Source of the DNA: Massilibacillus massiliensis
GTDB taxonomy: Bacteria > Bacillota > Negativicutes > FLKF01
DNA length: 64,000 nucleotides
Direction of reading: 5' to 3'
Assembly (NCBI RefSeq): GCF_900086705.1
Contig: NZ_LT575483.1
Span: 3,329,533 to 3,393,532, forward strand
This document shows positions 1-64,000 of the stretch, in pieces (positions within the stretch are counted from its first letter, which is position 1; each line of letters begins with the position of its first letter). A program made the position numbers and the translations under genes. The notes under the pieces are model-generated. The model saw only the letters and a program-made list of their open reading frames with translations, searched no databases and was not told the origin of the DNA.

Positions 1-146
1 GAAGAAACTAGGATTGGCTAGAAATAGTAAGATGCAAGGCGCACCGCAAGGAAAGAGACGAGTCGTAATGATAATTACGTCGAGTTGATTGACTGAGGTA
101 GAGCGAAGCAGATTGCTGTTTATAGACATATCCGGTGGATTCCATA
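1..146 (+). other. 16S-23S internal transcribed spacer (3' part)
   Basis: Non-coding sequence directly before the 23S 5' end. The 16S gene must lie upstream of the window. I see no tRNA in this part of the spacer. The ten bases at 1-10 recur at 3221-3230 in the 23S-5S spacer, suggesting shared processing sequence. Confidence 0.7.
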
Positions 147-3081
<2,935 letters not shown>

Positions 3082-3293
3082 AAGTAGAGAACAGGAACTT
3101 GAGAAAGTTCCTAGTGAATCACTTTAGTTCGAGCGAAGTGAGAAGATACCAAAGCCGTGGCTTAGTCGAATAAGACGAAGTCAGAGGCCGTGGTAGATGA
3201 ATTTTGACGAATAGAGTGAAGAAGAAACTAAAATGCAAGAATTCATACAAAAATAAAACTTCTGTATAGTTTTCAGAGAATAACTCTGAAGAA
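3082..3293 (+). other. 23S-5S spacer
   Basis: About 210 bases without a gene. It holds small stems (for example CACTT...GAAGTG around 3121-3142 and CAGAG...CTCTG around 3274-3288) and a 7-base repeat GCCGTGG at about 3153 and 3187. These are probably rRNA processing structures. No tRNA is seen. Confidence 0.6.
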
Positions 3294-3410
3294 TCTGGTG
3301 ACGACAGCTATAAGGATCCACCTGTTCCCATACCGAACACAGTAGTTAAGCCTATAAACGCCGAAAGTACTTGGGTGGAAACGCCCTGGGAGGATAGGTA
3401 GTTGCCAGTT
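3294..3410 (+). rRNA. 5S ribosomal RNA, copy 1
   Basis: About 117 nt. It contains the conserved 5S core GGATCCACCTGTTCCCATAC and CCGAACACAGTAGTTAAGC. Helix I pairs CTGGTGAC (3295-3302) with GTTGCCAG (3401-3408). It lies in the normal place downstream of 23S. A second, different 5S gene follows after only about four bases. Confidence 0.95.
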
Positions 3411-3414
3411 TATA

Positions 3415-3531
3415 TCCAGTGATGATGCCTAAGTGGATCCACCTGTTCCCATACCGAACACAGTAGTTAAGCACTTAGAGGCCAAGGATACTTGGGTGGA
3501 AACGCCCTGGGAAAGTCGGTAATTGCTGGTT
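3415..3531 (+). rRNA. 5S ribosomal RNA, copy 2 (divergent tandem copy)
   Basis: A second complete 5S gene starting about 4 nt after the first. The loop B/C core is identical, but helix I (CCAGTGAT / ATTGCTGG) and the helix II strands (CTAAGTGG / CACTTAG) differ from copy 1 in a way that keeps pairing. No terminator or promoter fits between the copies, so both must come from one precursor. Confidence 0.92.
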
Positions 3532-3540
3532 AAGTAAGAT

Positions 3541-3573
3541 AAAAAAGACTCGACATTAGTCGGGTCTTTTTTG
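3541..3573 (+). terminator. rRNA operon intrinsic terminator
   Basis: Stem AAAAAGACTCGAC / GTCGGGTCTTTTT with loop ATTA, ending in a T run. It sits nine bases after the second 5S gene. Confidence 0.93.
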
Positions 3574-3575
3574 CG

Positions 3576-3755
3576 TGTAGAATAAACCATGGACAGATAG
3601 GCAGCGGGTCGGTGAGAAGCACTCATCTGCGTCGTTACAGTAAGGTGCTGCTCGCCCTAGTACAGAAGTACGACTCCTTCACAACTCCTTACTGTGCCTA
3701 GCATCTGAGCACTTCTCACCAACCGGCAACCTATCTTCGTACTAGCTTATAAGTG
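3576..3755. repeat. Palindromic intergenic repeat element, copy A
   Basis: The outer left part (about 3587-3624) and right part (about 3709-3754) are inverted repeats of each other (GATAGGnnGCnGGTnGGTGAGAAG). A second stem lies inside (TTACAGTAAGG / CCTTACTGTG). The right part read on the minus strand matches 23104-23148 with about four differences over 44 bases. The left part matches the complement of 23145-23182. No ORF is carried. This looks like a non-autonomous MITE/REP-type element. Confidence 0.75.
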
Positions 3756-3773
3756 ATATGAATTGCGTTTATT

Positions 3774-5588
3774 TTAGTTGTAATTTTTTATAACAAAATT
3801 ATTTTGCCAGGTTTTTTTACAAATTTTTTTAATTTCGGCTGCTTTGGCAGCTAATTTTTTGCTGGTAATATTTTTTTCATTTACGACTACTACTGCTAAT
3901 GAAATCGTCATTAATGGAAAATTTTCGATTTTATCTGAACGATTTTTGGCAGTTACGTAGCCTTGGTGTTGATGTTCTTCGGAGTAAAAAGTTTTTGATT
4001 CTTTTGCAAATTCGTCAATGATATTTTGGCAGAGGGCTTCCGTACTTATGGTTGGCGAGAATATAATGAAATCGTCTCCACCAATGTGTCCAAGAAAATA
4101 TTCGTGCGAACTGCCTTTCAAACATCGTGAAAGTAGGTTTGCTGTACTTGCCAGCACAGTATCACCGGCATCAAATCCATAAACGTCATTGTAGATTTTG
4201 AAGTTATCTAAATCTATATAAATCGCACTGAAAGGAATGAGAGAATTAATATAGCGATTTGATTCCCAATCAATGATCTGATTGCCTGGTAATCCTGTTA
4301 ATGGATTTGCATGTTTTGCGCGATTTAGTTCGATTTTGGTTGTGAGTTCTAGTAATGCTTTAATTGTTGTTATTCCGAAATATTCATTGTTTTTGGTGAT
4401 GATGATTGAATCATAAATATGATCAGAGTTTCGTGCCATCGCTGCTTTGGTAGCTTGCTCTACGGGGGTCGTGTAATCCAAAATCAAAGGATTGGTATTA
4501 ATTAATAATTTTACGGGGCGATTGCTATAGATAGACATGCCATAATTGGTTGCTAAATTACTGAGAAAAAATTCTCTGCTGATAATTCCTATAGGACGGT
4601 TTTCATCTACGATGATGATATCCATATGATCATGTTTATTATGTAAGTAAGCTAAAATTTCTTTCCCTAATGTTGAAGATGTAAAATAGACTTGTCTTGT
4701 TGCTATTTCACTGATTGGTGTACTTAATCGAGTATTGATTGCATATTCTTCTTTTTTTAGGTAAGCTTTTTTTATAAAATCTTTTAAAGGGTCTTCTATT
4801 TTAGTAAACTTTGCTTTAGGCCTACTTAGATAGAACCCTTGTCCATATTGTACGCCTAATTGAATTAAAGTGAGTAGTTCATCTTCCGTTTCAATACCTT
4901 CAGCAATGATCGTCATATTCGTTGCATGAGAAAGATCAACTAAAGCTTTGACAATCGCCTGCTTAATTTTATCGAGGTGAATGCTTTGTATGAGTTCTAT
5001 ATCAATTTTTATGAAGTGAGGTGATGTTTTTGCTAATAAAGTTAAGCCAGAGTATCCTGAACCGACATCATCCAATGCAATACGATAACCTTGTTTACGA
5101 TAATGATCTAAGATGGCACAGAAATTTGTATAATCATCAATGGCTGTTTTTTCAGTAATTTCAAAGATGATATTATCACTGTTTAATTGATGCTTTTCTA
5201 AAAGTTTTTTTGTTGTTCCTTGATGGAAGTGTTTATCATAAAGTATTTTTGGATCAACATTTAGAAATAGTAATTGGTTTTTAAGAATTTTTTTAGCGGT
5301 GGTAATTGCGGTTTTACGGCACAGATAATCTAATTTCCACGACTTGTTATTTTCTGCGGCAGTTTTAAATAATTTTTCTGGATTGGCTAGAATACTATCA
5401 GCAGGTCCGCGACTAAGTGCTTCATAGCCAAGAATAGCTCCATCTCTTAGGCTGACGATAGGTTGAAATACTGAAGTAATCAATTGATTGGCAATGATTT
5501 TATCAAGTTCTTTTAAATAGTTAGAAGACAAATCATTTAGCTCCTTGTCATTTATATTGATATAATAACTATAGCAACGCATCTTCAT
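3774..5588 (-). CDS. EAL-CBS-GGDEF cyclic-di-GMP signalling protein
   Basis: A 604-aa soluble protein with EAL (about 35-260), a CBS pair (about 290-415) and GGDEF (about 425-600). The EAL residues look complete: E56 in GYEALSR, N110, E143, D173-D174 in LDDVGSGYS, K194, E230 and Q250, so phosphodiesterase activity is likely. The cyclase signature reads GGDDF (503-507) instead of GGDEF, so cyclase activity is doubtful. The CBS pair may sense adenine nucleotides. ATG 5588 has no good SD. An in-frame TTG at 5531 (residue 20) has AAGGAG nine bases upstream and may be the true start. It is monocistronic, on the minus strand between the rRNA operon and cdd. Confidence 0.9.
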   Translation of the reverse strand: MKMRCYSYYININDKELNDLSSNYLKELDKIIANQLITSVFQPIVSLRDGAILGYEALSRGPADSILANPEKLFKTAAENNKSWKLDYLCRKTAITTAKKILKNQLLFLNVDPKILYDKHFHQGTTKKLLEKHQLNSDNIIFEITEKTAIDDYTNFCAILDHYRKQGYRIALDDVGSGYSGLTLLAKTSPHFIKIDIELIQSIHLDKIKQAIVKALVDLSHATNMTIIAEGIETEDELLTLIQLGVQYGQGFYLSRPKAKFTKIEDPLKDFIKKAYLKKEEYAINTRLSTPISEIATRQVYFTSSTLGKEILAYLHNKHDHMDIIIVDENRPIGIISREFFLSNLATNYGMSIYSNRPVKLLINTNPLILDYTTPVEQATKAAMARNSDHIYDSIIITKNNEYFGITTIKALLELTTKIELNRAKHANPLTGLPGNQIIDWESNRYINSLIPFSAIYIDLDNFKIYNDVYGFDAGDTVLASTANLLSRCLKGSSHEYFLGHIGGDDFIIFSPTISTEALCQNIIDEFAKESKTFYSEEHQHQGYVTAKNRSDKIENFPLMTISLAVVVVNEKNITSKKLAAKAAEIKKICKKTWQNNFVIKNYN

Positions 5589-5705
5589 TTTGGCGTTAAT
5601 TTCAGGTTAAGTTTTTGTAAAAATGCAAGAATATCTGATCAAATTATGAAAAAACTAATTTATGGGGATATAATTTATAAAAAGTAATGAAAAGAGTGAT
5701 GTGAC

Positions 5706-6095
5706 ATGCATGATATAGAAAGTTTAATTCGGGCTGCAAAAGAAGCACGAGAAAAAGCGTATAGTCCATATTCGAAATTTAAAGTTGGCGCGGCAGTGAT
5801 AACACCTAGTGGAAAAATTTATAGCGGCTGCAATATTGAAAATGCCTCTTATAGTTTGACGAATTGTGCAGAAAGGACAGCTATATATAAGGCAATTTCA
5901 GAGGGGGAACATTCCTTTGTAGCGTTGGCTGTTGTTGCTGATACGGATGGCCCGATAGCACCATGTGGTGCGTGTAGACAGGTGATTGCAGAGTTTGGAA
6001 TCGAAAAGATTATTTTGGGAAATATCAAAGGCCATACGCAAATATTATCGTTAGAAGAATTATTGCCCTATGCTTTTTCAAAACATGATTTTTAA
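5706..6095 (+). CDS. cdd: Cytidine deaminase
   Basis: A 129-aa protein, the normal length for the homotetrameric zinc enzyme that deaminates cytidine and deoxycytidine to uridine and deoxyuridine in pyrimidine salvage. The zinc and catalytic motifs are present: NCAERTA (Cys and catalytic Glu) and PCGACRQV (two Cys). The substrate segment CNIENASYS is also intact. It is divergent from the EAL gene and stands alone. With deoC at 13007 it hints at deoxynucleoside salvage, though the two are not co-transcribed. The SD is weak. Confidence 0.95.
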   Translation: MHDIESLIRAAKEAREKAYSPYSKFKVGAAVITPSGKIYSGCNIENASYSLTNCAERTAIYKAISEGEHSFVALAVVADTDGPIAPCGACRQVIAEFGIEKIILGNIKGHTQILSLEELLPYAFSKHDF

Positions 6096-6137
6096 TCATA
6101 ATGACTAAATGATAGAGCTTATTTCTAAGAAAATTTA

Positions 6138-6166
6138 TTGTTAAAAATTTAAAATAAATGTATAAT
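6138..6166 (+). promoter_or_regulatory. Sigma-A-type promoter for the carbonic anhydrase gene
   Basis: TTGTTA at 6138-6143, a 17-base spacer, and TATAAT at 6161-6166, about 35 bases before the start codon. Confidence 0.7.
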
Positions 6167-6200
6167 AAAGTGAATTTTAATGGAAGTATTGCTTTAGGGG

Positions 6201-6782
6201 ATGATTAAGACGGCGTTGTTAGAAGAAGTTATAATAGCAAATCAACATTTTGTAACGCACTTGCCGGATAGTTATTATGCTACGAATCTTACGAATGGCA
6301 AGTTACCAAATCGGCACTTAGCCTTGGTTACTTGTATGGACACGAGATTGGTTGATTTTTTAGAACCAGCACTTGGCATTCGTAGTGGAGAAGCAAAAAT
6401 TATTAAAAATGCTGGAAACTGTATTACGGGACCGTTTGATTCAACAATTCGTAGTCTGGTTGTAGGTATTTTTGAATTGGGCGTAAAAGAAATTATGGTA
6501 GTTGGGCATCATGATTGTGGTGTTGCGCATGCAACTTCACAAGATTTGATGGAGCGTATGATTCAGCGTGGAATTTCATCTGCTGCGATTAAAATGGTGC
6601 AGCATGAGCTGGAAGATTGGGTAGATGAGTTTCATCATCCAATTCAAAATGTAATGCATGCTGTAGAAAAAATTCGATCAAATCCGTTGATTCCTGCAGA
6701 TGTGCCAATTCATGGACTTATCTTTAATCCTAAAACAGGTAAGGTAGATCGTGTAGTCAATGGTTATGAAGCACTGGAGTAA
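6201..6782 (+). CDS. Beta-class carbonic anhydrase
   Basis: A 193-aa zinc enzyme that interconverts CO2 and bicarbonate in the cytoplasm. Zinc ligands are visible in CMDTR (the Cys and the Asp-Arg dyad) and in GHHDCG (His and Cys). KNAGNCIT is the usual strand following the first motif. The length fits the short YtiB-like branch. It has its own promoter and ends at a hairpin shared with the convergent speD-like gene. SD is poor (TTTAGGGG just before ATG). Confidence 0.93.
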   Translation: MIKTALLEEVIIANQHFVTHLPDSYYATNLTNGKLPNRHLALVTCMDTRLVDFLEPALGIRSGEAKIIKNAGNCITGPFDSTIRSLVVGIFELGVKEIMVVGHHDCGVAHATSQDLMERMIQRGISSAAIKMVQHELEDWVDEFHHPIQNVMHAVEKIRSNPLIPADVPIHGLIFNPKTGKVDRVVNGYEALE

Positions 6783-6795
6783 ATGTGAAAATAAA

Positions 6796-6837
6796 AACCC
6801 GAGCAGAGAAATCTAGACTCAGATATCTGCTCGGGTT
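6796..6837. terminator. Bidirectional intrinsic terminator
   Basis: AACCCGAGCAGA pairs with TCTGCTCGGGTT. T-rich tails follow on both strands, so it serves both convergent genes. Confidence 0.9.
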
Positions 6838-6848
6838 CTTTATTGTAA

Positions 6849-7304
6849 TTATCGTGGTTTACGTGACAAGAGTTTAATGACTCTAGCACCCGTATTACGA
6901 ATACGTCGTAATGGTGCTACGCTGACTTTTATTTTTGGTTTCATATCTTTTACAGCACCGAAGTCGCCGCGTTTTAGATAGGTTGTTTTTGTTTTCTCTG
7001 GTTTTAAGATGGCTTTAATTGCTGCAACAGTTCTTTCTGGTCTGCTGCTTTCACTGCAGGTAAAGATATCTATTGCAGTGTAGCCCAAATCAGGATACGT
7101 ATGGATACTAATATGACCTTCATGGAGTAATACCAATGCGGTTAGTTGATCTCCCTCAAGGATTTGTATATTTGCATCTAATAATATCATATTTGATTCA
7201 GCAATGGCTTGTTTTATCGTTTCTTTCAATGCTTCAAGATTATTTAAGTTTTTAGATTTACATCCATACATATCGATTGTCAAGTGTCTAGCAAGGATCT
7301 TCAT
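6849..7304 (-). CDS. SpeD-like (AdoMet decarboxylase family) protein without the pyruvoyl serine
   Basis: A 151-aa protein of the class 1B S-adenosylmethionine decarboxylase family, which normally self-cleaves between Glu62 and Ser63 to make a pyruvoyl cofactor for spermidine synthesis. His68 (HTYPD) and Cys83 (FTCSE) are at the usual positions. Position 63 is Gly (LLHEGHIS; codon GGT) instead of Ser. GGT is one base from AGT. Without Ser or Thr the usual self-processing should fail, so the protein may be inactive as a decarboxylase or have another role. There is a basic C-terminal tail. No speE is adjacent. Start ATG 7304 has a G-rich SD (GGGGCG). Confidence 0.88.
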   Translation of the reverse strand: MKILARHLTIDMYGCKSKNLNNLEALKETIKQAIAESNMILLDANIQILEGDQLTALVLLHEGHISIHTYPDLGYTAIDIFTCSESSRPERTVAAIKAILKPEKTKTTYLKRGDFGAVKDMKPKIKVSVAPLRRIRNTGARVIKLLSRKPR

Positions 7305-7570
7305 TTCATATCGCCCCTTTTAAATTAAGTACTGATCTTGAGGCGTAACAATATTCCTCAAAAATAGATTAAGCTAACAATTAAAATATGAGTTCGGTAT
7401 AAATTTAGATAGTATCATACAATCTATTATTATAATTTGTTAAGCGACGAAAGTAAAGTAATTTATAGTGTATTCATTTTATTGAAAAAAGATGACTAGA
7501 ATGTAGTGAATATATCTAGTAATTTATGTTAAAATAAAAAGGATCTTAATTTGCAAAGGAGATTACATGC

Positions 7571-8509
7571 ATGAAAAATATAACGAATTTACTTCATATT
7601 AAATATCCGATTATTCAGGGTGGTATGGCATGGATATCGGAGGCCCATCTTGCCGCTGCTGTGTCCAACGCTGGTGGTGCCGGTATTATCTCAGCTGGTG
7701 GGCGTGAAGCCAGTTTTGTAAGAGAACAGATTCAATTAGCAAAAACTTTAACAGATAAGCCATTTGGGGTTAATGTACAATTGATGGCACCTAATAAAGA
7801 AGAAATCGTTGATGTAATTTGTGAAGAAAAAGTTGCCTTTACAACACTTGGCGCAGGCAATCCTATTCCGTTTTTTGAAAAATTAAAATCTGCAGGAATT
7901 AAAATTATTCCGGTTGTTCCGAATGTAAAACTTGCAAAACGCGTTGAAAGCGCTGGAGCAGATGCAATTATTGTTGAAGGTATGGAAGCCGGCGGACATA
8001 TAGGTGTAATAACAACAATGCCACTTATGACGCAGGTAATTCCGGAAGTGAATATTCCTGTTGTTGTTGCTGGGGGGATTGCAGACGGCCGTGGGCTTGC
8101 CGCAGCATTGCTTATGGGGGCTGCCGGTGTTCAAATGGGGACGCGTTTCTTAATTGCTGAAGAATGTAAAGTACATAAGAATGTAAAAGACAAACTGATT
8201 GAAGCGCTTGATACGGATTCTATTGTTACTGGACAGTCAATGGGTCATGGTGTTCGTGGCTTAAAGAATAAATTTTCTTTGAATTTTGTGGCATTAGAAA
8301 GAAAAGGAACGTCAGAGGAAGAATTGATGAAATTGGCTACTGGAACGAATCGTCTTTCTGCAATTGACGGTGATGTAGAAAATGGGATGGTGCTCGCCGG
8401 ACAAAGTTTATTACCATTGAAAGAGATTGAGCCGGCAAAAGTTATTATAGAAAGAATCATACGCGAAGCAAAAGAGGCTTTGGTAAGAGCGGAAAGCATA
8501 AAATTGTAA
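7571..8509 (+). CDS. fabK: Enoyl-[acyl-carrier-protein] reductase II (FMN)
   Basis: A 312-aa TIM-barrel flavoprotein that performs the last reduction in fatty-acid elongation and is typical of triclosan-resistant Firmicutes. It starts with the family pattern IKYPIIQGGMAW and has the flavin/active-site segment EGMEAGGHIG and the phosphate-binding VVAGGIADGRG and GVQMGTRF. Residue 145 in EAGGH is the expected catalytic His. SD AAAGGAG lies nine bases before ATG. It stands alone, followed by a terminator. The 266-base gap before it (7305-7570) should hold divergent promoters; I recognised no FapR or FabT box. Confidence 0.95.
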   Translation: MKNITNLLHIKYPIIQGGMAWISEAHLAAAVSNAGGAGIISAGGREASFVREQIQLAKTLTDKPFGVNVQLMAPNKEEIVDVICEEKVAFTTLGAGNPIPFFEKLKSAGIKIIPVVPNVKLAKRVESAGADAIIVEGMEAGGHIGVITTMPLMTQVIPEVNIPVVVAGGIADGRGLAAALLMGAAGVQMGTRFLIAEECKVHKNVKDKLIEALDTDSIVTGQSMGHGVRGLKNKFSLNFVALERKGTSEEELMKLATGTNRLSAIDGDVENGMVLAGQSLLPLKEIEPAKVIIERIIREAKEALVRAESIKL

Positions 8510-8564
8510 ATTGATTAATTTGCATGTAGTACGCAGTTGGAGAAATTTTGATTGATAAAATTTT

Positions 8565-8616
8565 AACGAAGGTTTCAGATGAAGCGAAAGTTTCAACTGA
8601 GACCTTCGTTTTTTTC
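8565..8616 (+). terminator. fabK terminator
   Basis: AACGAAGGTTTCAG pairs (one mismatch) with CTGAGACCTTCGTT and is followed by a T run. Confidence 0.88.
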
Positions 8617-8640
8617 AGGCAGTCATAAGGCTGCAATTAT

Positions 8641-8719
8641 AAGCGTGATATTGTCACAAGATTGCAAGAATAATGTGACAATGATTACGCTTGTTTCTAG
8701 TTAGACAAATTATTACAAT
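8641..8719 (+). promoter_or_regulatory. Long palindrome overlapping the promoter of the PTS operon
   Basis: Arms 8641-8658 and 8674-8692 (AAGCGT...ATTGTCACA against TGTGACAAT...ACGCTT) pair almost perfectly around a 15-base centre. The arms contain TGTCACA/TGTGACA half-sites. The right arm runs into TTGTTT (8691-8696), which with TACAAT (8714-8719) and a 17-base spacer makes a promoter. This is probably an operator or activator site. Confidence 0.65.
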
Positions 8720-8764
8720 GTAAGCATACAGAATGTTCTGTTTAAGGGGTTGGTTCATATTATT

Positions 8765-10819
8765 ATGAATGCGAGAAGACAAGAATTATTGAAACTCTTA
8801 GAAACAAGTTTTTCTGGAGCTGCACTGACTGTTGAAAAAATAGCCCAAGTGCTTGGGGTAAGCAATAGAACGGTTCGCTATGATTTAGATGCCATTGGTG
8901 GAGAATTGCGAAAAAAAGGACAAGTACTTTGTAAAAAAGCGCAGAAGGGTATTTGGATAGAATCGATGTTTGAAAAGCAAGCAACAGAGCAAACTGCTTG
9001 TTGGTCTGAATATTACGAATATGTATTAAGCAAGGAGGAACGCTGTAATGCAATTATCGTGAATATTTTAAATGATGATACGTATATTTCTACAGAACAA
9101 CTTGCAGGGAAGCTATCGATCAGTAGAAGTACCTTGCTGACAGATTTAAAAAGTGTAAAAAAGCTGTTGGAGCAATACAAATTAAATCTTTGTACTAAAC
9201 GGGGTTTGGGTTTGTGGGTGGAAGGCACTGAAGAAGCGAGTCGTAATATATTAATTCACATTTTTTCCGGGTGTCTGCATGATTTTGGGGCTACGAAAGT
9301 CTGCAGTGATGACTCTTCTTACGAAATCATTTTATTTAGAGAATATGCTAAGGAATTGCCAGTTAAAGAAATTGCTAAATTTTTTATTGGGTTAGTCAAT
9401 GAATATAAATTACCTTGCTATGATTTTTCAATCAATCACATGGTATTGGCACTTATTGTGCAATTAAAAAGATTAAATATGAATAAAAAAATTTTGCAAT
9501 TGGAAAATCAACAATCCGATCATTATCAATGGGATTTGCTTGCACATCTATCAAAGAAAATGGTCGAAGCGTTTGCAAGCTACAATCAAAGCTTTCGTGA
9601 TCACTTGGAAGGCATGTTTATTACAAGAAAACTGCTGAGTAGTAAAATTTATATCTTTTCTGATGAAAAAAATATGACATTGGAACATCCTTCGGTAAAT
9701 TTATTAGCACTTAGTATTGCCAAAACTTTTGTAGAGCATTGTCAGGTATGGCTGGGTGATATTTATTTAGATGATGAAGAGTTGATGTATAATTTGGCAC
9801 TTCATTTGCAACCGGCGGTGGAAAGAGCTAAATATGGTATGGAGCTTATTAATCCTTTATTACCTCAGATAAGAGAACAATATGGTAACTTATTTATGAT
9901 TGCGTTGAGAGCCGTCGGAGAGATTGAGCAAAGTCTGGGGATTAAGATGTCAGATGATGAAATAGGCTATTTGACGATCCACTTAGGAGGTGCAATTGAA
10001 CGTAAAAAAATCCGTACATCGAAAAGCTTACAAGTATTGCTGGTTTGTGGCAATGGGGTTGGAACAGCTAATTTACTGGCGATTACATTGAAGAATAAAA
10101 TGTCGTATCTTAATATCAAAAAAATAATATCTGTTTACGAGATTAAAGAGGAAGAATTAGATGACATTGATATTGTGATTAGTACGATTGCACTTAAATT
10201 AGATCATGTAGCGGTTTTACATGTTTCTCCAATTTTATCTGATGCCGAAATTACGGTCATTGAAAATCAAATTCAATATTTTTATGATAAAAAATTTGCA
10301 AAAGTAGAAAAAGTAAATACCCCAAAAAATAGTACATTATCCTTAAAGGAGGTATTATTGCCGGAAACAATTGCACTTGATGTAGAGGCAGATAATTGGG
10401 AAGAGGCAATCAAATCGGCAGGTAATTTACTGGTGGATACAAAGGCAGTAGAGAAAAAATATGTTGATAGTATGATTCAATGTGTAAAAGACATGGGCGT
10501 TTATATTGTGATAGGACCAGGGCTGGCAATGCCGCATGCAAGATGTGAAGATGGTGTCAATAAAATATGCCTAAGTATGGTGCGTTTGGTTAATCCGGTG
10601 AAGTTTGGCAGTCCCGTCAATGACCCTGTTAATTTGGTATTTGCTTTTGGTGCAGTAGATTCTAAATCGCATTTAAGAGTGCTTTATGAATTGTGGCAGA
10701 TTTTCAATGATCCTGCAGCAATGGAAGTTTTACGTACATGCAAAAATAAAGTTGAGGTACTATCCTTAATTAAGAATTTTGAATCGAAGGAAGAGAATGC
10801 GGAGTTTAAATCTTTATAA
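8765..10819 (+). CDS. PRD-containing PTS-controlled transcriptional activator
   Basis: About 684 aa of the MtlR/LicR type. Numbered from a TTG at 8750: HTH domains at about 10-60 and 100-155, PRD1 (about 190-295, His230), PRD2 (about 300-420, His352 and His411), a IIB-like domain with Cys433 (LVCGNGVG), and a IIA domain with His596 (AMPHARCEDG). PTS phosphorylation of these residues would set its activity. It opens the operon with the IIA, IIB and IIC genes and deoC, so it is the likely local regulator. Its IIA domain resembles the separate IIA gene just downstream. The start is uncertain: AAGGGG (8744-8749) is poorly spaced for TTG 8750 and for ATG 8765. ATG gives the family-like N-terminus. 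Confidence 0.9.
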   Translation: MNARRQELLKLLETSFSGAALTVEKIAQVLGVSNRTVRYDLDAIGGELRKKGQVLCKKAQKGIWIESMFEKQATEQTACWSEYYEYVLSKEERCNAIIVNILNDDTYISTEQLAGKLSISRSTLLTDLKSVKKLLEQYKLNLCTKRGLGLWVEGTEEASRNILIHIFSGCLHDFGATKVCSDDSSYEIILFREYAKELPVKEIAKFFIGLVNEYKLPCYDFSINHMVLALIVQLKRLNMNKKILQLENQQSDHYQWDLLAHLSKKMVEAFASYNQSFRDHLEGMFITRKLLSSKIYIFSDEKNMTLEHPSVNLLALSIAKTFVEHCQVWLGDIYLDDEELMYNLALHLQPAVERAKYGMELINPLLPQIREQYGNLFMIALRAVGEIEQSLGIKMSDDEIGYLTIHLGGAIERKKIRTSKSLQVLLVCGNGVGTANLLAITLKNKMSYLNIKKIISVYEIKEEELDDIDIVISTIALKLDHVAVLHVSPILSDAEITVIENQIQYFYDKKFAKVEKVNTPKNSTLSLKEVLLPETIALDVEADNWEEAIKSAGNLLVDTKAVEKKYVDSMIQCVKDMGVYIVIGPGLAMPHARCEDGVNKICLSMVRLVNPVKFGSPVNDPVNLVFAFGAVDSKSHLRVLYELWQIFNDPAAMEVLRTCKNKVEVLSLIKNFESKEENAEFKSL

Positions 10820-10835
10820 AATGGGGTAATAAATC

Positions 10836-11285
10836 ATGTTAACTGATTTTTTAACAGCTGATTGTATTCGGTTAAATGTTATCTGTGAGAATTGGAAAGA
10901 AGCTGTAAAAGCTGGGACTGATCTGTTGCTAGAAAAAAATTGTATAGAGCCGAGTTATTTAGCGGCAATTATTCATCATCATGAAGCATTTGGACCCTAT
11001 ATGGTAGTTGCGCCGGGGATCGTTTTAGCACATGCCAGACCAGAAGATGGCGCGAAGAAAGTATCCATTAGTTTGGTAACATTAAAAACACCAATGGTGT
11101 TTGGTAATGAGATAAATGATCCAGTTAAATTAGTTTTTACGTTTGCAACAACAGATCAGAAAGTACATTTAGCTTTATTGGCAAATCTGATGGAACTATT
11201 ATCAAATGAAAATGATATTCAAACGATCATGTCTGCGCGTCAAGTTAGTTCAGTGATCGATATCATCAAGCAGTATTCCAATTGA
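10836..11285 (+). CDS. PTS IIA component (fructose/mannitol type)
   Basis: A 149-aa cytoplasmic phosphotransfer protein. Phospho-accepting His lies in VLAHARPEDG (about residue 66). It receives phosphate from HPr and passes it to the IIB protein encoded next. It is clearly paralogous to the C-terminal IIA domain of the preceding regulator (shared ALxV/RLNV...NW.EA, APGI/GPGL..HAR, NDPV.LVF blocks), suggesting duplication within the operon. It starts 17 bases after the regulator. Confidence 0.92.
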   Translation: MLTDFLTADCIRLNVICENWKEAVKAGTDLLLEKNCIEPSYLAAIIHHHEAFGPYMVVAPGIVLAHARPEDGAKKVSISLVTLKTPMVFGNEINDPVKLVFTFATTDQKVHLALLANLMELLSNENDIQTIMSARQVSSVIDIIKQYSN

Positions 11286-11312
11286 TTTATATAAAAAATA
11301 GGAGGAAGTATT

Positions 11313-11582
11313 ATGAAAATTTTAGTATGTTGTGGGCATGGTCTTGGCAGTAGCTTTATGATTGAAATGAACATTAAAAAAGTATTAACTGAGTTAGGCG
11401 TAGAGGCTACGGTGGAGCATAGTGATTTATCATCGGCATCGGGGATTAAAGCAGATATTTATGTTGGTACACGCGATATTGCAACGCAATTAACTTCATT
11501 AGGGGGAAAAGTAGTATCTTTAAACAATATGATTGATAAAAAAGAATTAAAAGAAAAAATGGAGGCTGCCTTGGTAGATTAA
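11313..11582 (+). CDS. PTS IIB component (ascorbate/lactose-like fold)
   Basis: An 89-aa small IIB domain. The phosphorylated Cys is in the N-terminal loop LVCCGHGLGSSF (Cys6 or Cys7). Size and loop fit UlaB/SgaB-type IIB proteins that partner UlaA-type IIC. SD AGGAGG precedes ATG. It lies between IIA and IIC in one operon. Confidence 0.92.
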   Translation: MKILVCCGHGLGSSFMIEMNIKKVLTELGVEATVEHSDLSSASGIKADIYVGTRDIATQLTSLGGKVVSLNNMIDKKELKEKMEAALVD

Positions 11583-11607
11583 AAAATGCAAGAGAGGATG
11601 AAGAAAA

Positions 11608-12882
11608 ATGTTAAAGTTTATACTTGATATTCTTAGTGTTCCAGCAATTTTAGTTGGTTTAATTTCGATGATTGGTCTCATTGCGTTAAAGAAAAATAGT
11701 GCAGATATTATTAAAGGAACAATTAAAACGATTTTAGGTTTCTTGATTCTTGGGGGCGGTGCTGGAATTGTCGTTGGTGCGTTATCCAATTTTGGGATAA
11801 TGTTTGAGCAAGGCTTTAATATTAATGGTGTCGTACCGCATAATGAAGCCATTGTTGCGATGGCGTTGAAAACTTATGGCACGCAAACTGCTTTAATTAT
11901 GGCCTTTGGTATGGTTGTAAATATTTTAATTGCGCGCTTTACTCCATTAAAGTACATTTTTTTAACAGGACATCATACTTTGTATATGGCTTGTATGATT
12001 GCATCTATCTTAGTTATTGGTGGCATGCAGGGAATTTCACTTATTATCGTTGGTTCAATGATTCTCGGATTTATTATGGCGTTATTTCCTGCAATTGCAC
12101 AACCGACGATGCGTAAGATTACGGGAACTGACGATGTAGCATTTGGTCATTTTAGTACAATTGGTTATGTATTTTCCGCTTGGATTGGTTCATTGGTAGG
12201 CAATAAAGAAAAAACGACAGAAGATATTAATTTCCCGCAGGGGTTAAGTTTTTTAAGAGATTCTTCGTTAGCCGTTTCCCTCGTCATGATGGTACTTTAT
12301 TTCATTGTTGCTATCGCATCCGGTCCTGCGTATGTAGAGAAAGAATTGAGTGGCGGTCAAAATTTTATTGTGTTTTCAATGATTCAGGCAATTACTTTTG
12401 CCGGTGGCGTGTATATCATTCTCGCAGGTGTTAGATTGGTACTTGCTGAAATTGTTCCAGCCTTTAGCGGAATTGCGACTAAGTTAGTGCCGGATGCAAA
12501 GCCAGCCATTGATTGTCCGGTTGTTTATCCTTATGCACCAAATGCAGTTTTAATTGGCTTCTTATCTAGTTTTGTCGGTGGTGTAGTGGGGATGATTGCC
12601 TTGCTTATGCTGGATAAATCTTTTCCCGGGTTGCCAATTATTTTACCCGGGGTAGTACCGCATTTCTTCTGCGGAGCAACTGCCGGAGTATTTGGTAATG
12701 CAACAGGTGGCTTAAGAGGTTCTATTGCTGGTGCTTTTGCACAAGGATTACTGATTACTTTCTTACCGGTCTTACTAATGCCAGTATTAGGCGATCTTGG
12801 TTTTGCAAATACGACCTTTAGTGATGCAGACTTTGGGGTCGTTGGTATTTTATTAGGGAATATACTACAATTATTTAAATAG
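11608..12882 (+). CDS. PTS IIC permease, UlaA/SgaT (ascorbate) family
   Basis: A 424-aa integral membrane permease with about ten or more hydrophobic segments. It matches the UlaA family at the start (SVPAILVGLISMIGLIALKK), at the conserved LTGHHTLYM segment, and in the proline/glycine-rich ILPGVVPHFFCG stretch. In E. coli this family carries L-ascorbate, but ulaG, ulaD, ulaE and ulaF are absent here and deoC follows, so the sugar may be different. The 124 bases between IIC and deoC hold no terminator, consistent with one transcript. Confidence 0.92.
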   Translation: MLKFILDILSVPAILVGLISMIGLIALKKNSADIIKGTIKTILGFLILGGGAGIVVGALSNFGIMFEQGFNINGVVPHNEAIVAMALKTYGTQTALIMAFGMVVNILIARFTPLKYIFLTGHHTLYMACMIASILVIGGMQGISLIIVGSMILGFIMALFPAIAQPTMRKITGTDDVAFGHFSTIGYVFSAWIGSLVGNKEKTTEDINFPQGLSFLRDSSLAVSLVMMVLYFIVAIASGPAYVEKELSGGQNFIVFSMIQAITFAGGVYIILAGVRLVLAEIVPAFSGIATKLVPDAKPAIDCPVVYPYAPNAVLIGFLSSFVGGVVGMIALLMLDKSFPGLPIILPGVVPHFFCGATAGVFGNATGGLRGSIAGAFAQGLLITFLPVLLMPVLGDLGFANTTFSDADFGVVGILLGNILQLFK

Positions 12883-13006
12883 AGTAATTGTATCAGTATA
12901 GCTCATTTGGCCATATTTTGTTTACCGGGTTGAAAGACAGGAAAAATTATTGTTGTTGAAGAACATACTTTATATAAAAATAAATAAGAAAAGGTGATTA
13001 GGTTAT

Positions 13007-13669
13007 ATGGAGTATGCAAAATTAATTGATCATACCTTATTAAAGACAGAAGCAACTGAAGCGGATATTGCTAAGCTTGTGGAAGAAGCCAGAAAATATG
13101 AATTTGCCTCTGTTTGTATCAGTCCTATTTGGGTAGCGTATGCAGCGAAAGCATTAAAAGATACAAGTGTAAATGTTTGTACAGTGATCGGGTTTCCTCA
13201 AGGTGCAACGCCGACGACTATTAAAGTTTTTGAAACGAAGACTGCAATTGAGGACGGGGCATCTGAGGTAGATATGGTCATTGCCGTAGGCAAATTAAAA
13301 AGCGGCGATTCTATGTATGTCAAGCAGGATATTGCAGCGGTGGTTAAAGAGTCAAGAGGCAAGGCGAAGGTAAAGGTCATCATCGAGGCTTGTTTGTTGA
13401 CCAACGAGGAAAAAGCGCTTGCTTGTCAGCTTGCCTTGGAGGCAGGTGCTGATTTCGTGAAAACTTCTACCGGTTTTTCAACAGGCGGTGCGGTGAAAGA
13501 TGATGTGCGTCTTATGCGTCGAGTGGTTGGTGATAAAATTGGTGTAAAAGCGGCCGGTGGTATTCGCTCAGAAGAGGATGTTAAACTTATGTTGGAGGCA
13601 GGAGCGAACCGTATTGGAACAAGCAATGGGGTAAATATCGTGCAGAAGAGTCTTGTAGCCGGAAAGTAA
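13007..13669 (+). CDS. deoC: Deoxyribose-phosphate aldolase
   Basis: A 220-aa class I aldolase that splits 2-deoxy-D-ribose 5-phosphate into glyceraldehyde 3-phosphate and acetaldehyde. It has the N-terminal IDHTLLK, the Schiff-base Lys in DFVKTSTGF, and the second active-site Lys in GVKAAGGIR. The family normally sits with nucleoside phosphorylase genes. Here it closes a PTS operon, which suggests that the imported and phosphorylated sugar is this enzyme's substrate or leads to it. A strong terminator follows. Confidence 0.96.
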
Positions 13670-13682
13670 AAATGATTTTTTG

Positions 13683-13737
13683 ACAGACGATACAAAAAGT
13701 TAGAATAGTAATTTTTTGTATCGTCTGTTTTATTTTT
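13683..13737 (+). terminator. Terminator of the PTS-deoC operon
   Basis: ACAGACGATACAAAAA pairs with TTTTTTGTATCGTCTGT over a 12-base loop, followed by a T-rich tail. Confidence 0.9.
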
Positions 13738-13765
13738 AGAAAACGAAAAAATAATGCGTTTCCCC

Positions 13766-13798
13766 TTGAATTTGGAAAAATAATAGTGTATTATACTA
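13766..13798 (+). promoter_or_regulatory. Promoter with overlapping dyad upstream of the metal-binding lipoprotein
   Basis: TTGAAT (13766-13771), a 17-base spacer and TATTAT (13789-13794). A near-perfect 15-base dyad TAGTGTATTATACTA (13784-13798) covers the -10. This could be a Fur-family (Zur/PerR-like) site, but the assignment is a guess. Confidence 0.5.
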
Positions 13799-13854
13799 AA
13801 TAGTAATGTTATTAATTAAGATATTACGTATTTGAAAACTTGGGGGAAGATAAA

Positions 13855-14763
13855 ATGCGATTGAGATGGATTCAAATTATGGCCGCAATTATGGTCAGTG
13901 CGTTGGTTTTGGTTGGATGTGGGATGAATAATACAAGTGAAAAAACAAGTAAGGATAAACAAAAATTCAACATTGTTACATCTTTTTATCCGATGTACAT
14001 AGCAACAATCAATGTAACAAAAGGTGTGGAAGGGGTCGAAGTCAAGAATATGACGAAACCTCAAACTGGGTGTTTACATGATTATCAATTAACACCGGAA
14101 GATTTAAAGACATTAGAGAATGCAAATGCTTTTGTTGTAAATGGTGCAGGGATGGAAGCATTTTTAGATAAAGTAGTTAAACAGCAAGCCGATTTAAAAA
14201 TTGTTGATGCAAGTAAAGGCATTACTCTTTTAAAAGAAGGCGATGAGGAGAATCCACATGTGTGGGTTAGTGTGAGCGATGCAATTCAACAAGTGAATCA
14301 GATTGCAGATCAGTTAGCAGCAATTGATCAGGTACATGCGGCGCAGTATAAACAAAATGCCGCGGAATATGTTAAAAAATTAGAAGCATTAAAAACGCAG
14401 ATGCATAAACAAATTGATTCGCTGCCAAATAAGAATATCGTTACATTCCATGAGGCTTTCCCTTATTTCGCTAAAGAATTTAATTTAAATATTGTGTCTG
14501 TTATCGAGCGTGAACCGGGAACGGAGCCTTCGCCAAAAGAATTGGAAGAAACGATTGCAAAGATCAAAGAGTTAAATATAAAAGCTCTGTTTGCTGAACC
14601 ACAATATCCGGCTGGTGCAGCTGAAACAATCTCAAAAGAAACGGGTGCAAAGGTCTATACATTAGATCCAGTGGTAACGGGAGAAGCAACACCGGATTCT
14701 TATGATGCTTATATCCAAACGATGAAGAAAAATGCGGAAGTTTTAGAAACCGCCTTAAAATAA
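13855..14763 (+). CDS. Zinc/manganese ABC transporter substrate-binding lipoprotein
   Basis: A 302-aa cluster A-I (ZnuA/TroA-like) protein. The signal peptide ends in a lipobox (LVLVGCG), so it is membrane-anchored outside the cell. Metal ligands expected for the family are seen: His in GCLHDYQLTPED, His in NPHVWVS, His in TFHEAFPYF and Asp in TLDPVVTG. The His-rich loop of many ZnuA proteins is absent. ATG 13855 is preferred because GGGGGAAG lies just upstream; a TTG at 13840 would put the SD inside the gene. No permease or ATPase gene is adjacent, so its transporter partner lies elsewhere. Confidence 0.92.
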   Translation: MRLRWIQIMAAIMVSALVLVGCGMNNTSEKTSKDKQKFNIVTSFYPMYIATINVTKGVEGVEVKNMTKPQTGCLHDYQLTPEDLKTLENANAFVVNGAGMEAFLDKVVKQQADLKIVDASKGITLLKEGDEENPHVWVSVSDAIQQVNQIADQLAAIDQVHAAQYKQNAAEYVKKLEALKTQMHKQIDSLPNKNIVTFHEAFPYFAKEFNLNIVSVIEREPGTEPSPKELEETIAKIKELNIKALFAEPQYPAGAAETISKETGAKVYTLDPVVTGEATPDSYDAYIQTMKKNAEVLETALK

Positions 14764-14814
14764 TATAAAGTTGTAGTTTTATTTCATAAAAGGTATATGA
14801 ATTGAGATGATTTG

Positions 14815-14846
14815 AAAAAATAGGGCAGATAGCCCTATTTTTTTTT
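14815..14846 (+). terminator. Terminator after the metal-binding lipoprotein
   Basis: AAAAAATAGGGC pairs with GCCCTATTTTTT over a short loop and ends in T residues. Confidence 0.9.
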
Positions 14847-14855
14847 CAATTGATA

Positions 14856-14915
14856 TTGCAAAAAGTCAAAAAGTCAAATATAATAACAATTAAAGGAAAA
14901 GTCAAAAAATCAAAA
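14856..14915 (+). promoter_or_regulatory. ctsR promoter with CtsR-like direct repeats
   Basis: -35 TTGCAA (14856-14861), 17-base spacer, -10 TATAAT (14879-14884). The spacer is filled by AAAGTCAAAAAGTCAAA. A second repeat pair (AAAGTCAAAAAATCAAAA, about 14898-14915) lies just downstream. The TCAAA half-sites recur every 8 bases, whereas the Bacillus CtsR box has a 10-base period. Autoregulation by CtsR is the likely purpose. Confidence 0.75.
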
Positions 14916-14935
14916 TCATTTAGTAGGTGGTAGAA

Positions 14936-15382
14936 TTGAGTAATATAGCGGATTTAATAGAAGAATATATTCTACGGCGGTTATCGAGAGAGCAAGATAG
15001 TAAAGTAGAATTACGAAGGACTGAAATTGCAGATGAAATAGACTGTGCCCCTTCGCAGATCAGCTATGTATTGAATACAAGATTTACGATAGCAAAAGGA
15101 TTCACGGTTGAATCCAGACGAGGTCTAGGGGGATTTATTCGTATCACCCGAGTGCCGTTGCAAAATATAATATATCAAGATATATTGAATAAAATAAATG
15201 AAGAGACTTCGCTAGAAGATATCAAAGTGATTGTTAGATATTTGGTACAGCATGGTTTTATTGCAAATCGTGAGGCTGCGATATTGTTTCAAGTTGTACC
15301 TTTTATTTTTGCAAAAATGGAGGAAAAAGAAAGAATCGATTTTCTGCATACTATTTTTTTGACTTTGGCCAATTTTTCTTAA
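14936..15382 (+). CDS. ctsR: CtsR, class III heat-shock repressor
   Basis: A 148-aa winged-helix repressor of clp genes. The N-terminus SNIADLIEEYI, the DNA-contact region PSQISYVLNTRFT and the Gly-rich wing RRGLGGFIRI are typical; the wing acts as the heat sensor. I start at TTG 14936 because AGGTGG lies five bases upstream and the product then aligns with known CtsR N-termini. An upstream GTG (14927) is the alternative. It is the first gene of ctsR-mcsA-mcsB-clpC, preceded by CtsR-like repeats in its own promoter. Confidence 0.95.
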   Translation: MSNIADLIEEYILRRLSREQDSKVELRRTEIADEIDCAPSQISYVLNTRFTIAKGFTVESRRGLGGFIRITRVPLQNIIYQDILNKINEETSLEDIKVIVRYLVQHGFIANREAAILFQVVPFIFAKMEEKERIDFLHTIFLTLANFS

Positions 15383-15395
15383 GGGGGAATAGAAA

Positions 15396-15914
15396 TTGTT
15401 ATGTGATGATTGCAAAAAAAATCAAGCCTGTGTTCATCTTACGCAAATTACGCACACGCAAAAAATAGATAAACATTTATGCGAGGAGTGTGCCAAAAAA
15501 TATGGAGAGCTGATTTTTAACATAGATCAAAAATTTTCAGTCAATGATTTTTTAGCTGGAATGTTTAATAATGGTTTGGTAGAAGTAGATAATTCTCAAA
15601 TGAAAGAGATGACTTGTCCGAATTGTGGAATGACATATAGTGATTTCAGTCGCACCGGCAAAATTGGCTGCAGTATTTGTTATGCAACATTTGCTAAAAA
15701 GCTAGAGCCATTGCTTCGTCGGATTCATGGAGCAAGCAGCCATATAGGTAAATTTCCTAAACGTTCAGGCGGAAAGCTTGGCTTAAAACAAAGAATTAAG
15801 CAAATGCGTAATACATTAACAACGCATGTTGCCAATGAAGAATATGAGCAAGCTGCAAAGCTGCGGGATACAATTAAAGAACTTGAGAAAGAACTTCATG
15901 AGGATGTCGAATAG
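15396..15914 (+). CDS. mcsA: McsA, zinc-binding activator of the arginine kinase
   Basis: A 172-aa protein with two paired-Cys zinc clusters (CDDC...CEEC near 3-34 and CPNC...CSIC near 71-97) and a C-terminal UVR motif (NEEYEQAAKLRDTIKELE). It stimulates McsB and the ClpC system in stress protein quality control. Start is TTG 15396 with GGGGGA upstream. It sits 13 bases after ctsR and 13 bases before mcsB. Confidence 0.94.
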   Translation: MLCDDCKKNQACVHLTQITHTQKIDKHLCEECAKKYGELIFNIDQKFSVNDFLAGMFNNGLVEVDNSQMKEMTCPNCGMTYSDFSRTGKIGCSICYATFAKKLEPLLRRIHGASSHIGKFPKRSGGKLGLKQRIKQMRNTLTTHVANEEYEQAAKLRDTIKELEKELHEDVE

Positions 15915-15927
15915 GGGGTTTAGAGAT

Positions 15928-17019
15928 ATGTCACAGGAAGAATTATTCGTGAAACCGCTTACGTTGTGGATGGATGGAAGTGGTACAGATAGTGATATTG
16001 TACTGTCTAGTCGTGTTCGTTTGGCGAGAAATATAGCGGGGATTCCTTTCCCAAATAGAGCAAATTTAGCACAGTTAGCAAAAGTCGAAACTTCTGTTCA
16101 AGATGTGATTGAGGAGTTAGAAGAATCGACGGGAAAATCATATAAAAGTATTTCGATTGATAAATTGAGTACATTGGAACGCAATGTCTTAATTGAAAAA
16201 CACATGATTAGCAATAATCATATTATAAATCCTGAAAATCGTTTAGTGCTTGTTAGTGCAGATGATAGGATTAGTATTATGGTCAATGAAGAAGATCATT
16301 TGCGTATTCAATGCATGGTGTCAGGACTCGATTTAGGAAAAACACTTGAAATGGCAAATAAAATTGACGATACAGTGGAATCGAAGCTTGATATAGCTTT
16401 TACAGAAGATATGGGATATTTAACATCGTGTCCGACAAATTTAGGTACAGGTCTTCGGGCTTCTGTGATGGTACATTTACCGGGACTGGTTTTTACACGG
16501 CAAATTAATAAGATTATGAATGCTTCTACTCAATTAGGATTAGCTGTTCGAGGCTTGTATGGTGAAGGTAGTGAAGTGATTGGAAATATTTTTCAAATAT
16601 CAAATCAGTTAACTTTAGGATTTAGTGAACAGGAAATTGTAGATAATCTAACGAGTGCTGTTTTAGAGATTATGACCCATGAAAAAGCGGCACGAAAAGC
16701 CTTATATGCACAGGCACCTGATGTTGTGAGTGATAAAGTTTGGCGATCTTACGGGGTTTTAAAATATGCGAGAACGATTTCAGGTAACGAGGCGCTCGCA
16801 TTGCTGAGTGAAGTACGAATGGGGATTGATTTGAATATTATTCATAATGTTCCTCCAAGTATATTTAATGAATTATTGGTTTCAAGTCGGAGTAATTACT
16901 TGCAAAATTTAAAGAATAATGGGAATTTATCACCGGGTGAGATTGATAAACAAAGAGCGGAAATGATTCGGAAAGTGTTAACAGCTGATACGATAAATAA
17001 AGGAGTTGATTCACTATGA
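15928..17019 (+). CDS. mcsB: McsB, protein-arginine kinase
   Basis: A 363-aa enzyme of the phosphagen-kinase fold. It phosphorylates Arg residues and so marks proteins for ClpCP. The nucleotide-binding segments [15 protein letters not shown] and the VMVHLPGL region are present, as is [12 protein letters not shown] 15928 has AGGGGG upstream; the longer frame from 15826 would overlap mcsA by about 90 bases and is rejected. The last four bases overlap the clpC start (ATGA), so the two are translationally coupled. Confidence 0.95.
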
Positions 17020-19484
17020 ATAGTAGATTTACTGCCAGAGCAATCAAAGTGTTGGAATTGGCGCAGTATGAAGCAAAAGAGCTAGGACATAATTATGTTG
17101 GAACAGAACATTTATTATTAGGGTTAATCCGTGAAGGAGAAGGCGTTGCTGCAAAAGCTTTATTATCTTTAGAAATTGATTTAGATCTTGTGCGTAAGCA
17201 AGTAGAAGCGATGATTGGCCAAGGCGATGGCAGTAATGAGGAGTTCACTTATACACCTAGGGCAAAACGTGTTATGGAATTGGCTGTTGCTGAATCGCAG
17301 GATCTTGGACATAATTATATTGGAACCGAGCATATTTTATTGGGGTTAATTCACGAAGATGAAGGTGTTGCAGCAAAAGTGCTGTCAGCTTTAGGTGCAG
17401 AGGTTGAAAGCGTTCGTGAAGTTGTAATTGATATGTTAGGTGGACAGTCCGCACAGAATGGAAGTGGAAATAGTGAAGGCAAGGTTGCATCGAAAAAAGC
17501 AATGCATACGCCAACGCTAAATGAGTATGGCCGCAATTTAAATGATCTGGCATCCGCCGGTAAAATTGATCCGGTCATTGGCCGAGACATGGAAATTGAA
17601 CGCGTGATTCAGATTTTAAGTCGTCGTACGAAAAACAATCCAATTTTAATTGGTGAGCCCGGCGTTGGGAAAACAGCCGTAGCTGAGGGGCTTGCTCAGC
17701 GCATTGTGCAAGGAACTGTTCCGGAGGTTTTGAGTAATAAACGTGTGGTTTCGCTTAATATGGCTTCTGTGGTGGCGGGAGCAAAGTATCGTGGTGAATT
17801 TGAAGAACGGTTGCGGAAAATCATTGGTGAGATTGAAAAAGATGGGAATGTAATCTTATTCATTGATGAAATGCATACTTTGATTGGTGCGGGCGCAGCT
17901 GAAGGGGCGATTGATGCAGCGAATATTTTAAAACCGGCGCTGGCACGCGGTGAATTGCAAACCATTGGTGCGACTACACTCAACGAGTATAAAAAATATA
18001 TTGAAAAGGATTCCGCGTTGGAACGTCGTTTTCAGCCGATTACAATTGGAGAACCGTCGGTTGAAGATGCAATTGCAATTTTGCTTGGCATTCGAGATAA
18101 GTATGAAGCGTTTCATCGGGCGCAAATTACGGATGAAGCGATTTGTGCGGCAGTGAAATTATCACATCGGTATATTGCAGATCGTTTTTTGCCGGATAAA
18201 GCGATCGATTTAATGGATGAAGCGGCGTCGCGTGTACGATTGAAATCTGTTTCGCAGCCGGATAGCATAAAATCTTTGGAGAAAGAATTAGAAAAATTAA
18301 AAACAGAAAAAGAAGCGGCTATTACTGCACAAGAATATGAACGCGCTGCGAAAATTCGTGATGAAGAAACTCGAATGAAAGAAAGTTTGGAAACTAAGCA
18401 AAAAGAATGGAGTGATCGTGAAAATACACGCATAATCGTAACGCCAGATGATATTGCGCAAGTTGTAGCGACATGGACAGGAATCCCCGTGAAAAAATTA
18501 GCGGCGGAAGAATCAGAACGTCTATTACAGATGGAATCCATCTTAGAAAAAAGAGTCGTTGGGCAAAACGAGGCTGTAAAAGCAGTATCGAAAGCAATAC
18601 GAAGAGCAAGAGCAGGTCTAAAAGATGCAAAACGTCCGATTGGTTCTTTCTTATTCTTAGGGCCTACGGGTGTGGGAAAAACTGAGTTGGCACGCGCTTT
18701 GGCAGAAAGTTTATTTGGCGATGAAAATGCAATGCTGCGATTTGATATGTCTGAATATATGGAGAAACATACTGTATCACGATTGGTTGGCGCCCCTCCA
18801 GGGTATGTCGGTTTTGAAGAGGGTGGACAATTAACGGACGCAGTGCGTCGTAAACCGTATTCTGTTATTTTGTTAGATGAAATTGAAAAGGCGCATCACG
18901 ATGTATTCAATATTTTATTGCAAGTGTTGGAGGATGGACGTTTGACGGATAGTCAAGGACGGACTGTAGATTTTAAAAATACTGTGATTATTATGACGTC
19001 TAATGTTGGGGCAAAACATTTAAAGAAAGAAAGTGCAGCAGTTGGCTTCTTAACTGGCAGTCAATCAGAGGTTTCAGTGGAAGCTGCAAAAGCAAAAGTT
19101 CTTGATGAAGTAAAACGATTGTTCAGACCAGAATTTATCAATCGTGTCGATGAAATGCTTGTATTTAATGCGTTAACCAAAACGGAACTTGTTAAAATTG
19201 TTGATATCATGCTGCAAGATGTGATGAAGCGTCTTCGTGAGATGGAAATTGGCATGAGCTTAACAGAAACGGCAAAAGAGAGAATTATTAAAGAAGGATC
19301 AGACTTCACGTATGGCGCTCGCCCGTTAAAACGTGCAATTCAAAAATTAGTGGAAGATGAAATCGCAGAACGTATTTTGACTGGAGAATTTAAAGCCGGC
19401 GATCATGTGAAAATTGATACTGTAGATGCTGCATTAACATTTGTAAAAGAAGATGCTGTAAAGACAGAATTGAAGAATTCATAG
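17016..19484 (+). CDS. clpC: ClpC, AAA+ unfoldase of the ClpCP protease
   Basis: 822 aa. Two Clp-N repeats (about 1-145), AAA-1 with Walker [10 protein letters not shown] (near 213) and Walker B LFIDEMH, a UVR-containing middle domain (about 425-490), and AAA-2 with GPTGVGKTE (near 550), [10 protein letters not shown], and the C-terminal D2-small domain. It feeds phospho-Arg and adaptor-bound proteins to ClpP. SD AAAGGAG is inside mcsB. clpC ends the operon at a strong terminator. Confidence 0.97.
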
Positions 19485-19499
19485 TGCATAGATACAATA

Positions 19500-19544
19500 A
19501 AACTTCAGCTTGTCATCACGATCAAGCTGAAGTTTTATTTTTCT
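19500..19544 (+). terminator. clpC operon terminator
   Basis: AAAACTTCAGCTTG pairs with CAAGCTGAAGTTTT, followed by a T-rich tail. Confidence 0.93.
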
Positions 19545-19613
19545 TACGTTGTAGCTGAAGAAATGGTAAAATAGAAGAAATTATCTTATGAATTTTGGTA
19601 AAGGAAAAAATGA

Positions 19614-19736
19614 ATGAATACCATTTTAAATTTTGTGATTGGGGTTGTTTGGCTAACAAAGGCTATTTTAAAAATATTCTTTCAAGCTATTTTATATGTA
19701 CCTAAAAAGTTGTATGCACGGATGAAACGCGTGTAA
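19614..19736 (+). CDS. Small (40-aa) hydrophobic/basic protein of unknown function
   Basis: Begins MNTILNFVIGVVWLTKAI and ends KKLYARMKRV, with one hydrophobic segment (about 5-30) and a basic tail of four or more Lys/Arg, which suggests a single-pass or peripheral membrane peptide. An [11 protein letters not shown] lies 5-9 bases before the ATG. It has its own space between the clpC terminator and radA. I do not recognise it. It may be a real small protein; ribosome profiling or conservation would decide. Confidence 0.5.
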   Translation: MNTILNFVIGVVWLTKAILKIFFQAILYVPKKLYARMKRV

Positions 19737-19769
19737 TTCATTTTTCTGTTAGCTTAAGGGGTGTGTTGT

Positions 19770-21134
19770 ATGGCAAAACGTAAAACCGTATACATGTGTC
19801 AAGAATGTGGTTATGATGCGCCAAAATGGATGGGAAAATGCCCAGGTTGCGGGCAATGGAATACAATGGTAGAGGAAACGATAGTACCAGAGAAGAAAGG
19901 CGGACTTAGTCTAGGCATATCAAGTTCTGGAATACCAGAAGAAATTGCTGACATAACAGTGGAAGATATGCCAAGATTTCTTACTGGTTCAATTGAACTC
20001 GATCGTGTGCTGGGCGGCGGTGTAATTCCAGGATCTATGGTTTTAATCGTTGGAGATCCCGGTGTCGGCAAATCTAGTTTAACTTTGAAAGTTTGTGCAA
20101 ATGTTGCGAAAGTGCAGGGCAAGGTGCTTTACGTTACCGGAGAAGAAAGCGCGAGGCAAGTAAGAATGCGTGCAGATCGCTTGCAGGCGATTGAAAGAGA
20201 TTTACTGGTTCTTAGTGAAACCAATTTAGAATATATAGAGAAACATAGTATGGAAATCAAGCCAACATTACTGGTAATTGACTCAATACAAACCGTGTTT
20301 AAACCAGATGTGCAATCTGCACCGGGCAGTGTAAGTCAGGTAAGAGAATGTGCTGTGGATTTGCTTAGAATCGCGAAAAACAATGGAATTGCTATTTTTA
20401 TTGTTGGTCATGTTACGAAAGATGGTACTTTGGCTGGACCGAGAGTTTTAGAGCATATCGTGGATACGGTTCTCTACTTTGAAGGCGAACGCAATGCACA
20501 ATTTCGGATTCTTAGAGCAGTTAAGAATCGTTTCGGTAGTACAAATGAAATTGGTTTATTTGAAATGCGGGGCATTGGATTGATTGATGTTCCTGATGCA
20601 TCTAAATTATTTTTATCCGATTCGCCAACTGAAGTTTCGGGAAGTGTAATTGTTCCAACAGTAGAAGGAACAAGACCGCTATTAGTTGAAGTGCAAGCAT
20701 TGGTTGGACAAACTCCATATGTTCCGCCTAGACGAACTTCAGACTATGTAGATGTAAAACGGATTCAATTATTGCTTGCTGTACTAGAAAAACGTGTTGG
20801 GATGATGCTGGGAAGTTGTGATGTTTATGTGAAAGTAGCTGGTGGAATTAAAATTGACGAGCCGGCGATAGATTTAGGTTTGATCGTAGCATTGGCATCA
20901 AGCTATCGAAATTCTGCTATACTGGCAAAAACGGTTGTTTTTGGTGAAGTAGGTTTAGCCGGTGAAGTACGTGCTGTGACACAGGCTGAAAATAGAATTC
21001 GTGAGGCGGCAAAAATGGGGTTTACCAATATTATTTTGCCAAAGAAAAATTTAATGAACTTAACGATTGATTTGCCAGTTAAGTTGCATAGTGTAGAAAG
21101 TGTAAGTGAGGCGCTTGAAATAGCATTGAATTAA
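19770..21134 (+). CDS. radA: RadA/Sms, DNA repair helicase-like protein
   Basis: A 454-aa RecA-like branch-migration factor in recombination. N-terminal zinc finger (CQECGYDAPKWMGKCPGCG), Walker A GDPGVGKSS (about 96-104), the RadA-specific KNRFGST motif, and a C-terminal Lon-protease-like domain. ATG 19770 follows AAGGGG by eight bases; the in-frame GTG at 19761 lies too close to that SD. The usual downstream partner disA is missing here. Confidence 0.96.
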   Translation: MAKRKTVYMCQECGYDAPKWMGKCPGCGQWNTMVEETIVPEKKGGLSLGISSSGIPEEIADITVEDMPRFLTGSIELDRVLGGGVIPGSMVLIVGDPGVGKSSLTLKVCANVAKVQGKVLYVTGEESARQVRMRADRLQAIERDLLVLSETNLEYIEKHSMEIKPTLLVIDSIQTVFKPDVQSAPGSVSQVRECAVDLLRIAKNNGIAIFIVGHVTKDGTLAGPRVLEHIVDTVLYFEGERNAQFRILRAVKNRFGSTNEIGLFEMRGIGLIDVPDASKLFLSDSPTEVSGSVIVPTVEGTRPLLVEVQALVGQTPYVPPRRTSDYVDVKRIQLLLAVLEKRVGMMLGSCDVYVKVAGGIKIDEPAIDLGLIVALASSYRNSAILAKTVVFGEVGLAGEVRAVTQAENRIREAAKMGFTNIILPKKNLMNLTIDLPVKLHSVESVSEALEIALN

Positions 21135-21171
21135 ACTATACGGTTATAAATAGAGTGATAACCGCATAGTT
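21134..21171. other. Hairpin shared by convergent genes
   Basis: AACTATACGGTTAT pairs with ATAACCGCATAGTT between the radA stop and the stop of the minus-strand gene. There is no T run on either strand, so termination would be weak or Rho-dependent. Confidence 0.5.
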
Positions 21172-21481
21172 AAGGTAATGTAATGTTTTTAATGAACTTG
21201 GCATATGCTTGGTTTTCTTCAATTTTTGTAACGCGATACAGTTTATTATCTTCTGTAATCAGTTCATCACCGACCGTTACCACTACAGGAATACGCATAA
21301 GCATAGTTTTGTCTTTTTCATCATTAATTTCATAGTAATCATATAATTTCTGTGTAGTTTTTAACTCTGGTGAAGGAACAATATATCTGTTTTTAATTGG
21401 AGCAGAAAACAAGAAATAATAAAGCAAAAATATGAAAAAAATACTGCATAAAAAAAAGAGGAAATATTTAGGCCTTAACAT
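21170..21481 (-). CDS. Membrane-anchored protein of unknown function
   Basis: 103 aa. One N-terminal membrane segment (about 6-26, very rich in Phe and Leu) followed by a hydrophilic domain of about 75 residues with a likely beta-rich end (IPVVVTVGDELITEDNKLYRVTKIEENQAYAKFI), predicted outside the cell. The SD is excellent: GGGAGG seven bases before ATG. I do not recognise the family. It is convergent with radA and has a leader hairpin upstream. Confidence 0.75.
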   Translation of the reverse strand: MLRPKYFLFFLCSIFFIFLLYYFLFSAPIKNRYIVPSPELKTTQKLYDYYEINDEKDKTMLMRIPVVVTVGDELITEDNKLYRVTKIEENQAYAKFIKNITLP

Positions 21482-21499
21482 TGTTTAGCCTCCCAAAAT

Positions 21500-21529
21500 A
21501 ACTATTTTTAGATGAATCTAAAAATAGTT
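21500..21529. other. 14-bp perfect hairpin in the leader of the membrane-anchored protein gene
   Basis: AACTATTTTTAGAT / ATCTAAAAATAGTT with a two-base centre, a few bases upstream of the minus-strand SD. On the plus strand it is followed by only three T. It may protect or control the minus-strand mRNA, or back up the radA terminator. Confidence 0.5.
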
Positions 21530-21660
21530 TTTCCTTAGAAGGGCAGAACTATGTAATTTTTAACTGGCAGAATCGTTTGCGTTTCTTTCAGTTTTGTGTG
21601 AATATAGTTTTATCATAAAATGGAAAGGAGCTGGTTTTTATTTTTAATATTATAGTTTCA

Positions 21661-23004
21661 TTGCTTGTTACGATTTGGGTTGGTTATCTAATAACAAAAA
21701 AATATAAACCACAGCCAGTATTATTTTTTGCTGGCATGATCTTAATGCTGAGTGCAGTCGTATTTGGCTATGGACAAATTTTATCAGAAAAAGAGAGTAC
21801 AGGATTCATATTTTTTGATATGTTTGAATTTATCAAAAATACGTTTAGTTCGAGGGCGGCTGCACTAGGGCTTAATATTATGGCTGTTGGCGGGTTTGCG
21901 CGTTATATGGAACATGTAGGCGCAAGTAAGGCACTGGTACATATTGCAATTCAGCCGCTTTCAAAGCTTCATGCACCTTACACGGTAATGTCCGTTTCTT
22001 GGGTGCTTGGTATGTGTTTGGGATTATTTATTAATAGTGCATCGGGCCTTGCAATGCTGTTGATGGTAACAATGTTTCCGATTCTTGTAAATTTAGGTGT
22101 AAGCAGAATCTCAGCTTGTGCAGTGATTGCGACTACACTTTGTATGGATTGGAGTCCAGCCGATCCGGGAAGCATTTTATCAGCAACCACGGCTGGGCTT
22201 GATATTGCAACGTATTGGACTCAATATCAAGTGCCTGTAACAATTGCCGTATTAATTGCGGGTTCGATTTCCCATTTTTTCACACAAAGATATTTTGATA
22301 GAAGAGAAAATCATATCGTAGAACGCAGTAATAAAGAAAAAATCACTACGGAAGTAGATTTACCTCCGCGATTGTATGCTTTATTACCGATGATTCCACT
22401 CGTTTTGATTTTGAGTTTTAGTGATCTATGGATATCTTGGATTAAGATGGATCTGATTAAGGCTATGTTTATCGGCTTATTTATTACAATGATTTGTGAA
22501 TATATCAGATATAAAGATGCGAAAAAAGTATGTGCTGATATTCAAGTTTTTTTTGATGGATTGGGTATGCAGATGGCAAATGTGGTTACTTTAATTGTTG
22601 CAGGTGAAACATTTGCCAAAGGGCTCACAAGTATGGGGACCATTGATGCAATTATAAACAGTGCGCAAAATTCTGGATTCGGTGGGATCGGCATGGTTCT
22701 TGTCATGGTAGCTATCATTGGATTTAGTGCAATTATTATGGGGTCCGGTAATGCACCTTTCTTTGCTTTTGCATCGCTTACACCCGTAGTTGCGGCTAAA
22801 ATGGGAATGGCGCCGGTACTTATGTTGATGCCAATGCATTTTGCAGCGAGTATAGCTAGGTGCATATCACCAATTACAGCTGTTATTGTAGTTACAGCAA
22901 GCCTTGGTAATATCTCTCCGTTTGATTTGATTAAAAGAACCGCAATTCCGATGATCATTGCAATGATTGTGATGGTTTTGACAAGTTTAATTTTATTTCA
23001 CTGA
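21661..23004 (+). CDS. DcuC-family C4-dicarboxylate transporter
   Basis: About 447 aa or slightly more, with about 12 hydrophobic segments. It matches DcuC in GFARYMEHVGASKALV, the SGLAMLLMVTMFPILVNLGVSR stretch and the C-terminal ARCISPITAVIVV region. Anaerobes use such carriers to exchange fumarate, malate or succinate. No ATG fits. TTG 21661 is given here, but AAAGGAG at 21624-21630 is nine bases before an in-frame ATT (21640), which would restore the usual seven N-terminal residues. It has no operon partner. Confidence 0.88.
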   Translation: MLVTIWVGYLITKKYKPQPVLFFAGMILMLSAVVFGYGQILSEKESTGFIFFDMFEFIKNTFSSRAAALGLNIMAVGGFARYMEHVGASKALVHIAIQPLSKLHAPYTVMSVSWVLGMCLGLFINSASGLAMLLMVTMFPILVNLGVSRISACAVIATTLCMDWSPADPGSILSATTAGLDIATYWTQYQVPVTIAVLIAGSISHFFTQRYFDRRENHIVERSNKEKITTEVDLPPRLYALLPMIPLVLILSFSDLWISWIKMDLIKAMFIGLFITMICEYIRYKDAKKVCADIQVFFDGLGMQMANVVTLIVAGETFAKGLTSMGTIDAIINSAQNSGFGGIGMVLVMVAIIGFSAIIMGSGNAPFFAFASLTPVVAAKMGMAPVLMLMPMHFAASIARCISPITAVIVVTASLGNISPFDLIKRTAIPMIIAMIVMVLTSLILFH

Positions 23005-23018
23005 GTATCTATCTTCAC

Positions 23019-23200
23019 ATTCGCTTACAAGTGGAACAAGTTTCAGACGGTAGACAAATACTATATTTATGTTGGTAAGTTAGAAAATACCGAAATTCGT
23101 TCCACTTATAAACTAGTACGAAGACAGGTTGACGGTTGGTGAAAAGTACTTTTCACCAACTCGCTGCTCATCTATCCATAGTTTGTCTACCCGCTGAAAC
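23019..23200. repeat. Palindromic intergenic repeat element, copy B
   Basis: Nested inverted repeats: TTACAAGTGGAAC (23025-23036) with GTTCCACTTATAA (23099-23111); GTTTCAGACGGTAGACAAA (from 23040) with its near complement 23178-23200; and a central stem GTTGGTGAAAAGT / ACTTTTCACCAAC. Its core 23104-23182 matches copy A at 3587-3754 read in the opposite direction, but lacks about 80 inner bases of copy A. No ORF. Confidence 0.75.
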
Positions 23201-23230
23201 ATAACTCTTTTTGAGTTATGTTTATTTTTC
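23197..23230 (+). terminator. dcuC terminator
   Basis: AAACATAACTC / GAGTTATGTTT with a T loop and a T-rich tail. It borders the repeat element. Confidence 0.85.
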
Positions 23231-23241
23231 TTAATTTATGA

Positions 23242-23306
23242 TTGACAAGAGGTATAACACATGATAGAATTAAAAATTTGACAAATATATATATGTATGC
23301 TATAAT
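23242..23306 (+). promoter_or_regulatory. Two tandem sigma-A promoters for carD
   Basis: P1: TTGACA 23242-23247, 17 bases, TAGAAT 23265-23270. P2: TTGACA 23278-23283, 17 bases, TATAAT 23301-23306. P2 is a full consensus match. Confidence 0.85.
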
Positions 23307-23330
23307 CAATACGTATTAGGAGGTGCTGCT

Positions 23331-23825
23331 GTGCTTAGTATAGGTGATAAGGTTGTTTACCCGATGCATGGCGCCGGTATCATCGAAGGAATAGAAGAAT
23401 GTGAAGTAATGGGAGAAACCAAATCTTATTATATTCTTCGAATGCCATTTGGTGGTATGAAAGTCATGATACCCTTGAATAATGTTGAAAATATTGGGTT
23501 GCGTGAAGTGATTACGCAGGCTGAAGTTGAAAAAGTAGTTGAAGTATTAAAAAGTGAACCTGAAATTGCAGCGGGGAGCTGGAATAGAAGATTTAATGCA
23601 AACTTGTTAAAGATTAAAAGTGGTAGTATCTATGATGTAGCTGAAATCGTAAGAAACTTAATTTTACAAGATCGTGCTAAAAAAATTTCTACAGGTGAAA
23701 GAAGGTTATTAGACACTGCAAAGCAAATATTAGTTAGTGAGCTGGTCTTAGCTTGCAATAAGGATGCCTCTTCTGTGGAAACATGGATGTATGAATTGCT
23801 TGATAAAAATACGCCAGGTAACTGA
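23331..23825 (+). CDS. CarD-family RNA-polymerase-binding regulator
   Basis: A 164-aa protein with an N-terminal Tudor-like RNAP-interaction domain (IGDKVVYPMHGAGIIEGIEE..., about 1-60) and a helical C-terminal domain (about 75-160) expected to touch promoter DNA. It affects rRNA and housekeeping transcription through the RNAP beta subunit. GTG start with AGGAGGTG upstream. Preceded by two consensus promoters, so it should be highly expressed. It is followed by a short terminator and yacL. Confidence 0.93.
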   Translation: MLSIGDKVVYPMHGAGIIEGIEECEVMGETKSYYILRMPFGGMKVMIPLNNVENIGLREVITQAEVEKVVEVLKSEPEIAAGSWNRRFNANLLKIKSGSIYDVAEIVRNLILQDRAKKISTGERRLLDTAKQILVSELVLACNKDASSVETWMYELLDKNTPGN

Positions 23826-23838
23826 CGTATTTTTTTAT
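23805..23838 (+). terminator. carD terminator (partial read-through likely)
   Basis: AAAAATACG / CGTATTTTT overlapping the carD stop codon, followed by T residues. Confidence 0.8.
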
Positions 23839-23904
23839 TGAGTTTTGGGCAAAATAGTGGTATCTTGATAAAAGACATTGTAATATTTGGAAGGAGGTGA
23901 AGGA

Positions 23905-25032
23905 GTGTTAGATAAAGTTTTGCGTTTTGTTATTACAATCTTGATGGCGATTCTTGGTTTAGTTCTGATGAGATTTGCAAATCCATTACTGACGCTTTTG
24001 ATTAGTGCGGAAATTTTAAAAATGGGTATTTTTGGAATGACAATGACGAATTTATTGTCCGTTTTACTCGGTGGTGTCATCGGTGGTGGAATTGGTTTTT
24101 TCATTTCGCCCTATCTGATTAAAAATCTACTCAAATTATCATTGTGGGTAGAACAGCAGCTAAGTAAAATGCCAATTCATGATGTTATTGCAGGTGCTAT
24201 TGGTTTGGCTATTGGACTTATAATTGCGAATTTATTAGGTTCAGCATTTTCTCCAATTCCGATTGTGGGTAGTTATATTCCGGTAATCCTAAGTATAATA
24301 TTAGGGTATTTAGGAATTCATATTACCATACAAAAGCGGGATGAAATTGCTGGGCTATTTGAATTTTTACCAAAACTCGTTAGAGAAAAAACAAAAGATA
24401 AAGAACAGTCTGCGGAAGATAATTGTCAGTATAAACTTTTAGATACGAGTGTTATTATCGACGGACGTATTGCTGATATTTGTCAGAGTGGTTTTATCGA
24501 AGGTACACTTCTTATTCCGGTGTTTGTATTAGAAGAATTGCAGCATATTGCAGATTCTTCTGATTTATTAAAACGCAATCGCGGTAGACGTGGACTGGAT
24601 GTTTTAAATCGAATTCAAAAAGAGTTTGGGATGTATGTTCAAATTGATAGTCGTGATTTTGACGATATTTCAGAAGTGGATTCTAAATTGGTAAAGTTAG
24701 GTCAATTAGTACATGGCAAGATTATTACCAATGATTATAATTTAAATAAAGTCGCAGAATTGCAGGGAGTTCCAGTTTTAAATATAAATGAATTATCAAA
24801 TGCGGTAAAACCAGTTGTTATTCCTGGCGAAGATATGGTTGTTACTGTTGTAAAAGACGGTAAAGAATTCGCGCAAGGGGTAGCTTATCTTGACGATGGG
24901 ACAATGATTGTCGTTGAGGGTGGTAAGAAGCATATGAATGAGACAATAGAAGTTGTTGTTACTTCGGTACTTCAAACTGCGGCTGGCAGAATGATCTTTG
25001 CCAAGCCTAAAGCAGCTGAAAAAGGTGCTTAA
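23905..25032 (+). CDS. YacL-type membrane PIN/TRAM-domain protein
   Basis: 375 aa. Four membrane segments in the first 140 residues, a PIN nuclease domain (about 170-300; acidic residues in [20 protein letters not shown]) and a C-terminal TRAM domain (about 310-365). A probable membrane-tethered RNase. GTG 23905 is chosen: AAGGAGGTG precedes it by five bases. This family normally lies between radA/disA and ispD, as here apart from disA. Confidence 0.9.
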
Positions 25033-25060
25033 TTTTCGTTAAAATTGAAATTGCTTTTGT

Positions 25061-25095
25061 AAGTTCTGCATTCTTTGAGGTGCAGAACTTTTTTG
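25061..25095 (+). terminator. yacL terminator
   Basis: AAGTTCTGCA / TGCAGAACTT with a 10-base loop and TTTT tail. Confidence 0.92.
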
Positions 25096-25205
25096 TATAT
25101 CAAAATCCAGATTGTAGACAAACTGCGTATAGAAGGAATAGTTATTTTCTATTGTATCGACAGGCTGAACTTCTTTGGAAATAAAAAGTCATATGTAGTA
25201 TTATT

Positions 25206-25234
25206 TTGTATGTTACTGAAAAATATAGTATGAT
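25206..25234 (+). promoter_or_regulatory. Promoter for ispD-ispF
   Basis: TTGTAT (25206-25211), 17-base spacer, TATGAT (25229-25234). Confidence 0.6.
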
Positions 25235-25296
25235 AGTAGAAGTGTTTATTTAGATATTGATGAAAAATAGTAAAAATAGATAAAGGTAGGGGTAAT

Positions 25297-26058
25297 ATGG
25301 TAACAGCAATTTTTCCTGCTGCGGGTCAAGGAAAAAGAATGGAAATTGGCATAAATAAGGTATTTCTAGAGCTTTTAGGTAAGCCGATTTTAGTACATAC
25401 AGTGATTGCTTTTTCTAATTGTACAGCAATTGATGATTTAATTATTGTAGTAGCCCCAGAAGAAGTTTCAATTGTAAAAAAAATATTAAAGGCAGTACCG
25501 AATTTAAAACCATGGCAAGTTGTGGCAGGCAGCACGGAAAGACAGTACTCTATTGCAAATGGACTGGCATCACTGCGTCCAGATACTGAGATTGTTCTAG
25601 TGCATGATGGTGCCAGACCACTTACCAGTGATGCAGTCATTACGGCTGTTGTGGAAGAAACTAGACGGTTTGGGGCGACTGTTACAGGCGTTCCGGCAAA
25701 AAATACAATTAAAATTGTGAATGAAGACCAAGTTGTTACAGAAACCCCAGAACGCAGTACTTTATGGTCAATTCAAACACCGCAGGGATTTAAAAGAGAG
25801 ATTATTTTAGATGCTTATAAAAAAGCTGATCAAGATGATTTCCTTGGAACTGATGATGCAAGTTTAGTAGAACGATTGGGAATTAAGGTCAAAGTTGTAA
25901 AAGGTGAATATAGCAATTTAAAAATTACGACACCAGAGGATTTTATTATCGCAGAAGCTTTTTTACGAAAAGGTGTGGTCGCGCGATTGGTTTCAGGGGT
26001 GTCTACTCTGGTTGCCGATGTTGCAGAAACTTTGAAAAAAGGTGTGAAAAAATTATGA
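25297..26058 (+). CDS. ispD: 2-C-methyl-D-erythritol 4-phosphate cytidylyltransferase
   Basis: 253 aa; step three of the MEP isoprenoid pathway, making CDP-methylerythritol from MEP and CTP. The nucleotide loop is PAAGQGKRM, and [16 protein letters not shown] and TPQGF are present. The protein has about 20 extra C-terminal residues ([22 protein letters not shown]), predicted amphipathic. The stop overlaps the ispF start by four bases. Confidence 0.95.
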
Positions 26059-26531
26059 TGAGATTTGGGATGGGATATGATGTCCATAAACTTGTAGAAG
26101 GGCGTAAACTGATTTTAGGCGGAGTAGAAGTTCCCCATCATCTTGGTTTGCTAGGACATTCAGATGCCGATGTTGTATTGCATGCAATTTCAGATGCTTT
26201 GCTTGGTGCTGCGGCCTTAGGCGATATTGGCAAACATTTTCCGGATACTGACGAAAAATATAAAGGAATTTCTAGCATTTTGCTGCTGGAAGAAGTACGG
26301 AATCTGATTGATCAAGCGGGATATCAAGTCGGTAATATCGATGTAACAATCGCAGCGCAAAAGCCTAAATTAGCTGATTTTATTGCGAAGATGAATGAAA
26401 ATATTGCACAAGCGATGCAATGTGAATTAAATAAAGTGAATGTAAAAGCCACGACAACGGAAGGCTTAGGTTTTGTAGGTGTAGAGGAAGGTATAGCAAG
26501 TTATGCCGTTGTAGGAATCATAAAAAAATAG
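26055..26531 (+). CDS. ispF: 2-C-methyl-D-erythritol 2,4-cyclodiphosphate synthase
   Basis: A 158-aa trimeric zinc enzyme of the MEP pathway. Zinc ligands in GYDVHKL and [20 protein letters not shown]; the CTP-binding [12 protein letters not shown] is also typical. Translationally coupled to ispD by the ATGA overlap. Confidence 0.96.
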
Positions 26532-26602
26532 ATTTGAATAAGTTTAATAATTTTGTACATATTAACAATTACAATGAATCTCGTATGAGGAGGCATTATT
26601 TT

Positions 26603-26860
26603 ATGCGTAATTTACTATGTGCAATTTTTGTTATGGTATATGTGCTGTTGCCAAGAGAATGTTTTGCCATGGATTTTGATGTACACTTTGAAACAATGGA
26701 GGATAATTTTATTGGCGAAGTATGGTATGACAATGCACTCTTTTGGCGGTTTGCCCTATCGCCAACGGGGGCTCTTCCGACAAGCTCAAACACAGCGTAT
26801 TTTCATACAGTTATAACGCCGGAAATTGAAGATGGGTTTTTTATTTTTAGAGTACAATAA
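26603..26860 (+). CDS. Small secreted protein of unknown function
   Basis: 85 aa. A clear signal peptide (hydrophobic 3-16, likely cleavage after CFA at 20-22) leaves a mature chain of about 63 residues with no Cys and several aromatic residues. ATG 26603 is chosen because AGGAGG lies nine bases upstream; the track from 26534 lacks a start with an SD. I do not recognise the family. It sits between ispF and the gltX promoter and is closed by a terminator. Confidence 0.65.
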   Translation: MRNLLCAIFVMVYVLLPRECFAMDFDVHFETMEDNFIGEVWYDNALFWRFALSPTGALPTSSNTAYFHTVITPEIEDGFFIFRVQ

Positions 26861-26899
26861 AAGTTGAAAAACTTAAATAAAATGATATAATGTATAAGA

Positions 26900-26935
26900 A
26901 ATAACTGAGGTATTTTATCTATCTCAGTTATTTTA
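26900..26935 (+). terminator. Terminator before gltX
   Basis: AATAACTGAG / CTCAGTTATT with a T tail. Confidence 0.85.
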
Positions 26936-26943
26936 TGTAGATT

Positions 26944-26972
26944 TTGCATAGTAATAAAAATTTTGTTACAAT
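26944..26972 (+). promoter_or_regulatory. gltX promoter
   Basis: TTGCAT (26944-26949), 17-base spacer, TACAAT (26967-26972). Confidence 0.65.
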
Positions 26973-27005
26973 ACATAGTACAGGATGATTATGGGAGGCT
27001 ATTTT

Positions 27006-28472
27006 ATGTCAGAAGAAGTACGTGTGCGATTTGCGCCAAGTCCAACAGGCCCGTTTCATATTGGTGGTGCAAGATCAGCATTATTTAATTGGTTGCTTGC
27101 TAAAAAAACAGGCGGAAAATTAATTCTAAGAATTGAGGATACGGATAGAGCTCGTTCAACGAGGGAATCAGAAGAAAATATCAAAGCTGCTTTGAAGTGG
27201 CTGGGTATCAATTGGGATGAAGGTATTGATGTCGGCGGAGAATATGGACCATATCGTCAAACCGAGCGGCTTGCGCTTTATAAAAAGTTTACGGATCAAT
27301 TGCTTGCTGAGGGAAAAGCTTATTATTGTTATTGCTCAGATGAAGAGTTAGAGGCGGAACGCAATGCTTTAATGGAGAAAAATGAAATGCCGATTTATCA
27401 AGGGCATTGTCGTGAGCTGACAGAAGAACAAAAAGCAAAACTGATTGCTGAAGGCAGAAAACCTACAATTCGATTTAGAACACCAGCGAATCAACAGGTT
27501 GTGTTCGATGATTTGGTACGTGGGAAAATGAGTTTTGATTCAAATGGGGTTGGCGATTTTGTTATTGTAAAATCAGATGGAATCCCTGTATATAATTACG
27601 CCGTGGTACTGGATGATGCGCTTATGAAAATAAGCCACGTAATTCGTGCTGAAGAGCATTTATCTAATACACCAAGGCAAGTTGTTTTATATGAAGCACT
27701 TGGTCTACCAGTGCCTACGTTTGGACATATTTCATTAATTCTAGGTAAAGATAGAACCAAGATGAGTAAACGGCATGGTGCAACTTCGGTAGATCAATAT
27801 CGCCGATTAGGCTATCTGCCGGAAGCGATTGTGAATTTTCTTGCACTGCTTGGCTGGGCACCGAATAGCGAACAGGAAATTTTCTCTACGGAAGAGTTAA
27901 TTCAAGAATTCTCTATGGATCGTGTGGCAAAGAATCCAGCAGTGTTTGATATCGATAAATTAAACTGGATCAATGCACATTATATGAAAGCTGCAAACCC
28001 GGATAAGATTGCGTTTTTGGCGATCCCTCATCTTGTGGAAGCTGGATATATTTCAGGGGAATTAACAGCAGAAGAGAAAGATAACTTGGTGAAATTTGTT
28101 TCCGTAATTCAAGATCATTTGAGTTATGTAGCACAGGTTGTTGATTATGCGGATCTTTATTATAAAGATGATGTTGTAATCGAAGATGAGGAAACAAAAG
28201 TAATTTTATTAGATGAAGAAATTCCAGCTGTCATCGCGTTATTCAAAGAAAAATTAAACGCGTTGGAAGAAGTAAATGCAGCAAATATTAAACCAATTTT
28301 AAAAGCGATTACAAAAGAATTAAAAGTCGGCGGGAAAAAAGTGTTTATGCCAATCCGTGTTGCAATGACAGGGCAGATGCATGGTCCTGATTTGGTTCGT
28401 TTAATTGAAGTTTTGGGGCGTGAGCGCGTGATTGACCGTATTGATAAAACAATGCGTAGTGTGACGAAATAA
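27006..28472 (+). CDS. gltX: Glutamyl-tRNA synthetase
   Basis: A 488-aa class I synthetase. The HIGH motif reads FHIGGARSA and the KMSKS motif KMSKRHG. The RFAPSPTGPFHIGG start is typical. In Firmicutes it often charges both tRNA-Glu and tRNA-Gln, the latter then amidated by GatCAB. ATG 27006 follows GGGAGG; the frame extends upstream but without an SD. Confidence 0.97.
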   Translation: MSEEVRVRFAPSPTGPFHIGGARSALFNWLLAKKTGGKLILRIEDTDRARSTRESEENIKAALKWLGINWDEGIDVGGEYGPYRQTERLALYKKFTDQLLAEGKAYYCYCSDEELEAERNALMEKNEMPIYQGHCRELTEEQKAKLIAEGRKPTIRFRTPANQQVVFDDLVRGKMSFDSNGVGDFVIVKSDGIPVYNYAVVLDDALMKISHVIRAEEHLSNTPRQVVLYEALGLPVPTFGHISLILGKDRTKMSKRHGATSVDQYRRLGYLPEAIVNFLALLGWAPNSEQEIFSTEELIQEFSMDRVAKNPAVFDIDKLNWINAHYMKAANPDKIAFLAIPHLVEAGYISGELTAEEKDNLVKFVSVIQDHLSYVAQVVDYADLYYKDDVVIEDEETKVILLDEEIPAVIALFKEKLNALEEVNAANIKPILKAITKELKVGGKKVFMPIRVAMTGQMHGPDLVRLIEVLGRERVIDRIDKTMRSVTK

Positions 28473-28504
28473 AATGCTTGCGAAGTGAATTTGGATTACA
28501 TATA

Positions 28505-28755
28505 ATGAGAAATAGAGAAATGTGTTGATCGGGAAAGTAGGTGAACTTTCTCCTGCAGAGAGGTACTATAATAGCTGAAATTAGTACTAGGAAGAAAGCC
28601 ATTCGAAATGCACCCGGGAGCAGTTTAGCTGAATTTATAGTAGGCTAAAACGGTAGCAGCCGTTATCTGTATTGAGTGAGGTAAATCTATGGATTTATCT
28701 AAACAGAGTGGAACCACGGGCCATCGTCTCTGTCAAGAGATGATGGTCTTTTTCT
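28505..28755 (+). promoter_or_regulatory. T-box riboswitch, predicted cysteine-specific
   Basis: Leader of cysE-cysS. Stem I is around 28505-28630. The specifier TGC (28609-28611, in GAAATGCACC) fits tRNA-Cys. The T-box core AGAGTGGAACCACGGG is at 28705-28720, and a terminator CCATCGTCTCTG...AGAGATGATGG with a T run is at 28721-28755. Uncharged tRNA-Cys should block the terminator and switch the operon on. Confidence 0.9.
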
Positions 28756-28791
28756 ATGTATTTTTATTAGGAAAAGGAGTATAATTTTAAG

Positions 28792-29538
28792 ATGTTTGCA
28801 CGTTTAAAGAAAGATATACGCGTAGTATTTGATCGCGATCCGGCGGCAAGAAGTGTTTGGGAAGTTATTTTTTGTTATCAGGGGTTGCACGCAATTTGGT
28901 TCCATCGTTTATCACATTATTTATATTTAAAAGGGTGGGTATTGTTGCCGAGAATGATTTCCAACTTTGCTCGATTTTTGACCGGGATTGAAATTCATCC
29001 TGGAGCAAAACTTGGTGAAGGGTTATTTATTGACCATGGTACGGGGATCGTAATCGGTGAGACTGCAGAAGTAGGTAAGAATGTAACACTATACCAAGGG
29101 GTTACGTTAGGCGGGACAGGAAAAGAAAAGGGAAAACGTCATCCGACCATCGGAAATAATGTTGTTGTTGCTTCAGGCGCAAAAGTATTAGGATCTTTTC
29201 AGGTTGGGGATCACGCTAAAATTGGTGCGGGATCTGTTGTATTAAAAGAGGTTCCGGCGTATGCAACTGTCGTAGGCATACCTGGAAAAGTCGTATTGAT
29301 GCATGGTGAGAAAGTTAAGACTCCAGAACAAATTGCCGAAGAGAATAGAATTCATTCTGTCATTTATAATAAAGATAAAGAAATGGAAGAAGAAAAAGAC
29401 GTCGATTTAGCACATGATGATTTGCCGGATCCTGAAGAAGAAATGCTCATGTGCATGCATAGGAATATGCAACAATTAGAAAATAAAATAAAAAACTTGG
29501 AAAGGGAGTTAGAAAAGCATAATGCTAAAGGTTTATAA
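28792..29538 (+). CDS. cysE: Serine O-acetyltransferase
   Basis: A 248-aa trimeric enzyme that makes O-acetylserine for cysteine synthesis. The left-handed beta-helix hexapeptides run from about 65 to 165 ([39 protein letters not shown]). The catalytic His is in FIDHGTG. There is a long charged C-terminal tail (about 190-248) ending in a predicted coiled coil that is not part of the core. It is controlled by the T-box. Its end overlaps cysS by 17 bases. Confidence 0.95.
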
Positions 29539-30961
29539 TACTTTAACAAGGCAAAAAGAAGCGTTTGTGCCGCAGGTTCCCGGAGAAGCCAGTATCTATG
29601 TCTGTGGTGTTACACCTTATAATCATCCTCATATAGGAAATGCAAGGCCATTTATTACTTGGGATGTAATTAAACGATATTTAAGAAAATCAGGCTATAA
29701 AGTGAAACATGTGCAGAATTTTACCGATGTAGATGATAAAATTATTCGCACAGCAAATCAGGAAGGGGTAAAATGGTCAGCTATTTCTGAGCGCTATATG
29801 AATGCTTACTTTGAAGTAATGGATCAATTGAATGTAGAACGCGCAGATGTATATCCAAGAGTCTCCGAACATATGGATGATATTATCTCAATGATTGCAA
29901 CTCTGGTGAAAAAAGGATATGCTTACGAACTTGAAGGTGATGTCTATTACAGCGTAGAGAAATTTTCTGATTATGGAAAATTAAGCGGCAGAAAACTTGA
30001 GGATATGCAAGCCGGTGCTAGAGTTAATGTAGACGAACGTAAACAAAATCCTATGGATTTCGCTCTTTGGAAGAGTGCAAAGCCTGGCGAACCCGCATGG
30101 AAAAGTCCATGGGGAGAAGGTCGCCCTGGTTGGCATATTGAATGCTCGGCAATGTCGCTGAAATATTTAGGAGAGACTTTCGATTTTCATGGGGGCGGTA
30201 GTGATCTTATTTTTCCACATCATGAAAATGAAATTGCGCAATCCGAAGCCTGTTGCGGAAAGTCAAATTCTTTTGTGAAATATTGGCTTCATAATGGGTT
30301 TATTACAATCAATGAAGAAAAAATGAGCAAGTCATTAAATAATTTCTTCACGGTATTAGATATATTAAAGCAATATCCGGCAGAAGTGTTAAGATTTTTT
30401 ATTGTAGAAACGCATTATCGCAGTCCGCTTGATTTTAGTGATGCACGTTTAAATGAAGCTGCTCGCAGTTTAGAACGATTGAGAACAGCGATGTTAAATT
30501 CTATAGCTTTAGATCAGTATGAAGCAGGAGCTGAAAGTGACTTGTCGGCAGCACTCCAGAACTTTGCAAAAAAGGCTGAAACAGATTTTTGCTTGGCAAT
30601 GGATGATGATTTTAATACAGCATTGGCATTAAGTAGTATGTTCGCACTAGCAAAAGAAATCAATGTGTATTATCATGCAGTTACGACTGGAAAAGTTGCA
30701 CATGATACAAACGCCTTTTCTATTGCACGGAAAGTATATGAAGAAATGGCGAATATTTTGGGAATTTTAGTAGATGTACGTTCACAGGAAAGCGAGGAAG
30801 ATGAAGAAGTGGTAGAAGATTTAATGAAAATTATTATTGAACTTCGTCAACAAGCGCGAAGTTCAAAAGATTGGGCTACTGCCGACAAAATTCGTGATCA
30901 GTTGCATGAAATCGGTATAACTTTAGAAGATTCACCTACAGGCGTTAGGTGGAAAAAATAA
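29522..30961 (+). CDS. cysS: Cysteinyl-tRNA synthetase
   Basis: A 479-aa class I synthetase. HIGH-type motif [14 protein letters not shown] motif [10 protein letters not shown]; zinc ligands in [18 protein letters not shown] and [18 protein letters not shown] lies 14 bases before ATG, inside cysE, so it is coupled to cysE and shares its T-box. It is followed at once by mrnC (TAATG). Confidence 0.97.
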
Positions 30962-31446
30962 TGAATTTTGACCATTTCAAATTTTTAGTCGATAGTGTTT
31001 TTCAGTGTGATGAAGCAGGCGCGGTGAAACAAAACTATAAAGAAATCCGAGTAGAATCACTCAATCCTCTCGTTCTTGCTTACATTGGTGATGCTTATTT
31101 CAACTTGTATGTACGCGGGAAACTTTTGGCTTATGAACAAAATAAAGTGCAAGTGCTGCATCGTTTTGGCGCACAGATTGTCTCCGCAACTTGGCAATCT
31201 ATTGCTTATCATGGGATTGAATCCTTGTTGACAGAAGATGAGAAATCTATATTTCGTCGAGGTCGCAATGCCAAAAGTCATGTGCCAAAAAGTGCGACTG
31301 TTGCTGAATATCGGGCAAGTACGGGCTTTGAGGCGCTATTAGGCGCACTTTATTTACAAAAAAAATATGAACGGCTTTATGAGTTGGTAGATAGAGCATT
31401 TGATATTATTTCCTCAGAAATGATGCAGAAGACCAAAATAAAGTAG
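30961..31446 (+). CDS. mrnC: Mini-ribonuclease III
   Basis: A 161-aa RNase III catalytic domain without the dsRNA-binding domain. It trims 23S rRNA precursor ends. The signature AYIGDAYFNLYVR contains the catalytic Asp, and GFEALLGALYL holds the second acidic residue. ATG 30961 overlaps the last base of the cysS stop and has AGGTGG upstream. Confidence 0.94.
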   Translation: MNFDHFKFLVDSVFQCDEAGAVKQNYKEIRVESLNPLVLAYIGDAYFNLYVRGKLLAYEQNKVQVLHRFGAQIVSATWQSIAYHGIESLLTEDEKSIFRRGRNAKSHVPKSATVAEYRASTGFEALLGALYLQKKYERLYELVDRAFDIISSEMMQKTKIK

Positions 31447-31464
31447 AGACGAAGAACGTTTATG

Positions 31465-31500
31465 AGGAGCTGTGCATTTGGAGTATGCGCGGCTCCTTTG
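31465..31500 (+). terminator. Hairpin after mrnC (weak terminator)
   Basis: AGGAGCTGTGCAT pairs with ATGCGCGGCTCCT; only TTTG follows, so it may act as an attenuator rather than a strong terminator. Confidence 0.5.
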
Positions 31501-31604
31501 CCGAACAAGAGAAAGTGCAGATACTTATTGCAAATTTTAAGTAATGCAGCGGCTGTTTATTGCAATTTGATAATCTATAGATCCATAAATGGAGAGTGAA
31601 TGAA

Positions 31605-32942
31605 ATGAAGATTGCTCAATTTGAAGCAACAGGTATAGATAAAGTGGAACATTTCTTTGAATTGAATGACATCAATTCTTTATCGGAACGTGAATTGTGC
31701 TGCTTTTTAAAAGCGTGTAATATTTCTTTTATATTAGAAGGGATTAATCGAATACAAAGTACTTTAATCTGTGAGCTGAAAGATTCTTATGTACAGCAAA
31801 GTCAACGCTATGTAACCTTAAACTTGGAATCGTATCTTTTGCCTAGCTTGGAAGAAAATGATGAAAAAAAAGCACAAGAACTTACGATGGAAGCGTTTGC
31901 ATTGTATACGAATATGTCAAGGTTAAAAGATGGTGAGTTTAAAGGGCGCCCTAAACGGACAAATTATTTATACGGAATTCCAATTGAAGATGCAAGGTAT
32001 ATTTTACCTTTAGGAACAAAAACGAATGTTTGTGTTGCCATGGCTGGAGACAAATTAGTTCAGTTGTTTCAATTGTTGACGAATCCGCAGTATGGAGAAT
32101 TATTTACAACAATACTGGATCAATTTAAATTGTATTTACCTAAGCGGATGTTTCAATTATTAATGCAACAAACAATTTATACGGACAAAACATTGATGGA
32201 TAATTTTTATCAAATGTATTTTGATCGGATCGACGCGGCCGAAAATTTAATTTTATTAGATCAATTTAGTGAACTTGATATGAAAGTTGGTTTTGGTGCG
32301 ATGACAAGCACCATGAAAATTACCCCGTCGGAAGCGATTGCAAAGTGGGGCGAAGAAGCGCCAACTAAGGCAAAAGGTGTAGTGAAACGCGTTTTAAGTT
32401 ATGGGCATACAAGCATTGCTGAACAAGCTAGAACTACATTCGGAATGATGTGTAGTCTTGTTACATATCATCAGCAATTAAGGCACAGAATCACTACGAA
32501 TTATCGTGAGAATTTAAATGTGGTTTTACACGATCAACAGCGTGAAGTCATCATACCAGAGACGATTAGAGAATCTAACTTTTGTGAAGAATATAAGAGA
32601 CTCGTCGAGCGATTCAGAAGTTTTCGTAAAATGGTTGCAGAAAAATATGGTACAGATAAAGCCTTACCTTTCTTGTTGAATTGTGATCAGATAAAACTCA
32701 TTATTTCTGCAAACGCACGTGCTGATATATCTATGCTGGCAGATCGTACCTGTATGAATGCGCAGTGGGAAATTCGTGAGTTGGCGGTCAAGAAAGTGAT
32801 GATTCTTCGAAAGTTATCACCTGAATTGTATGAGAAAGCATTACCATCGTGTGTATTAGGAAGCTGTCGTGAAGGGAAAATGACCTGTGGACAAGCTGGA
32901 AAAATGCGCGAAAAGTTTTTAAATTTAGAGCAAATCAAATAA
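31605..32942 (+). CDS. Tandem-domain ThyX-like flavin-dependent thymidylate synthase
   Basis: 445 aa, about twice the usual ThyX length (220-250). The first half keeps SQRY (66-69) and DARYILPLGTKT (129-140), but the position of the RHR motif reads CEL. The second half keeps GHTS (267-270), RHR (293-295), NAR (370-372) and AQWEI (386-390), but its SxRY position reads NLNV. Each half thus lacks what the other retains. ThyX sites are built at subunit interfaces, so a fused pseudo-dimer with composite sites is plausible. The C-terminus has three Cys (SCVLGSC, MTCG). ATG 31605 has GGAGAG eight bases upstream. It lies between mrnC and rlmB. Confidence 0.85.
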   Translation: MKIAQFEATGIDKVEHFFELNDINSLSERELCCFLKACNISFILEGINRIQSTLICELKDSYVQQSQRYVTLNLESYLLPSLEENDEKKAQELTMEAFALYTNMSRLKDGEFKGRPKRTNYLYGIPIEDARYILPLGTKTNVCVAMAGDKLVQLFQLLTNPQYGELFTTILDQFKLYLPKRMFQLLMQQTIYTDKTLMDNFYQMYFDRIDAAENLILLDQFSELDMKVGFGAMTSTMKITPSEAIAKWGEEAPTKAKGVVKRVLSYGHTSIAEQARTTFGMMCSLVTYHQQLRHRITTNYRENLNVVLHDQQREVIIPETIRESNFCEEYKRLVERFRSFRKMVAEKYGTDKALPFLLNCDQIKLIISANARADISMLADRTCMNAQWEIRELAVKKVMILRKLSPELYEKALPSCVLGSCREGKMTCGQAGKMREKFLNLEQIK

Positions 32943-32957
32943 CAGGAGAGAAATGAT

Positions 32958-33737
32958 ATGAAGCAAAAACAACTCCCACAGCAAGAAATATCAGATGAAA
33001 TTATCTTTGGTCGTAATAGCGTAATGGAAGCGTTAAAAAGTGGACGTTCTATCAATAAAATTTTATTGGCAAAAGGAGAAAAACAAGGCTCTATAAAAGA
33101 AGTGATTGGGCTTGCAAAGGAAAAACGTATCATTCTGCAAGAGGTTGAAATAAACAAGCTCGATATGATTGTAAAAGGGCTGAAACATCAAGGCGTGATC
33201 GCGTATGGTGCACCGGTGGATTATGTGGAGATCGAAGACATTTTACAAAGAGCAAGTGATCTTGGACAGCCTCCGTTCATTGTATTATTAGATGAATTAG
33301 AGGATCCACATAATTTAGGAGCAATTTTGCGGACTGCAGATGCAGCTGGCGTACATGGTGTACTTATTCCTAAAAGAAGGAGTTGTCCATTATCGGCAAC
33401 TGTAGCAAAAACTTCTGCTGGTGCAGTAGAATATGTACCTGTAGCGCGTATTGGCAATATCGCACAAACGATTAAGGAACTAAAAAAAATGGGCATGTGG
33501 GTTGTTGGTGCAGATATGGATGGAGAGAAGAATTATTATGAAGCGGATCTGACGGGGGCGTTAGTTCTTATTATTGGCGGAGAAGGAAAAGGAATTAGTC
33601 GCTTGACAAAAGAGCAATGTGACTTTTTAGTGAAGATTCCGATGTCCGGTAAAATCAATTCCTTAAATGCATCGGTTGCAGGGTCAGTCTTAATGTTTGA
33701 GTCATTAAAACAGCGTATGCTAAAAGTAAATAAATAA
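32958..33737 (+). CDS. rlmB: 23S rRNA 2'-O-methyltransferase, TrmH/SpoU family
   Basis: 259 aa. An N-terminal substrate-binding domain (about 1-90) precedes the SPOUT knot domain with the three SpoU motifs: DELEDPHNLGAILRTADAAG, IIGGEGKGISRLT and KIPMSGKINSLNASVAGSVLMFE. It probably methylates G2251 of 23S rRNA. SD GGAGAG. It is probably co-transcribed with thyX, 15 bases away. Confidence 0.93.
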   Translation: MKQKQLPQQEISDEIIFGRNSVMEALKSGRSINKILLAKGEKQGSIKEVIGLAKEKRIILQEVEINKLDMIVKGLKHQGVIAYGAPVDYVEIEDILQRASDLGQPPFIVLLDELEDPHNLGAILRTADAAGVHGVLIPKRRSCPLSATVAKTSAGAVEYVPVARIGNIAQTIKELKKMGMWVVGADMDGEKNYYEADLTGALVLIIGGEGKGISRLTKEQCDFLVKIPMSGKINSLNASVAGSVLMFESLKQRMLKVNK

Positions 33738-33769
33738 CACAAAAGGTTAGCAAAAATGCTAACCTTTTG
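33732..33769. other. 17-bp perfect stem-loop after rlmB
   Basis: AACACAAAAGGTTAGCA / TGCTAACCTTTTGTGTT. No T run follows on the plus strand, but a TATAAT (33769-33774) overlaps its end. Possible terminator or RNA-stability element. Confidence 0.55.
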
Positions 33770-33833
33770 TGTTATAATGTAAAATAGGTATTGAATTCTA
33801 GATTTTTATATAGTACCTTTCAGGAGAAGATGA

Positions 33834-34361
33834 ATGAAAGCTGGTAAACGAGAATATTTTATCATAGATGGTTATAATGTCATTAATGCTTGGCCAGAGT
33901 TGATTGCTATGAGAGATAATTTAGAGATGGCAAGGGACAAATTGGTGGAGTGTTTAATGGAATATGGAGCTTTTCAGCAGTATGATATAACAATTGTATT
34001 TGATGCTTTTTTCACAGTTCACGGGGAATCTTATGAAAAAATAAATCAGCATTTAGCTATCATTTATACTGATGAAGGGGAAACAGCCGATAGTTATATA
34101 GAAAAATTAGCCTATAATTTGGTACGAGAAGGTAAAGAAGTGTATGTTGTTACTTCTGACTATGCTGAACAGACAGTTATTTTAGGTGCTGGTGCGTATC
34201 GGATGTCATCAAGAGAACTTCGTAAGGCAATTAAGAAAACAAAGAAAAAAATTCAAGAAGAATATATACAAAATACAATACAACGTTCAAGACACGAACT
34301 TGGTTGTCGAATTAAGGCGGATATTGCTAAAAAATTGGATGAGCTTAGAAAAAGACGTTAA
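33834..34361 (+). CDS. NYN-domain endoribonuclease, Rae1/YacP-like
   Basis: 175 aa. PIN-like NYN fold with acidic residues in FIIDGYNVINAW, ITIVFDAFFTVHG, DEGETADSYIE and VVTSDYAEQ. In B. subtilis Rae1 cuts certain mRNAs in the ribosomal A site. The C-terminus is Lys/Arg-rich. The gene order rlmB-yacP-sigH is conserved in Firmicutes. SD AGGAGAAG. Confidence 0.9.
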   Translation: MKAGKREYFIIDGYNVINAWPELIAMRDNLEMARDKLVECLMEYGAFQQYDITIVFDAFFTVHGESYEKINQHLAIIYTDEGETADSYIEKLAYNLVREGKEVYVVTSDYAEQTVILGAGAYRMSSRELRKAIKKTKKKIQEEYIQNTIQRSRHELGCRIKADIAKKLDELRKRR

Positions 34362-34399
34362 ATCGTTCGAGAAAACAGTGAGAACTAAGCAATTGAGGG

Positions 34400-34428
34400 T
34401 TGACTAGGAGTGTGCCCTAGGGTATAAT
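34400..34428 (+). promoter_or_regulatory. Strong sigma-A promoter upstream of sigH
   Basis: TTGACT (34400-34405), 17-base spacer, TATAAT (34423-34428). Confidence 0.8.
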
Positions 34429-34464
34429 TTGCTGTAAAGAATGTGGACAATGGAAAAGTATTTT

Positions 34465-34496
34465 GAAATGGCGCGAAGGCGCATTTTCTTTTTTGA
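34465..34496 (+). terminator. Intrinsic terminator/attenuator between the promoter and sigH
   Basis: GAAATGGCGC / GCGCATTTTC (one bulge) followed by a T run. It lies about 30 bases after the predicted start point of the 34400 promoter and about 90 bases before sigH. Confidence 0.7.
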
Positions 34497-34584
34497 TGCT
34501 TAGATATGAGACACAAAAGTACAAGCTACTATTTCTGAACGTAATACTATATCGTGATAAGAGAATTTGTGAGGAGGCGGTGCG

Positions 34585-35319
34585 ATGCGAGTTAATACTC
34601 AAAGTGAAGAAGTATTTAATGATTTTGAGAATATGACCGATGAAGAAATTGTTGCTGAAGCTAAGGCAAATGATAATAATATCGCACTAGATTATCTGAT
34701 TAATAAATATCGGAATTTTGTCAGGGCGAAAGCACGTTCTTATTTTTTGATTGGGGCAGATCGGGAAGATATTATTCAAGAAGGTATGATTGGATTGTAT
34801 AAAGCAATCCGAGATTTTAGAAATGATAAATTATCATCTTTTAGAGCTTTTGCAGAGCTTTGTGTTACACGGCAAATTATTACGGCGATCAAGACGGCAA
34901 CGCGGCAAAAACATATTCCTTTAAATTCTTATGTATCTTTAAATAAACCAATTTATGATGAAGATTCTGATCGTACATTGCTGGATGTTTTATCTGGTTC
35001 AAAGATTTCTGATCCGGAAGAACTTGTGATCAGTCGCGAAGAATTTATTGATATCGAAGCTAAAATGGGACAAATCTTGAGTGATCTTGAATGGAAAGTA
35101 TTGATGTCCTATCTTGATGGGAAATCCTATCAAGAGATTGCTGTAGAACTTGATCGACATGTAAAGTCAATTGATAATGCACTGCAGCGTGTAAAACGTA
35201 AATTAGAACGTTATTTAGATAATCGCGGTGATGATGCAGATGTCAATAGCGTTTATAATGGGTTAACTAATATTAACAAACAATTGCATGGATTGTGTGG
35301 CGGACTCGGTGATAATTAA
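34585..35319 (+). CDS. sigH: RNA polymerase sigma-H factor (Spo0H type)
   Basis: A 244-aa sigma-70 family factor. Region 2 (about 25-110: YRNFVRAKARSYF, DREDIIQEGMIGLYKAIRDFR, FRAFAELCVTRQIITAIKTATRQKH) and region 4 (about 160-210, YQEIAVELDRHVKSIDNALQRVKRKL). In Bacillus it drives transition-state and early sporulation genes. About 30 C-terminal residues after region 4 are unusual. SD GAGGAGG. A promoter plus terminator upstream suggest attenuation. Confidence 0.93.
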   Translation: MRVNTQSEEVFNDFENMTDEEIVAEAKANDNNIALDYLINKYRNFVRAKARSYFLIGADREDIIQEGMIGLYKAIRDFRNDKLSSFRAFAELCVTRQIITAIKTATRQKHIPLNSYVSLNKPIYDEDSDRTLLDVLSGSKISDPEELVISREEFIDIEAKMGQILSDLEWKVLMSYLDGKSYQEIAVELDRHVKSIDNALQRVKRKLERYLDNRGDDADVNSVYNGLTNINKQLHGLCGGLGDN

Positions 35320-35356
35320 AAATGCTATCTGACTTCATAAGTCAGGTAGCATTTTT
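35318..35356 (+). terminator. sigH terminator
   Basis: AAAAATGCTATCTGACTT / AAGTCAGGTAGCATTTTT with a three-base loop; overlaps the stop codon. Confidence 0.93.
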
Positions 35357-35484
35357 ACGGTTCGCTTGCTTTTTGACGCATCAATTTTCATTGAAAGAAT
35401 AGGGGATTAAACGAAGAAATAATATAAATTTTTTATATTATGAAGGAATCTATTATTTATACGGAGAATACTTAAGCATATTCA

Positions 35485-35529
35485 AATATATTTAGAAAAT
35501 TAATAATATTCTAAATATATTATTTTTTG
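35485..35529 (+). terminator. Isolated intrinsic terminator, possible end of a small RNA
   Basis: Perfect 13-bp stem AATATATTTAGAA / TTCTAAATATATT followed by ATTTTTT. No ORF lies between this and the sigH terminator 130 bases upstream; an sRNA or leader in 35357-35484 is possible. Confidence 0.6.
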
Positions 35530-35620
35530 GTGCTCAATTACATAATGGTTTCGTTCTATCATATGGTTTATTCAGATAGGATACTTGGTCTTATAATTTT
35601 ATTATTTTTAGGGGGAAGTT

Positions 35621-36871
35621 ATGTACAAATCGAGTAAAAATGTAATTGCAATTGTCTGCGGAGGTGGTCCGGCGCCTGGAATTAACAGTGTTATAAGTGC
35701 TGTTACCATGGAAGCAAGAAAAAATTGTTGGGACGTAATTGGCATTTACGATGGATTTTCACGATTGGCAAGGGGGGAAAAGAAATTTGTTCACTTAAAT
35801 TATGATTTAGTAAGTCGAATACACTTAACGGGCGGATGCATTTTGCAAATGTCGCGTTTTAATCCAACGAAACAAGAAGATGATTTAAAAAGAGTTGTAG
35901 ACACGCTAACCGAACTTGGTGTAACGCACCTTGTTACAATTGGGGGTGACGATACTGCTTTTAGTTCATCCAAAGTTGCTGAATATGCGGCAGTTATTGG
36001 CAGAACAATTCATGTTGTGCATGTACCAAAAACAATAGATAATGATTTGCCTTTGCCAGAAGGTATACCGACATTTGGATTTGAAACAGCCAGAGCGCTT
36101 GGTACTATGGTACTGGAAAATTTAATGGAAGATGCTAGAACTACGAATAATCGCTGGTATTTTGGAATCGCTATGGGGCGCACAGCGGGGCATTTGGCAC
36201 TTGGTATGGGAAAGTCAGCCGGAGCAATTATTACGATTATTCCGGAAGAATTCAGTGCGCCTAAAATCAGATTGCAACAAGTCATTGACATGTTGACATG
36301 CTCGATGGTAAAACGCTATTTGACTGGTCGGAATTATGGCGTTGCTGTTATAGCCGAAGGTGTTATTGAAAAAATTGCTGAAGAAGATTTCGTAGCACTC
36401 GGCGATCTCTGCTTGGATGAGCATGGACATATCCGCTATTCAGAACTTGATTTTGGTGAAGTATTAAAGAAAGAAGTTGCAAAAGAGCTGGCTAAAATTG
36501 GTGTGAAAATTACAATTGTTGATAAAGAAATTGGTTACGAGCTGCGTTGTGCACCGCCTATTTCTTATGATATTGATTATACACGTTCACTTGGGTATGC
36601 AGCTGTTCGCTTTCTAATGAATGGCGATAGCGCAGCTATGATCTCCATTCAAAACAATGAAACTGTACCACTTTATTTTAAAGATTTGCGTGATCCAGAA
36701 ACAGGTAAGACTCTTGTAAGAAGAGTGAATGTCAATGCAATGAACTATAAAATTGCAAAAGAGTTTATGATTCGTTTAGTAGAAGAGGATTTGCAAGATG
36801 CAAGTCTGGCGAACGCGTTTAAGATGACAATTGAGGAATTTAAATCAAAATACAGCTATTTGTTTGCTTAA
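35621..36871 (+). CDS. 6-phosphofructokinase, probably pyrophosphate-dependent
   Basis: A 416-aa group II-like PFK. Two residues mark PPi use: TIGGDDTAFS has Asp where ATP enzymes have Gly (GGDGS), and PKTIDND has Lys where ATP enzymes have Gly (PGTIDND). The fructose-6-P site GRTAGHLALGMG is also present. PPi enzymes work reversibly, in both glycolysis and gluconeogenesis. Its SD is GGGGG upstream of ATG. It is monocistronic, between sigH and the tRNA cluster. Confidence 0.92.
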   Translation: MYKSSKNVIAIVCGGGPAPGINSVISAVTMEARKNCWDVIGIYDGFSRLARGEKKFVHLNYDLVSRIHLTGGCILQMSRFNPTKQEDDLKRVVDTLTELGVTHLVTIGGDDTAFSSSKVAEYAAVIGRTIHVVHVPKTIDNDLPLPEGIPTFGFETARALGTMVLENLMEDARTTNNRWYFGIAMGRTAGHLALGMGKSAGAIITIIPEEFSAPKIRLQQVIDMLTCSMVKRYLTGRNYGVAVIAEGVIEKIAEEDFVALGDLCLDEHGHIRYSELDFGEVLKKEVAKELAKIGVKITIVDKEIGYELRCAPPISYDIDYTRSLGYAAVRFLMNGDSAAMISIQNNETVPLYFKDLRDPETGKTLVRRVNVNAMNYKIAKEFMIRLVEEDLQDASLANAFKMTIEEFKSKYSYLFA

Positions 36872-36879
36872 GAATAAAT

Positions 36880-36917
36880 AAAATACGAGTTGTGTACACA
36901 GCTCGTATTTTATTTTT
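36880..36917 (+). terminator. PFK terminator
   Basis: AAAATACGAG / CTCGTATTTT with a T-rich tail. Confidence 0.92.
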
Positions 36918-36972
36918 GTAAGGCAGTATATTTGTTTTAAAATAGTATATATTATTTATTATATAAAAACAC

Positions 36973-37001
36973 TTTACAAATCAATTGAACTATGATAACA
37001 T
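36973..37001 (+). promoter_or_regulatory. Promoter of the first tRNA-fMet
   Basis: TTTACA (36973-36978), 17-base spacer, TAACAT (36996-37001), about 33 bases before the tRNA. Confidence 0.5.
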
Positions 37002-37033
37002 TACTTATTGTCACCGGTTGGTAGATATTTAAT

Positions 37034-37109
<76 letters not shown>

Positions 37110-37143
37110 AATTACTTTTCAAAAAGTGATTTAAAAAAAGTTG

Positions 37144-37172
37144 TTGACAAACCGTAGAAAAGTTTGTATAAT
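37144..37172 (+). promoter_or_regulatory. Consensus promoter inside the tRNA cluster
   Basis: TTGACA (37144-37149), 17-base spacer, TATAAT (37167-37172): a perfect match, 16 bases before tRNA-Thr(TGT). Confidence 0.9.
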
Positions 37173-37188
37173 AAATAATGTTCTTAAG

Positions 37189-37264
<76 letters not shown>

Positions 37265-37274
37265 GTTGAATCAT

Positions 37275-37359
37275 GGATGGGTTCCCGAGTGGCTAAAGGG
37301 AGCAGACTGTAAATCTGCCGGCTCTGCCTTCGTTGGTTCGAATCCAACCCCATCCACCA
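37275..37359 (+). tRNA. tRNA-Tyr (GTA)
   Basis: 85 nt with a long variable arm; acceptor GGATGGG / CCCATCC, anticodon GTA (GACTGTAAATC), encoded CCA. Confidence 0.96.
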
Positions 37360-37381
37360 TTTTAACTTTATATTTTAATAT

Positions 37382-37457
<76 letters not shown>

Positions 37458-37481
37458 AGTAATCTAAAAAAGTTAGTGATC

Positions 37482-37557
37482 GCTGATGTAGCTCAGTCGG
37501 TAGAGCGTATCCTTGGTAAGGATAAGGTCACCGGTTCAATCCCGGTCATTAGCTCCA
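37482..37557 (+). tRNA. tRNA-Thr (GGT)
   Basis: Acceptor GCTGATG / CATTAGC, anticodon loop TTGGTAA, encoded CCA. Confidence 0.95.
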
Positions 37558-37563
37558 TAATAT

Positions 37564-37640
37564 GGCGGCGTAGCTCAGTTGGCTAGAGCATGCGGTTCAT
37601 ACCCGCAGTGTCCGGAGTTCAAATCTCTGCGCCGCCACCA
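37564..37640 (+). tRNA. Elongator tRNA-Met (CAT)
   Basis: 77 nt; acceptor GGCGGCG / CGCCGCC is fully paired, unlike the initiator. Anticodon CAT, encoded CCA. A tRNA-Ile2 with a modified CAT is less likely but cannot be excluded. Confidence 0.88.
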
Positions 37641-37652
37641 AATAAATAACAA

Positions 37653-37680
37653 AAAACCCCTGTGTGGGGTTTTTATTTTA
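37653..37680 (+). terminator. tRNA cluster terminator
   Basis: AAAACCCC / GGGGTTTT with a five-base loop and a T-rich tail. Confidence 0.92.
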
Positions 37681-37781
37681 TGTATTTGGGTAAGACTATA
37701 AAAATACATAAAATAATGAAAAGTAACGATTAACGATTATTTAACAGTAAATACAAAACTTAAAATGTTGCATTGATTTTA

Positions 37782-37810
37782 TTGACAGCTTATGCTAAGT
37801 GTGATAAATT
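37782..37810 (+). promoter_or_regulatory. Promoter of rpmG-secE-nusG
   Basis: TTGACA (37782-37787), 17-base spacer, TAAATT (37805-37810). Confidence 0.75.
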
Positions 37811-37864
37811 ATATTAGTGACATTTTGAAATGTAGTATATTTACTGGCAAGAGGGGTGCATAGG

Positions 37865-38014
37865 ATGCGTAATGCAGTTACATTGGCTTGCGTTGAATGT
37901 AAACAGCGTAATTATCAGACCAATAAAAACAAAAAAAATGACCCAGATAGATTAGAATTCAATAAATACTGCAAGTTTTGTAAGAAACACACGTTACACA
38001 AAGAAACGAAGTAA
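37865..38014 (+). CDS. rpmG: 50S ribosomal protein L33 (zinc-binding form)
   Basis: A 49-aa basic protein ([17 protein letters not shown]... ending [10 protein letters not shown]). Two CxxC pairs (CVEC and CKFC) show the zinc-ribbon (C+) form, which pairs with the lower-zinc form found elsewhere in many Firmicutes. GGGG lies 9 bases before ATG. It opens the rpmG-secE-nusG block. Confidence 0.95.
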
Positions 38015-38068
38015 TTATAACTTCGAATCTTGTGTTCCGCGTGGCAGTATAATGGGGATGTGAAAAGA

Positions 38069-38284
38069 TTGGCTACTGAAGAGTCGGCTGTACAGTCTGA
38101 AGGATCAAGCGTAATAGGGTTTTTTCGTGAAGTTAAATCTGAAGTGAAAAAAGTATCATGGCCTGACAAAAAAGAACTTGTAACGTATACAGGCGTAGTT
38201 TTTGTTACTGTGGTTTTTATTTCAATTCTGATTTGGCTTTGTGATACTGTGTTTGCTAAAATGCTCGAAGTCATTCTACGATAA
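38069..38284 (+). CDS. secE: Preprotein translocase subunit SecE
   Basis: About 71 aa, the short one-TM form of Firmicutes. The conserved EVKKVSWPDKKEL amphipathic segment precedes one membrane span (about 45-65). It clamps SecY. I choose TTG 38069 because TGGGGA lies about ten bases upstream; GTG 38060 is the alternative. It lies 40 bases before nusG. Confidence 0.92.
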   Translation: MATEESAVQSEGSSVIGFFREVKSEVKKVSWPDKKELVTYTGVVFVTVVFISILIWLCDTVFAKMLEVILR

Positions 38285-38326
38285 GGCGGCTAAGGGGGTG
38301 GGGGACGTAGTTTCGTCCCTTAAGTG

Positions 38327-38857
38327 ATGGAATCAGAAAAAAAATGGTATGTAATCCATACATATTCTGGATATGAAAACAAAGTAAAAGCAAATCTTGA
38401 ACGGAAAGTTCATTCGATGGGTATGGAAGATGAAATATTTCGTGTAGTTGTACCTATGGAAGATGAAGTTGAACATAAAGATGGCAAGAAAAAAATTACG
38501 AAAAAGAAAGTTTTCCCTGGATATGCATTGGTTGAAATGATTGTTAGTGATAGATCTTGGTATATTGTTCGCAATACACCAGGTGTTACCGGGTTTGTTG
38601 GTTCTGGAACTAAACCTATACCGCTCACTGATACTGAAGTGAAACGTATTCTTAAATCTATGGGAATTGAAGAACTTAAACCTAGCTTTGACATTGAAGT
38701 TGGGCAAGCTGTTCACATTAACTCTGGCGCTTTTGAAAATTTTGCGGCCACGGTTACAGAAATAAGTCCTGAACGTAGTAAAATTAAAGTTTTAGTTAAT
38801 ATGTTTGGACGTGAAACTCCGGTTGAATTGGAGTTTAGCCAAGTTGAGAAAATTTAA
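38327..38857 (+). CDS. nusG: Transcription elongation/antitermination factor NusG
   Basis: 176 aa. NGN domain (KKWYVIHTYSGYENKV, FPGYALVEM, VRNTPGVTGFVG) and a C-terminal KOW domain (VGQAVHINSGAFENFAATV). It binds RNAP and links to ribosomes or Rho. A small hairpin (GGGACG / CGTCCC) lies just before the start, and the SD is weak, so initiation may be regulated. Confidence 0.96.
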   Translation: MESEKKWYVIHTYSGYENKVKANLERKVHSMGMEDEIFRVVVPMEDEVEHKDGKKKITKKKVFPGYALVEMIVSDRSWYIVRNTPGVTGFVGSGTKPIPLTDTEVKRILKSMGIEELKPSFDIEVGQAVHINSGAFENFAATVTEISPERSKIKVLVNMFGRETPVELEFSQVEKI

Positions 38858-38888
38858 TTTGGTTTTATATTAAGGAGGTGTAATATAT

Positions 38889-39314
38889 ATGGCTAAAAAA
38901 GTTGTTAAGCTTGTAAAATTACAAGTGCCTGCTGGGAAAGCTACTCCAGCGCCTCCAGTTGGTCCTGCACTAGGTCAAGCTGGTGTTAATATTATGGCTT
39001 TTGTTAAAGAATTTAATGAAAGAACTGCTCAACAGGGTGGTTTGATTATTCCAGTTGAAATTACGGTTTTTGAGGATAGATCCTTTACATTTATCACAAA
39101 AACTCCTCCAGCTGCTGTACTTTTGAAAAAGGCTGCTGGTATTGAAACTGCGTCTGGCGAACCTAATAAGAAAAAAGTTGCTAAATTGCCACGTGCAAAA
39201 GCAATCGAAATCGCTGAAAGCAAAATGCAGGATTTGAATGCTGCTAGCATTGAAGCTGCTACTCGTATGATCGAAGGTACAGCTCGTAGCATGGGTATAG
39301 AAATCGTTGATTAA
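38889..39314 (+). CDS. rplK: 50S ribosomal protein L11
   Basis: 141 aa; N-terminal domain [18 protein letters not shown] and rRNA-binding C-terminal domain. Part of the GTPase-associated centre of the 50S subunit. SD AAGGAGGTG. First of the rplK-rplA pair. Confidence 0.97.
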
Positions 39315-39336
39315 ATTTTAATTTTGATGCTATACT

Positions 39337-39364
39337 CGTGGGAGGGAAAACCGCTATTACCACG
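39337..39364 (+). promoter_or_regulatory. Putative L1 autoregulatory site in the rplK-rplA mRNA
   Basis: CGTGGGAGGG...CCGCTATTACCACG folds into a stem with an internal loop that resembles the L1 binding site on 23S rRNA. It lies directly before the rplA SD, a place where bound L1 could block translation. Confidence 0.65.
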
Positions 39365-39380
39365 AAAGGGGAAAAAAGAA

Positions 39381-40079
39381 ATGCCTAAATTTGGTAAAAA
39401 ATATCAAGAAGCTGCAAAGCTAATTGAAGATAAATTTTATGATGCTGATGAAGCTGTTGATTTGGTGAAAAAGACTGCTACAGCTAAATTTGATGAAACT
39501 GTTGAAGTTGCTGTGAAATTAGGTGTAGATCCTAAACATGCTGATCAACAAGTTCGTGGTGCCGTTGTGTTACCACATGGTACAGGCAAAAGCAAACGCG
39601 TATTGGTGTTTGCGAAAGGTGACAAAGTGAAAGAAGCAGAAGCAGCTGGTGCTGATTTTGTTGGTTCTGATGAACTTGTTACGAAAATTCAAGGAGGCTG
39701 GGCTGATTTTGATGTCGCTGTAGCTACTCCTGATATGATGGGTACAGTAGGTCGCCTTGGTAAAATACTTGGACCTAGAGGCTTAATGCCAAATCCTAAA
39801 GTTGGTACTGTAACTTTGGATCTTACCCGTGCTATTAATGAAATTAAAGCAGGTAAAATCGAATACCGTACTGATAAAGCTGGGAATATCCATGCGCCTA
39901 TCGGTAAGGCTTCATTCGAAGCTGGCAAGTTGTTAGAAAACTTCCAGACCTTAATTGATACATTGAATAAAGTGAAACCTGCCGCTGCAAAAGGCCAATA
40001 CATGCGCTCTATTACTGTGAGCACAACAATGGGTCCTGGCGTTAAGGTGAATCCGCTAAAAGTTTCCGCAAAAGCCTAA
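39381..40079 (+). CDS. rplA: 50S ribosomal protein L1
   Basis: 232 aa. RNA-binding signature [15 protein letters not shown] and the [14 protein letters not shown]-type segment. Binds the L1 stalk of 23S rRNA and often its own mRNA. ATG 39381 with AAAGGGG upstream; the upstream extension of the frame would run through the L1 site and is rejected. Confidence 0.97.
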
Positions 40080-40099
40080 AAGGGCTTTTAACAACTTAA

Positions 40100-40240
40100 T
40101 ATTTTAACTATTAGGCTGTAGAAAGCAGGTGCTCTTTTGGAGAGTATAATGGACTTGTCCGCCTGCCGAGGTCGGAGTTTTAGCATAGCTTAGGCTTATT
40201 GCAACCTCTGACGTTCTTAGTCAGAGGTTGTTTTATTGTT
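40100..40240 (+). promoter_or_regulatory. Ribosomal protein L10 leader (rplJL autoregulation)
   Basis: Structured leader between rplA and rplJ with a conserved-looking core around 40125-40180 and a terminator CAACCTCTGAC / GTCAGAGGTTG plus T run at 40202-40240. Binding of L10-L12 is known to control such leaders. Confidence 0.8.
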
Positions 40241-40266
40241 TTTATCTGAGGAAGGGGGTGTAGTTT

Positions 40267-40797
40267 ATGGCTGTAACTTCAGCAAAACAAGCGGTTGTCG
40301 CTGAGTTGAAAGAAAAACTTAGTACAGCACAAGGTGCCGTTTTGACATCTTATCGTGGTTTAACTGTTGCTCAAGATACAAAACTTCGTAGCAAATTACG
40401 TGAAGCGGGTGTTTCATATAGTGTAGTAAAAAACACAATGACTCGTATTGCGGCTAATGAAGCTGGTATCGAAGGCTTAGATCAATATTTAGAAGGTACA
40501 ACTGCATTAGCAGTGTCCGCAAGTGATCCAGTAGCTCCAGCAAAAGTCATTTCTGAGTTTATAAAAGAAAATAAACTTGAAAGCTTGGAAATTAAAGCTG
40601 GTTTAGTTGAAGGTAAAGTAATTGATACCGAAGCGGTTAAAGCACTTGCTGCTTTACCTGCACGCGAAGTACTTATTGCACAAGTTCTTGCTGGTATGCA
40701 ATCACCGATTGCCGGATTTGTCAATGTATTGCAAGGTTCTATTCGCAATGTGGTTTATGCGCTTGACGCGGTTCGTCAACAAAAAGAATCTGCATGA
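40267..40797 (+). CDS. rplJ: 50S ribosomal protein L10
   Basis: 176 aa. N-terminal rRNA-binding domain (AVLTSYRGLTVAQDTKLRSKLREAG, VVKNTMTRIA) and a C-terminal helix that carries the L7/L12 dimers. SD GAAGGGGG. Controlled by the leader upstream. Confidence 0.97.
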   Translation: MAVTSAKQAVVAELKEKLSTAQGAVLTSYRGLTVAQDTKLRSKLREAGVSYSVVKNTMTRIAANEAGIEGLDQYLEGTTALAVSASDPVAPAKVISEFIKENKLESLEIKAGLVEGKVIDTEAVKALAALPAREVLIAQVLAGMQSPIAGFVNVLQGSIRNVVYALDAVRQQKESA

Positions 40798-40847
40798 TTC
40801 TTTTAGAATGAAAATAAATGAATTAAAATTTTGGAGGTATATTTATA

Positions 40848-41216
40848 ATGAACAAAGAACAAATTATGGAAGCCATTGAGAACATGACAGTTCTTGAATT
40901 ATCAGAATTAGTAAAAGCTTTAGAAGAAAAATTTGGTGTGTCTGCAGCTGCTCCTGTAGCTGTAGCTGCTGCTCCTGCGGCTGGCGGTGCTGCTGCTGCT
41001 GAACAAACTGAATTTGATGTTATTTTAGCAAGTGCTGGTGGAAGCAAAATCAACGTTATTAAAGTTGTTCGCGAAGTAACTGGTCTTGGTCTTAAAGAAG
41101 CAAAAGAATTAGTTGACGGTGCTCCTAAAGCAATCAAAGAAAAAGTTGCAAAAGCTGATGCTGATGCAATTAAAGCTAAGCTTGAAGAAGCTGGCGCAAC
41201 TGTTGAAGTTAAATAA
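40848..41216 (+). CDS. rplL: 50S ribosomal protein L7/L12
   Basis: 122 aa; N-terminal dimerisation domain, Ala-rich hinge (about 35-52), and the C-terminal factor-binding domain ([28 protein letters not shown]). Normal length. Closes the rplJL unit with a strong terminator. Confidence 0.98.
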
Positions 41217-41240
41217 GTTTAATTTCTCGGTATAGTATTA

Positions 41241-41280
41241 AAAATTAAAGAGTACCAAAAAATGGTACTCTTTAATTTTA
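41241..41280 (+). terminator. rplL terminator
   Basis: AAAATTAAAGAGTACCA / TGGTACTCTTTAATTTT, a 17-bp stem ending in T. Confidence 0.92.
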
Positions 41281-41302
41281 CCATATTATAATAAAATATA
41301 TA

Positions 41303-41331
41303 TTGACATTTTATTATAAATATGATAGTAT
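41303..41331 (+). promoter_or_regulatory. rpoBC promoter
   Basis: TTGACA (41303-41308), 17-base spacer, TAGTAT (41326-41331). It sits 266 bases before rpoB. Confidence 0.8.
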
Positions 41332-41449
41332 TTTTTATTGCAGAATGTATAATGTTAAATTTAGTATTATACTTAAAAATGCGATTGACTATCGCAAGAT
41401 TTTATTCAAAATAGGTATAACGCATAATAAAATAGGAAATAGTAATATA

Positions 41450-41522
41450 ATGGAGGATGAAAATGGTATTTCATCAATAAAAATGCAAGGTTTTAATTAA
41501 AATTAGTAGCCTTGCCTTTTTA
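41450..41522 (+). promoter_or_regulatory. rpoB leader with candidate leader peptide and terminator
   Basis: A 16-codon frame (MEDENGISSIKMQGFN, 41450-41500) ends inside a hairpin GCAAGG (41485-41490) / CCTTGC (41510-41515) with an inner TTTTAATTAAAA palindrome and a T run. This could be a translation-coupled attenuator. The rest of the 316-base rplL-rpoB gap holds only the promoter and the rplL terminator. Confidence 0.4.
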
Positions 41523-41596
41523 GTATTTCATTGATAATTCTATTTTCTATGGATGTGTGTGGTTTAGTCAAATTGGGCTAAGGGGTGAAGGATTTA

Positions 41597-44500
41597 ATGT
41601 TCAATCCTGTTCCGGTGGGCAAAAGAGTCAGGTATAGTTATGCAAAAATTAAAGAAGTACTGGACATGCCTCATCTTCTTGATATTCAAAGGAATTCTTA
41701 TGAATGGTTTTTAAAAGAAGGTTTACAAGAAATATTCCATGATATTTCACCAATTCAAGATTTTACAGGAAACTTAGTATTGTCTTTTGAAAATTTTAGT
41801 TTAGGTGAGCCAAAATATGATGTGGATGAATGTAAAGAAAGAGATGTTACTTTTTCAGCTCCGCTGAGAGTAAACGTTCGTCTAATCAACCGAGAAACTG
41901 GCGAAATCAAAGAGCAAGAAGTTTTTATGGGTGATTTCCCGCTAATGACAGAAACAGGTACTTTTATTATTAATGGTGCTGAAAGGGTCATTGTAAGTCA
42001 GTTGGTACGTTCGCCAGGAGCGTACTATGGAGAAACAATTGATACAAGTGGTAAAAAATTATACAACGCAACTGTAATTCCAAATCGTGGTGCATGGTTA
42101 GAATTAGAAACCGATGCAAATGATGTTATCTCGGTTCGGGTAGACAGAACCCGTAAATTGCCGGTTACAGTACTTGTTAGAGCGCTAGGATTTAGTTCTA
42201 ATGCAGCAATTACTGAATTGTTTGGCGATGATGCTCGTATTCGAGCTACTTTAGAAAGGGATAATACCGATTCTAAAGAAGAGGCTTTGGTAGAAATCTA
42301 TAAAAGACTTCGTCCAGGTGAGCCACCAACGGTAGATAATGCAACTCAATTGTTACAATCCTTATTTTTTGATTCAAAACGATACGATTTAGCTACGGTT
42401 GGCCGTTATAAATTAACGAAAAAATTAGGTTGGAAAAGACGTTTGATGAGTAAAACGCTTTATCAGCCTGTTGTTGATAAAGAAACGGGAGAAATTATTC
42501 TTCCTGTTGATACTGTTATCAATGAAACTATGTTAGATGCGATCGACGAGAAAGCTGTTTTTGGTGAAGATCAAGTTATTGAACTTAAGATCAAAACCAA
42601 AGAAGGCAATCCAGTTAAAATGATTTGTTCGCCAACATTGCCATATATGCATAGAACAATTACGCGAGAAGATATCATTGCAGCAGTTAACTATTTACTG
42701 AACCTTATGGATGGCTTTGGGAATACAGATGATATTGATCATCTAGGTAACAGACGTGTACGTTCTGTTGGTGAATTATTACAAAATCAATTTAGAATTG
42801 GTTTATCAAGAATGGAACGTGTTGTAAAGGAACGTATGACAATTCAGGATGTGGATGTAATTACGCCGCAGGCTTTAATCAACATTCGCCCTGTTGTTGC
42901 AGCAATCAAAGAATTCTTTGGTTCTAGCCAATTGTCTCAGTTTATGGATCAGCACAATCCGTTAAGTGAATTGACACATAAACGCCGTTTGAGTGCGCTT
43001 GGACCTGGTGGATTGAGTCGTGAACGTGCCGGATTTGAAGTGCGTGACGTACATCATTCTCATTATGGTCGTATGTGCCCAATTGAAACACCAGAAGGTC
43101 CTAATATCGGTTTGATCGGTTCTCTTTCTACCTTTGGTAGGATCAATGAATTTGGCTTTATTGAAACACCGTATCGTAAAGTAGATAGAGTAAATCACAA
43201 AGTGACGGATGAAGTTCGTTATTTGACTGCCGATGAAGAAGATGAAATGATTGTAGCGCAAGCGAACCAGACTTTAAGTGAAGATGGATGGTTTGTCGAT
43301 GAACGTGTTACTGCTCGTCATAGACATGATACATTGCTCGTTCCAGGTGAAAACGTTGACTATATGGACGTGTCACCAAAACAAGTAGTATCAATTGCTA
43401 CGGCGATGATTCCGTTCCTTGAGAATGATGATGCAAACCGTGCCCTTATGGGAGCGAATATGCAGCGTCAGGCAGTTCCATTGCTTCGTACGCAAGCACC
43501 GATTGTAGGTACTGGTATGGAATATAAAGCTGCTTGTGATTCTGGCGTTATGATTTTATCAAAAAATGGTGGATTTGTAGAAAAAGTTACTGGGGACGAA
43601 ATTCATATTAGAACAGAAAAAGGTTCCCTTGATGTCTATAAAATGCAAAAATATCTTCGTTCTAACCAAGGGACTTGTATTAACCAGCGTCCGATTGTTT
43701 ATAAAGGCGATCAGATACGGAAGAATCAAGTCATTGCGGATGGTCCGGCAACGGATAATGGAGAGCTTGCACTTGGGTTTAACGTTCTTGTAGCATTTAT
43801 GCCATGGGAAGGTTACAACTATGAAGATGCGATTTTACTTAGCGAAAAGCTTGTTAAAGAAGACATTTACACTTCTATACATATTGAAGAGTATGAATGT
43901 GATGCACGTGATACAAAACTTGGACCAGAAGAGATTACGCGTGATATTCCAAATGTTGCTGAAGAAGCATTAAGAGATCTTGATGATCGTGGTATTATCT
44001 GCATTGGTGCGGAAGTTCGTCCTGGAGATATTTTAGTTGGAAAAGTGACACCAAAAGGTGAAACTGAACTTACTGCTGAAGAGAGATTGCTTCGTGCTAT
44101 CTTTGGGGAAAAAGCTCGGGAAGTACGTGATACTTCTCTTAGAGTACCACATGGTGAAGCAGGTAAGATTGTAGATGTTAAAGTCTTCAGTCGTGAAAAT
44201 GGTGATGAATTACCACCTGGTGTAAATCATTTAGTTCGTGTTTATATTGCACAAAAACGTAAAATCTCAGTCGGGGATAAAATGGCTGGTCGTCATGGTA
44301 ATAAAGGGGTTGTTTCACGTATTATGCGTGAGGAAGATATGCCGTTTTTACCTGATGGTACGCCAGTTCAAATTGTTCTGAATCCATTAGGTGTGCCATC
44401 GCGTATGAATATTGGGCAGGTTTTAGAAACGCATCTTGGTATGGCAGCGCGTGCGCTTGGCATGCAGATCAAAGCAGGCGATCCTACTGTTGAATCCAGA

Positions 44501-45355
44501 CTTCGAGATTTGGGATACAATGTTGATAAACATGGGTTACCAAAACCGGATGTTGCAGGTGTACATATTTCTACACCGGTATTTGACGGGGCGAAAGAAA
44601 CTGAAGTATTTGCAACGCTTAAAGCAGCTGGACTTCGTGATGATGGGAAAACAGTTCTCTATGATGGACGTACAGGAGAACCTTTTGATAATCCAGTCAC
44701 AGTTGGTTGTGTATACATGTTAAAATTACATCATCTTGTTGATGATAAGATTCATGCACGTTCCACAGGTCCATATTCCTTGGTAACACAACAGCCATTA
44801 GGCGGCAAGGCGCAATTTGGCGGACAGCGTTTCGGGGAAATGGAAGTTTGGGCTCTTGAAGCCTATGGAGCTGCTTACACATTGCAAGAAATTTTAACAG
44901 TGAAATCTGACGATGTTGTTGGTCGTGTTAAAACGTATGAGGCAATTGTAAAAGGTGAAAATGTTCCTGAACCAGGAGTTCCAGAATCATTTAAGGTTCT
45001 TATTAAAGAATTGCAGAGTATTGGTCTTGATATCAAAGTTCTTTCGGAAGATGCACAAGAAATTATGATTCATGATACCGATGAGGATATCAATGAAACA
45101 GCGAAAGAATTAGATTTAAATGTAGATGGCGTAGTTGCAGAAAACGAAAAGACAGCATTAACAACAACAACAGCGCCGTATCAAAATGAAGAATCCGATG
45201 ACAATGCGAATGAAGATGCAGAGCCACTGGAATCTGATTTAGATATTATTGCTGAACTCGGTGAATTTGGAACTGGATCGTCGAACGATAATACGGATGA
45301 TGATGATAACGAAACTACAGATGATATAAATCTTGATGATCTTATCAAAGAATAG
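41597..45355 (+). CDS. rpoB: RNA polymerase beta subunit
   Basis: 1252 aa. The rifampicin pocket segment [24 protein letters not shown] keeps the residues equal to E. coli D516, H526 and S531, with His at the position of N518. [12 protein letters not shown] and the C-terminal [28 protein letters not shown] are present. A very acidic tail (last 70 residues, Asp/Glu/Asn-rich) follows. ATG 41597 is preferred; GTG 41585 overlaps the SD. Confidence 0.97.
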
Positions 45356-45372
45356 AAGGGAGTGACACCCCC

Positions 45373-48300
45373 TTGTTGGATGTAAACAATTTTGACTCAA
45401 TGCGAATTGGGTTGGCTTCGCCGGAAAAGATTAGAGAATGGTCGCATGGTGAAGTAAAAAAACCAGAGACAATTAATTATCGTACATTAAAGCCAGAACG
45501 TGACGGATTATTTTGTGAGAAAATTTTTGGACCGACGCGTGATTGGGAATGTCATTGCGGTAAGTATAAACGTATTCGTTATAAAGGGATTATTTGCGAT
45601 CGCTGCGGTGTTGAAGTAACTCGTTCAAAAGTACGTCGTGATCGTATGGGGCATATTGAGTTAGCTGCTCCAGTATCTCATATTTGGTATTTCAAGGGTA
45701 TACCAAGTCGTATGGGATTGATTTTAGATGTTTCACCTCGTTCTTTAGAAAAAGTTTTATACTTTGCTTCCTATATTGTATTAGACCCAGCAGATACTCC
45801 GTTAATGAAGAAGCAGTTGTTAACAGAAAATGAATACAGAGAATATCGTGATAAATACGGTGCTGCATTCAAAGTCGGCATGGGAGCCGAAGCTGTAAAA
45901 AAACTTCTTGAAGAACTTGATCTTGAAACGATGGGAAAAGAATTGCGTCAAGAATTAAAAGAGGTAAGCGGGCAACGTAAAATTCGTGCGATTCGCCGCC
46001 TTGAAGTTGTTGAAGCATTTCGGAAATCTGGTAATAAACCAGAATGGATGATTATGGACGTTGTACCGGTCATCCCTCCAGAATTGCGTCCAATGGTACA
46101 ATTAGATGGTGGACGTTTTGCTACTTCAGATTTGAATGATTTATATCGTCGTGTAATAAATAGAAATAACCGTTTAAAACGTCTTTTAGATTTAGGTGCA
46201 CCTGATATTATTGTTCGCAATGAAAAACGTATGTTGCAAGAGGCTGTCGATGCATTGATTGATAATGGTCGTCGTGGTCGTCCTGTAACAGGACCTGGTA
46301 ATCGCCCTTTAAAATCGCTTAGCGATATGTTAAAAGGTAAGCAGGGGCGTTTCCGTCAAAATCTACTTGGTAAACGCGTTGACTACTCAGGTCGTTCTGT
46401 TATCGTTGTAGGTCCAGAACTTAAATTGCATCAATGCGGTTTGCCAAAAGAAATGGCACTGGAACTCTTTAAACCATTTGTTATGAAAAAATTGGTGAAT
46501 GCAGGGCATGCACATAATATTAAAAGTGCGAAACGGATGGTCGAAAGAATTCGTCCTGAAGTATGGGATGTTTTGGAAGAAGTTATTAAAGAACATCCAG
46601 TGCTTTTAAATCGTGCACCTACGCTTCATAGATTAGGAATTCAAGCGTTCGAACCGGTATTAACTGAAGGACGCGCTTTAAAATTACATCCGCTTGTTTG
46701 TACAGCGTATAATGCTGACTTTGATGGTGACCAAATGGCAATCCATTTGCCTTTATCAGCAGAGGCGCAAGCTGAAGCACGTATTTTAATGTTATCTGCA
46801 CATAATATTCTTTCGACAAAAGATGGGCGACCAGTTGCTGTTCCAACACAGGATATGGTACTAGGAGCTTATTATTTGACAATTGTGAGACCAGGTTCTC
46901 TTGGTGAAGGTAAAGTTATGACTGGTATCAATGAAGCACTTCTTGCGTATCAGCATAAAGAGTTATCTTTACAGGCACAGATTAAAGTTCGTATTGATGG
47001 CTATGGCATGGTAAATACGACTTTAGGAAGAATGATTTTCAATGAAAGTCTTCCACCAGAAATTCGTTATTATCATAAAGAAGATGACGAATGGTCGCTT
47101 GGTATCTTAATGGATAAGAAAAATCTTGGTAAGTTGGTTGGTAATTGCTATCGGAAGTTTGGAAACTCTAGAACGGCTGAAGTTATTGATAGAGTGAAAA
47201 AATTAGGTTATTCTTATGCTTGTCGTGCGGGGATGACTGTTGCAATTGCTGATATTAAGATTCCACCAGAAAAGAAAGATATTTTGGCGGCAACAGAAGC
47301 ACAAGTAAATTCTATTGAAAAACAATTCCGTCGTGGTTTAATCACAGATGATGAACGTTATAATAAAGTTATCAATTTGTGGACGCAAGCAACCGATGAT
47401 GTAACAAAAGCGATGATGAATAACTTGGATAAATTTAATCCAATTTATATGATGGCAAACTCTGGTGCACGTGGTAATATTCAGCAAATGCGTCAGTTGG
47501 CTGGTATGCGTGGACTTATGGCTGATCCATCTGGTAAAATCATTGACTTACCTATTAAGGCAAATTTCCGTGAAGGTTTAACTGTGTTAGAATACTTTAT
47601 TTCTACGCATGGTGCTCGTAAAGGTTTGGCTGATACAGCACTTAGAACAGCCGATTCTGGATATTTGACTCGTCGTCTTGTTGACGTTGCACAAGATGTG
47701 ATTGTTCGTGAAGATGATTGTGATATTGTAGGTATCAATTTGGTTCGTGAACGTGCGAAATTGGCAAGATCTACAACCAGCGCAATTGAAGTATTGAAAG
47801 ATTCCTTGTTAGGTCGATTGCTTGCAAATGAAGTTACAGATACAAAAACAGGTGAGGTTATTCTTGCTGAAGAAACTGTATTGAATGAAGATAATTTGCA
47901 ATTAATCGGACAGCATTGTATACCGGAAATTGTAGTTCGTGGTTCTACTGCGGGTGGCTATGAAGGTGCGGTTAGCAATGCTACGACAACAGAAACTATT
48001 ACATTAGGTGCACCGGAAGAAAGTGTACGAAATGCAATTCGCAAATCAATGATTCGTGAGATGTTGGGTAAAGATACGACTGCTGTTGTTAAAAATAATG
48101 CCGGTGAAGAAATTGTTCCAGCGAATGTGCCTTTGAATGAAGAATATATTGAAGCTATTTTAGCAAGTGATGCAAAAGAAGTAAAAGTTAGAAATAACAA
48201 TATTCGTGGTATCGAGGTGCAAGCGATTAAAGAAGGTGCTGCTGTCATTGAGCATCTAAAAGATCGTATCGTTGGGCGTGTTCTTGCTGAGGATATTGTC

Positions 48301-49344
48301 AATCCGGAAACAGGCGAGAAGCTTGCGGGAATTAATCAAGAAGTAGACGAAGATTTGGCAGAAGAAATTGTTAAAATTCGTGAAAAAGTTGTGATTCGTT
48401 CTGTACTTACATGTAAATCGCAATTTGGGGTTTGTATCAAGTGCTATGGACGTAATTTGGCAACTGGACATCAAGTTGATGTCGGAGAAGCTGTGGGAAT
48501 TATTGCTGCACAATCAATTGGTGAACCGGGCACGCAGCTTACAATGCGTACATTCCATACTGGCGGTATTGCTGGTGATGATATTACGCAAGGTCTTCCT
48601 CGTGTTGAAGAACTATTTGAAGCACGTAAACCGAAACGTCAATCCATTATCGCCGAAATTGATGGTCGGGTGGAAGTGAAAGAAACGAAAGGTCTTCGTA
48701 AGGTTACAGTATATCCTGAAGCCGGCGAAGAACGTGTATATCAAATTCCTTATGGTGCTCGTATTATTGCCAAAGATGGTGAGATCGTTGAGCCTGGGGA
48801 TCGACTTACAGAAGGTTCTATTAACCCACACGATATTCTACGGGTTTGTGGCTTGAAAGCTACGCAACGTTACTTGGTGTATGAAGTACAAAAAGTGTAT
48901 AAATCTCAGGGTGTTGAAATTAACGATAAACATATTGAGGTTATGGTTCGTCAAATGCTTCATAAAGTAAAAGTTGAAGAGTCTGGTGATACAGATTTCT
49001 TACCAGGTGAATATATTGATGTAAATAATTTTGAAGCTGAAAATGCTAAAGCAATTGAAGCAGATGGTGAACCAGCAGTTGCGAGACCAATTCTGCTTGG
49101 TATCACAAAAGCTTCACTTGCAACAGATTCTTTCTTATCAGCTGCATCTTTCCAAGAAACGACGCGTGTTCTTACGGATGCTGCGATCAAAGGAAAAGTG
49201 GATCCGCTTCTTGGACTTAAAGAAAATGTTATTATTGGTAAACTTGTTCCAGCTGGTACTGGAATGAGTAGATATCGTAATATCAAAGTTGTGAATGAAG
49301 AACAGGAACAAGAAGTAGCAGTTGGTGTAGAAGGCGAAGAGTAA
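45373..49344 (+). CDS. rpoC: RNA polymerase beta' subunit
   Basis: 1323 aa. N-terminal zinc ribbon ([20 protein letters not shown]), active-site [10 protein letters not shown] with the three Mg-binding Asp, and the second zinc site ([13 protein letters not shown]). TTG start with GGGAG upstream, 17 bases after rpoB. It ends at a strong terminator. The canonical next gene (L7Ae-like) is 6 kb away because of an inserted PTS operon. Confidence 0.98.
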
Positions 49345-49352
49345 GATATAGC

Positions 49353-49387
49353 AAAAGGATGGTACAGTTTTGTACCATCCTTTTTTA
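49353..49387 (+). terminator. rpoBC terminator
   Basis: AAAAGGATGGTACA / TGTACCATCCTTTT with a four-base loop and T run. Confidence 0.95.
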
Positions 49388-49465
49388 TTGTGCACAAATA
49401 AAAAATAGTATAGTAAAAGAGAGGTTGAAATTTAAAATTTTGTGGCAGGAGTTGGGAATATTTTT

Positions 49466-49556
49466 AAAAGTGAAAATAATCACACTATTACAATGGTATA
49501 TAAATAGAACAAATGTAAAAGTGAAAATAAGCACATTGTACTTTTACATTTGTTCT
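49466..49556 (+). promoter_or_regulatory. Operator region of the polyol PTS operon
   Basis: A 20-base direct repeat (AAAAGTGAAAATAAnCACA) occurs at 49466 and 49517, 51 bases apart. Each holds a GTGA-N6-(T/G)CAC dyad. The second overlaps a perfect 17-bp inverted repeat, AGAACAAATGTAAAAGT (49506-49522) with 49540-49556. Likely sites for the SorC regulator encoded next or a Crp/Fnr-type protein. Confidence 0.65.
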
Positions 49557-49674
49557 TATCGTAATATATTGAAAACATGCGAATCTATCTATATAATATG
49601 AATTGTAAGCGGATTATAAATAAAATAAGAGAGAGAATATAACTTGATTGGCAAAATGTATCGGAGGTTTTTCC

Positions 49675-50640
49675 GTGAAAAAAATTATTGATGATACAAG
49701 ACTTATTTTTAAATGCTGTAGTTTGTATTATGAAGATGAAATGAGTCAACAAGAGATTTGCGATTATCTTGGAATTTCAAGGCCATCAGTTTCGAGAATG
49801 TTAAAGTTAGGGAAAGAACAAGGTATTGTTAAAGTTGAAATTATTAGTCCATATAATTTAACCTTCGGAAAATTAGAACGTTCCTTAGAAAAAAAATTTT
49901 CGCTGAAAGAAGTTATTGTAGTAGATTCAAGTCCTTTACAAATAGGTACAGAAAGAATCAGTAGCAATTTAGGGGAAGAAACTTTAAGTTATTTGTCGCG
50001 AACTCTATATGACGGAGAAGTTGTCGGTGTATCAATGGGGATGACTTTACAGAACGTAATCCGAGCAAAAAGTACGATGGATGAAGAGATAAAATGCACG
50101 TTTGTACCGATCGTCGGTGGCGTTGGTCAAAGTAGAATTGAAATTCATTCGAACTATATTGCTGGAGAATTTGCTAAGTTGTTTAATGGGGAATGTGTTC
50201 AGTTTTTCTCTCCTGCAGTATTTTCTAATGTATCTGTGTTGGAAGGATTTTTAAATGAAAAAACTGTAAAAAGTATTTTCAATATTTATAAAAATGTAAC
50301 AACCTTAATTATGGGAATTGGTATCACACAACGTGGAGCATCTACGTTATTAGAGACTGGTTATATTGATGAAAAAGAATTAGATAGTTTTGTGAAAGAT
50401 GGCGCAGTTGGCGACATATCATTGCAGTTTTTCGATAAATATGGGAGTATAGAAAAATTCAGAAATTTCAATCAAAGAGTTGCGGGAATGTCAAGTGAAC
50501 AACTGAAAAAAGTTCCTAAACGTATTGGTATTGCAGGTGGCAGCCAAAAAGCAGAAGCTGTACTAGGCGCAATCAATGGTGGTTTTGTAAATATTTTAAT
50601 TACGGATATTGATTGTGCGAAAGTATTGATTGATGCATGA
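49675..50640 (+). CDS. SorC-family sugar-binding transcriptional regulator
   Basis: 321 aa. N-terminal HTH (about 17-50: MSQQEICDYLGISRPSVSRMLKLGKEQGIVKVEI) and a C-terminal sugar-phosphate-binding domain (GVSMGMTLQNV, FVPIVGGVGQ, IMGIGITQRGAS, RIGIAGGSQKAEAVLGAINGG). GTG 49675 follows GGAGG by seven bases. It heads the PTS operon and probably responds to the phosphorylated polyol. Confidence 0.92.
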   Translation: MKKIIDDTRLIFKCCSLYYEDEMSQQEICDYLGISRPSVSRMLKLGKEQGIVKVEIISPYNLTFGKLERSLEKKFSLKEVIVVDSSPLQIGTERISSNLGEETLSYLSRTLYDGEVVGVSMGMTLQNVIRAKSTMDEEIKCTFVPIVGGVGQSRIEIHSNYIAGEFAKLFNGECVQFFSPAVFSNVSVLEGFLNEKTVKSIFNIYKNVTTLIMGIGITQRGASTLLETGYIDEKELDSFVKDGAVGDISLQFFDKYGSIEKFRNFNQRVAGMSSEQLKKVPKRIGIAGGSQKAEAVLGAINGGFVNILITDIDCAKVLIDA

Positions 50641-50670
50641 GATCTAAATGAAGGGAGAAAATAAATTTAG

Positions 50671-51060
50671 ATGGATTTAACAAAAGTATTTATATTCTTA
50701 TTTGTACTTATGTTAGCACAAGCAATTGGAACTTATGTACAAGTACAACAATATAAAAAAGCTGTGCGACGATTGCACAAATTAGGTAATGTTGGTATTG
50801 GTAGTAAAAGAGGTAAATTATCTAGAGGGAATATTGTGTTAATCGCTTGTGATCGCAATGGTGTTATCACAGCAGGAAAGATTATGGAAGGCTTTACAAT
50901 CTTTACTACATTTAAAGATCTCTCCGGTATTGTTGGAAAGACGATTTATACTTTGAAAGATGAATATGTGCAACTACCAGAGAAACAGAAAAAAAAGTAT
51001 AAAGCGCATATGCAGGCATTGGATGCTTTGGAATTACGATTGAATCCAATTGAAGAGTAG
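50671..51060 (+). CDS. GutM/SrlM-family operon activator
   Basis: A 129-aa protein with one N-terminal membrane segment (about 5-22) and a soluble domain. It matches the glucitol operon activator family (VRRLHKLGNVGIGSKRGKLSRGNIVLIACDRNGVITAGKIMEG). In E. coli GutM activates the srl genes. It lies between the SorC regulator and the IIC gene. SD is distant (GGGAG 13-14 bases before ATG). The 130 bases after it hold only an imperfect hairpin (about 51109-51153). Confidence 0.88.
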   Translation: MDLTKVFIFLFVLMLAQAIGTYVQVQQYKKAVRRLHKLGNVGIGSKRGKLSRGNIVLIACDRNGVITAGKIMEGFTIFTTFKDLSGIVGKTIYTLKDEYVQLPEKQKKKYKAHMQALDALELRLNPIEE

Positions 51061-51192
51061 TATTGGTGATGTTAATGAAGTATGTCTAGAATTTCGCTTG
51101 ATAAGGGCCCTATTGAGTGAATGGTGGTGATCAATCAGTAACTCTAAATAGGACAACTTCTGAACATAAAAAAATCAGGGAGGCAAAATATT

Positions 51193-51720
51193 ATGGAATT
51201 TATAGCTGGATTAGCAAATGGTTTTATGGAGCTTTTTAAAGCAGGAGCTGCGACGTTTGCATCTTGGGTAGCTGGAATTATACCTCTAATCGTTGTTTTA
51301 ATGACTGCTGTTAGTGCCGTTATTAAATTAATTGGTGAAGAACGTGTGCACTCATTAGCGCAGAAAGCAACCAAAAATATTATTACTCGGTATACAATTT
51401 TACCAATATTGGCGGTTTTATTTTTAGGAAATCCGATGTGTTATAGTTTTGGTAGATTTGTTGAAGCAAAACATAAACCATCCTTTTATGATGCAACAGT
51501 AAGTTTTCTTCATCCGGTAACTGGCTTATTCCCTCATGCAAATGGTGGCGAGCTCTTCGTTTATATGGGAATTGCAGCAGGTATTACAACCTTAGGTCTT
51601 CCTTTAGGTGAGTTAGCAGTTCGATATTTCTTAGTGGGTGTCATTGTTATCTTCATTCGTGGTGTTGTCACTGAAAAAATCTATGCTTCAATGAAAGCAA
51701 AAGAAGAAAGAGTTTCATAA
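51193..51720 (+). CDS. srlA: PTS glucitol/sorbitol-type IIC component
   Basis: 175 aa with three or four membrane segments. The SrlA signatures LFLGNPMCYSFGRFVEAKHKPSFYDA and HPVTGLFPHANGGELFVY are present. It forms the permease with the IIBC protein encoded next. SD AGGGAGG. The name reflects the family; the actual polyol is unknown. Confidence 0.92.
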   Translation: MEFIAGLANGFMELFKAGAATFASWVAGIIPLIVVLMTAVSAVIKLIGEERVHSLAQKATKNIITRYTILPILAVLFLGNPMCYSFGRFVEAKHKPSFYDATVSFLHPVTGLFPHANGGELFVYMGIAAGITTLGLPLGELAVRYFLVGVIVIFIRGVVTEKIYASMKAKEERVS

Positions 51721-51753
51721 ATAAATTGAAGAATATTAGGGAGGGTGGATCTT

Positions 51754-52782
51754 ATGTATAAATCAATTACGATTTCTAGAGGAAGTGGCGGTTGGGGCGG
51801 ACCTTTAACAATTATGCCAACGGATACCTGTAATAAGATTGTGAGTGTAACAGGCGGTGGAATTCATCCTATTGCTGCTAAAATTGCCGAAATGACAGGC
51901 TGTGAAGCAATCGATGGGTTTAAAACTGCAATTCCGGATGATCAAATACTTGTAGCTGTAGTCGATTGCGGTGGTACTGCACGATGTGGTGTCTATCCTA
52001 AAAAGAAAGTTTTCACTGTAAACTTGACACCGGTTGGGAAAGTTGGTCCGCTTGCACAATATATTACTGAAAATCTATATGTATCAGCTGTAACGGAAAC
52101 TTGTTTGGCATATGCGGCAGAAGGAACACCATTGACTAGCAAAGATGGGAGCAACGCAGGAACTGCTGCTCCATCGAGTCAAAGTAACGCGAATGAACCG
52201 AAAACAAAAGCGCAGGCTAGAGCCGAACTTGCAAAAATGAATGCTGGAAAACAAACGAATTTTATTACTAAACTGGGTATCGGTGTTGGTGGTGTAGTAA
52301 ATAAATTCTATCAAGCTGGTCGTGAAACCATTGATATGGTTGTGAAAACAATTTTACCTTTCATGGCTTTCGTAAGTATGATTATCGGTATAATCAGTGC
52401 TTCGGGTATTGGTGATATTATTGCGCAGACCATCTCACCTTTAGCGAGTACACTTCCGGGGATGTTAGTGATTTCTGTTATATGTTCCTTGCCGTTTATT
52501 TCACCGGTAATTGGACCTGGTGCCGTTATCGCACAAGTTGTAGGTACTTTATTAGGGGTTCAAATTGGCTTAGGGCATATTCCTCCGCAATATGCTTTAC
52601 CAGCGTTATTTGCAATTAATGCACAAGTTGGTGGAGACTTTGTCCCAGTTGGTTTAAGTCTTGGTGAAGCGGATCCTGAAACAATTGAGCTTGGCGTTCC
52701 TGCTGTATTATATTCACGTGTTATTACAGGACCATTATCAGTAATTATTGCTTATTTTTGCAGTTTTGGTCTTTATTTATAG
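51754..52782 (+). CDS. srlE: PTS glucitol/sorbitol-type IIBC component
   Basis: 342 aa. N-terminal IIB domain with the phosphorylated Cys in [15 protein letters not shown], a polar linker rich in Ser, Asn and Lys (about 130-165), and a C-terminal IIC domain with several spans ([35 protein letters not shown]). ATG 51754 has GGGAGG eight bases upstream; GTG 51745 overlaps it. Confidence 0.93.
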
Positions 52783-52796
52783 AAGGAGGAAGCTAA

Positions 52797-53165
52797 ATGA
52801 AATATCGTTCTGAAATTACTGGTTGGGGTGAAGAAGCTTTATTTTTCCTAAAAGAAAAGGATATGAATTTCATTATTCTTTTTAATGAAGGCGCACCACC
52901 AGAATTAGCAGAAATCGCAGTGCTTCATAAACCTGCTCCTATTCTTGCTGAATTAGAAGTCGGTGATACCGTTATCATTTGTGAAAAGGTATTCACGATT
53001 ACTGCAATTGGAGAAGAAGCACGACATACCCTGAAAGAGTTGGGGCATTGTACTTTAAGCTTCAAAGGTGGTACAGAGCCAGAACGTCCAGGTTGTATTA
53101 TGCTAGAAGGTGATGACTTAAAAGCAGAAGATTTTACTGCGGGAAGTCTGATTGAAATTTACTAA
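52797..53165 (+). CDS. srlB: PTS glucitol/sorbitol-type IIA component
   Basis: A 122-aa soluble phosphocarrier of the GutB family; FNEGAPPELAEIAVLHKPAP contains the candidate active His. GDTVIICEKVFTITAIGEEARHTLKELGHCTLSFKGG is a family hallmark. It starts 14 bases after srlE with SD AAGGAGG. Confidence 0.92.
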   Translation: MKYRSEITGWGEEALFFLKEKDMNFIILFNEGAPPELAEIAVLHKPAPILAELEVGDTVIICEKVFTITAIGEEARHTLKELGHCTLSFKGGTEPERPGCIMLEGDDLKAEDFTAGSLIEIY

Positions 53166-53243
53166 TTCAAATTTTACAACATGTCAACATGAGGCGTATT
53201 GCAAAGTATGAAATATTAAAAACAAGAAAAGGAAGTATGAATT

Positions 53244-54539
53244 ATGTTAAACATGAATCAAAAGTTGATCAAACGTCAACAAGAAGGTAAAATTATTCGC
53301 ACTGGTATTGTTGGTGCTGGGCAAATGGGAAGAGGCATGGTAACACAAATGGTGTTGATGCAAGGCATCATGCCAGCAATTGTATCAGACATTAATGTTG
53401 AAAATGCAGTGCATGCTTTTCATTATGCAGGAATTAAGGATGATCAGATTGCAATCGTAGATAATATCCAAGATGCAAATAAATCGATTGAAGCTGGTAA
53501 ATATGTTGCAACTGTAAATGCAGATTTAATTTCACAAGCCAATTTAGTGGAATGTGCGATTGATGCTACAGGTGTTCCTGATGTTGGGGCTAAAGTTGCT
53601 ACTGATGCAATCAAAAATGGCAAACATGTCGTGATGTTAAATGTAGAAACTGACGTTGTTATTGGACCATATCTTAAAAAATTAGCAGAACAAAACGGTG
53701 TAATTTACACAGGTTCCGCTGGGGATGAACCTGGTGCTGTTATGGAACTTTATTGTTTTGCAAAAGCAATGGGCATGGATGTAAAAGTTATGGGGAAAGG
53801 TAAAAATAATAAACTAGATTATGCTTGTAACCCAGATACTGTATTAGAAGAAGCAACAAGACGTGTGATGAGCCCTAAAATGCTTTGTGCATTTAAAGAT
53901 GGTACAAAAACAATGGTAGAAATGACTGCGATGTCTAATGCTACTGGTTTAATTCCAGATGTAATTGGCGGACATGGAATTGCAGCAACGGTAAAAGAAT
54001 TGCCTGAAATTTATAAATTGAAAAAAGATGGCGGTATATTAAATAAACATGGTGTTGTTGAATATGTAAATGGTATTGCACCTGGTGTATTTGTTGCTGT
54101 GTCTACAGAAAACGAAGAAATTGCGTATCAAATGCGTTATCATAGCATGGGACCTGGTCCATTATGGATTTTATATCGTCCATATCATTTATGTAATTTA
54201 GAAACGCCTTTAACTGTAGCGAAAGCAGTGATTGATGGTGAATCAACAATCGTTCCAATTGATGGTTTGGTGAGCGAATGTATTACTGTTGCAAAAACAG
54301 ATTTAAAAGCAGGTCAATACATTGATGGTATTGGTGGCTATACAACATATGGTTCTATTGCTACTGCAGCTGAATCTGATGCAAAAGGTTATGTTCCTTA
54401 CGGATTGGTTACGAAAAAGACAAAAATGTTAAAAGATGCGAAAAAAGGTCAATTATTAACGTTAGATATGGTTGAGCTTGATACATCTACGTTGATTTAC
54501 AAACTTCGTAAAGAGCAAGATGCAATGTACAAGAAATAA
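53244..54539 (+). CDS. COG4091/DRL-like NAD(P)-dependent oxidoreductase with SAF domain
   Basis: 431 aa. Rossmann start GIVGAGQMGRGMV (about 22-34), a homoserine-dehydrogenase-like catalytic middle (CAIDATGVPDVGAKVATDAI, GSAGDEPGAVMELYCFAKAMGMDV), and a C-terminal SAF-like domain (about 345-425). Brucella DRL, an alternative DXP reductoisomerase, belongs to this superfamily. Here it stands where srlD (sorbitol-6-P dehydrogenase) would be, so it may oxidise or oxido-isomerise the imported polyol phosphate. The substrate is not deducible from sequence. Last gene of the operon. Confidence 0.85.
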   Translation: MLNMNQKLIKRQQEGKIIRTGIVGAGQMGRGMVTQMVLMQGIMPAIVSDINVENAVHAFHYAGIKDDQIAIVDNIQDANKSIEAGKYVATVNADLISQANLVECAIDATGVPDVGAKVATDAIKNGKHVVMLNVETDVVIGPYLKKLAEQNGVIYTGSAGDEPGAVMELYCFAKAMGMDVKVMGKGKNNKLDYACNPDTVLEEATRRVMSPKMLCAFKDGTKTMVEMTAMSNATGLIPDVIGGHGIAATVKELPEIYKLKKDGGILNKHGVVEYVNGIAPGVFVAVSTENEEIAYQMRYHSMGPGPLWILYRPYHLCNLETPLTVAKAVIDGESTIVPIDGLVSECITVAKTDLKAGQYIDGIGGYTTYGSIATAAESDAKGYVPYGLVTKKTKMLKDAKKGQLLTLDMVELDTSTLIYKLRKEQDAMYKK

Positions 54540-54547
54540 AATGGAAC

Positions 54548-54582
54548 AAAAAAGCTGCCGCGCAGATGCGGCAGCTTTTTTT
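54548..54582 (+). terminator. Terminator of the polyol PTS operon
   Basis: AAAAAAGCTGCCGC / GCGGCAGCTTTTTT with a six-base loop. Confidence 0.95.
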
Positions 54583-54665
54583 CTGTGGCTATTTCTAAAC
54601 TTAAATTTAAGTATTTGATTTGACGCGATTGTTTATATTATGATATGAAATGGAGGTGAAGTGAA

Positions 54666-55082
54666 ATGCGCGAAATAGAGCTTATAGAAAAAACAAAGAT
54701 TCAAACAGCTCTTCTACATACAAAACGTCAATATTTAGTTGGTGAATTGTCCTTGCCGCAGGAACTTAACTATTTACACGATGAAAATGTTGAAGCAGGT
54801 ATTACGGAATATAAAGAATATACCATTGAGGAACCGCATTATCATAAAAATACGACAGAATATATTTATGTTTTAGAAGGAGAAAGTAAATATATAAATG
54901 TAGAGACACAAAAGGAGACAATCGTTAAGAAAGGAGATTTCTTTTTAATTCGTAGCGGAATTACCTATGCACAGAAATCAAAGGCTGGTTTGAAATTAGT
55001 ATTTTTCAAATATCCATCTGGCAATGATAAAGTGCCCGTACAAGATGATGGAAGCTTAGAAAATTGGTATAAAGCGTGGTAG
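54666..55082 (+). CDS. Single-domain cupin protein
   Basis: 138 aa. Cupin motif 1 EPHYHKNTTEYIYVLEGES supplies two His and a Glu for a metal; motif 2 (about 85-105, KKGDFFLIRSG) lacks the usual His. Function unknown; sugar isomerase, sensor or dioxygenase roles are all possible. SD GGAGGTGAAG. It lies after the PTS terminator, so co-transcription with that operon is not shown. Confidence 0.8.
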   Translation: MREIELIEKTKIQTALLHTKRQYLVGELSLPQELNYLHDENVEAGITEYKEYTIEEPHYHKNTTEYIYVLEGESKYINVETQKETIVKKGDFFLIRSGITYAQKSKAGLKLVFFKYPSGNDKVPVQDDGSLENWYKAW

Positions 55083-55250
55083 GTTTTACTTTAATATAAA
55101 AATTTGATGGAAAGTTTAATAATTTTCGTATATTTTTCTTAAGATGTGCTAAATTAGATAAAGATTACCATTAAGTTAAGCAATAAAACAGAGGAAAATT
55201 GTGAATTAGTCAAATCCTATTTTCTATAAAAGTTTTGTCAAATAAGTTCG

Positions 55251-55368
55251 TTGATTTAATTTTTAGGTAGAATATGTTATAATTATTAATGATGATACAC
55301 CACGACCCGTGTGCATGCAAAAGATTGATAAAACAAGTGTTGACATTGATTATGACTCATGGTATTAT
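55251..55368 (+). promoter_or_regulatory. str operon promoters
   Basis: A clear promoter: TTGACA (55340-55345), 17 bases, TATTAT (55363-55368). An upstream extended -10 (TGTTATAAT, 55275-55283) may be a second. The rest of the 340-base gap (55083-55250) is AT-rich and I see no gene in it. Confidence 0.75.
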
Positions 55369-55422
55369 ATACGAGTGCCTGAAACAAGAAAGCATTGATC
55401 TACAAGTATGGGAGTGAATAAA

Positions 55423-55668
55423 ATGTCGCTCGACACATTGAAGACTGCCAAAAAAGTGATTGGCATAAAACAAGTTATGAAAGCTGTCAACAAAGGCTTA
55501 TGCAAAAAAGTTTTTATTGCACAAGATGCTGATTTAAGAGTTGTAGACCCGCTTAAGAATTTATGTGAGAAACATGGGATTGAAGTAGTCGAGATAGCAA
55601 CGATGATTGAATTGGGAAAGGCTTGCACGATTGAAGTGGGAGCTGCTGCAGTGGCTGTTTTAAAATAA
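55423..55668 (+). CDS. L7Ae-family RNA-binding protein (YbxF/L7Ae-like)
   Basis: 81 aa. L7Ae/L30e fold (KVIGIKQVMKAVNKGLCKKVFIAQDADLRVVDPLKNLCEKHGIEVVEI). Binds K-turn RNA; role in Firmicutes uncertain. Its normal place is rpoC-ybxF-rpsL, here split from rpoC. ATG 55423 with GGGAGTG upstream. Confidence 0.93.
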   Translation: MSLDTLKTAKKVIGIKQVMKAVNKGLCKKVFIAQDADLRVVDPLKNLCEKHGIEVVEIATMIELGKACTIEVGAAAVAVLK

Positions 55669-55755
55669 TCTTGTTAAATATTCTATCTCTTTATATAGAG
55701 AATTGAGGTAGGATTATTAAATAATAAATTTGATATCAGGGAAGGGGGTGCATGT

Positions 55756-56133
55756 ATGCCTACAATTAGTCAATTGGTACGTAAAAGTAGAGAAAACATG
55801 GAGAAGAAATCTACATCACCAGCGTTGAAAGAATGTCCACAAAAACGTGGTGTTTGTACGAGAGTATATACAACTACTCCTAAGAAACCGAACTCTGCGT
55901 TGAGAAAAGTAGCAAGGGTTCGTCTTACGAATAGTATTGAAGTAACAGCTTATATTCCAGGTATTGGTCACAATCTTCAAGAACATAGTGTTGTGTTGAT
56001 TAGAGGCGGCAGAGTAAAAGATTTACCAGGGGTTCGTTATCATATCGTCCGTGGTGCTTTAGATACTGCTGGCGTTCAAAATCGTACACAGTCAAGATCT
56101 AAATATGGTGCGAAACGCGCTAAAAAGAAATAA
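55756..56133 (+). CDS. rpsL: 30S ribosomal protein S12
   Basis: 125 aa. [18 protein letters not shown] and [16 protein letters not shown] are present; the Lys residues at the streptomycin-resistance positions (equal to E. coli K42 and K87) are unchanged. SD AAGGGGGTG. First classical str gene. Confidence 0.98.
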
Positions 56134-56151
56134 TATATGTTCGATATATGA

Positions 56152-56649
<498 letters not shown>

Positions 56650-56698
56650 TATCTAGAACATAATCATTATCTTTACACTAATAAGGAGCGATGTAATA

Positions 56699-58777
56699 GT
56701 GGGTAGACAGTTTCCTCTCGAAAAGACGCGGAACATAGGGATTATGGCACATATTGATGCCGGTAAAACCACTACTACTGAACGTATTCTGTTTTATACA
56801 GGAAAAGTACACAAAATTGGTGAGGTTCATGAAGGTGCTGCTACTATGGACTGGATGGAGCAGGAACAAGAGAGAGGTATTACTATTACTTCTGCTGCTA
56901 CAACTTGTCAATGGTTAGATCATCGTATCAACATTATTGACACGCCAGGTCACGTGGACTTTACAGTTGAAGTAGAACGTTCATTAAGAGTGCTTGATGG
57001 ATCAGTTGCTGTGTTCTGTGCTAAAGGTGGGGTTGAACCTCAATCTGAAACAGTATGGCGCCAAGCTGATAAATATAGCGTACCTCGTATGGCGTATGTA
57101 AATAAAATGGATATCTTGGGTGCGGATTTCTACCGAGTTGTTGATATGATCAAAACTCGGTTGCATGCAAATCCGGTTGCACTTCAGCTTCCAATTGGTT
57201 CGGAAGATACATTCTTGGGAATGGTTGATCTAATTAAAATGGATGCGATTATTTACACGGATGATCTTGGTAAAACTAGTGAAGAAGTTGCTATTCCGGA
57301 TGATATGAAAGAAAAAGCTGAAGAATATCGTCAAATTCTATTAGATGCAGTTGCTGAAACTGACGATGAATTAATGATGAAATATTTGGAAGGCGAAGAA
57401 CTAACAGAAGAAGAAATCAGAGCAGCGATTCGTAAAGCGACGATTGATTGCAAAATGACACCTGTACTTTGTGGTTCTTCTTATAAGAATAAAGGCGTTC
57501 AACCAATGCTTGATGCAGTCATTGACTACATGCCTTCACCGCTTGATATTCCAGCGATTAAAGGTGTTGACCCAGATACTGGTGAAGAAGACAAACGTGA
57601 AGCAGATGATAAGTTACCGTTTTCGGCATTAGCTTTCAAAATTATGGCTGATCCGTATGTAGGTAAATTAGCGTTTTTCCGTGTTTATTCAGGTAGCATT
57701 ACTTCTGGATCTTATGTATTTAACTCGACAAAAGGCAAAAAAGAACGTATTGGACGTATTCTTCAAATGCATGCAAATCGCCGCGAAGAAATTGATACAG
57801 TTTATAGTGGTGATATAGCTGCTGCTGTTGGTTTAAAAGATACAGTTACTGGTGATACACTCTGTGATGAAAAAGAGCCAATTATATTGGAATCTATGGA
57901 ATTCCCAGAGCCAGTTATTTCCGTTGCTGTTGAACCAAAAACGAAAGCTGACCAAGAAAAAATGGGTATTGCGTTAGCAAGACTTGCAGAAGAAGATCCT
58001 ACATTCCGGATGAGAACTGACCAAGAAACAGGTCAATGTATCATTTCTGGTATGGGTGAACTTCATTTGGAAATTATCGTTGACCGTATGCTTCGTGAGT
58101 TTAAAGTAGATTGTACAGTAGGTAAGCCGCAAGTTGCTTATCGTGAAACAATCCGTAAACAAGTGAAAGCAGAAGGAAAATTTGTTCGTCAATCCGGTGG
58201 TCGCGGTCAATACGGTCACTGCTTGCTTGAACTTGTACCACAAGAACCAGGTGTTGGTTTCAGCTTTGAAAACAAAGTTGTCGGTGGTGCGATTCCTAAA
58301 GAATATATTAACCCAATTGAAGCTGGTATCAAAGAAGCTATGGAAAATGGTGTTGTTGCTGGTTACCCAATGGTTGATATTAAAGTTATTGTTTATGATG
58401 GTTCTTATCATGATGTCGATTCATCTGAAATGGCATTTAAAATTGCCGGTTCTATGGGCTTTAAATCTGGTGCACAAAAAGCTACACCAGTGCTGTTGGA
58501 ACCATATATGAAAGTTGAAGTCGTAGTTCCGGAAGAGTACATGGGTGATGTTATTGGTGACTTAAACTCAAGACGTGGTCGTATCGAAGGTATGGAAGCT
58601 CGTGCTGGTGCACAAGTGATTAATGCGTTCGTTCCACTTTCTGAAATGTTTGGTTACGCTACAGATTTACGTTCTAAAACGCAAGGTCGCGGTAATTATT
58701 CCATGGAAATTTCACATTATGATGAAGTTCCTAAAAATATATCAGAAGCTATTACAGCTAAAAACAAAGGCGAATAA
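56699..58777 (+). CDS. fusA: Elongation factor G
   Basis: 692 aa. GTPase motifs [14 protein letters not shown] and NKMD; switch I EQERGITI. Drives translocation and, with RRF, ribosome recycling. GTG start with AAGGAG. Fifty bases after rpsG in the str operon. Confidence 0.98.
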
Positions 58778-58792
58778 GGGGGATTATTAACA

Positions 58793-59980
58793 ATGGCAAA
58801 ACAAAAGTTTGAAAGAAATAAACCACATGTAAACATTGGTACAATTGGTCACGTTGACCATGGTAAAACTACATTGACAGCTGCTATTACGAAAGTTTTA
58901 GCAAAAACTGGCGGCGCTGATTTTATGGATTATTCCATGATCGACAAAGCACCAGAAGAAAGAGAACGCGGTATTACAATCAATACTTCACACGTTGAAT
59001 ATGAAACTGCAAAAAGACATTATGCTCACGTTGACTGCCCGGGCCATGCTGACTATGTTAAAAACATGATCACTGGTGCTGCACAAATGGATGGTGCGAT
59101 CTTAGTAGTAAGTGCTGCTGATGGTCCTATGCCACAAACTCGTGAACATATTCTTTTATCTCGTCAAGTTGGCGTACCAGCAATGGTAGTTTTCTTAAAC
59201 AAAGCTGACATGGTTGATGATGCAGAATTAATGGAATTAGTAGAAATGGAAGTTCGCGAACTTCTTTCCAGCTATGAATTCCCTGGCGATGACATTCCTG
59301 TTGTTTCCGGTTCCGCATTAAAAGCGCTTGAAGGCGATGCTGATTATGAAGCAAAAATCATCGAACTTATGGATGCTGTAGATGAATACATCCCAACTCC
59401 AGTTCGTGATACAGATAAAACTTTCTTAATGCCAGTCGAAGACGTTTTCACAATCACTGGTCGTGGTACAGTTGCTACTGGCCGTGTTGAACGTGGTGAA
59501 GTTAAAGTTGGCGACGTTATTGAAATCGTTGGTATGGGTGAAGCACCTAAATCAACAACTGTAACAGGCGTTGAAATGTTTAGAAAATTACTCGACAGCG
59601 CAGTAGCTGGCGATAATATCGGTGCTTTGCTTCGTGGCGTTGACCGTAAAGATATCGAACGTGGTCAAGTTCTTGCAAAACCAGGTTCTATTAAACCTCA
59701 CACAAAATTCAAAGGTGAAGTTTACGTTTTATCTAAAGAAGAAGGCGGACGTCATACTCCATTCTTCACAAACTATCGTCCACAATTCTACTTCCGTACA
59801 ACTGATGTAACTGGTGTAGTTAACTTACCAGAAGGTGTAGAAATGGTTATGCCTGGCGATAACATTCAAATGACAATTGAACTAATCACTCCAATCGCTA
59901 TTGAAGTTGGTTTACGTTTCGCTATCCGCGAAGGTGGCCGTACTGTTGGTGCTGGTGTTGTAACTGAAGTTCAAGCTTAA
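58793..59980 (+). CDS. tuf: Elongation factor Tu
   Basis: 395 aa. GTPase motifs [14 protein letters not shown] and NKAD; switch I region ERERGITI. Delivers aminoacyl-tRNA. SD GGGGG, 15 bases after fusA. Only one tuf is seen in the window. Confidence 0.99.
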
Positions 59981-59999
59981 TTATAGTGTTACTATGTAT

Positions 60000-60038
60000 A
60001 GGGGGCGACATCAGTCGCCCCTATAAAAAAGTTTTTTC
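60000..60038 (+). terminator. tuf terminator (T run delayed)
   Basis: ATAGGGGGCGAC / GTCGCCCCTAT, then AAAAAAG before TTTTTT. The gap between stem and T run suggests partial read-through into the S10 operon. Confidence 0.7.
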
Positions 60039-60059
60039 GGTATCCCTAATGCGATGACG

Positions 60060-60120
60060 TAGTAGATTGCTCGCAGGGTGCGAGGGAACTATTACGGAGA
60101 AATGTCCGTTCTAGAAACTG
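60060..60120 (+). promoter_or_regulatory. Structured leader of the S10 operon
   Basis: Two hairpins, CTCGCA/TGCGAG (about 60070-60084) and ACGGA/TCCGT (about 60094-60109), just before the rpsJ SD. May be an autoregulation site; no known Rfam match could be tested. Confidence 0.45.
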
Positions 60121-60142
60121 GGCGATAAGGAGGAAATATAAA

Positions 60143-60454
60143 TTGGCTAAACAACAAAAAATCAGAATTCGTCTAAAAGCATACGATCATAAGGCACTTG
60201 ATCAAAGCGCGGTGAAAATTGTTGATACTGCAAAGAGAACAGGTGCGATGGTATCAGGTCCTATTCCACTACCTACTGAAAAAAATATTTTTACAATCTT
60301 ACGTTCTCCACATGTGAATAAAGACTCTCGTGAGCAATTTGAAATGCGTACACACAAACGTCTTATTGACATCTTAGAACCAACTTCCAAAACTGTTGAC
60401 GCTTTAATGCGTTTGGATTTGCCAGCTGGTGTGGATATCGAAATTAAATTGTAA
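60143..60454 (+). CDS. rpsJ: 30S ribosomal protein S10
   Basis: 103 aa, beginning [23 protein letters not shown], with the loop [23 protein letters not shown] start with AAGGAGG nine bases upstream. First gene of the S10 operon. It also serves as NusE in antitermination. Confidence 0.98.
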
Positions 60455-60471
60455 TAGAGGAGGTGGAATGA

Positions 60472-61113
60472 ATGGCTAAAGGAATTTTAGGTAAAAAACT
60501 TGGTATGACACAAATCTTTACCGAAGAAGGTAAAGTTGTTCCAGTGACTGTTGTTGAATCAGGTAAAACTGTTGTAATTCAAAATAAAACTGTTGAAAAT
60601 GATGGCTATAATGCTGTGCAATTAGGTTTTGGCGTTATTAAAGAAAAAAATGTTACAAAACCAATGAAAGGTCATTTCGCAAAAGCTGGCGTAGATGCAG
60701 TGAAGTTTATTCGTGAAATGCGCTTATCTGATGCTTCAGAATATAATGCTGGTGATGTAATCGGCGTTGACATATTTAGTGCTGGTGAATTGATTGATGT
60801 TACTGGTACTGCAAAAGGTAAAGGTTTTGCTGGTGGTATTAAACGCCATAATTTCAGACGTGGACCTATGGGACATGGCTCAAAATCACATCGTGAACCA
60901 GGTTCAACTGGTGCAATGATCAGTGGTGGTGGCGGTAGAGTTTTAAAAGGTAAAAAACTACCGGGTCGTATGGGCGCACAAAAAGTGACGCTTCAACGTT
61001 TAAGCATTGTAAGAGTTGATACAGATCGTAACTTACTTTTAATTAAAGGTGCGATTCCTGGTCCTAAAGGCAGCTATGTTGTAATTAAAAATACTGTAAA
61101 ACCTAACAAATAA
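60472..61113 (+). CDS. rplC: 50S ribosomal protein L3
   Basis: 213 aa; GMTQIF near the N-terminus, and the Gly-rich region [19 protein letters not shown] that reaches toward the peptidyl-transferase centre. SD GAGGAGGTG. Confidence 0.98.
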
Positions 61114-61148
61114 GCTCTTTTGAGCTCGAAAGGAGGATGTGCTATATT

Positions 61149-61775
61149 ATGCCTAAAGTAGCAGTCTATACAATCGCTGGTAAACAGACTGGCGAAGAAT
61201 TAGAATTAAATGAAAGCGTATTTGGTGTAGAAGTTAACGAAGCAGTTGTTCATCAAGCAATTGTAATGCAACTTGCAAGTCAACGTCTTGGTACGCATGC
61301 AACGAAAACTAGAGGTTTAGTACGTGGTGGCGGACGTAAACCTTGGAAACAAAAAGGTACAGGTCGCGCTCGTTCCGGTAGTACTCGTTCCCCAATTTGG
61401 GTCGGCGGTGGTACTGTGTTCGGTCCAACACCTCGCTCCCATGCATTCAGAATGCCTCGTAAACAACGTCGTTTAGCAATTAAATGTGCGTTATCTTCGA
61501 AGGTTGAAAGTGGAGAATTAGTTGTTCTTGATAGCATTGCTTTCGAACAAGCTAAAACGAAACATGTTGTACAAATGTTGAGCGATTTCAGCGTAGATAA
61601 GAAAGCTCTTATTATTACAGCTGAAACAATCGAAAATGTGGAAAAATCTTCCCGTAATATTCCTGGTGTAAAAGCTATTAGTTCTTGTGGGCTTAATGTT
61701 TATGATATCTTGAATCATAATAAGCTTTTCATTACTAAAGATGCAGTTACCCGCATTGAGGAGGTACTTGCGTAA
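61149..61775 (+). CDS. rplD: 50S ribosomal protein L4
   Basis: 208 aa. The tunnel-lining loop TRGLVRGGGRKPWKQKGTGRARSGS is present. ATG 61149 with AAAGGAGG upstream; ATG 61137 lies too close to the SD. Its stop shares one base with the rplW start. Confidence 0.97.
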   Translation: MPKVAVYTIAGKQTGEELELNESVFGVEVNEAVVHQAIVMQLASQRLGTHATKTRGLVRGGGRKPWKQKGTGRARSGSTRSPIWVGGGTVFGPTPRSHAFRMPRKQRRLAIKCALSSKVESGELVVLDSIAFEQAKTKHVVQMLSDFSVDKKALIITAETIENVEKSSRNIPGVKAISSCGLNVYDILNHNKLFITKDAVTRIEEVLA

Positions 61776-62062
61776 TGGCAAATGCACGCGATATTTTAAT
61801 TCGTCCGCTTATCACGGAAAGAACTACTGCGTTGATGCAAGAAGGTAAATATACGTTTGTCGTTCCTAAAACAGTGAACAAGGTTGAAATCAGAACTGCT
61901 GTTCAAGAGATTTTCAACGTAAAAGTTCTTGCAGTAAATACTGTAAATGTATTAGGTAAAACAAAACGTATGGGACGCAGTGAAGGTAAACGCGCAGATT
62001 ATAAAAAAGCTGTTGTGAAACTTGCACCTGGCGAAAGCATCGAATTCTTCGAAGGTGTGTAA
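61775..62062 (+). CDS. rplW: 50S ribosomal protein L23
   Basis: 95 aa, at the tunnel exit, docking site for trigger factor and SRP. IRPLITERTTALM is typical. Starts on the last base of the rplD stop (TAATG). Confidence 0.97.
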   Translation: MANARDILIRPLITERTTALMQEGKYTFVVPKTVNKVEIRTAVQEIFNVKVLAVNTVNVLGKTKRMGRSEGKRADYKKAVVKLAPGESIEFFEGV

Positions 62063-62093
62063 TAGTTAAGTTTTTGGAAAAGGAGGTTAACCA

Positions 62094-62921
62094 ATGGCAG
62101 TAAAAAGTTTTAAACCATATTCTGCAGGCAGAAGATTCATGACTGTAGCTAGCTTCGATGAAATTACTACAGATCAGCCTGAGAGATCTCTTGTTGAACG
62201 TCTAAAAAAACATGGTGGCCGTAATCAACAAGGTCGTTTAACAGTAAGACATCAAGGTGGCGGTCACAAACGTTTATATCGTGTGATCGACTTCAAACGT
62301 AATAAAGATGGTATTCAGGCAACTGTTGCTACAATCGAATACGATCCAAACCGTTCCGCGCGTATTGCGCTTTTAAATTATGCTGATGGTGAAAAACGTT
62401 ACATCTTAGCTCCTAACGGTATTAAAGTAGGGGATAAAGTTGTATCTGGTCCGGATGCTGATATTAAACCTGGTAATGCGTTACCAATTATAAATATTCC
62501 TGTTGGTACTATGCTTCATAATATTGAACTTAAAATCGGTAAAGGTGGACAGTTAGTTCGTTCCGCTGGAACTGGAGCTCAATTAATGGCGAAAGAGGGC
62601 GACTATGCGTTGCTTCGTATGCCTTCAGGAGAATTACGTAAGGTTCATATCAATTGTAAAGCAACGATTGGTCAAGTAGGTAATCTTGAACATGAAAATA
62701 TTACGATTGGTAAAGCTGGTCGTTCTCGCTGGTTAGGCGTTCGTCCTGCAAACCGTGGTGTTTCCATGAACCCTAATGACCATCCACATGGTGGTGGGGA
62801 AGGTCGTAGCCCAGTTGGTCGTAAACATCCTGTTACTAAATGGGGTAAACATGCTATGGGTGCTACAACTCGTCGTAAAAAGAACTCTGATAAGTTTATT
62901 GTCAAAGGTCGTACGAAATAA
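62094..62921 (+). CDS. rplB: 50S ribosomal protein L2
   Basis: 275 aa. Core protein of the peptidyl-transferase region; conserved [20 protein letters not shown] segment with the key His. SD AAAGGAGG. Confidence 0.98.
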
Positions 62922-62990
62922 TAAATTGCTATATAAAGATATGGGCGCGAATGTTTAAATTCGCTGCCTTGGCGAAAGGAGGATACATCG

Positions 62991-63272
62991 TTGTCAAGAT
63001 CGATTAAAAAAGGACCTTATGTGCATGAGAGTGTACTTAAAAAAATTGATGCTATGAATGCAGCAAATGAAAAAAAGGTTATAAAGACTTGGTCACGTAG
63101 TTCAACTATTCTTCCTAGTTTTGTTGGCCATACAATTGCAGTGCATGATGGTCGTAAACATGTACCTGTTTATGTAACTGAAGATATGGTAGGTCACAAA
63201 CTTGGTGAATTCGCGCCGACTCGTACTTTCAAAGGTCATTCCGGCGAAGAAAGACGTACATCACTTAAGTAG
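62991..63272 (+). CDS. rpsS: 30S ribosomal protein S19
   Basis: 93 aa, starting [15 protein letters not shown], with [19 protein letters not shown] start with AAAGGAGG upstream. About 70 bases separate it from rplB, holding no obvious regulator. Confidence 0.97.
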
Positions 63273-63296
63273 TTTTTGCCGAAAGGAGGCTAATTT

Positions 63297-63629
63297 GTGG
63301 AAGCTAAATCAGTAGCAAAATACATTCGCATAGCTCCTCGTAAGATCCGTATTGTTATGGATTTGATCCGTGGCAAACAAATCGGAGAAGCGTTTGCGAT
63401 TTTAAAATTCACACCAAAAGTTGGTGCTGATGTAATAGAAAAAGTATTGAAATCAGCAGTAGCAAATGCTGAACATAATTTTGATATGAATGTTGATAAT
63501 CTTTATGTCGCAGCGGCATATGTAGATCAAGGACCTACATTAAAACGCATTCATCCACGTTCTCGTGGGCAAGCGTTTAAAATTTTAAAACGTTCAAGTC
63601 ATGTAACTGTTGTTGTAAAAGAAAGATAA
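63297..63629 (+). CDS. rplV: 50S ribosomal protein L22
   Basis: 110 aa; [20 protein letters not shown] and the long tunnel hairpin with [24 protein letters not shown] start with AAAGGAGG. Confidence 0.98.
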
Positions 63630-63646
63630 GAAGGAGGGAAATCGAA

Positions 63647-64000
63647 TTGGGTCAAAAAGTTAATCCACATGGTTTGCGTCTTGGTGTTGTAAAAACATGG
63701 GATGCCAAGTGGTATGCAGATAAAGATTATGCAAGTAACTTGCATGAAGATATAAAAATTCGCGCGCACTTAAAAGCAAAACTTCATACTGCGGGCGTAT
63801 CTAGAATTGAAACTGAACGTGGTCAAAATCGTCTTAAATTGACGATCCACACTGCAAAACCAGGTATGGTTATCGGTCGTGGCGGTTCAGGAATCGAACA
63901 AATTAAGGCTAGCTTGAGAAAGCTAACTACAAAACATGTTGATATTAATATTGCTGAAATTAAGCAACCTGATTTAGACTCAACATTAGTAGCAGAAAAC
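63647..64000 (+). CDS. rpsC: 30S ribosomal protein S3 (3' end outside window)
   Basis: The first 118 residues are visible: [22 protein letters not shown] and the KH domain with [16 protein letters not shown] start with AAGGAGGG. The gene runs off the window end. Confidence 0.97.

Follow-up and report, generated by a model that had tools for sequence, protein, structure and literature searches.

A conserved SpeD-fold protein of the Negativicutes with a basic C-terminal tail and, in two thirds of aligned orthologues, no pyruvoyl-forming serine

Introduction

In the class 1B S-adenosylmethionine decarboxylases (AdoMetDC, SpeD) the pyruvoyl group comes from Ser63. In the window studied here, the whole stretch of 64,000 nucleotides from Massilibacillus massiliensis that was analysed, a gene of this family has a glycine codon at that position, which raises the question of what the protein is kept for. 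A paper on SpeD neofunctionalisation (PMC10407285) mentions neither the Negativicutes nor glycine, and in the open-access literature AdoMetDC and the Negativicutes occur together only in a paper on OmpM, where the enzyme appears in the title of a reference (PMC10628300).

Results and discussion

The gene and its cleavage site are described by the following features.

6849..7304, minus strand: coding sequence of the tailed SpeD-family protein, 151 amino acids, stop codon included in the coordinates (profile matches and orthologue census)
7116..7118, minus strand: codon 63, GGT (Gly), at the position of the pyruvoyl-forming Ser63 (phmmer against 1TLU and orthologue alignment)
7101..7103, minus strand: codon 68, His, the equivalent of the processing and catalytic His68, kept (phmmer against 1TLU and alignment)
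7056..7058, minus strand: codon 83, Cys, the equivalent of the catalytic Cys83, present here and absent in several relatives
6796..6837, no strand: terminator-like perfect inverted repeat, common to the convergent carbonic anhydrase gene (read by eye)

The reading frame (7304-6849, minus strand) opens with ATG, contains no internal stops and is intact. Its product scored 99.5 bits against Pfam PF02675 and 105.6 bits against NCBIfam TIGR03330, an equivalog model for AdoMetDC with a cut-off of 75.65 bits, and would therefore be misnamed an AdoMet decarboxylase. Alignment with Thermotoga maritima SpeD (1TLU) by phmmer was ungapped over residues 1-117. The sequence and fold similarity expected of a class 1B SpeD is present, as are His68 and Cys83, both of which are missing in some orthologues, but the serine is not: the cleavage site reads HEGH, with GGT at 7118-7116. 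The initial annotation had described the site in just these terms, and its conclusion stands: with Gly in place of Ser63, no classic pyruvoyl enzyme can be made. As the protein has no pyruvoyl capacity, it is not a SpeD-type decarboxylase. The terminator that had also been proposed was borne out in part; the 12-bp repeat is perfect (arms 6796-6807 and 6826-6837), but its loop of 18 nt exceeds what the terminator scan accepts.

An AlphaFold2 (AF2) model built from seven sequences gave a confident SpeD core (pLDDT about 90) and a low-confidence tail (below 50 over residues 116-139) with a helix at 138-147. The best PDB matches found by Foldseek were 1VR7, 1TLU and 1TMI, all T. maritima SpeD, the last being the S63A non-processing mutant. 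Spermine synthase (3C6K) was also among the fold matches.

A glycine codon is one base from a serine codon (AGT to GGT), and the initial annotation had itself allowed for a sequencing error or a strain-specific null. The nearest relative, an independent Massilibacillus assembly with an 89% identical protein, also has HEGH, and an alignment of homologues showed Gly63 to be fixed in orthologues that are 89%, 70% and 66% identical and in the entire surrounding clade, so the residue is neither chance nor error. Frames are intact, and pairwise dN/dS, where it could be measured, is 0.05-0.24 over the whole gene, with dS saturated in some pairs. The earlier view that the gene is not decaying thus agrees with the purifying selection seen here. 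An error, a null or a decaying gene was rejected as an explanation, its probability being practically negligible.

Of 300 Negativicutes genomes, 284 have an orthologue, as do 223 of the 227 good assemblies and 56 of the 60 relatives; more than one copy is rare. An alignment was made of 85 orthologues, drawn from about 30 family-level groups. Ser63 is kept in 28 (residues 62-64 being ESH in 25, and QSH or KSH in three), and the other 57 have Gly (50), Cys (2), Ala (2), Thr (1), His (1) or Phe (1). In a tree with 11 tailless SpeDs, all ESH, as the outgroup, the tailed proteins formed a single clade (SH-aLRT 98). The window protein belongs to a group of 36, comprising Massilibacillus, Propionispira, Megamonas and group f11, that is uniformly without the serine (support 100). 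The ancestral residue was likely serine, since all the outgroup sequences and the basal rows carry it. By parsimony Ser63 changed at least seven times, two of these changes being forced by strongly supported branches; the exact number of losses is uncertain because the tree rests on a short alignment of 149 columns and leaves many forks open. On this phylogeny the serine was lost several times within the family. The initial annotation was right about the residue but had missed that the state is class-wide, in a distinct orthologous family, and reached repeatedly.

This census bears on the idea that the protein is a neofunctionalised pyruvoyl decarboxylase of the SpeDA (arginine) or SpeDC (ornithine) type. 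Such a change is a common fate of extra bacterial SpeD copies (PMC10407285) and could apply to the serine-bearing minority. Both types, however, need the serine-derived pyruvoyl group, and the window protein has no Ser63, nor do 57 of the 85 orthologues. This function was rejected for the window protein because of Gly63, and is very improbable as an account of the family.

What distinguishes the family lies beyond the core, and was not picked up by the initial annotation.

6852..6968, minus strand: Negativicutes-specific basic C-terminal tail, codons 113-151, GDFGAVKDMKPKIKVSVAPLRRIRNTGARVIKLLSRKPR (orthologue alignment, conservation and tail-profile search)
6858..6914, minus strand: predicted amphipathic basic helix in the tail, codons 131-149 (hydrophobic moment 0.78, equalled or exceeded in 0.5% of shuffles; AF2 helix 138-147 at low confidence)

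The family is defined here as a SpeD core followed by a KRGDFG..DMKPK...PLRR tail, and the window protein belongs to it. The tail, of about 38 residues, has the consensus (K)RGDFGS..DMKPKIKVS.APLRRVRNTGAKV...LSR, which may also be given as KRGDFG..DMKPK.K...PLRR.RNTGA.V, and it is recognisable in all 85 aligned orthologues, one of them cut by a contig end. The SpeDs of the other Bacillota searched have no tail and end near the end of the T. maritima enzyme, most matches to the family model stopping near position 113-126. A profile of the tail alone found it in 10 of 10 genomes of the class, with only two chance-level matches in 289 other genomes of the phylum, and neither the rest of the window's genome nor the PDB gave a convincing homologue of the tail. 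A phage origin was considered and rejected: among the matches listed, phage SpeDs were less than 40% identical and mostly matched the core only.

The tail is conserved better than the active site. The tail exceeds the core in mean column conservation (0.69 and 0.50), with a wider gap among members without the serine (0.70 and 0.45); tail dN/dS is mostly 0.02-0.06, rising to 0.13-0.26 in three pairs, with some dS saturated. In six examples the tail had 14-25 Lys or Arg residues against 3-4 Asp or Glu. In all 14 sequences tested, an 18-residue stretch near its end was basic and strongly amphipathic and was matched by 0.2-3.6% of shuffles, fractions that are somewhat favourable because the best stretch was picked in each sequence.

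The core has fared differently. Members without the serine have diverged at positions 49, 51, 53, 72, 82 and 84, which lie close to the active site of SpeD. These divergences follow the loss of the serine and count against a further possibility, that the protein is still an enzyme, with a pyruvoyl-independent chemistry in a pocket formed by Glu62, His64, His68 and Cys83. The residues themselves are mostly there, with H64 in 54, H68 in 52 and C83 in 47 of the 57 members without the serine, but C83 or H68 is gone in lineages that keep the tail (f4, f8, f15, f21 and f25). Such an enzyme seems unlikely.

The genome of the window also encodes a class 1A SpeD with a normal DKSH site, the second, intact SpeD that the initial annotation had thought worth looking for, and a spermidine synthase. 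It might therefore be supposed that the tailed protein resembles a prozyme, a dead SpeD that associates with the cell's own class 1A SpeD and activates it. Dead SpeD paralogues have been reported in trypanosomatids (PMC5201418, PMC3686867), and the activation of AdoMetDC by one of them is a precedent (PMC5201418). The window genome offers such a partner, but not every genome of the family does. Of 60 relatives, 50 have a class 1A SpeD; the tailed protein is present in 47 of these and in 9 of the other 10. Nine genomes (G010, G030, G040, G047, G057, G062, G067, G072 and G085) have no SpeD-family protein besides the tailed one, and in all five of these that were aligned (G010, G030, G040, G047 and G057) the tailed protein lacks the serine; G047 and G057 also have no SpeE. 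Class 1A SpeD from E. coli, moreover, is active without a partner. The suggestion in the initial annotation of a partner subunit is weakened accordingly, and a prozyme-like role is unlikely. With the tailed protein as the sole SpeD of nine genomes, and without the serine in the five inspected, its presence cannot be put down to AdoMet decarboxylation or to the activation of a SpeD partner. Judged by gene content, the family is kept independently of both.

The polyamine clusters of some of these genomes contain genes of the carboxynorspermidine route, in which decarboxylated AdoMet is not used: a carboxynorspermidine synthase-like gene in G010 and G040, below the NCBIfam cut-off, and the decarboxylase gene nspC in G010 and G030, above it. 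A search of the SpeD-less genomes for eukaryote-type SpeD (PF01536) gave no match, and neither did the positive control.

Other arrangements of SpeD and SpeE genes were noted. Orphan SpeE genes occur at L218, L219, L220 and L221 (genomes G010, G030, G040 and G014), where no serine-bearing SpeD was found; they pass the spermidine synthase cut-off (shown for G010 and G040) and lie in clusters with an Orn/Lys/Arg decarboxylase, in some cases an agmatinase, and carboxynorspermidine synthase-like and decarboxylase genes. A shorter class 1B SpeD accompanies the tailed protein in L179 (G053) and L180 (G002), so that G053, which also has a class 1A SpeD, encodes three SpeD-family proteins. In an Omnitrophota sequence (L038:6001-7074) a SpeD with an ESH site is fused in frame to an apparent spermidine synthase domain.

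The neighbourhood of the gene is conserved. In 24 of 34 group labels it lies a few kilobases from ctsR-mcsA-mcsB-clpC, in divergent orientation, and the interval is often occupied by a nitronate monooxygenase-like gene and one of flavodiiron type. A rubrerythrin gene comes next in 11, and many loci have an rRNA operon on the convergent side. This is read as synteny and not as a functional operon, because in most loci the gene seems to form a transcription unit of its own. Control by CtsR was considered and set aside: 15 loci gave weak box matches only (3-4 mismatches), taken as chance. In the window the ctsR-mcsA-mcsB-clpC synteny is seen at 14927-15382 and 7571-8509, and PTS-like, deoC-like and metal-binding lipoprotein-like genes (8750-14763, named by eye) separate the gene from ctsR. 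Two tandem 5S rRNA genes (3294-3410 and 3415-3531, plus strand) follow a 23S rRNA gene.

Two features lie upstream of the gene.

7429..7457, minus strand: promoter-like site TTTACT-17-TATAAT, the counterpart of a promoter recurring across families; not above chance in the window alone
7302..7428, minus strand: 5' leader, starting just after the -10 box and reaching the start codon; retains the TTGAGG/CCTCAA hairpin and the GGGGCGAT ribosome-binding site of the longer leader of serine-bearing relatives

The median leader length is 145 nt in serine-bearing members, with the recurrent promoter, against 45.5 nt in those without the serine (Mann-Whitney p 3.6e-8, kinship ignored). The link is not strict, since members at the base of the window clade and some in f5 and f9 have lost the serine and have leaders of intermediate or full length. 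Common blocks are GGCGTAATAC, TTGAGG...ACGCCTC and GGGGCGAT, between which alternative pairing is possible. RNAalifold recovered a GGCGT/ACGCC helix; GGCGTA/TACGCC can form in 85% of cells, with covariation not clearly above shuffles, and the leader had no Rfam match. Conserved examples are L062:1364-1518, L070:1712-1865 and L103:1506-1659 (all minus strand), with possible alternative pairings near the ribosome-binding site. As a lead only, the loss of catalysis may have gone along with simpler regulation.

Proposed role and its alternatives

It is very likely that this is a conserved family whose function needs no pyruvoyl group. The reading preferred here, with a probability of about 0.55, goes further: a SpeD-fold protein derived from class 1B SpeD would have been repurposed, without the pyruvoyl group, as a ligand-binding scaffold anchored by its tail to the membrane or to RNA. 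In the ancestor of the class or earlier, a SpeD copy would have acquired the basic, amphipathic tail. Class 1A SpeD, present in most genomes, could supply AdoMet decarboxylation, so the tailed copy would not be needed for that. The self-cleaving serine would then have been lost several times, with fold and tail held by purifying selection, and the protein most likely works as a non-enzymatic scaffold. The core is probably a dimer, as in related proteins, and may have kept the capacity to bind a small cationic or adenosyl ligand; through its tail the protein would attach to an anionic partner, either the inner membrane or RNA. Of the roles suggested in the initial annotation, that of a binding protein is still the most favoured kind of explanation.

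Orthology, tail, serine loss, purifying selection, fold and independence from other SpeD and SpeE genes were obtained by computation. From these we infer the dimerisation, the ligand binding and the binding partner of the tail. The argument is strong on the family's existence and independence and weak on the mechanism. The conservation of His64 and, mostly, of His68 in members without the serine counts against a pure scaffold, which has no obvious need of them. Serine-bearing members could still be active enzymes, so a single function for the whole family is not required.

A more specific but unlikely possibility is a polyamine-dependent envelope factor, in which the SpeD fold of this Negativicutes core protein would bind cadaverine or putrescine while the tail sits at the inner membrane, the protein sensing or handling diamines, independently of pyruvoyl, and aiding diamine modification of the peptidoglycan. 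This modification is known in Selenomonas and Veillonella, and the family's spread equals that of the diderm, diamine-modified class (PMC10628300). The tail is amphipathic and basic, and a dead SpeD-fold protein is able to bind putrescine (PMC3686867). Class-wide spread alone, however, is a weak clue, and no envelope gene was found in the neighbourhood of the loci examined.

The name matters as well as the role. All 25 tailed proteins tested match TIGR03330, yet two thirds of the aligned orthologues are unable to make the cofactor; misnaming them would mislead polyamine-pathway reconstruction across the Negativicutes. The family also offers a natural series, from serine-bearing members with full catalytic residues to members with no serine and eroded sites, the new tail remaining constant, which would show an enzyme turning into a non-enzyme. 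An uncharacterised core gene of the diderm Firmicutes is thereby marked and open to knockout study.

Comparison with known systems

Among the closest known systems is T. maritima class 1B SpeD (1TLU, 1TMI, 3IWB), which shares the fold, the core length, His68, Cys83 and the E-x-H around the cleavage site. The tailed protein differs in having no Ser63 or pyruvoyl group, in its diverged residues 49, 51, 53 and 84 and in its basic tail of about 38 residues. The AdoMetDC prozyme of trypanosomatids and the ADL of Leishmania are likewise SpeD-fold paralogues without the cleaved serine, and, like the tailed protein in many genomes, stand beside an active AdoMetDC; they are eukaryotic class 2 proteins, however, and act with an AdoMetDC partner, whereas the tailed protein is class 1B, bacterial and kept without a partner SpeD. 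SpeDA and SpeDC are also extra SpeD copies that have departed from AdoMet decarboxylation, but they retain the serine and the pyruvoyl chemistry that the tailed family discards. The cofactor-free use of the SpeD fold is known from degraded domains (PMC10407285), namely those in the SpeD-SpeD fusion of Victivallis, the C-terminal half of eukaryotic class 2 AdoMetDC and the N-terminal domain of human spermine synthase. These are parts of larger enzymes, whereas the tailed protein is a free-standing core protein.

Follow-up and report, generated by a model that had tools for sequence, protein, structure and literature searches.

A double-length ThyX of Bacillota with FAD- and dUMP-binding residues divided between its two halves

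The thyX locus and its neighbours

The window analysed here, a stretch of 64,000 nucleotides from Massilibacillus massiliensis, carries an intact open reading frame for a double-length ThyX (Table 1). A GGAG sequence precedes its ATG, which we number as residue 1, and an alternative in-frame GTG start lies at 31596. The local gene order is ispD-ispF-gltX-cysE-cysS-mrnC-thyX-rlmB, with neighbours named from their translations and from the established gene order of Bacillota. A T-box leader (28516–28734) is present upstream of cysE-cysS. The closest named relative of the protein comes from a Massilibacillus metagenome-assembled genome (73% identity); the genus, renamed Anaerosinus, belongs to the Negativicutes according to NCBI.

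Table 1 Features of the two-domain thyX locus (window positions; residues counted from the ATG)
Feature	Position	Strand	Remarks
mrnC	30949..31446	+	Upstream neighbour, conserved; translation and synteny
Two-domain thyX ORF	31605..32942	+	445 aa, ATG at 31605, two Thy1 matches
N-half, residues 1–205	31605..32219	+	ThyX fold (sequence and model), predicted 'subunit C' role
Arg49	31749..31751	+	M. tuberculosis Arg87 (dUMP); R in 25/25 readable N-halves, L/M/F in C-halves
CEL 56–58, N-half	31770..31778	+	At the RHR position in the alignment of halves
QQSQRY 64–69, N-half	31794..31811	+	dUMP-binding Ser66 and Arg68; lid Tyr69
EDAR 128–131, N-half	31986..31997	+	Arg131 = T. maritima Arg147 (T. maritima residue numbers in the alignment of halves include a 12-residue tag)
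C-half, residues 213–445	32241..32939	+	ThyX fold, predicted 'subunit A' and 'subunit B' roles
GHTS 267–270, C-half	32403..32414	+	Ser270 = M. tuberculosis Ser71 (FAD, subunit B)
RHR 293–295	32481..32489	+	FAD and dUMP, subunit A; in 27/27 readable C-halves
NYRENLNV, C-half	32499..32522	+	At the QQSQRYV position; SxRY lost
NAR 370–372, C-half	32712..32720	+	Arg372 = M. tuberculosis Arg190 (FAD, subunit B)
Arg381, C-half	32745..32747	+	M. tuberculosis Arg199 (dUMP, subunit A)
rlmB (SpoU-type methyltransferase)	32958..33737	+	Downstream neighbour, conserved; translation and synteny

Family membership and fold of the two halves

The initial annotation had read the protein as a ThyX of twice the usual length, which proved correct: the N-half scored 55.3 bits and the C-half 89.2 bits against Pfam PF02511 (Thy1), both above the curated gathering cut-off of 24.8 bits. 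The whole protein passed NCBIfam TIGR02170 narrowly, with 89.6 bits against a cut-off of 87.9. In a search of 28 half sequences with a profile built on 30 single ThyX sequences, the halves from the window gave E values of about 4e-16 (N-half) and 3e-36 (C-half). The N-halves of 27 of the 28 loci searched in this way matched the profile at E ≤ 1e-10, the exception being L069, which contains just the post-intron part.

An AlphaFold2 model of the N-half (residues 1–212, 44 aligned sequences) had a mean pLDDT of 80. Its best VIA-align matches in the PDB were ThyX chains (Z 9.1–11.2), with PolB, a related UMP methylase, among the top matches and unrelated chains from Z 3.7 down. Because the alignment contained single ThyX sequences, the model is partly circular and depends on the profile evidence. 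A full-length AlphaFold2 model, for which the alignment consisted of the window protein, L027 and L028 alone, reached a pLDDT of 40 and was discarded. Judged by its Thy1 score, its profile E value and the structure matches of its model, the N-half is a ThyX fold, and the early reservation that it might not be ThyX-like was not borne out.

Near the C terminus, C416, C421 and C428 (32850–32891) form a C-x4-C..EGK..CG pattern, conserved in C-halves, in single ThyX of the same class and in many viral ThyX, that could be a putative metal site.

Partition of the active-site residues

Canonical ThyX (FDTS; T. maritima TM0449, M. tuberculosis Rv2754c), which resembles the double in fold, FAD- and dUMP-binding residues and family profiles, has one fold of ~210–270 aa per chain, a contiguous RHR-x7-S motif and a homotetrameric assembly with four identical sites. 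The double instead has two folds in 445 aa and the contiguous motif in neither half, RHR being confined to the C-half and SxRY to the N-half. As initially described, the N-half keeps SQRY and LPLGTKT, with CEL in place of RHR, and the C-half keeps GHTS, RHR, NAR and AQWEI (386–390) and has lost SxRY. Beyond these motifs, we found that the N-half also retains Arg49 and Arg131, and the C-half Arg381.

In M. tuberculosis ThyX, subunit A gives RHR95–97 and Arg199, subunit B gives Ser71 and Arg190, and subunit C gives Arg87, the Gln103 backbone, Ser105, Arg107 and the lid residue Tyr108 (PMC6514825). Each of these published FAD and dUMP residues occurs once per chain of the double, divided between the halves. 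Ser66, Arg68 and Tyr69 correspond to Ser105, Arg107 and Tyr108. Every N-half that could be read has the subunit C residues (25 sequences at Arg87, 27 at the remaining positions), and the C-halves have lost them. The subunit A residues and Arg190 were each found in 27 of 27 readable C-halves and Ser71 in 27 of 28, one C-half having Ala there; N-halves have lost these A and B residues, apart from 3 of 25 with an isolated Arg in the last place of RHR and one with Ser where Ser71 aligns. The EDAR arginine is likewise kept in 27/27 readable N-halves, the C-halves having mostly L, R or M. Alignment of the residues thus shows that the split matches the published subunit roles, with the A and B roles falling to the C-half and the C role to the N-half. 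An independent inhibitor structure, in which one monomer supplies Gln75 and Arg182 and another supplies Ser88 and residue 89 (PMC3498832), agrees with this split.

The loss pattern is common to all sequences readable at each site, bar a few stray residues. Its recurrence at 28 homologous loci in 27 genomes shows that it is not due to chance. Along the chain, the kept sites run in the order GHxS (C-half), Arg87 (N-half), RHR (C-half), SxRY (N-half) and NxR/Arg199 (C-half); kept positions therefore interleave, and the pattern is not a truncation of one half. Among 78 columns near-invariant in single ThyX, 29 are kept in the C-half only and 20 in the N-half only; the two halves share 2, and 27 are lost from both.

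Distribution and origin

The double form, for which the initial annotation had proposed a survey, was found at 28 loci in 27 distinct Bacillota genomes of at least three classes. It was present in 5 of 380 genomes of the class, in 11 of 348 sampled from the phylum, in 10 of 83 from the class of G694 and in 11 of 46 from the class of G581; one scan of genome contigs yielded two loci only. The Negativicutes doubles cluster together in a full-length tree (support 91/92). In one genome (G004), locus L022 is a second, more divergent ThyX beside the usual one. In another (G552, locus L170), a group II intron at about 1186–3854, matching Rfam RF02004 and RF00029 and encoding a 614-aa ORF of reverse-transcriptase type, splits the double thyX directly after the EDAR codons. 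On viral contigs (L070, L071, L084–L163) the ThyX frames examined were all single-domain, and phage and plasmid records contained no match with 80% query coverage.

In a motif scan, 14 of 17 loci showed an mrnC-like motif, an rlmB-like motif or both next to the double, with both present in 10; the bases available for the remaining 3 contained neither. Single ThyX genes of the same class have the same neighbours, mrnC and rlmB, in most loci scanned, and the single ThyX of related Bacillota occupies the gene slot of the double, a pattern that favours replacement or in situ evolution.

In trees of the separated halves, the N-halves and the C-halves were each set apart by a branch with support of 100, suggesting a single origin of the fusion; the branches are very long. 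An approximately unbiased (AU) test did not reject N-halves and C-halves as one clade (p = 0.44). Since the test neither rejects nor demonstrates sister halves, internal duplication stands as a hypothesis alongside the joining of two ThyX genes. The initial proposal of a division of labour after internal duplication was thus supported as to the division; the duplication did not gain support from the separate clades, long branches and AU result.

Activity and alternative explanations

No ThyA match was found in any of 23 genomes bearing the double. Each of the 23 had exactly two Thy1 matches, both from the double, so that the Thy1 search revealed no further ThyX. The search for salvage, which covered thymidine kinase, gave matches in 7 of the 23, strong only in G015 and G552, and none in the genome of the window. 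Because the double is the sole synthase found in 23/23 genomes and no thymidine kinase was matched in the window's genome, we conclude from gene content that it is very probably active as a thymidylate synthase.

Half-degenerate motifs could hint at decay, and one might read the gene as a pseudogene, a frameshift or an assembly artefact. That reading is refuted by the conservation of the double, which is a single open frame in almost all homologues across 27 genomes, with both halves under purifying selection (dN/dS ~0.02–0.21 in pairs without saturation); we assign it a negligible probability. Abandonment of thymidylate synthesis in favour of another flavin or nucleotide reaction would fit the splitting of the contiguous RHR-x7-S signature, and PolB, a UMP/dUMP methylase, has the same fold. 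Such a change of function is nonetheless very improbable, given that every published FAD and dUMP residue is present once in the chain, that no other thymidylate synthase was found in the 23 genomes and that the window's genome gave no thymidine kinase match. It is also very improbable that the C-half is catalytic on its own and the N-half a stabilising or regulatory leftover. In favour of this reading, RHR and the FAD residues lie in the C-half, which also has the higher Pfam score, and in most pairs the N-half shows somewhat faster evolution, but the C-half lacks all five dUMP-side residues of the partner subunit (Arg87, Gln103, Ser105, Arg107 and Tyr108), and exactly these are retained by the N-half in all readable sequences.

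We consider it highly likely that the double is a working flavin-dependent thymidylate synthase in which the two ThyX folds of each chain share one set of active-site residues. The division of labour and composite sites proposed in the initial annotation are strongly supported by the published subunit roles and the status of the double as sole synthase.

Proposed architecture

Two chains would pair into a four-fold assembly resembling the ThyX tetramer. The C-halves would meet at the bound FAD, one giving RHR and the other GHxS and NAR, and one N-half would close each site, with Arg49, Ser66, Arg68 and Tyr69 surrounding dUMP, so that a complete site would consist of two C-halves and one N-half. 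Under 222 symmetry and the published roles, the sole arrangement expected to give complete sites places C-halves at A and B and N-halves at C and D; the FAD-A and FAD-B sites would work, and FAD-C and FAD-D could not. Any other placement of two halves of each kind gives the B role to an N-half. The homodimer, with its two chains, would thus have two complete and two dead sites, in contrast to the four identical sites of canonical ThyX. On sequence grounds, each half seems to require the other for function. The chemistry would be that of ordinary ThyX, with transfer of the methylene of CH2-H4folate to dUMP via FAD and NADPH as reductant. We regard it as a rather unlikely, tentative idea that the dead pseudo-sites, where an RHR-less N-half faces an SxRY-less C-half, have become available for another function, such as that of an allosteric nucleotide or flavin site, in an obligate pseudo-heterotetramer.

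Discussion

Chlamydial ThyX is about twice the normal length; our search of the open-licence literature found no paper stating this. That search yielded one mention of a duplicated ThyX, a 'domain duplication' noted in Chloroflexi in 2009 as uncharacterised (Valas and Bourne, PMC3224940), and no analysis of a residue split. As with the double, the Chloroflexi 'domain duplication' occurs in genomes with ThyX as the only thymidylate synthase; the comparison is by description only, and the part of that paper available to us describes no residue partition. The doubled architecture is therefore not new, and the complementary partition of residues appears to be. T. thermophilus Thy1 (6j61) is also an enlarged ThyX; it has 242–270 aa, and, going by entry title and length only, its extra C-terminal domain is not a second ThyX fold.

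ThyX is under study as an antibacterial target. Because three identical subunits share each site, it is difficult to tell apart what each of them contributes. In the double, these roles are separated into distinguishable halves, and each role could be mutated alone. The protein would also be a clear case in which reciprocal degeneration locks an enzyme into a larger architecture.
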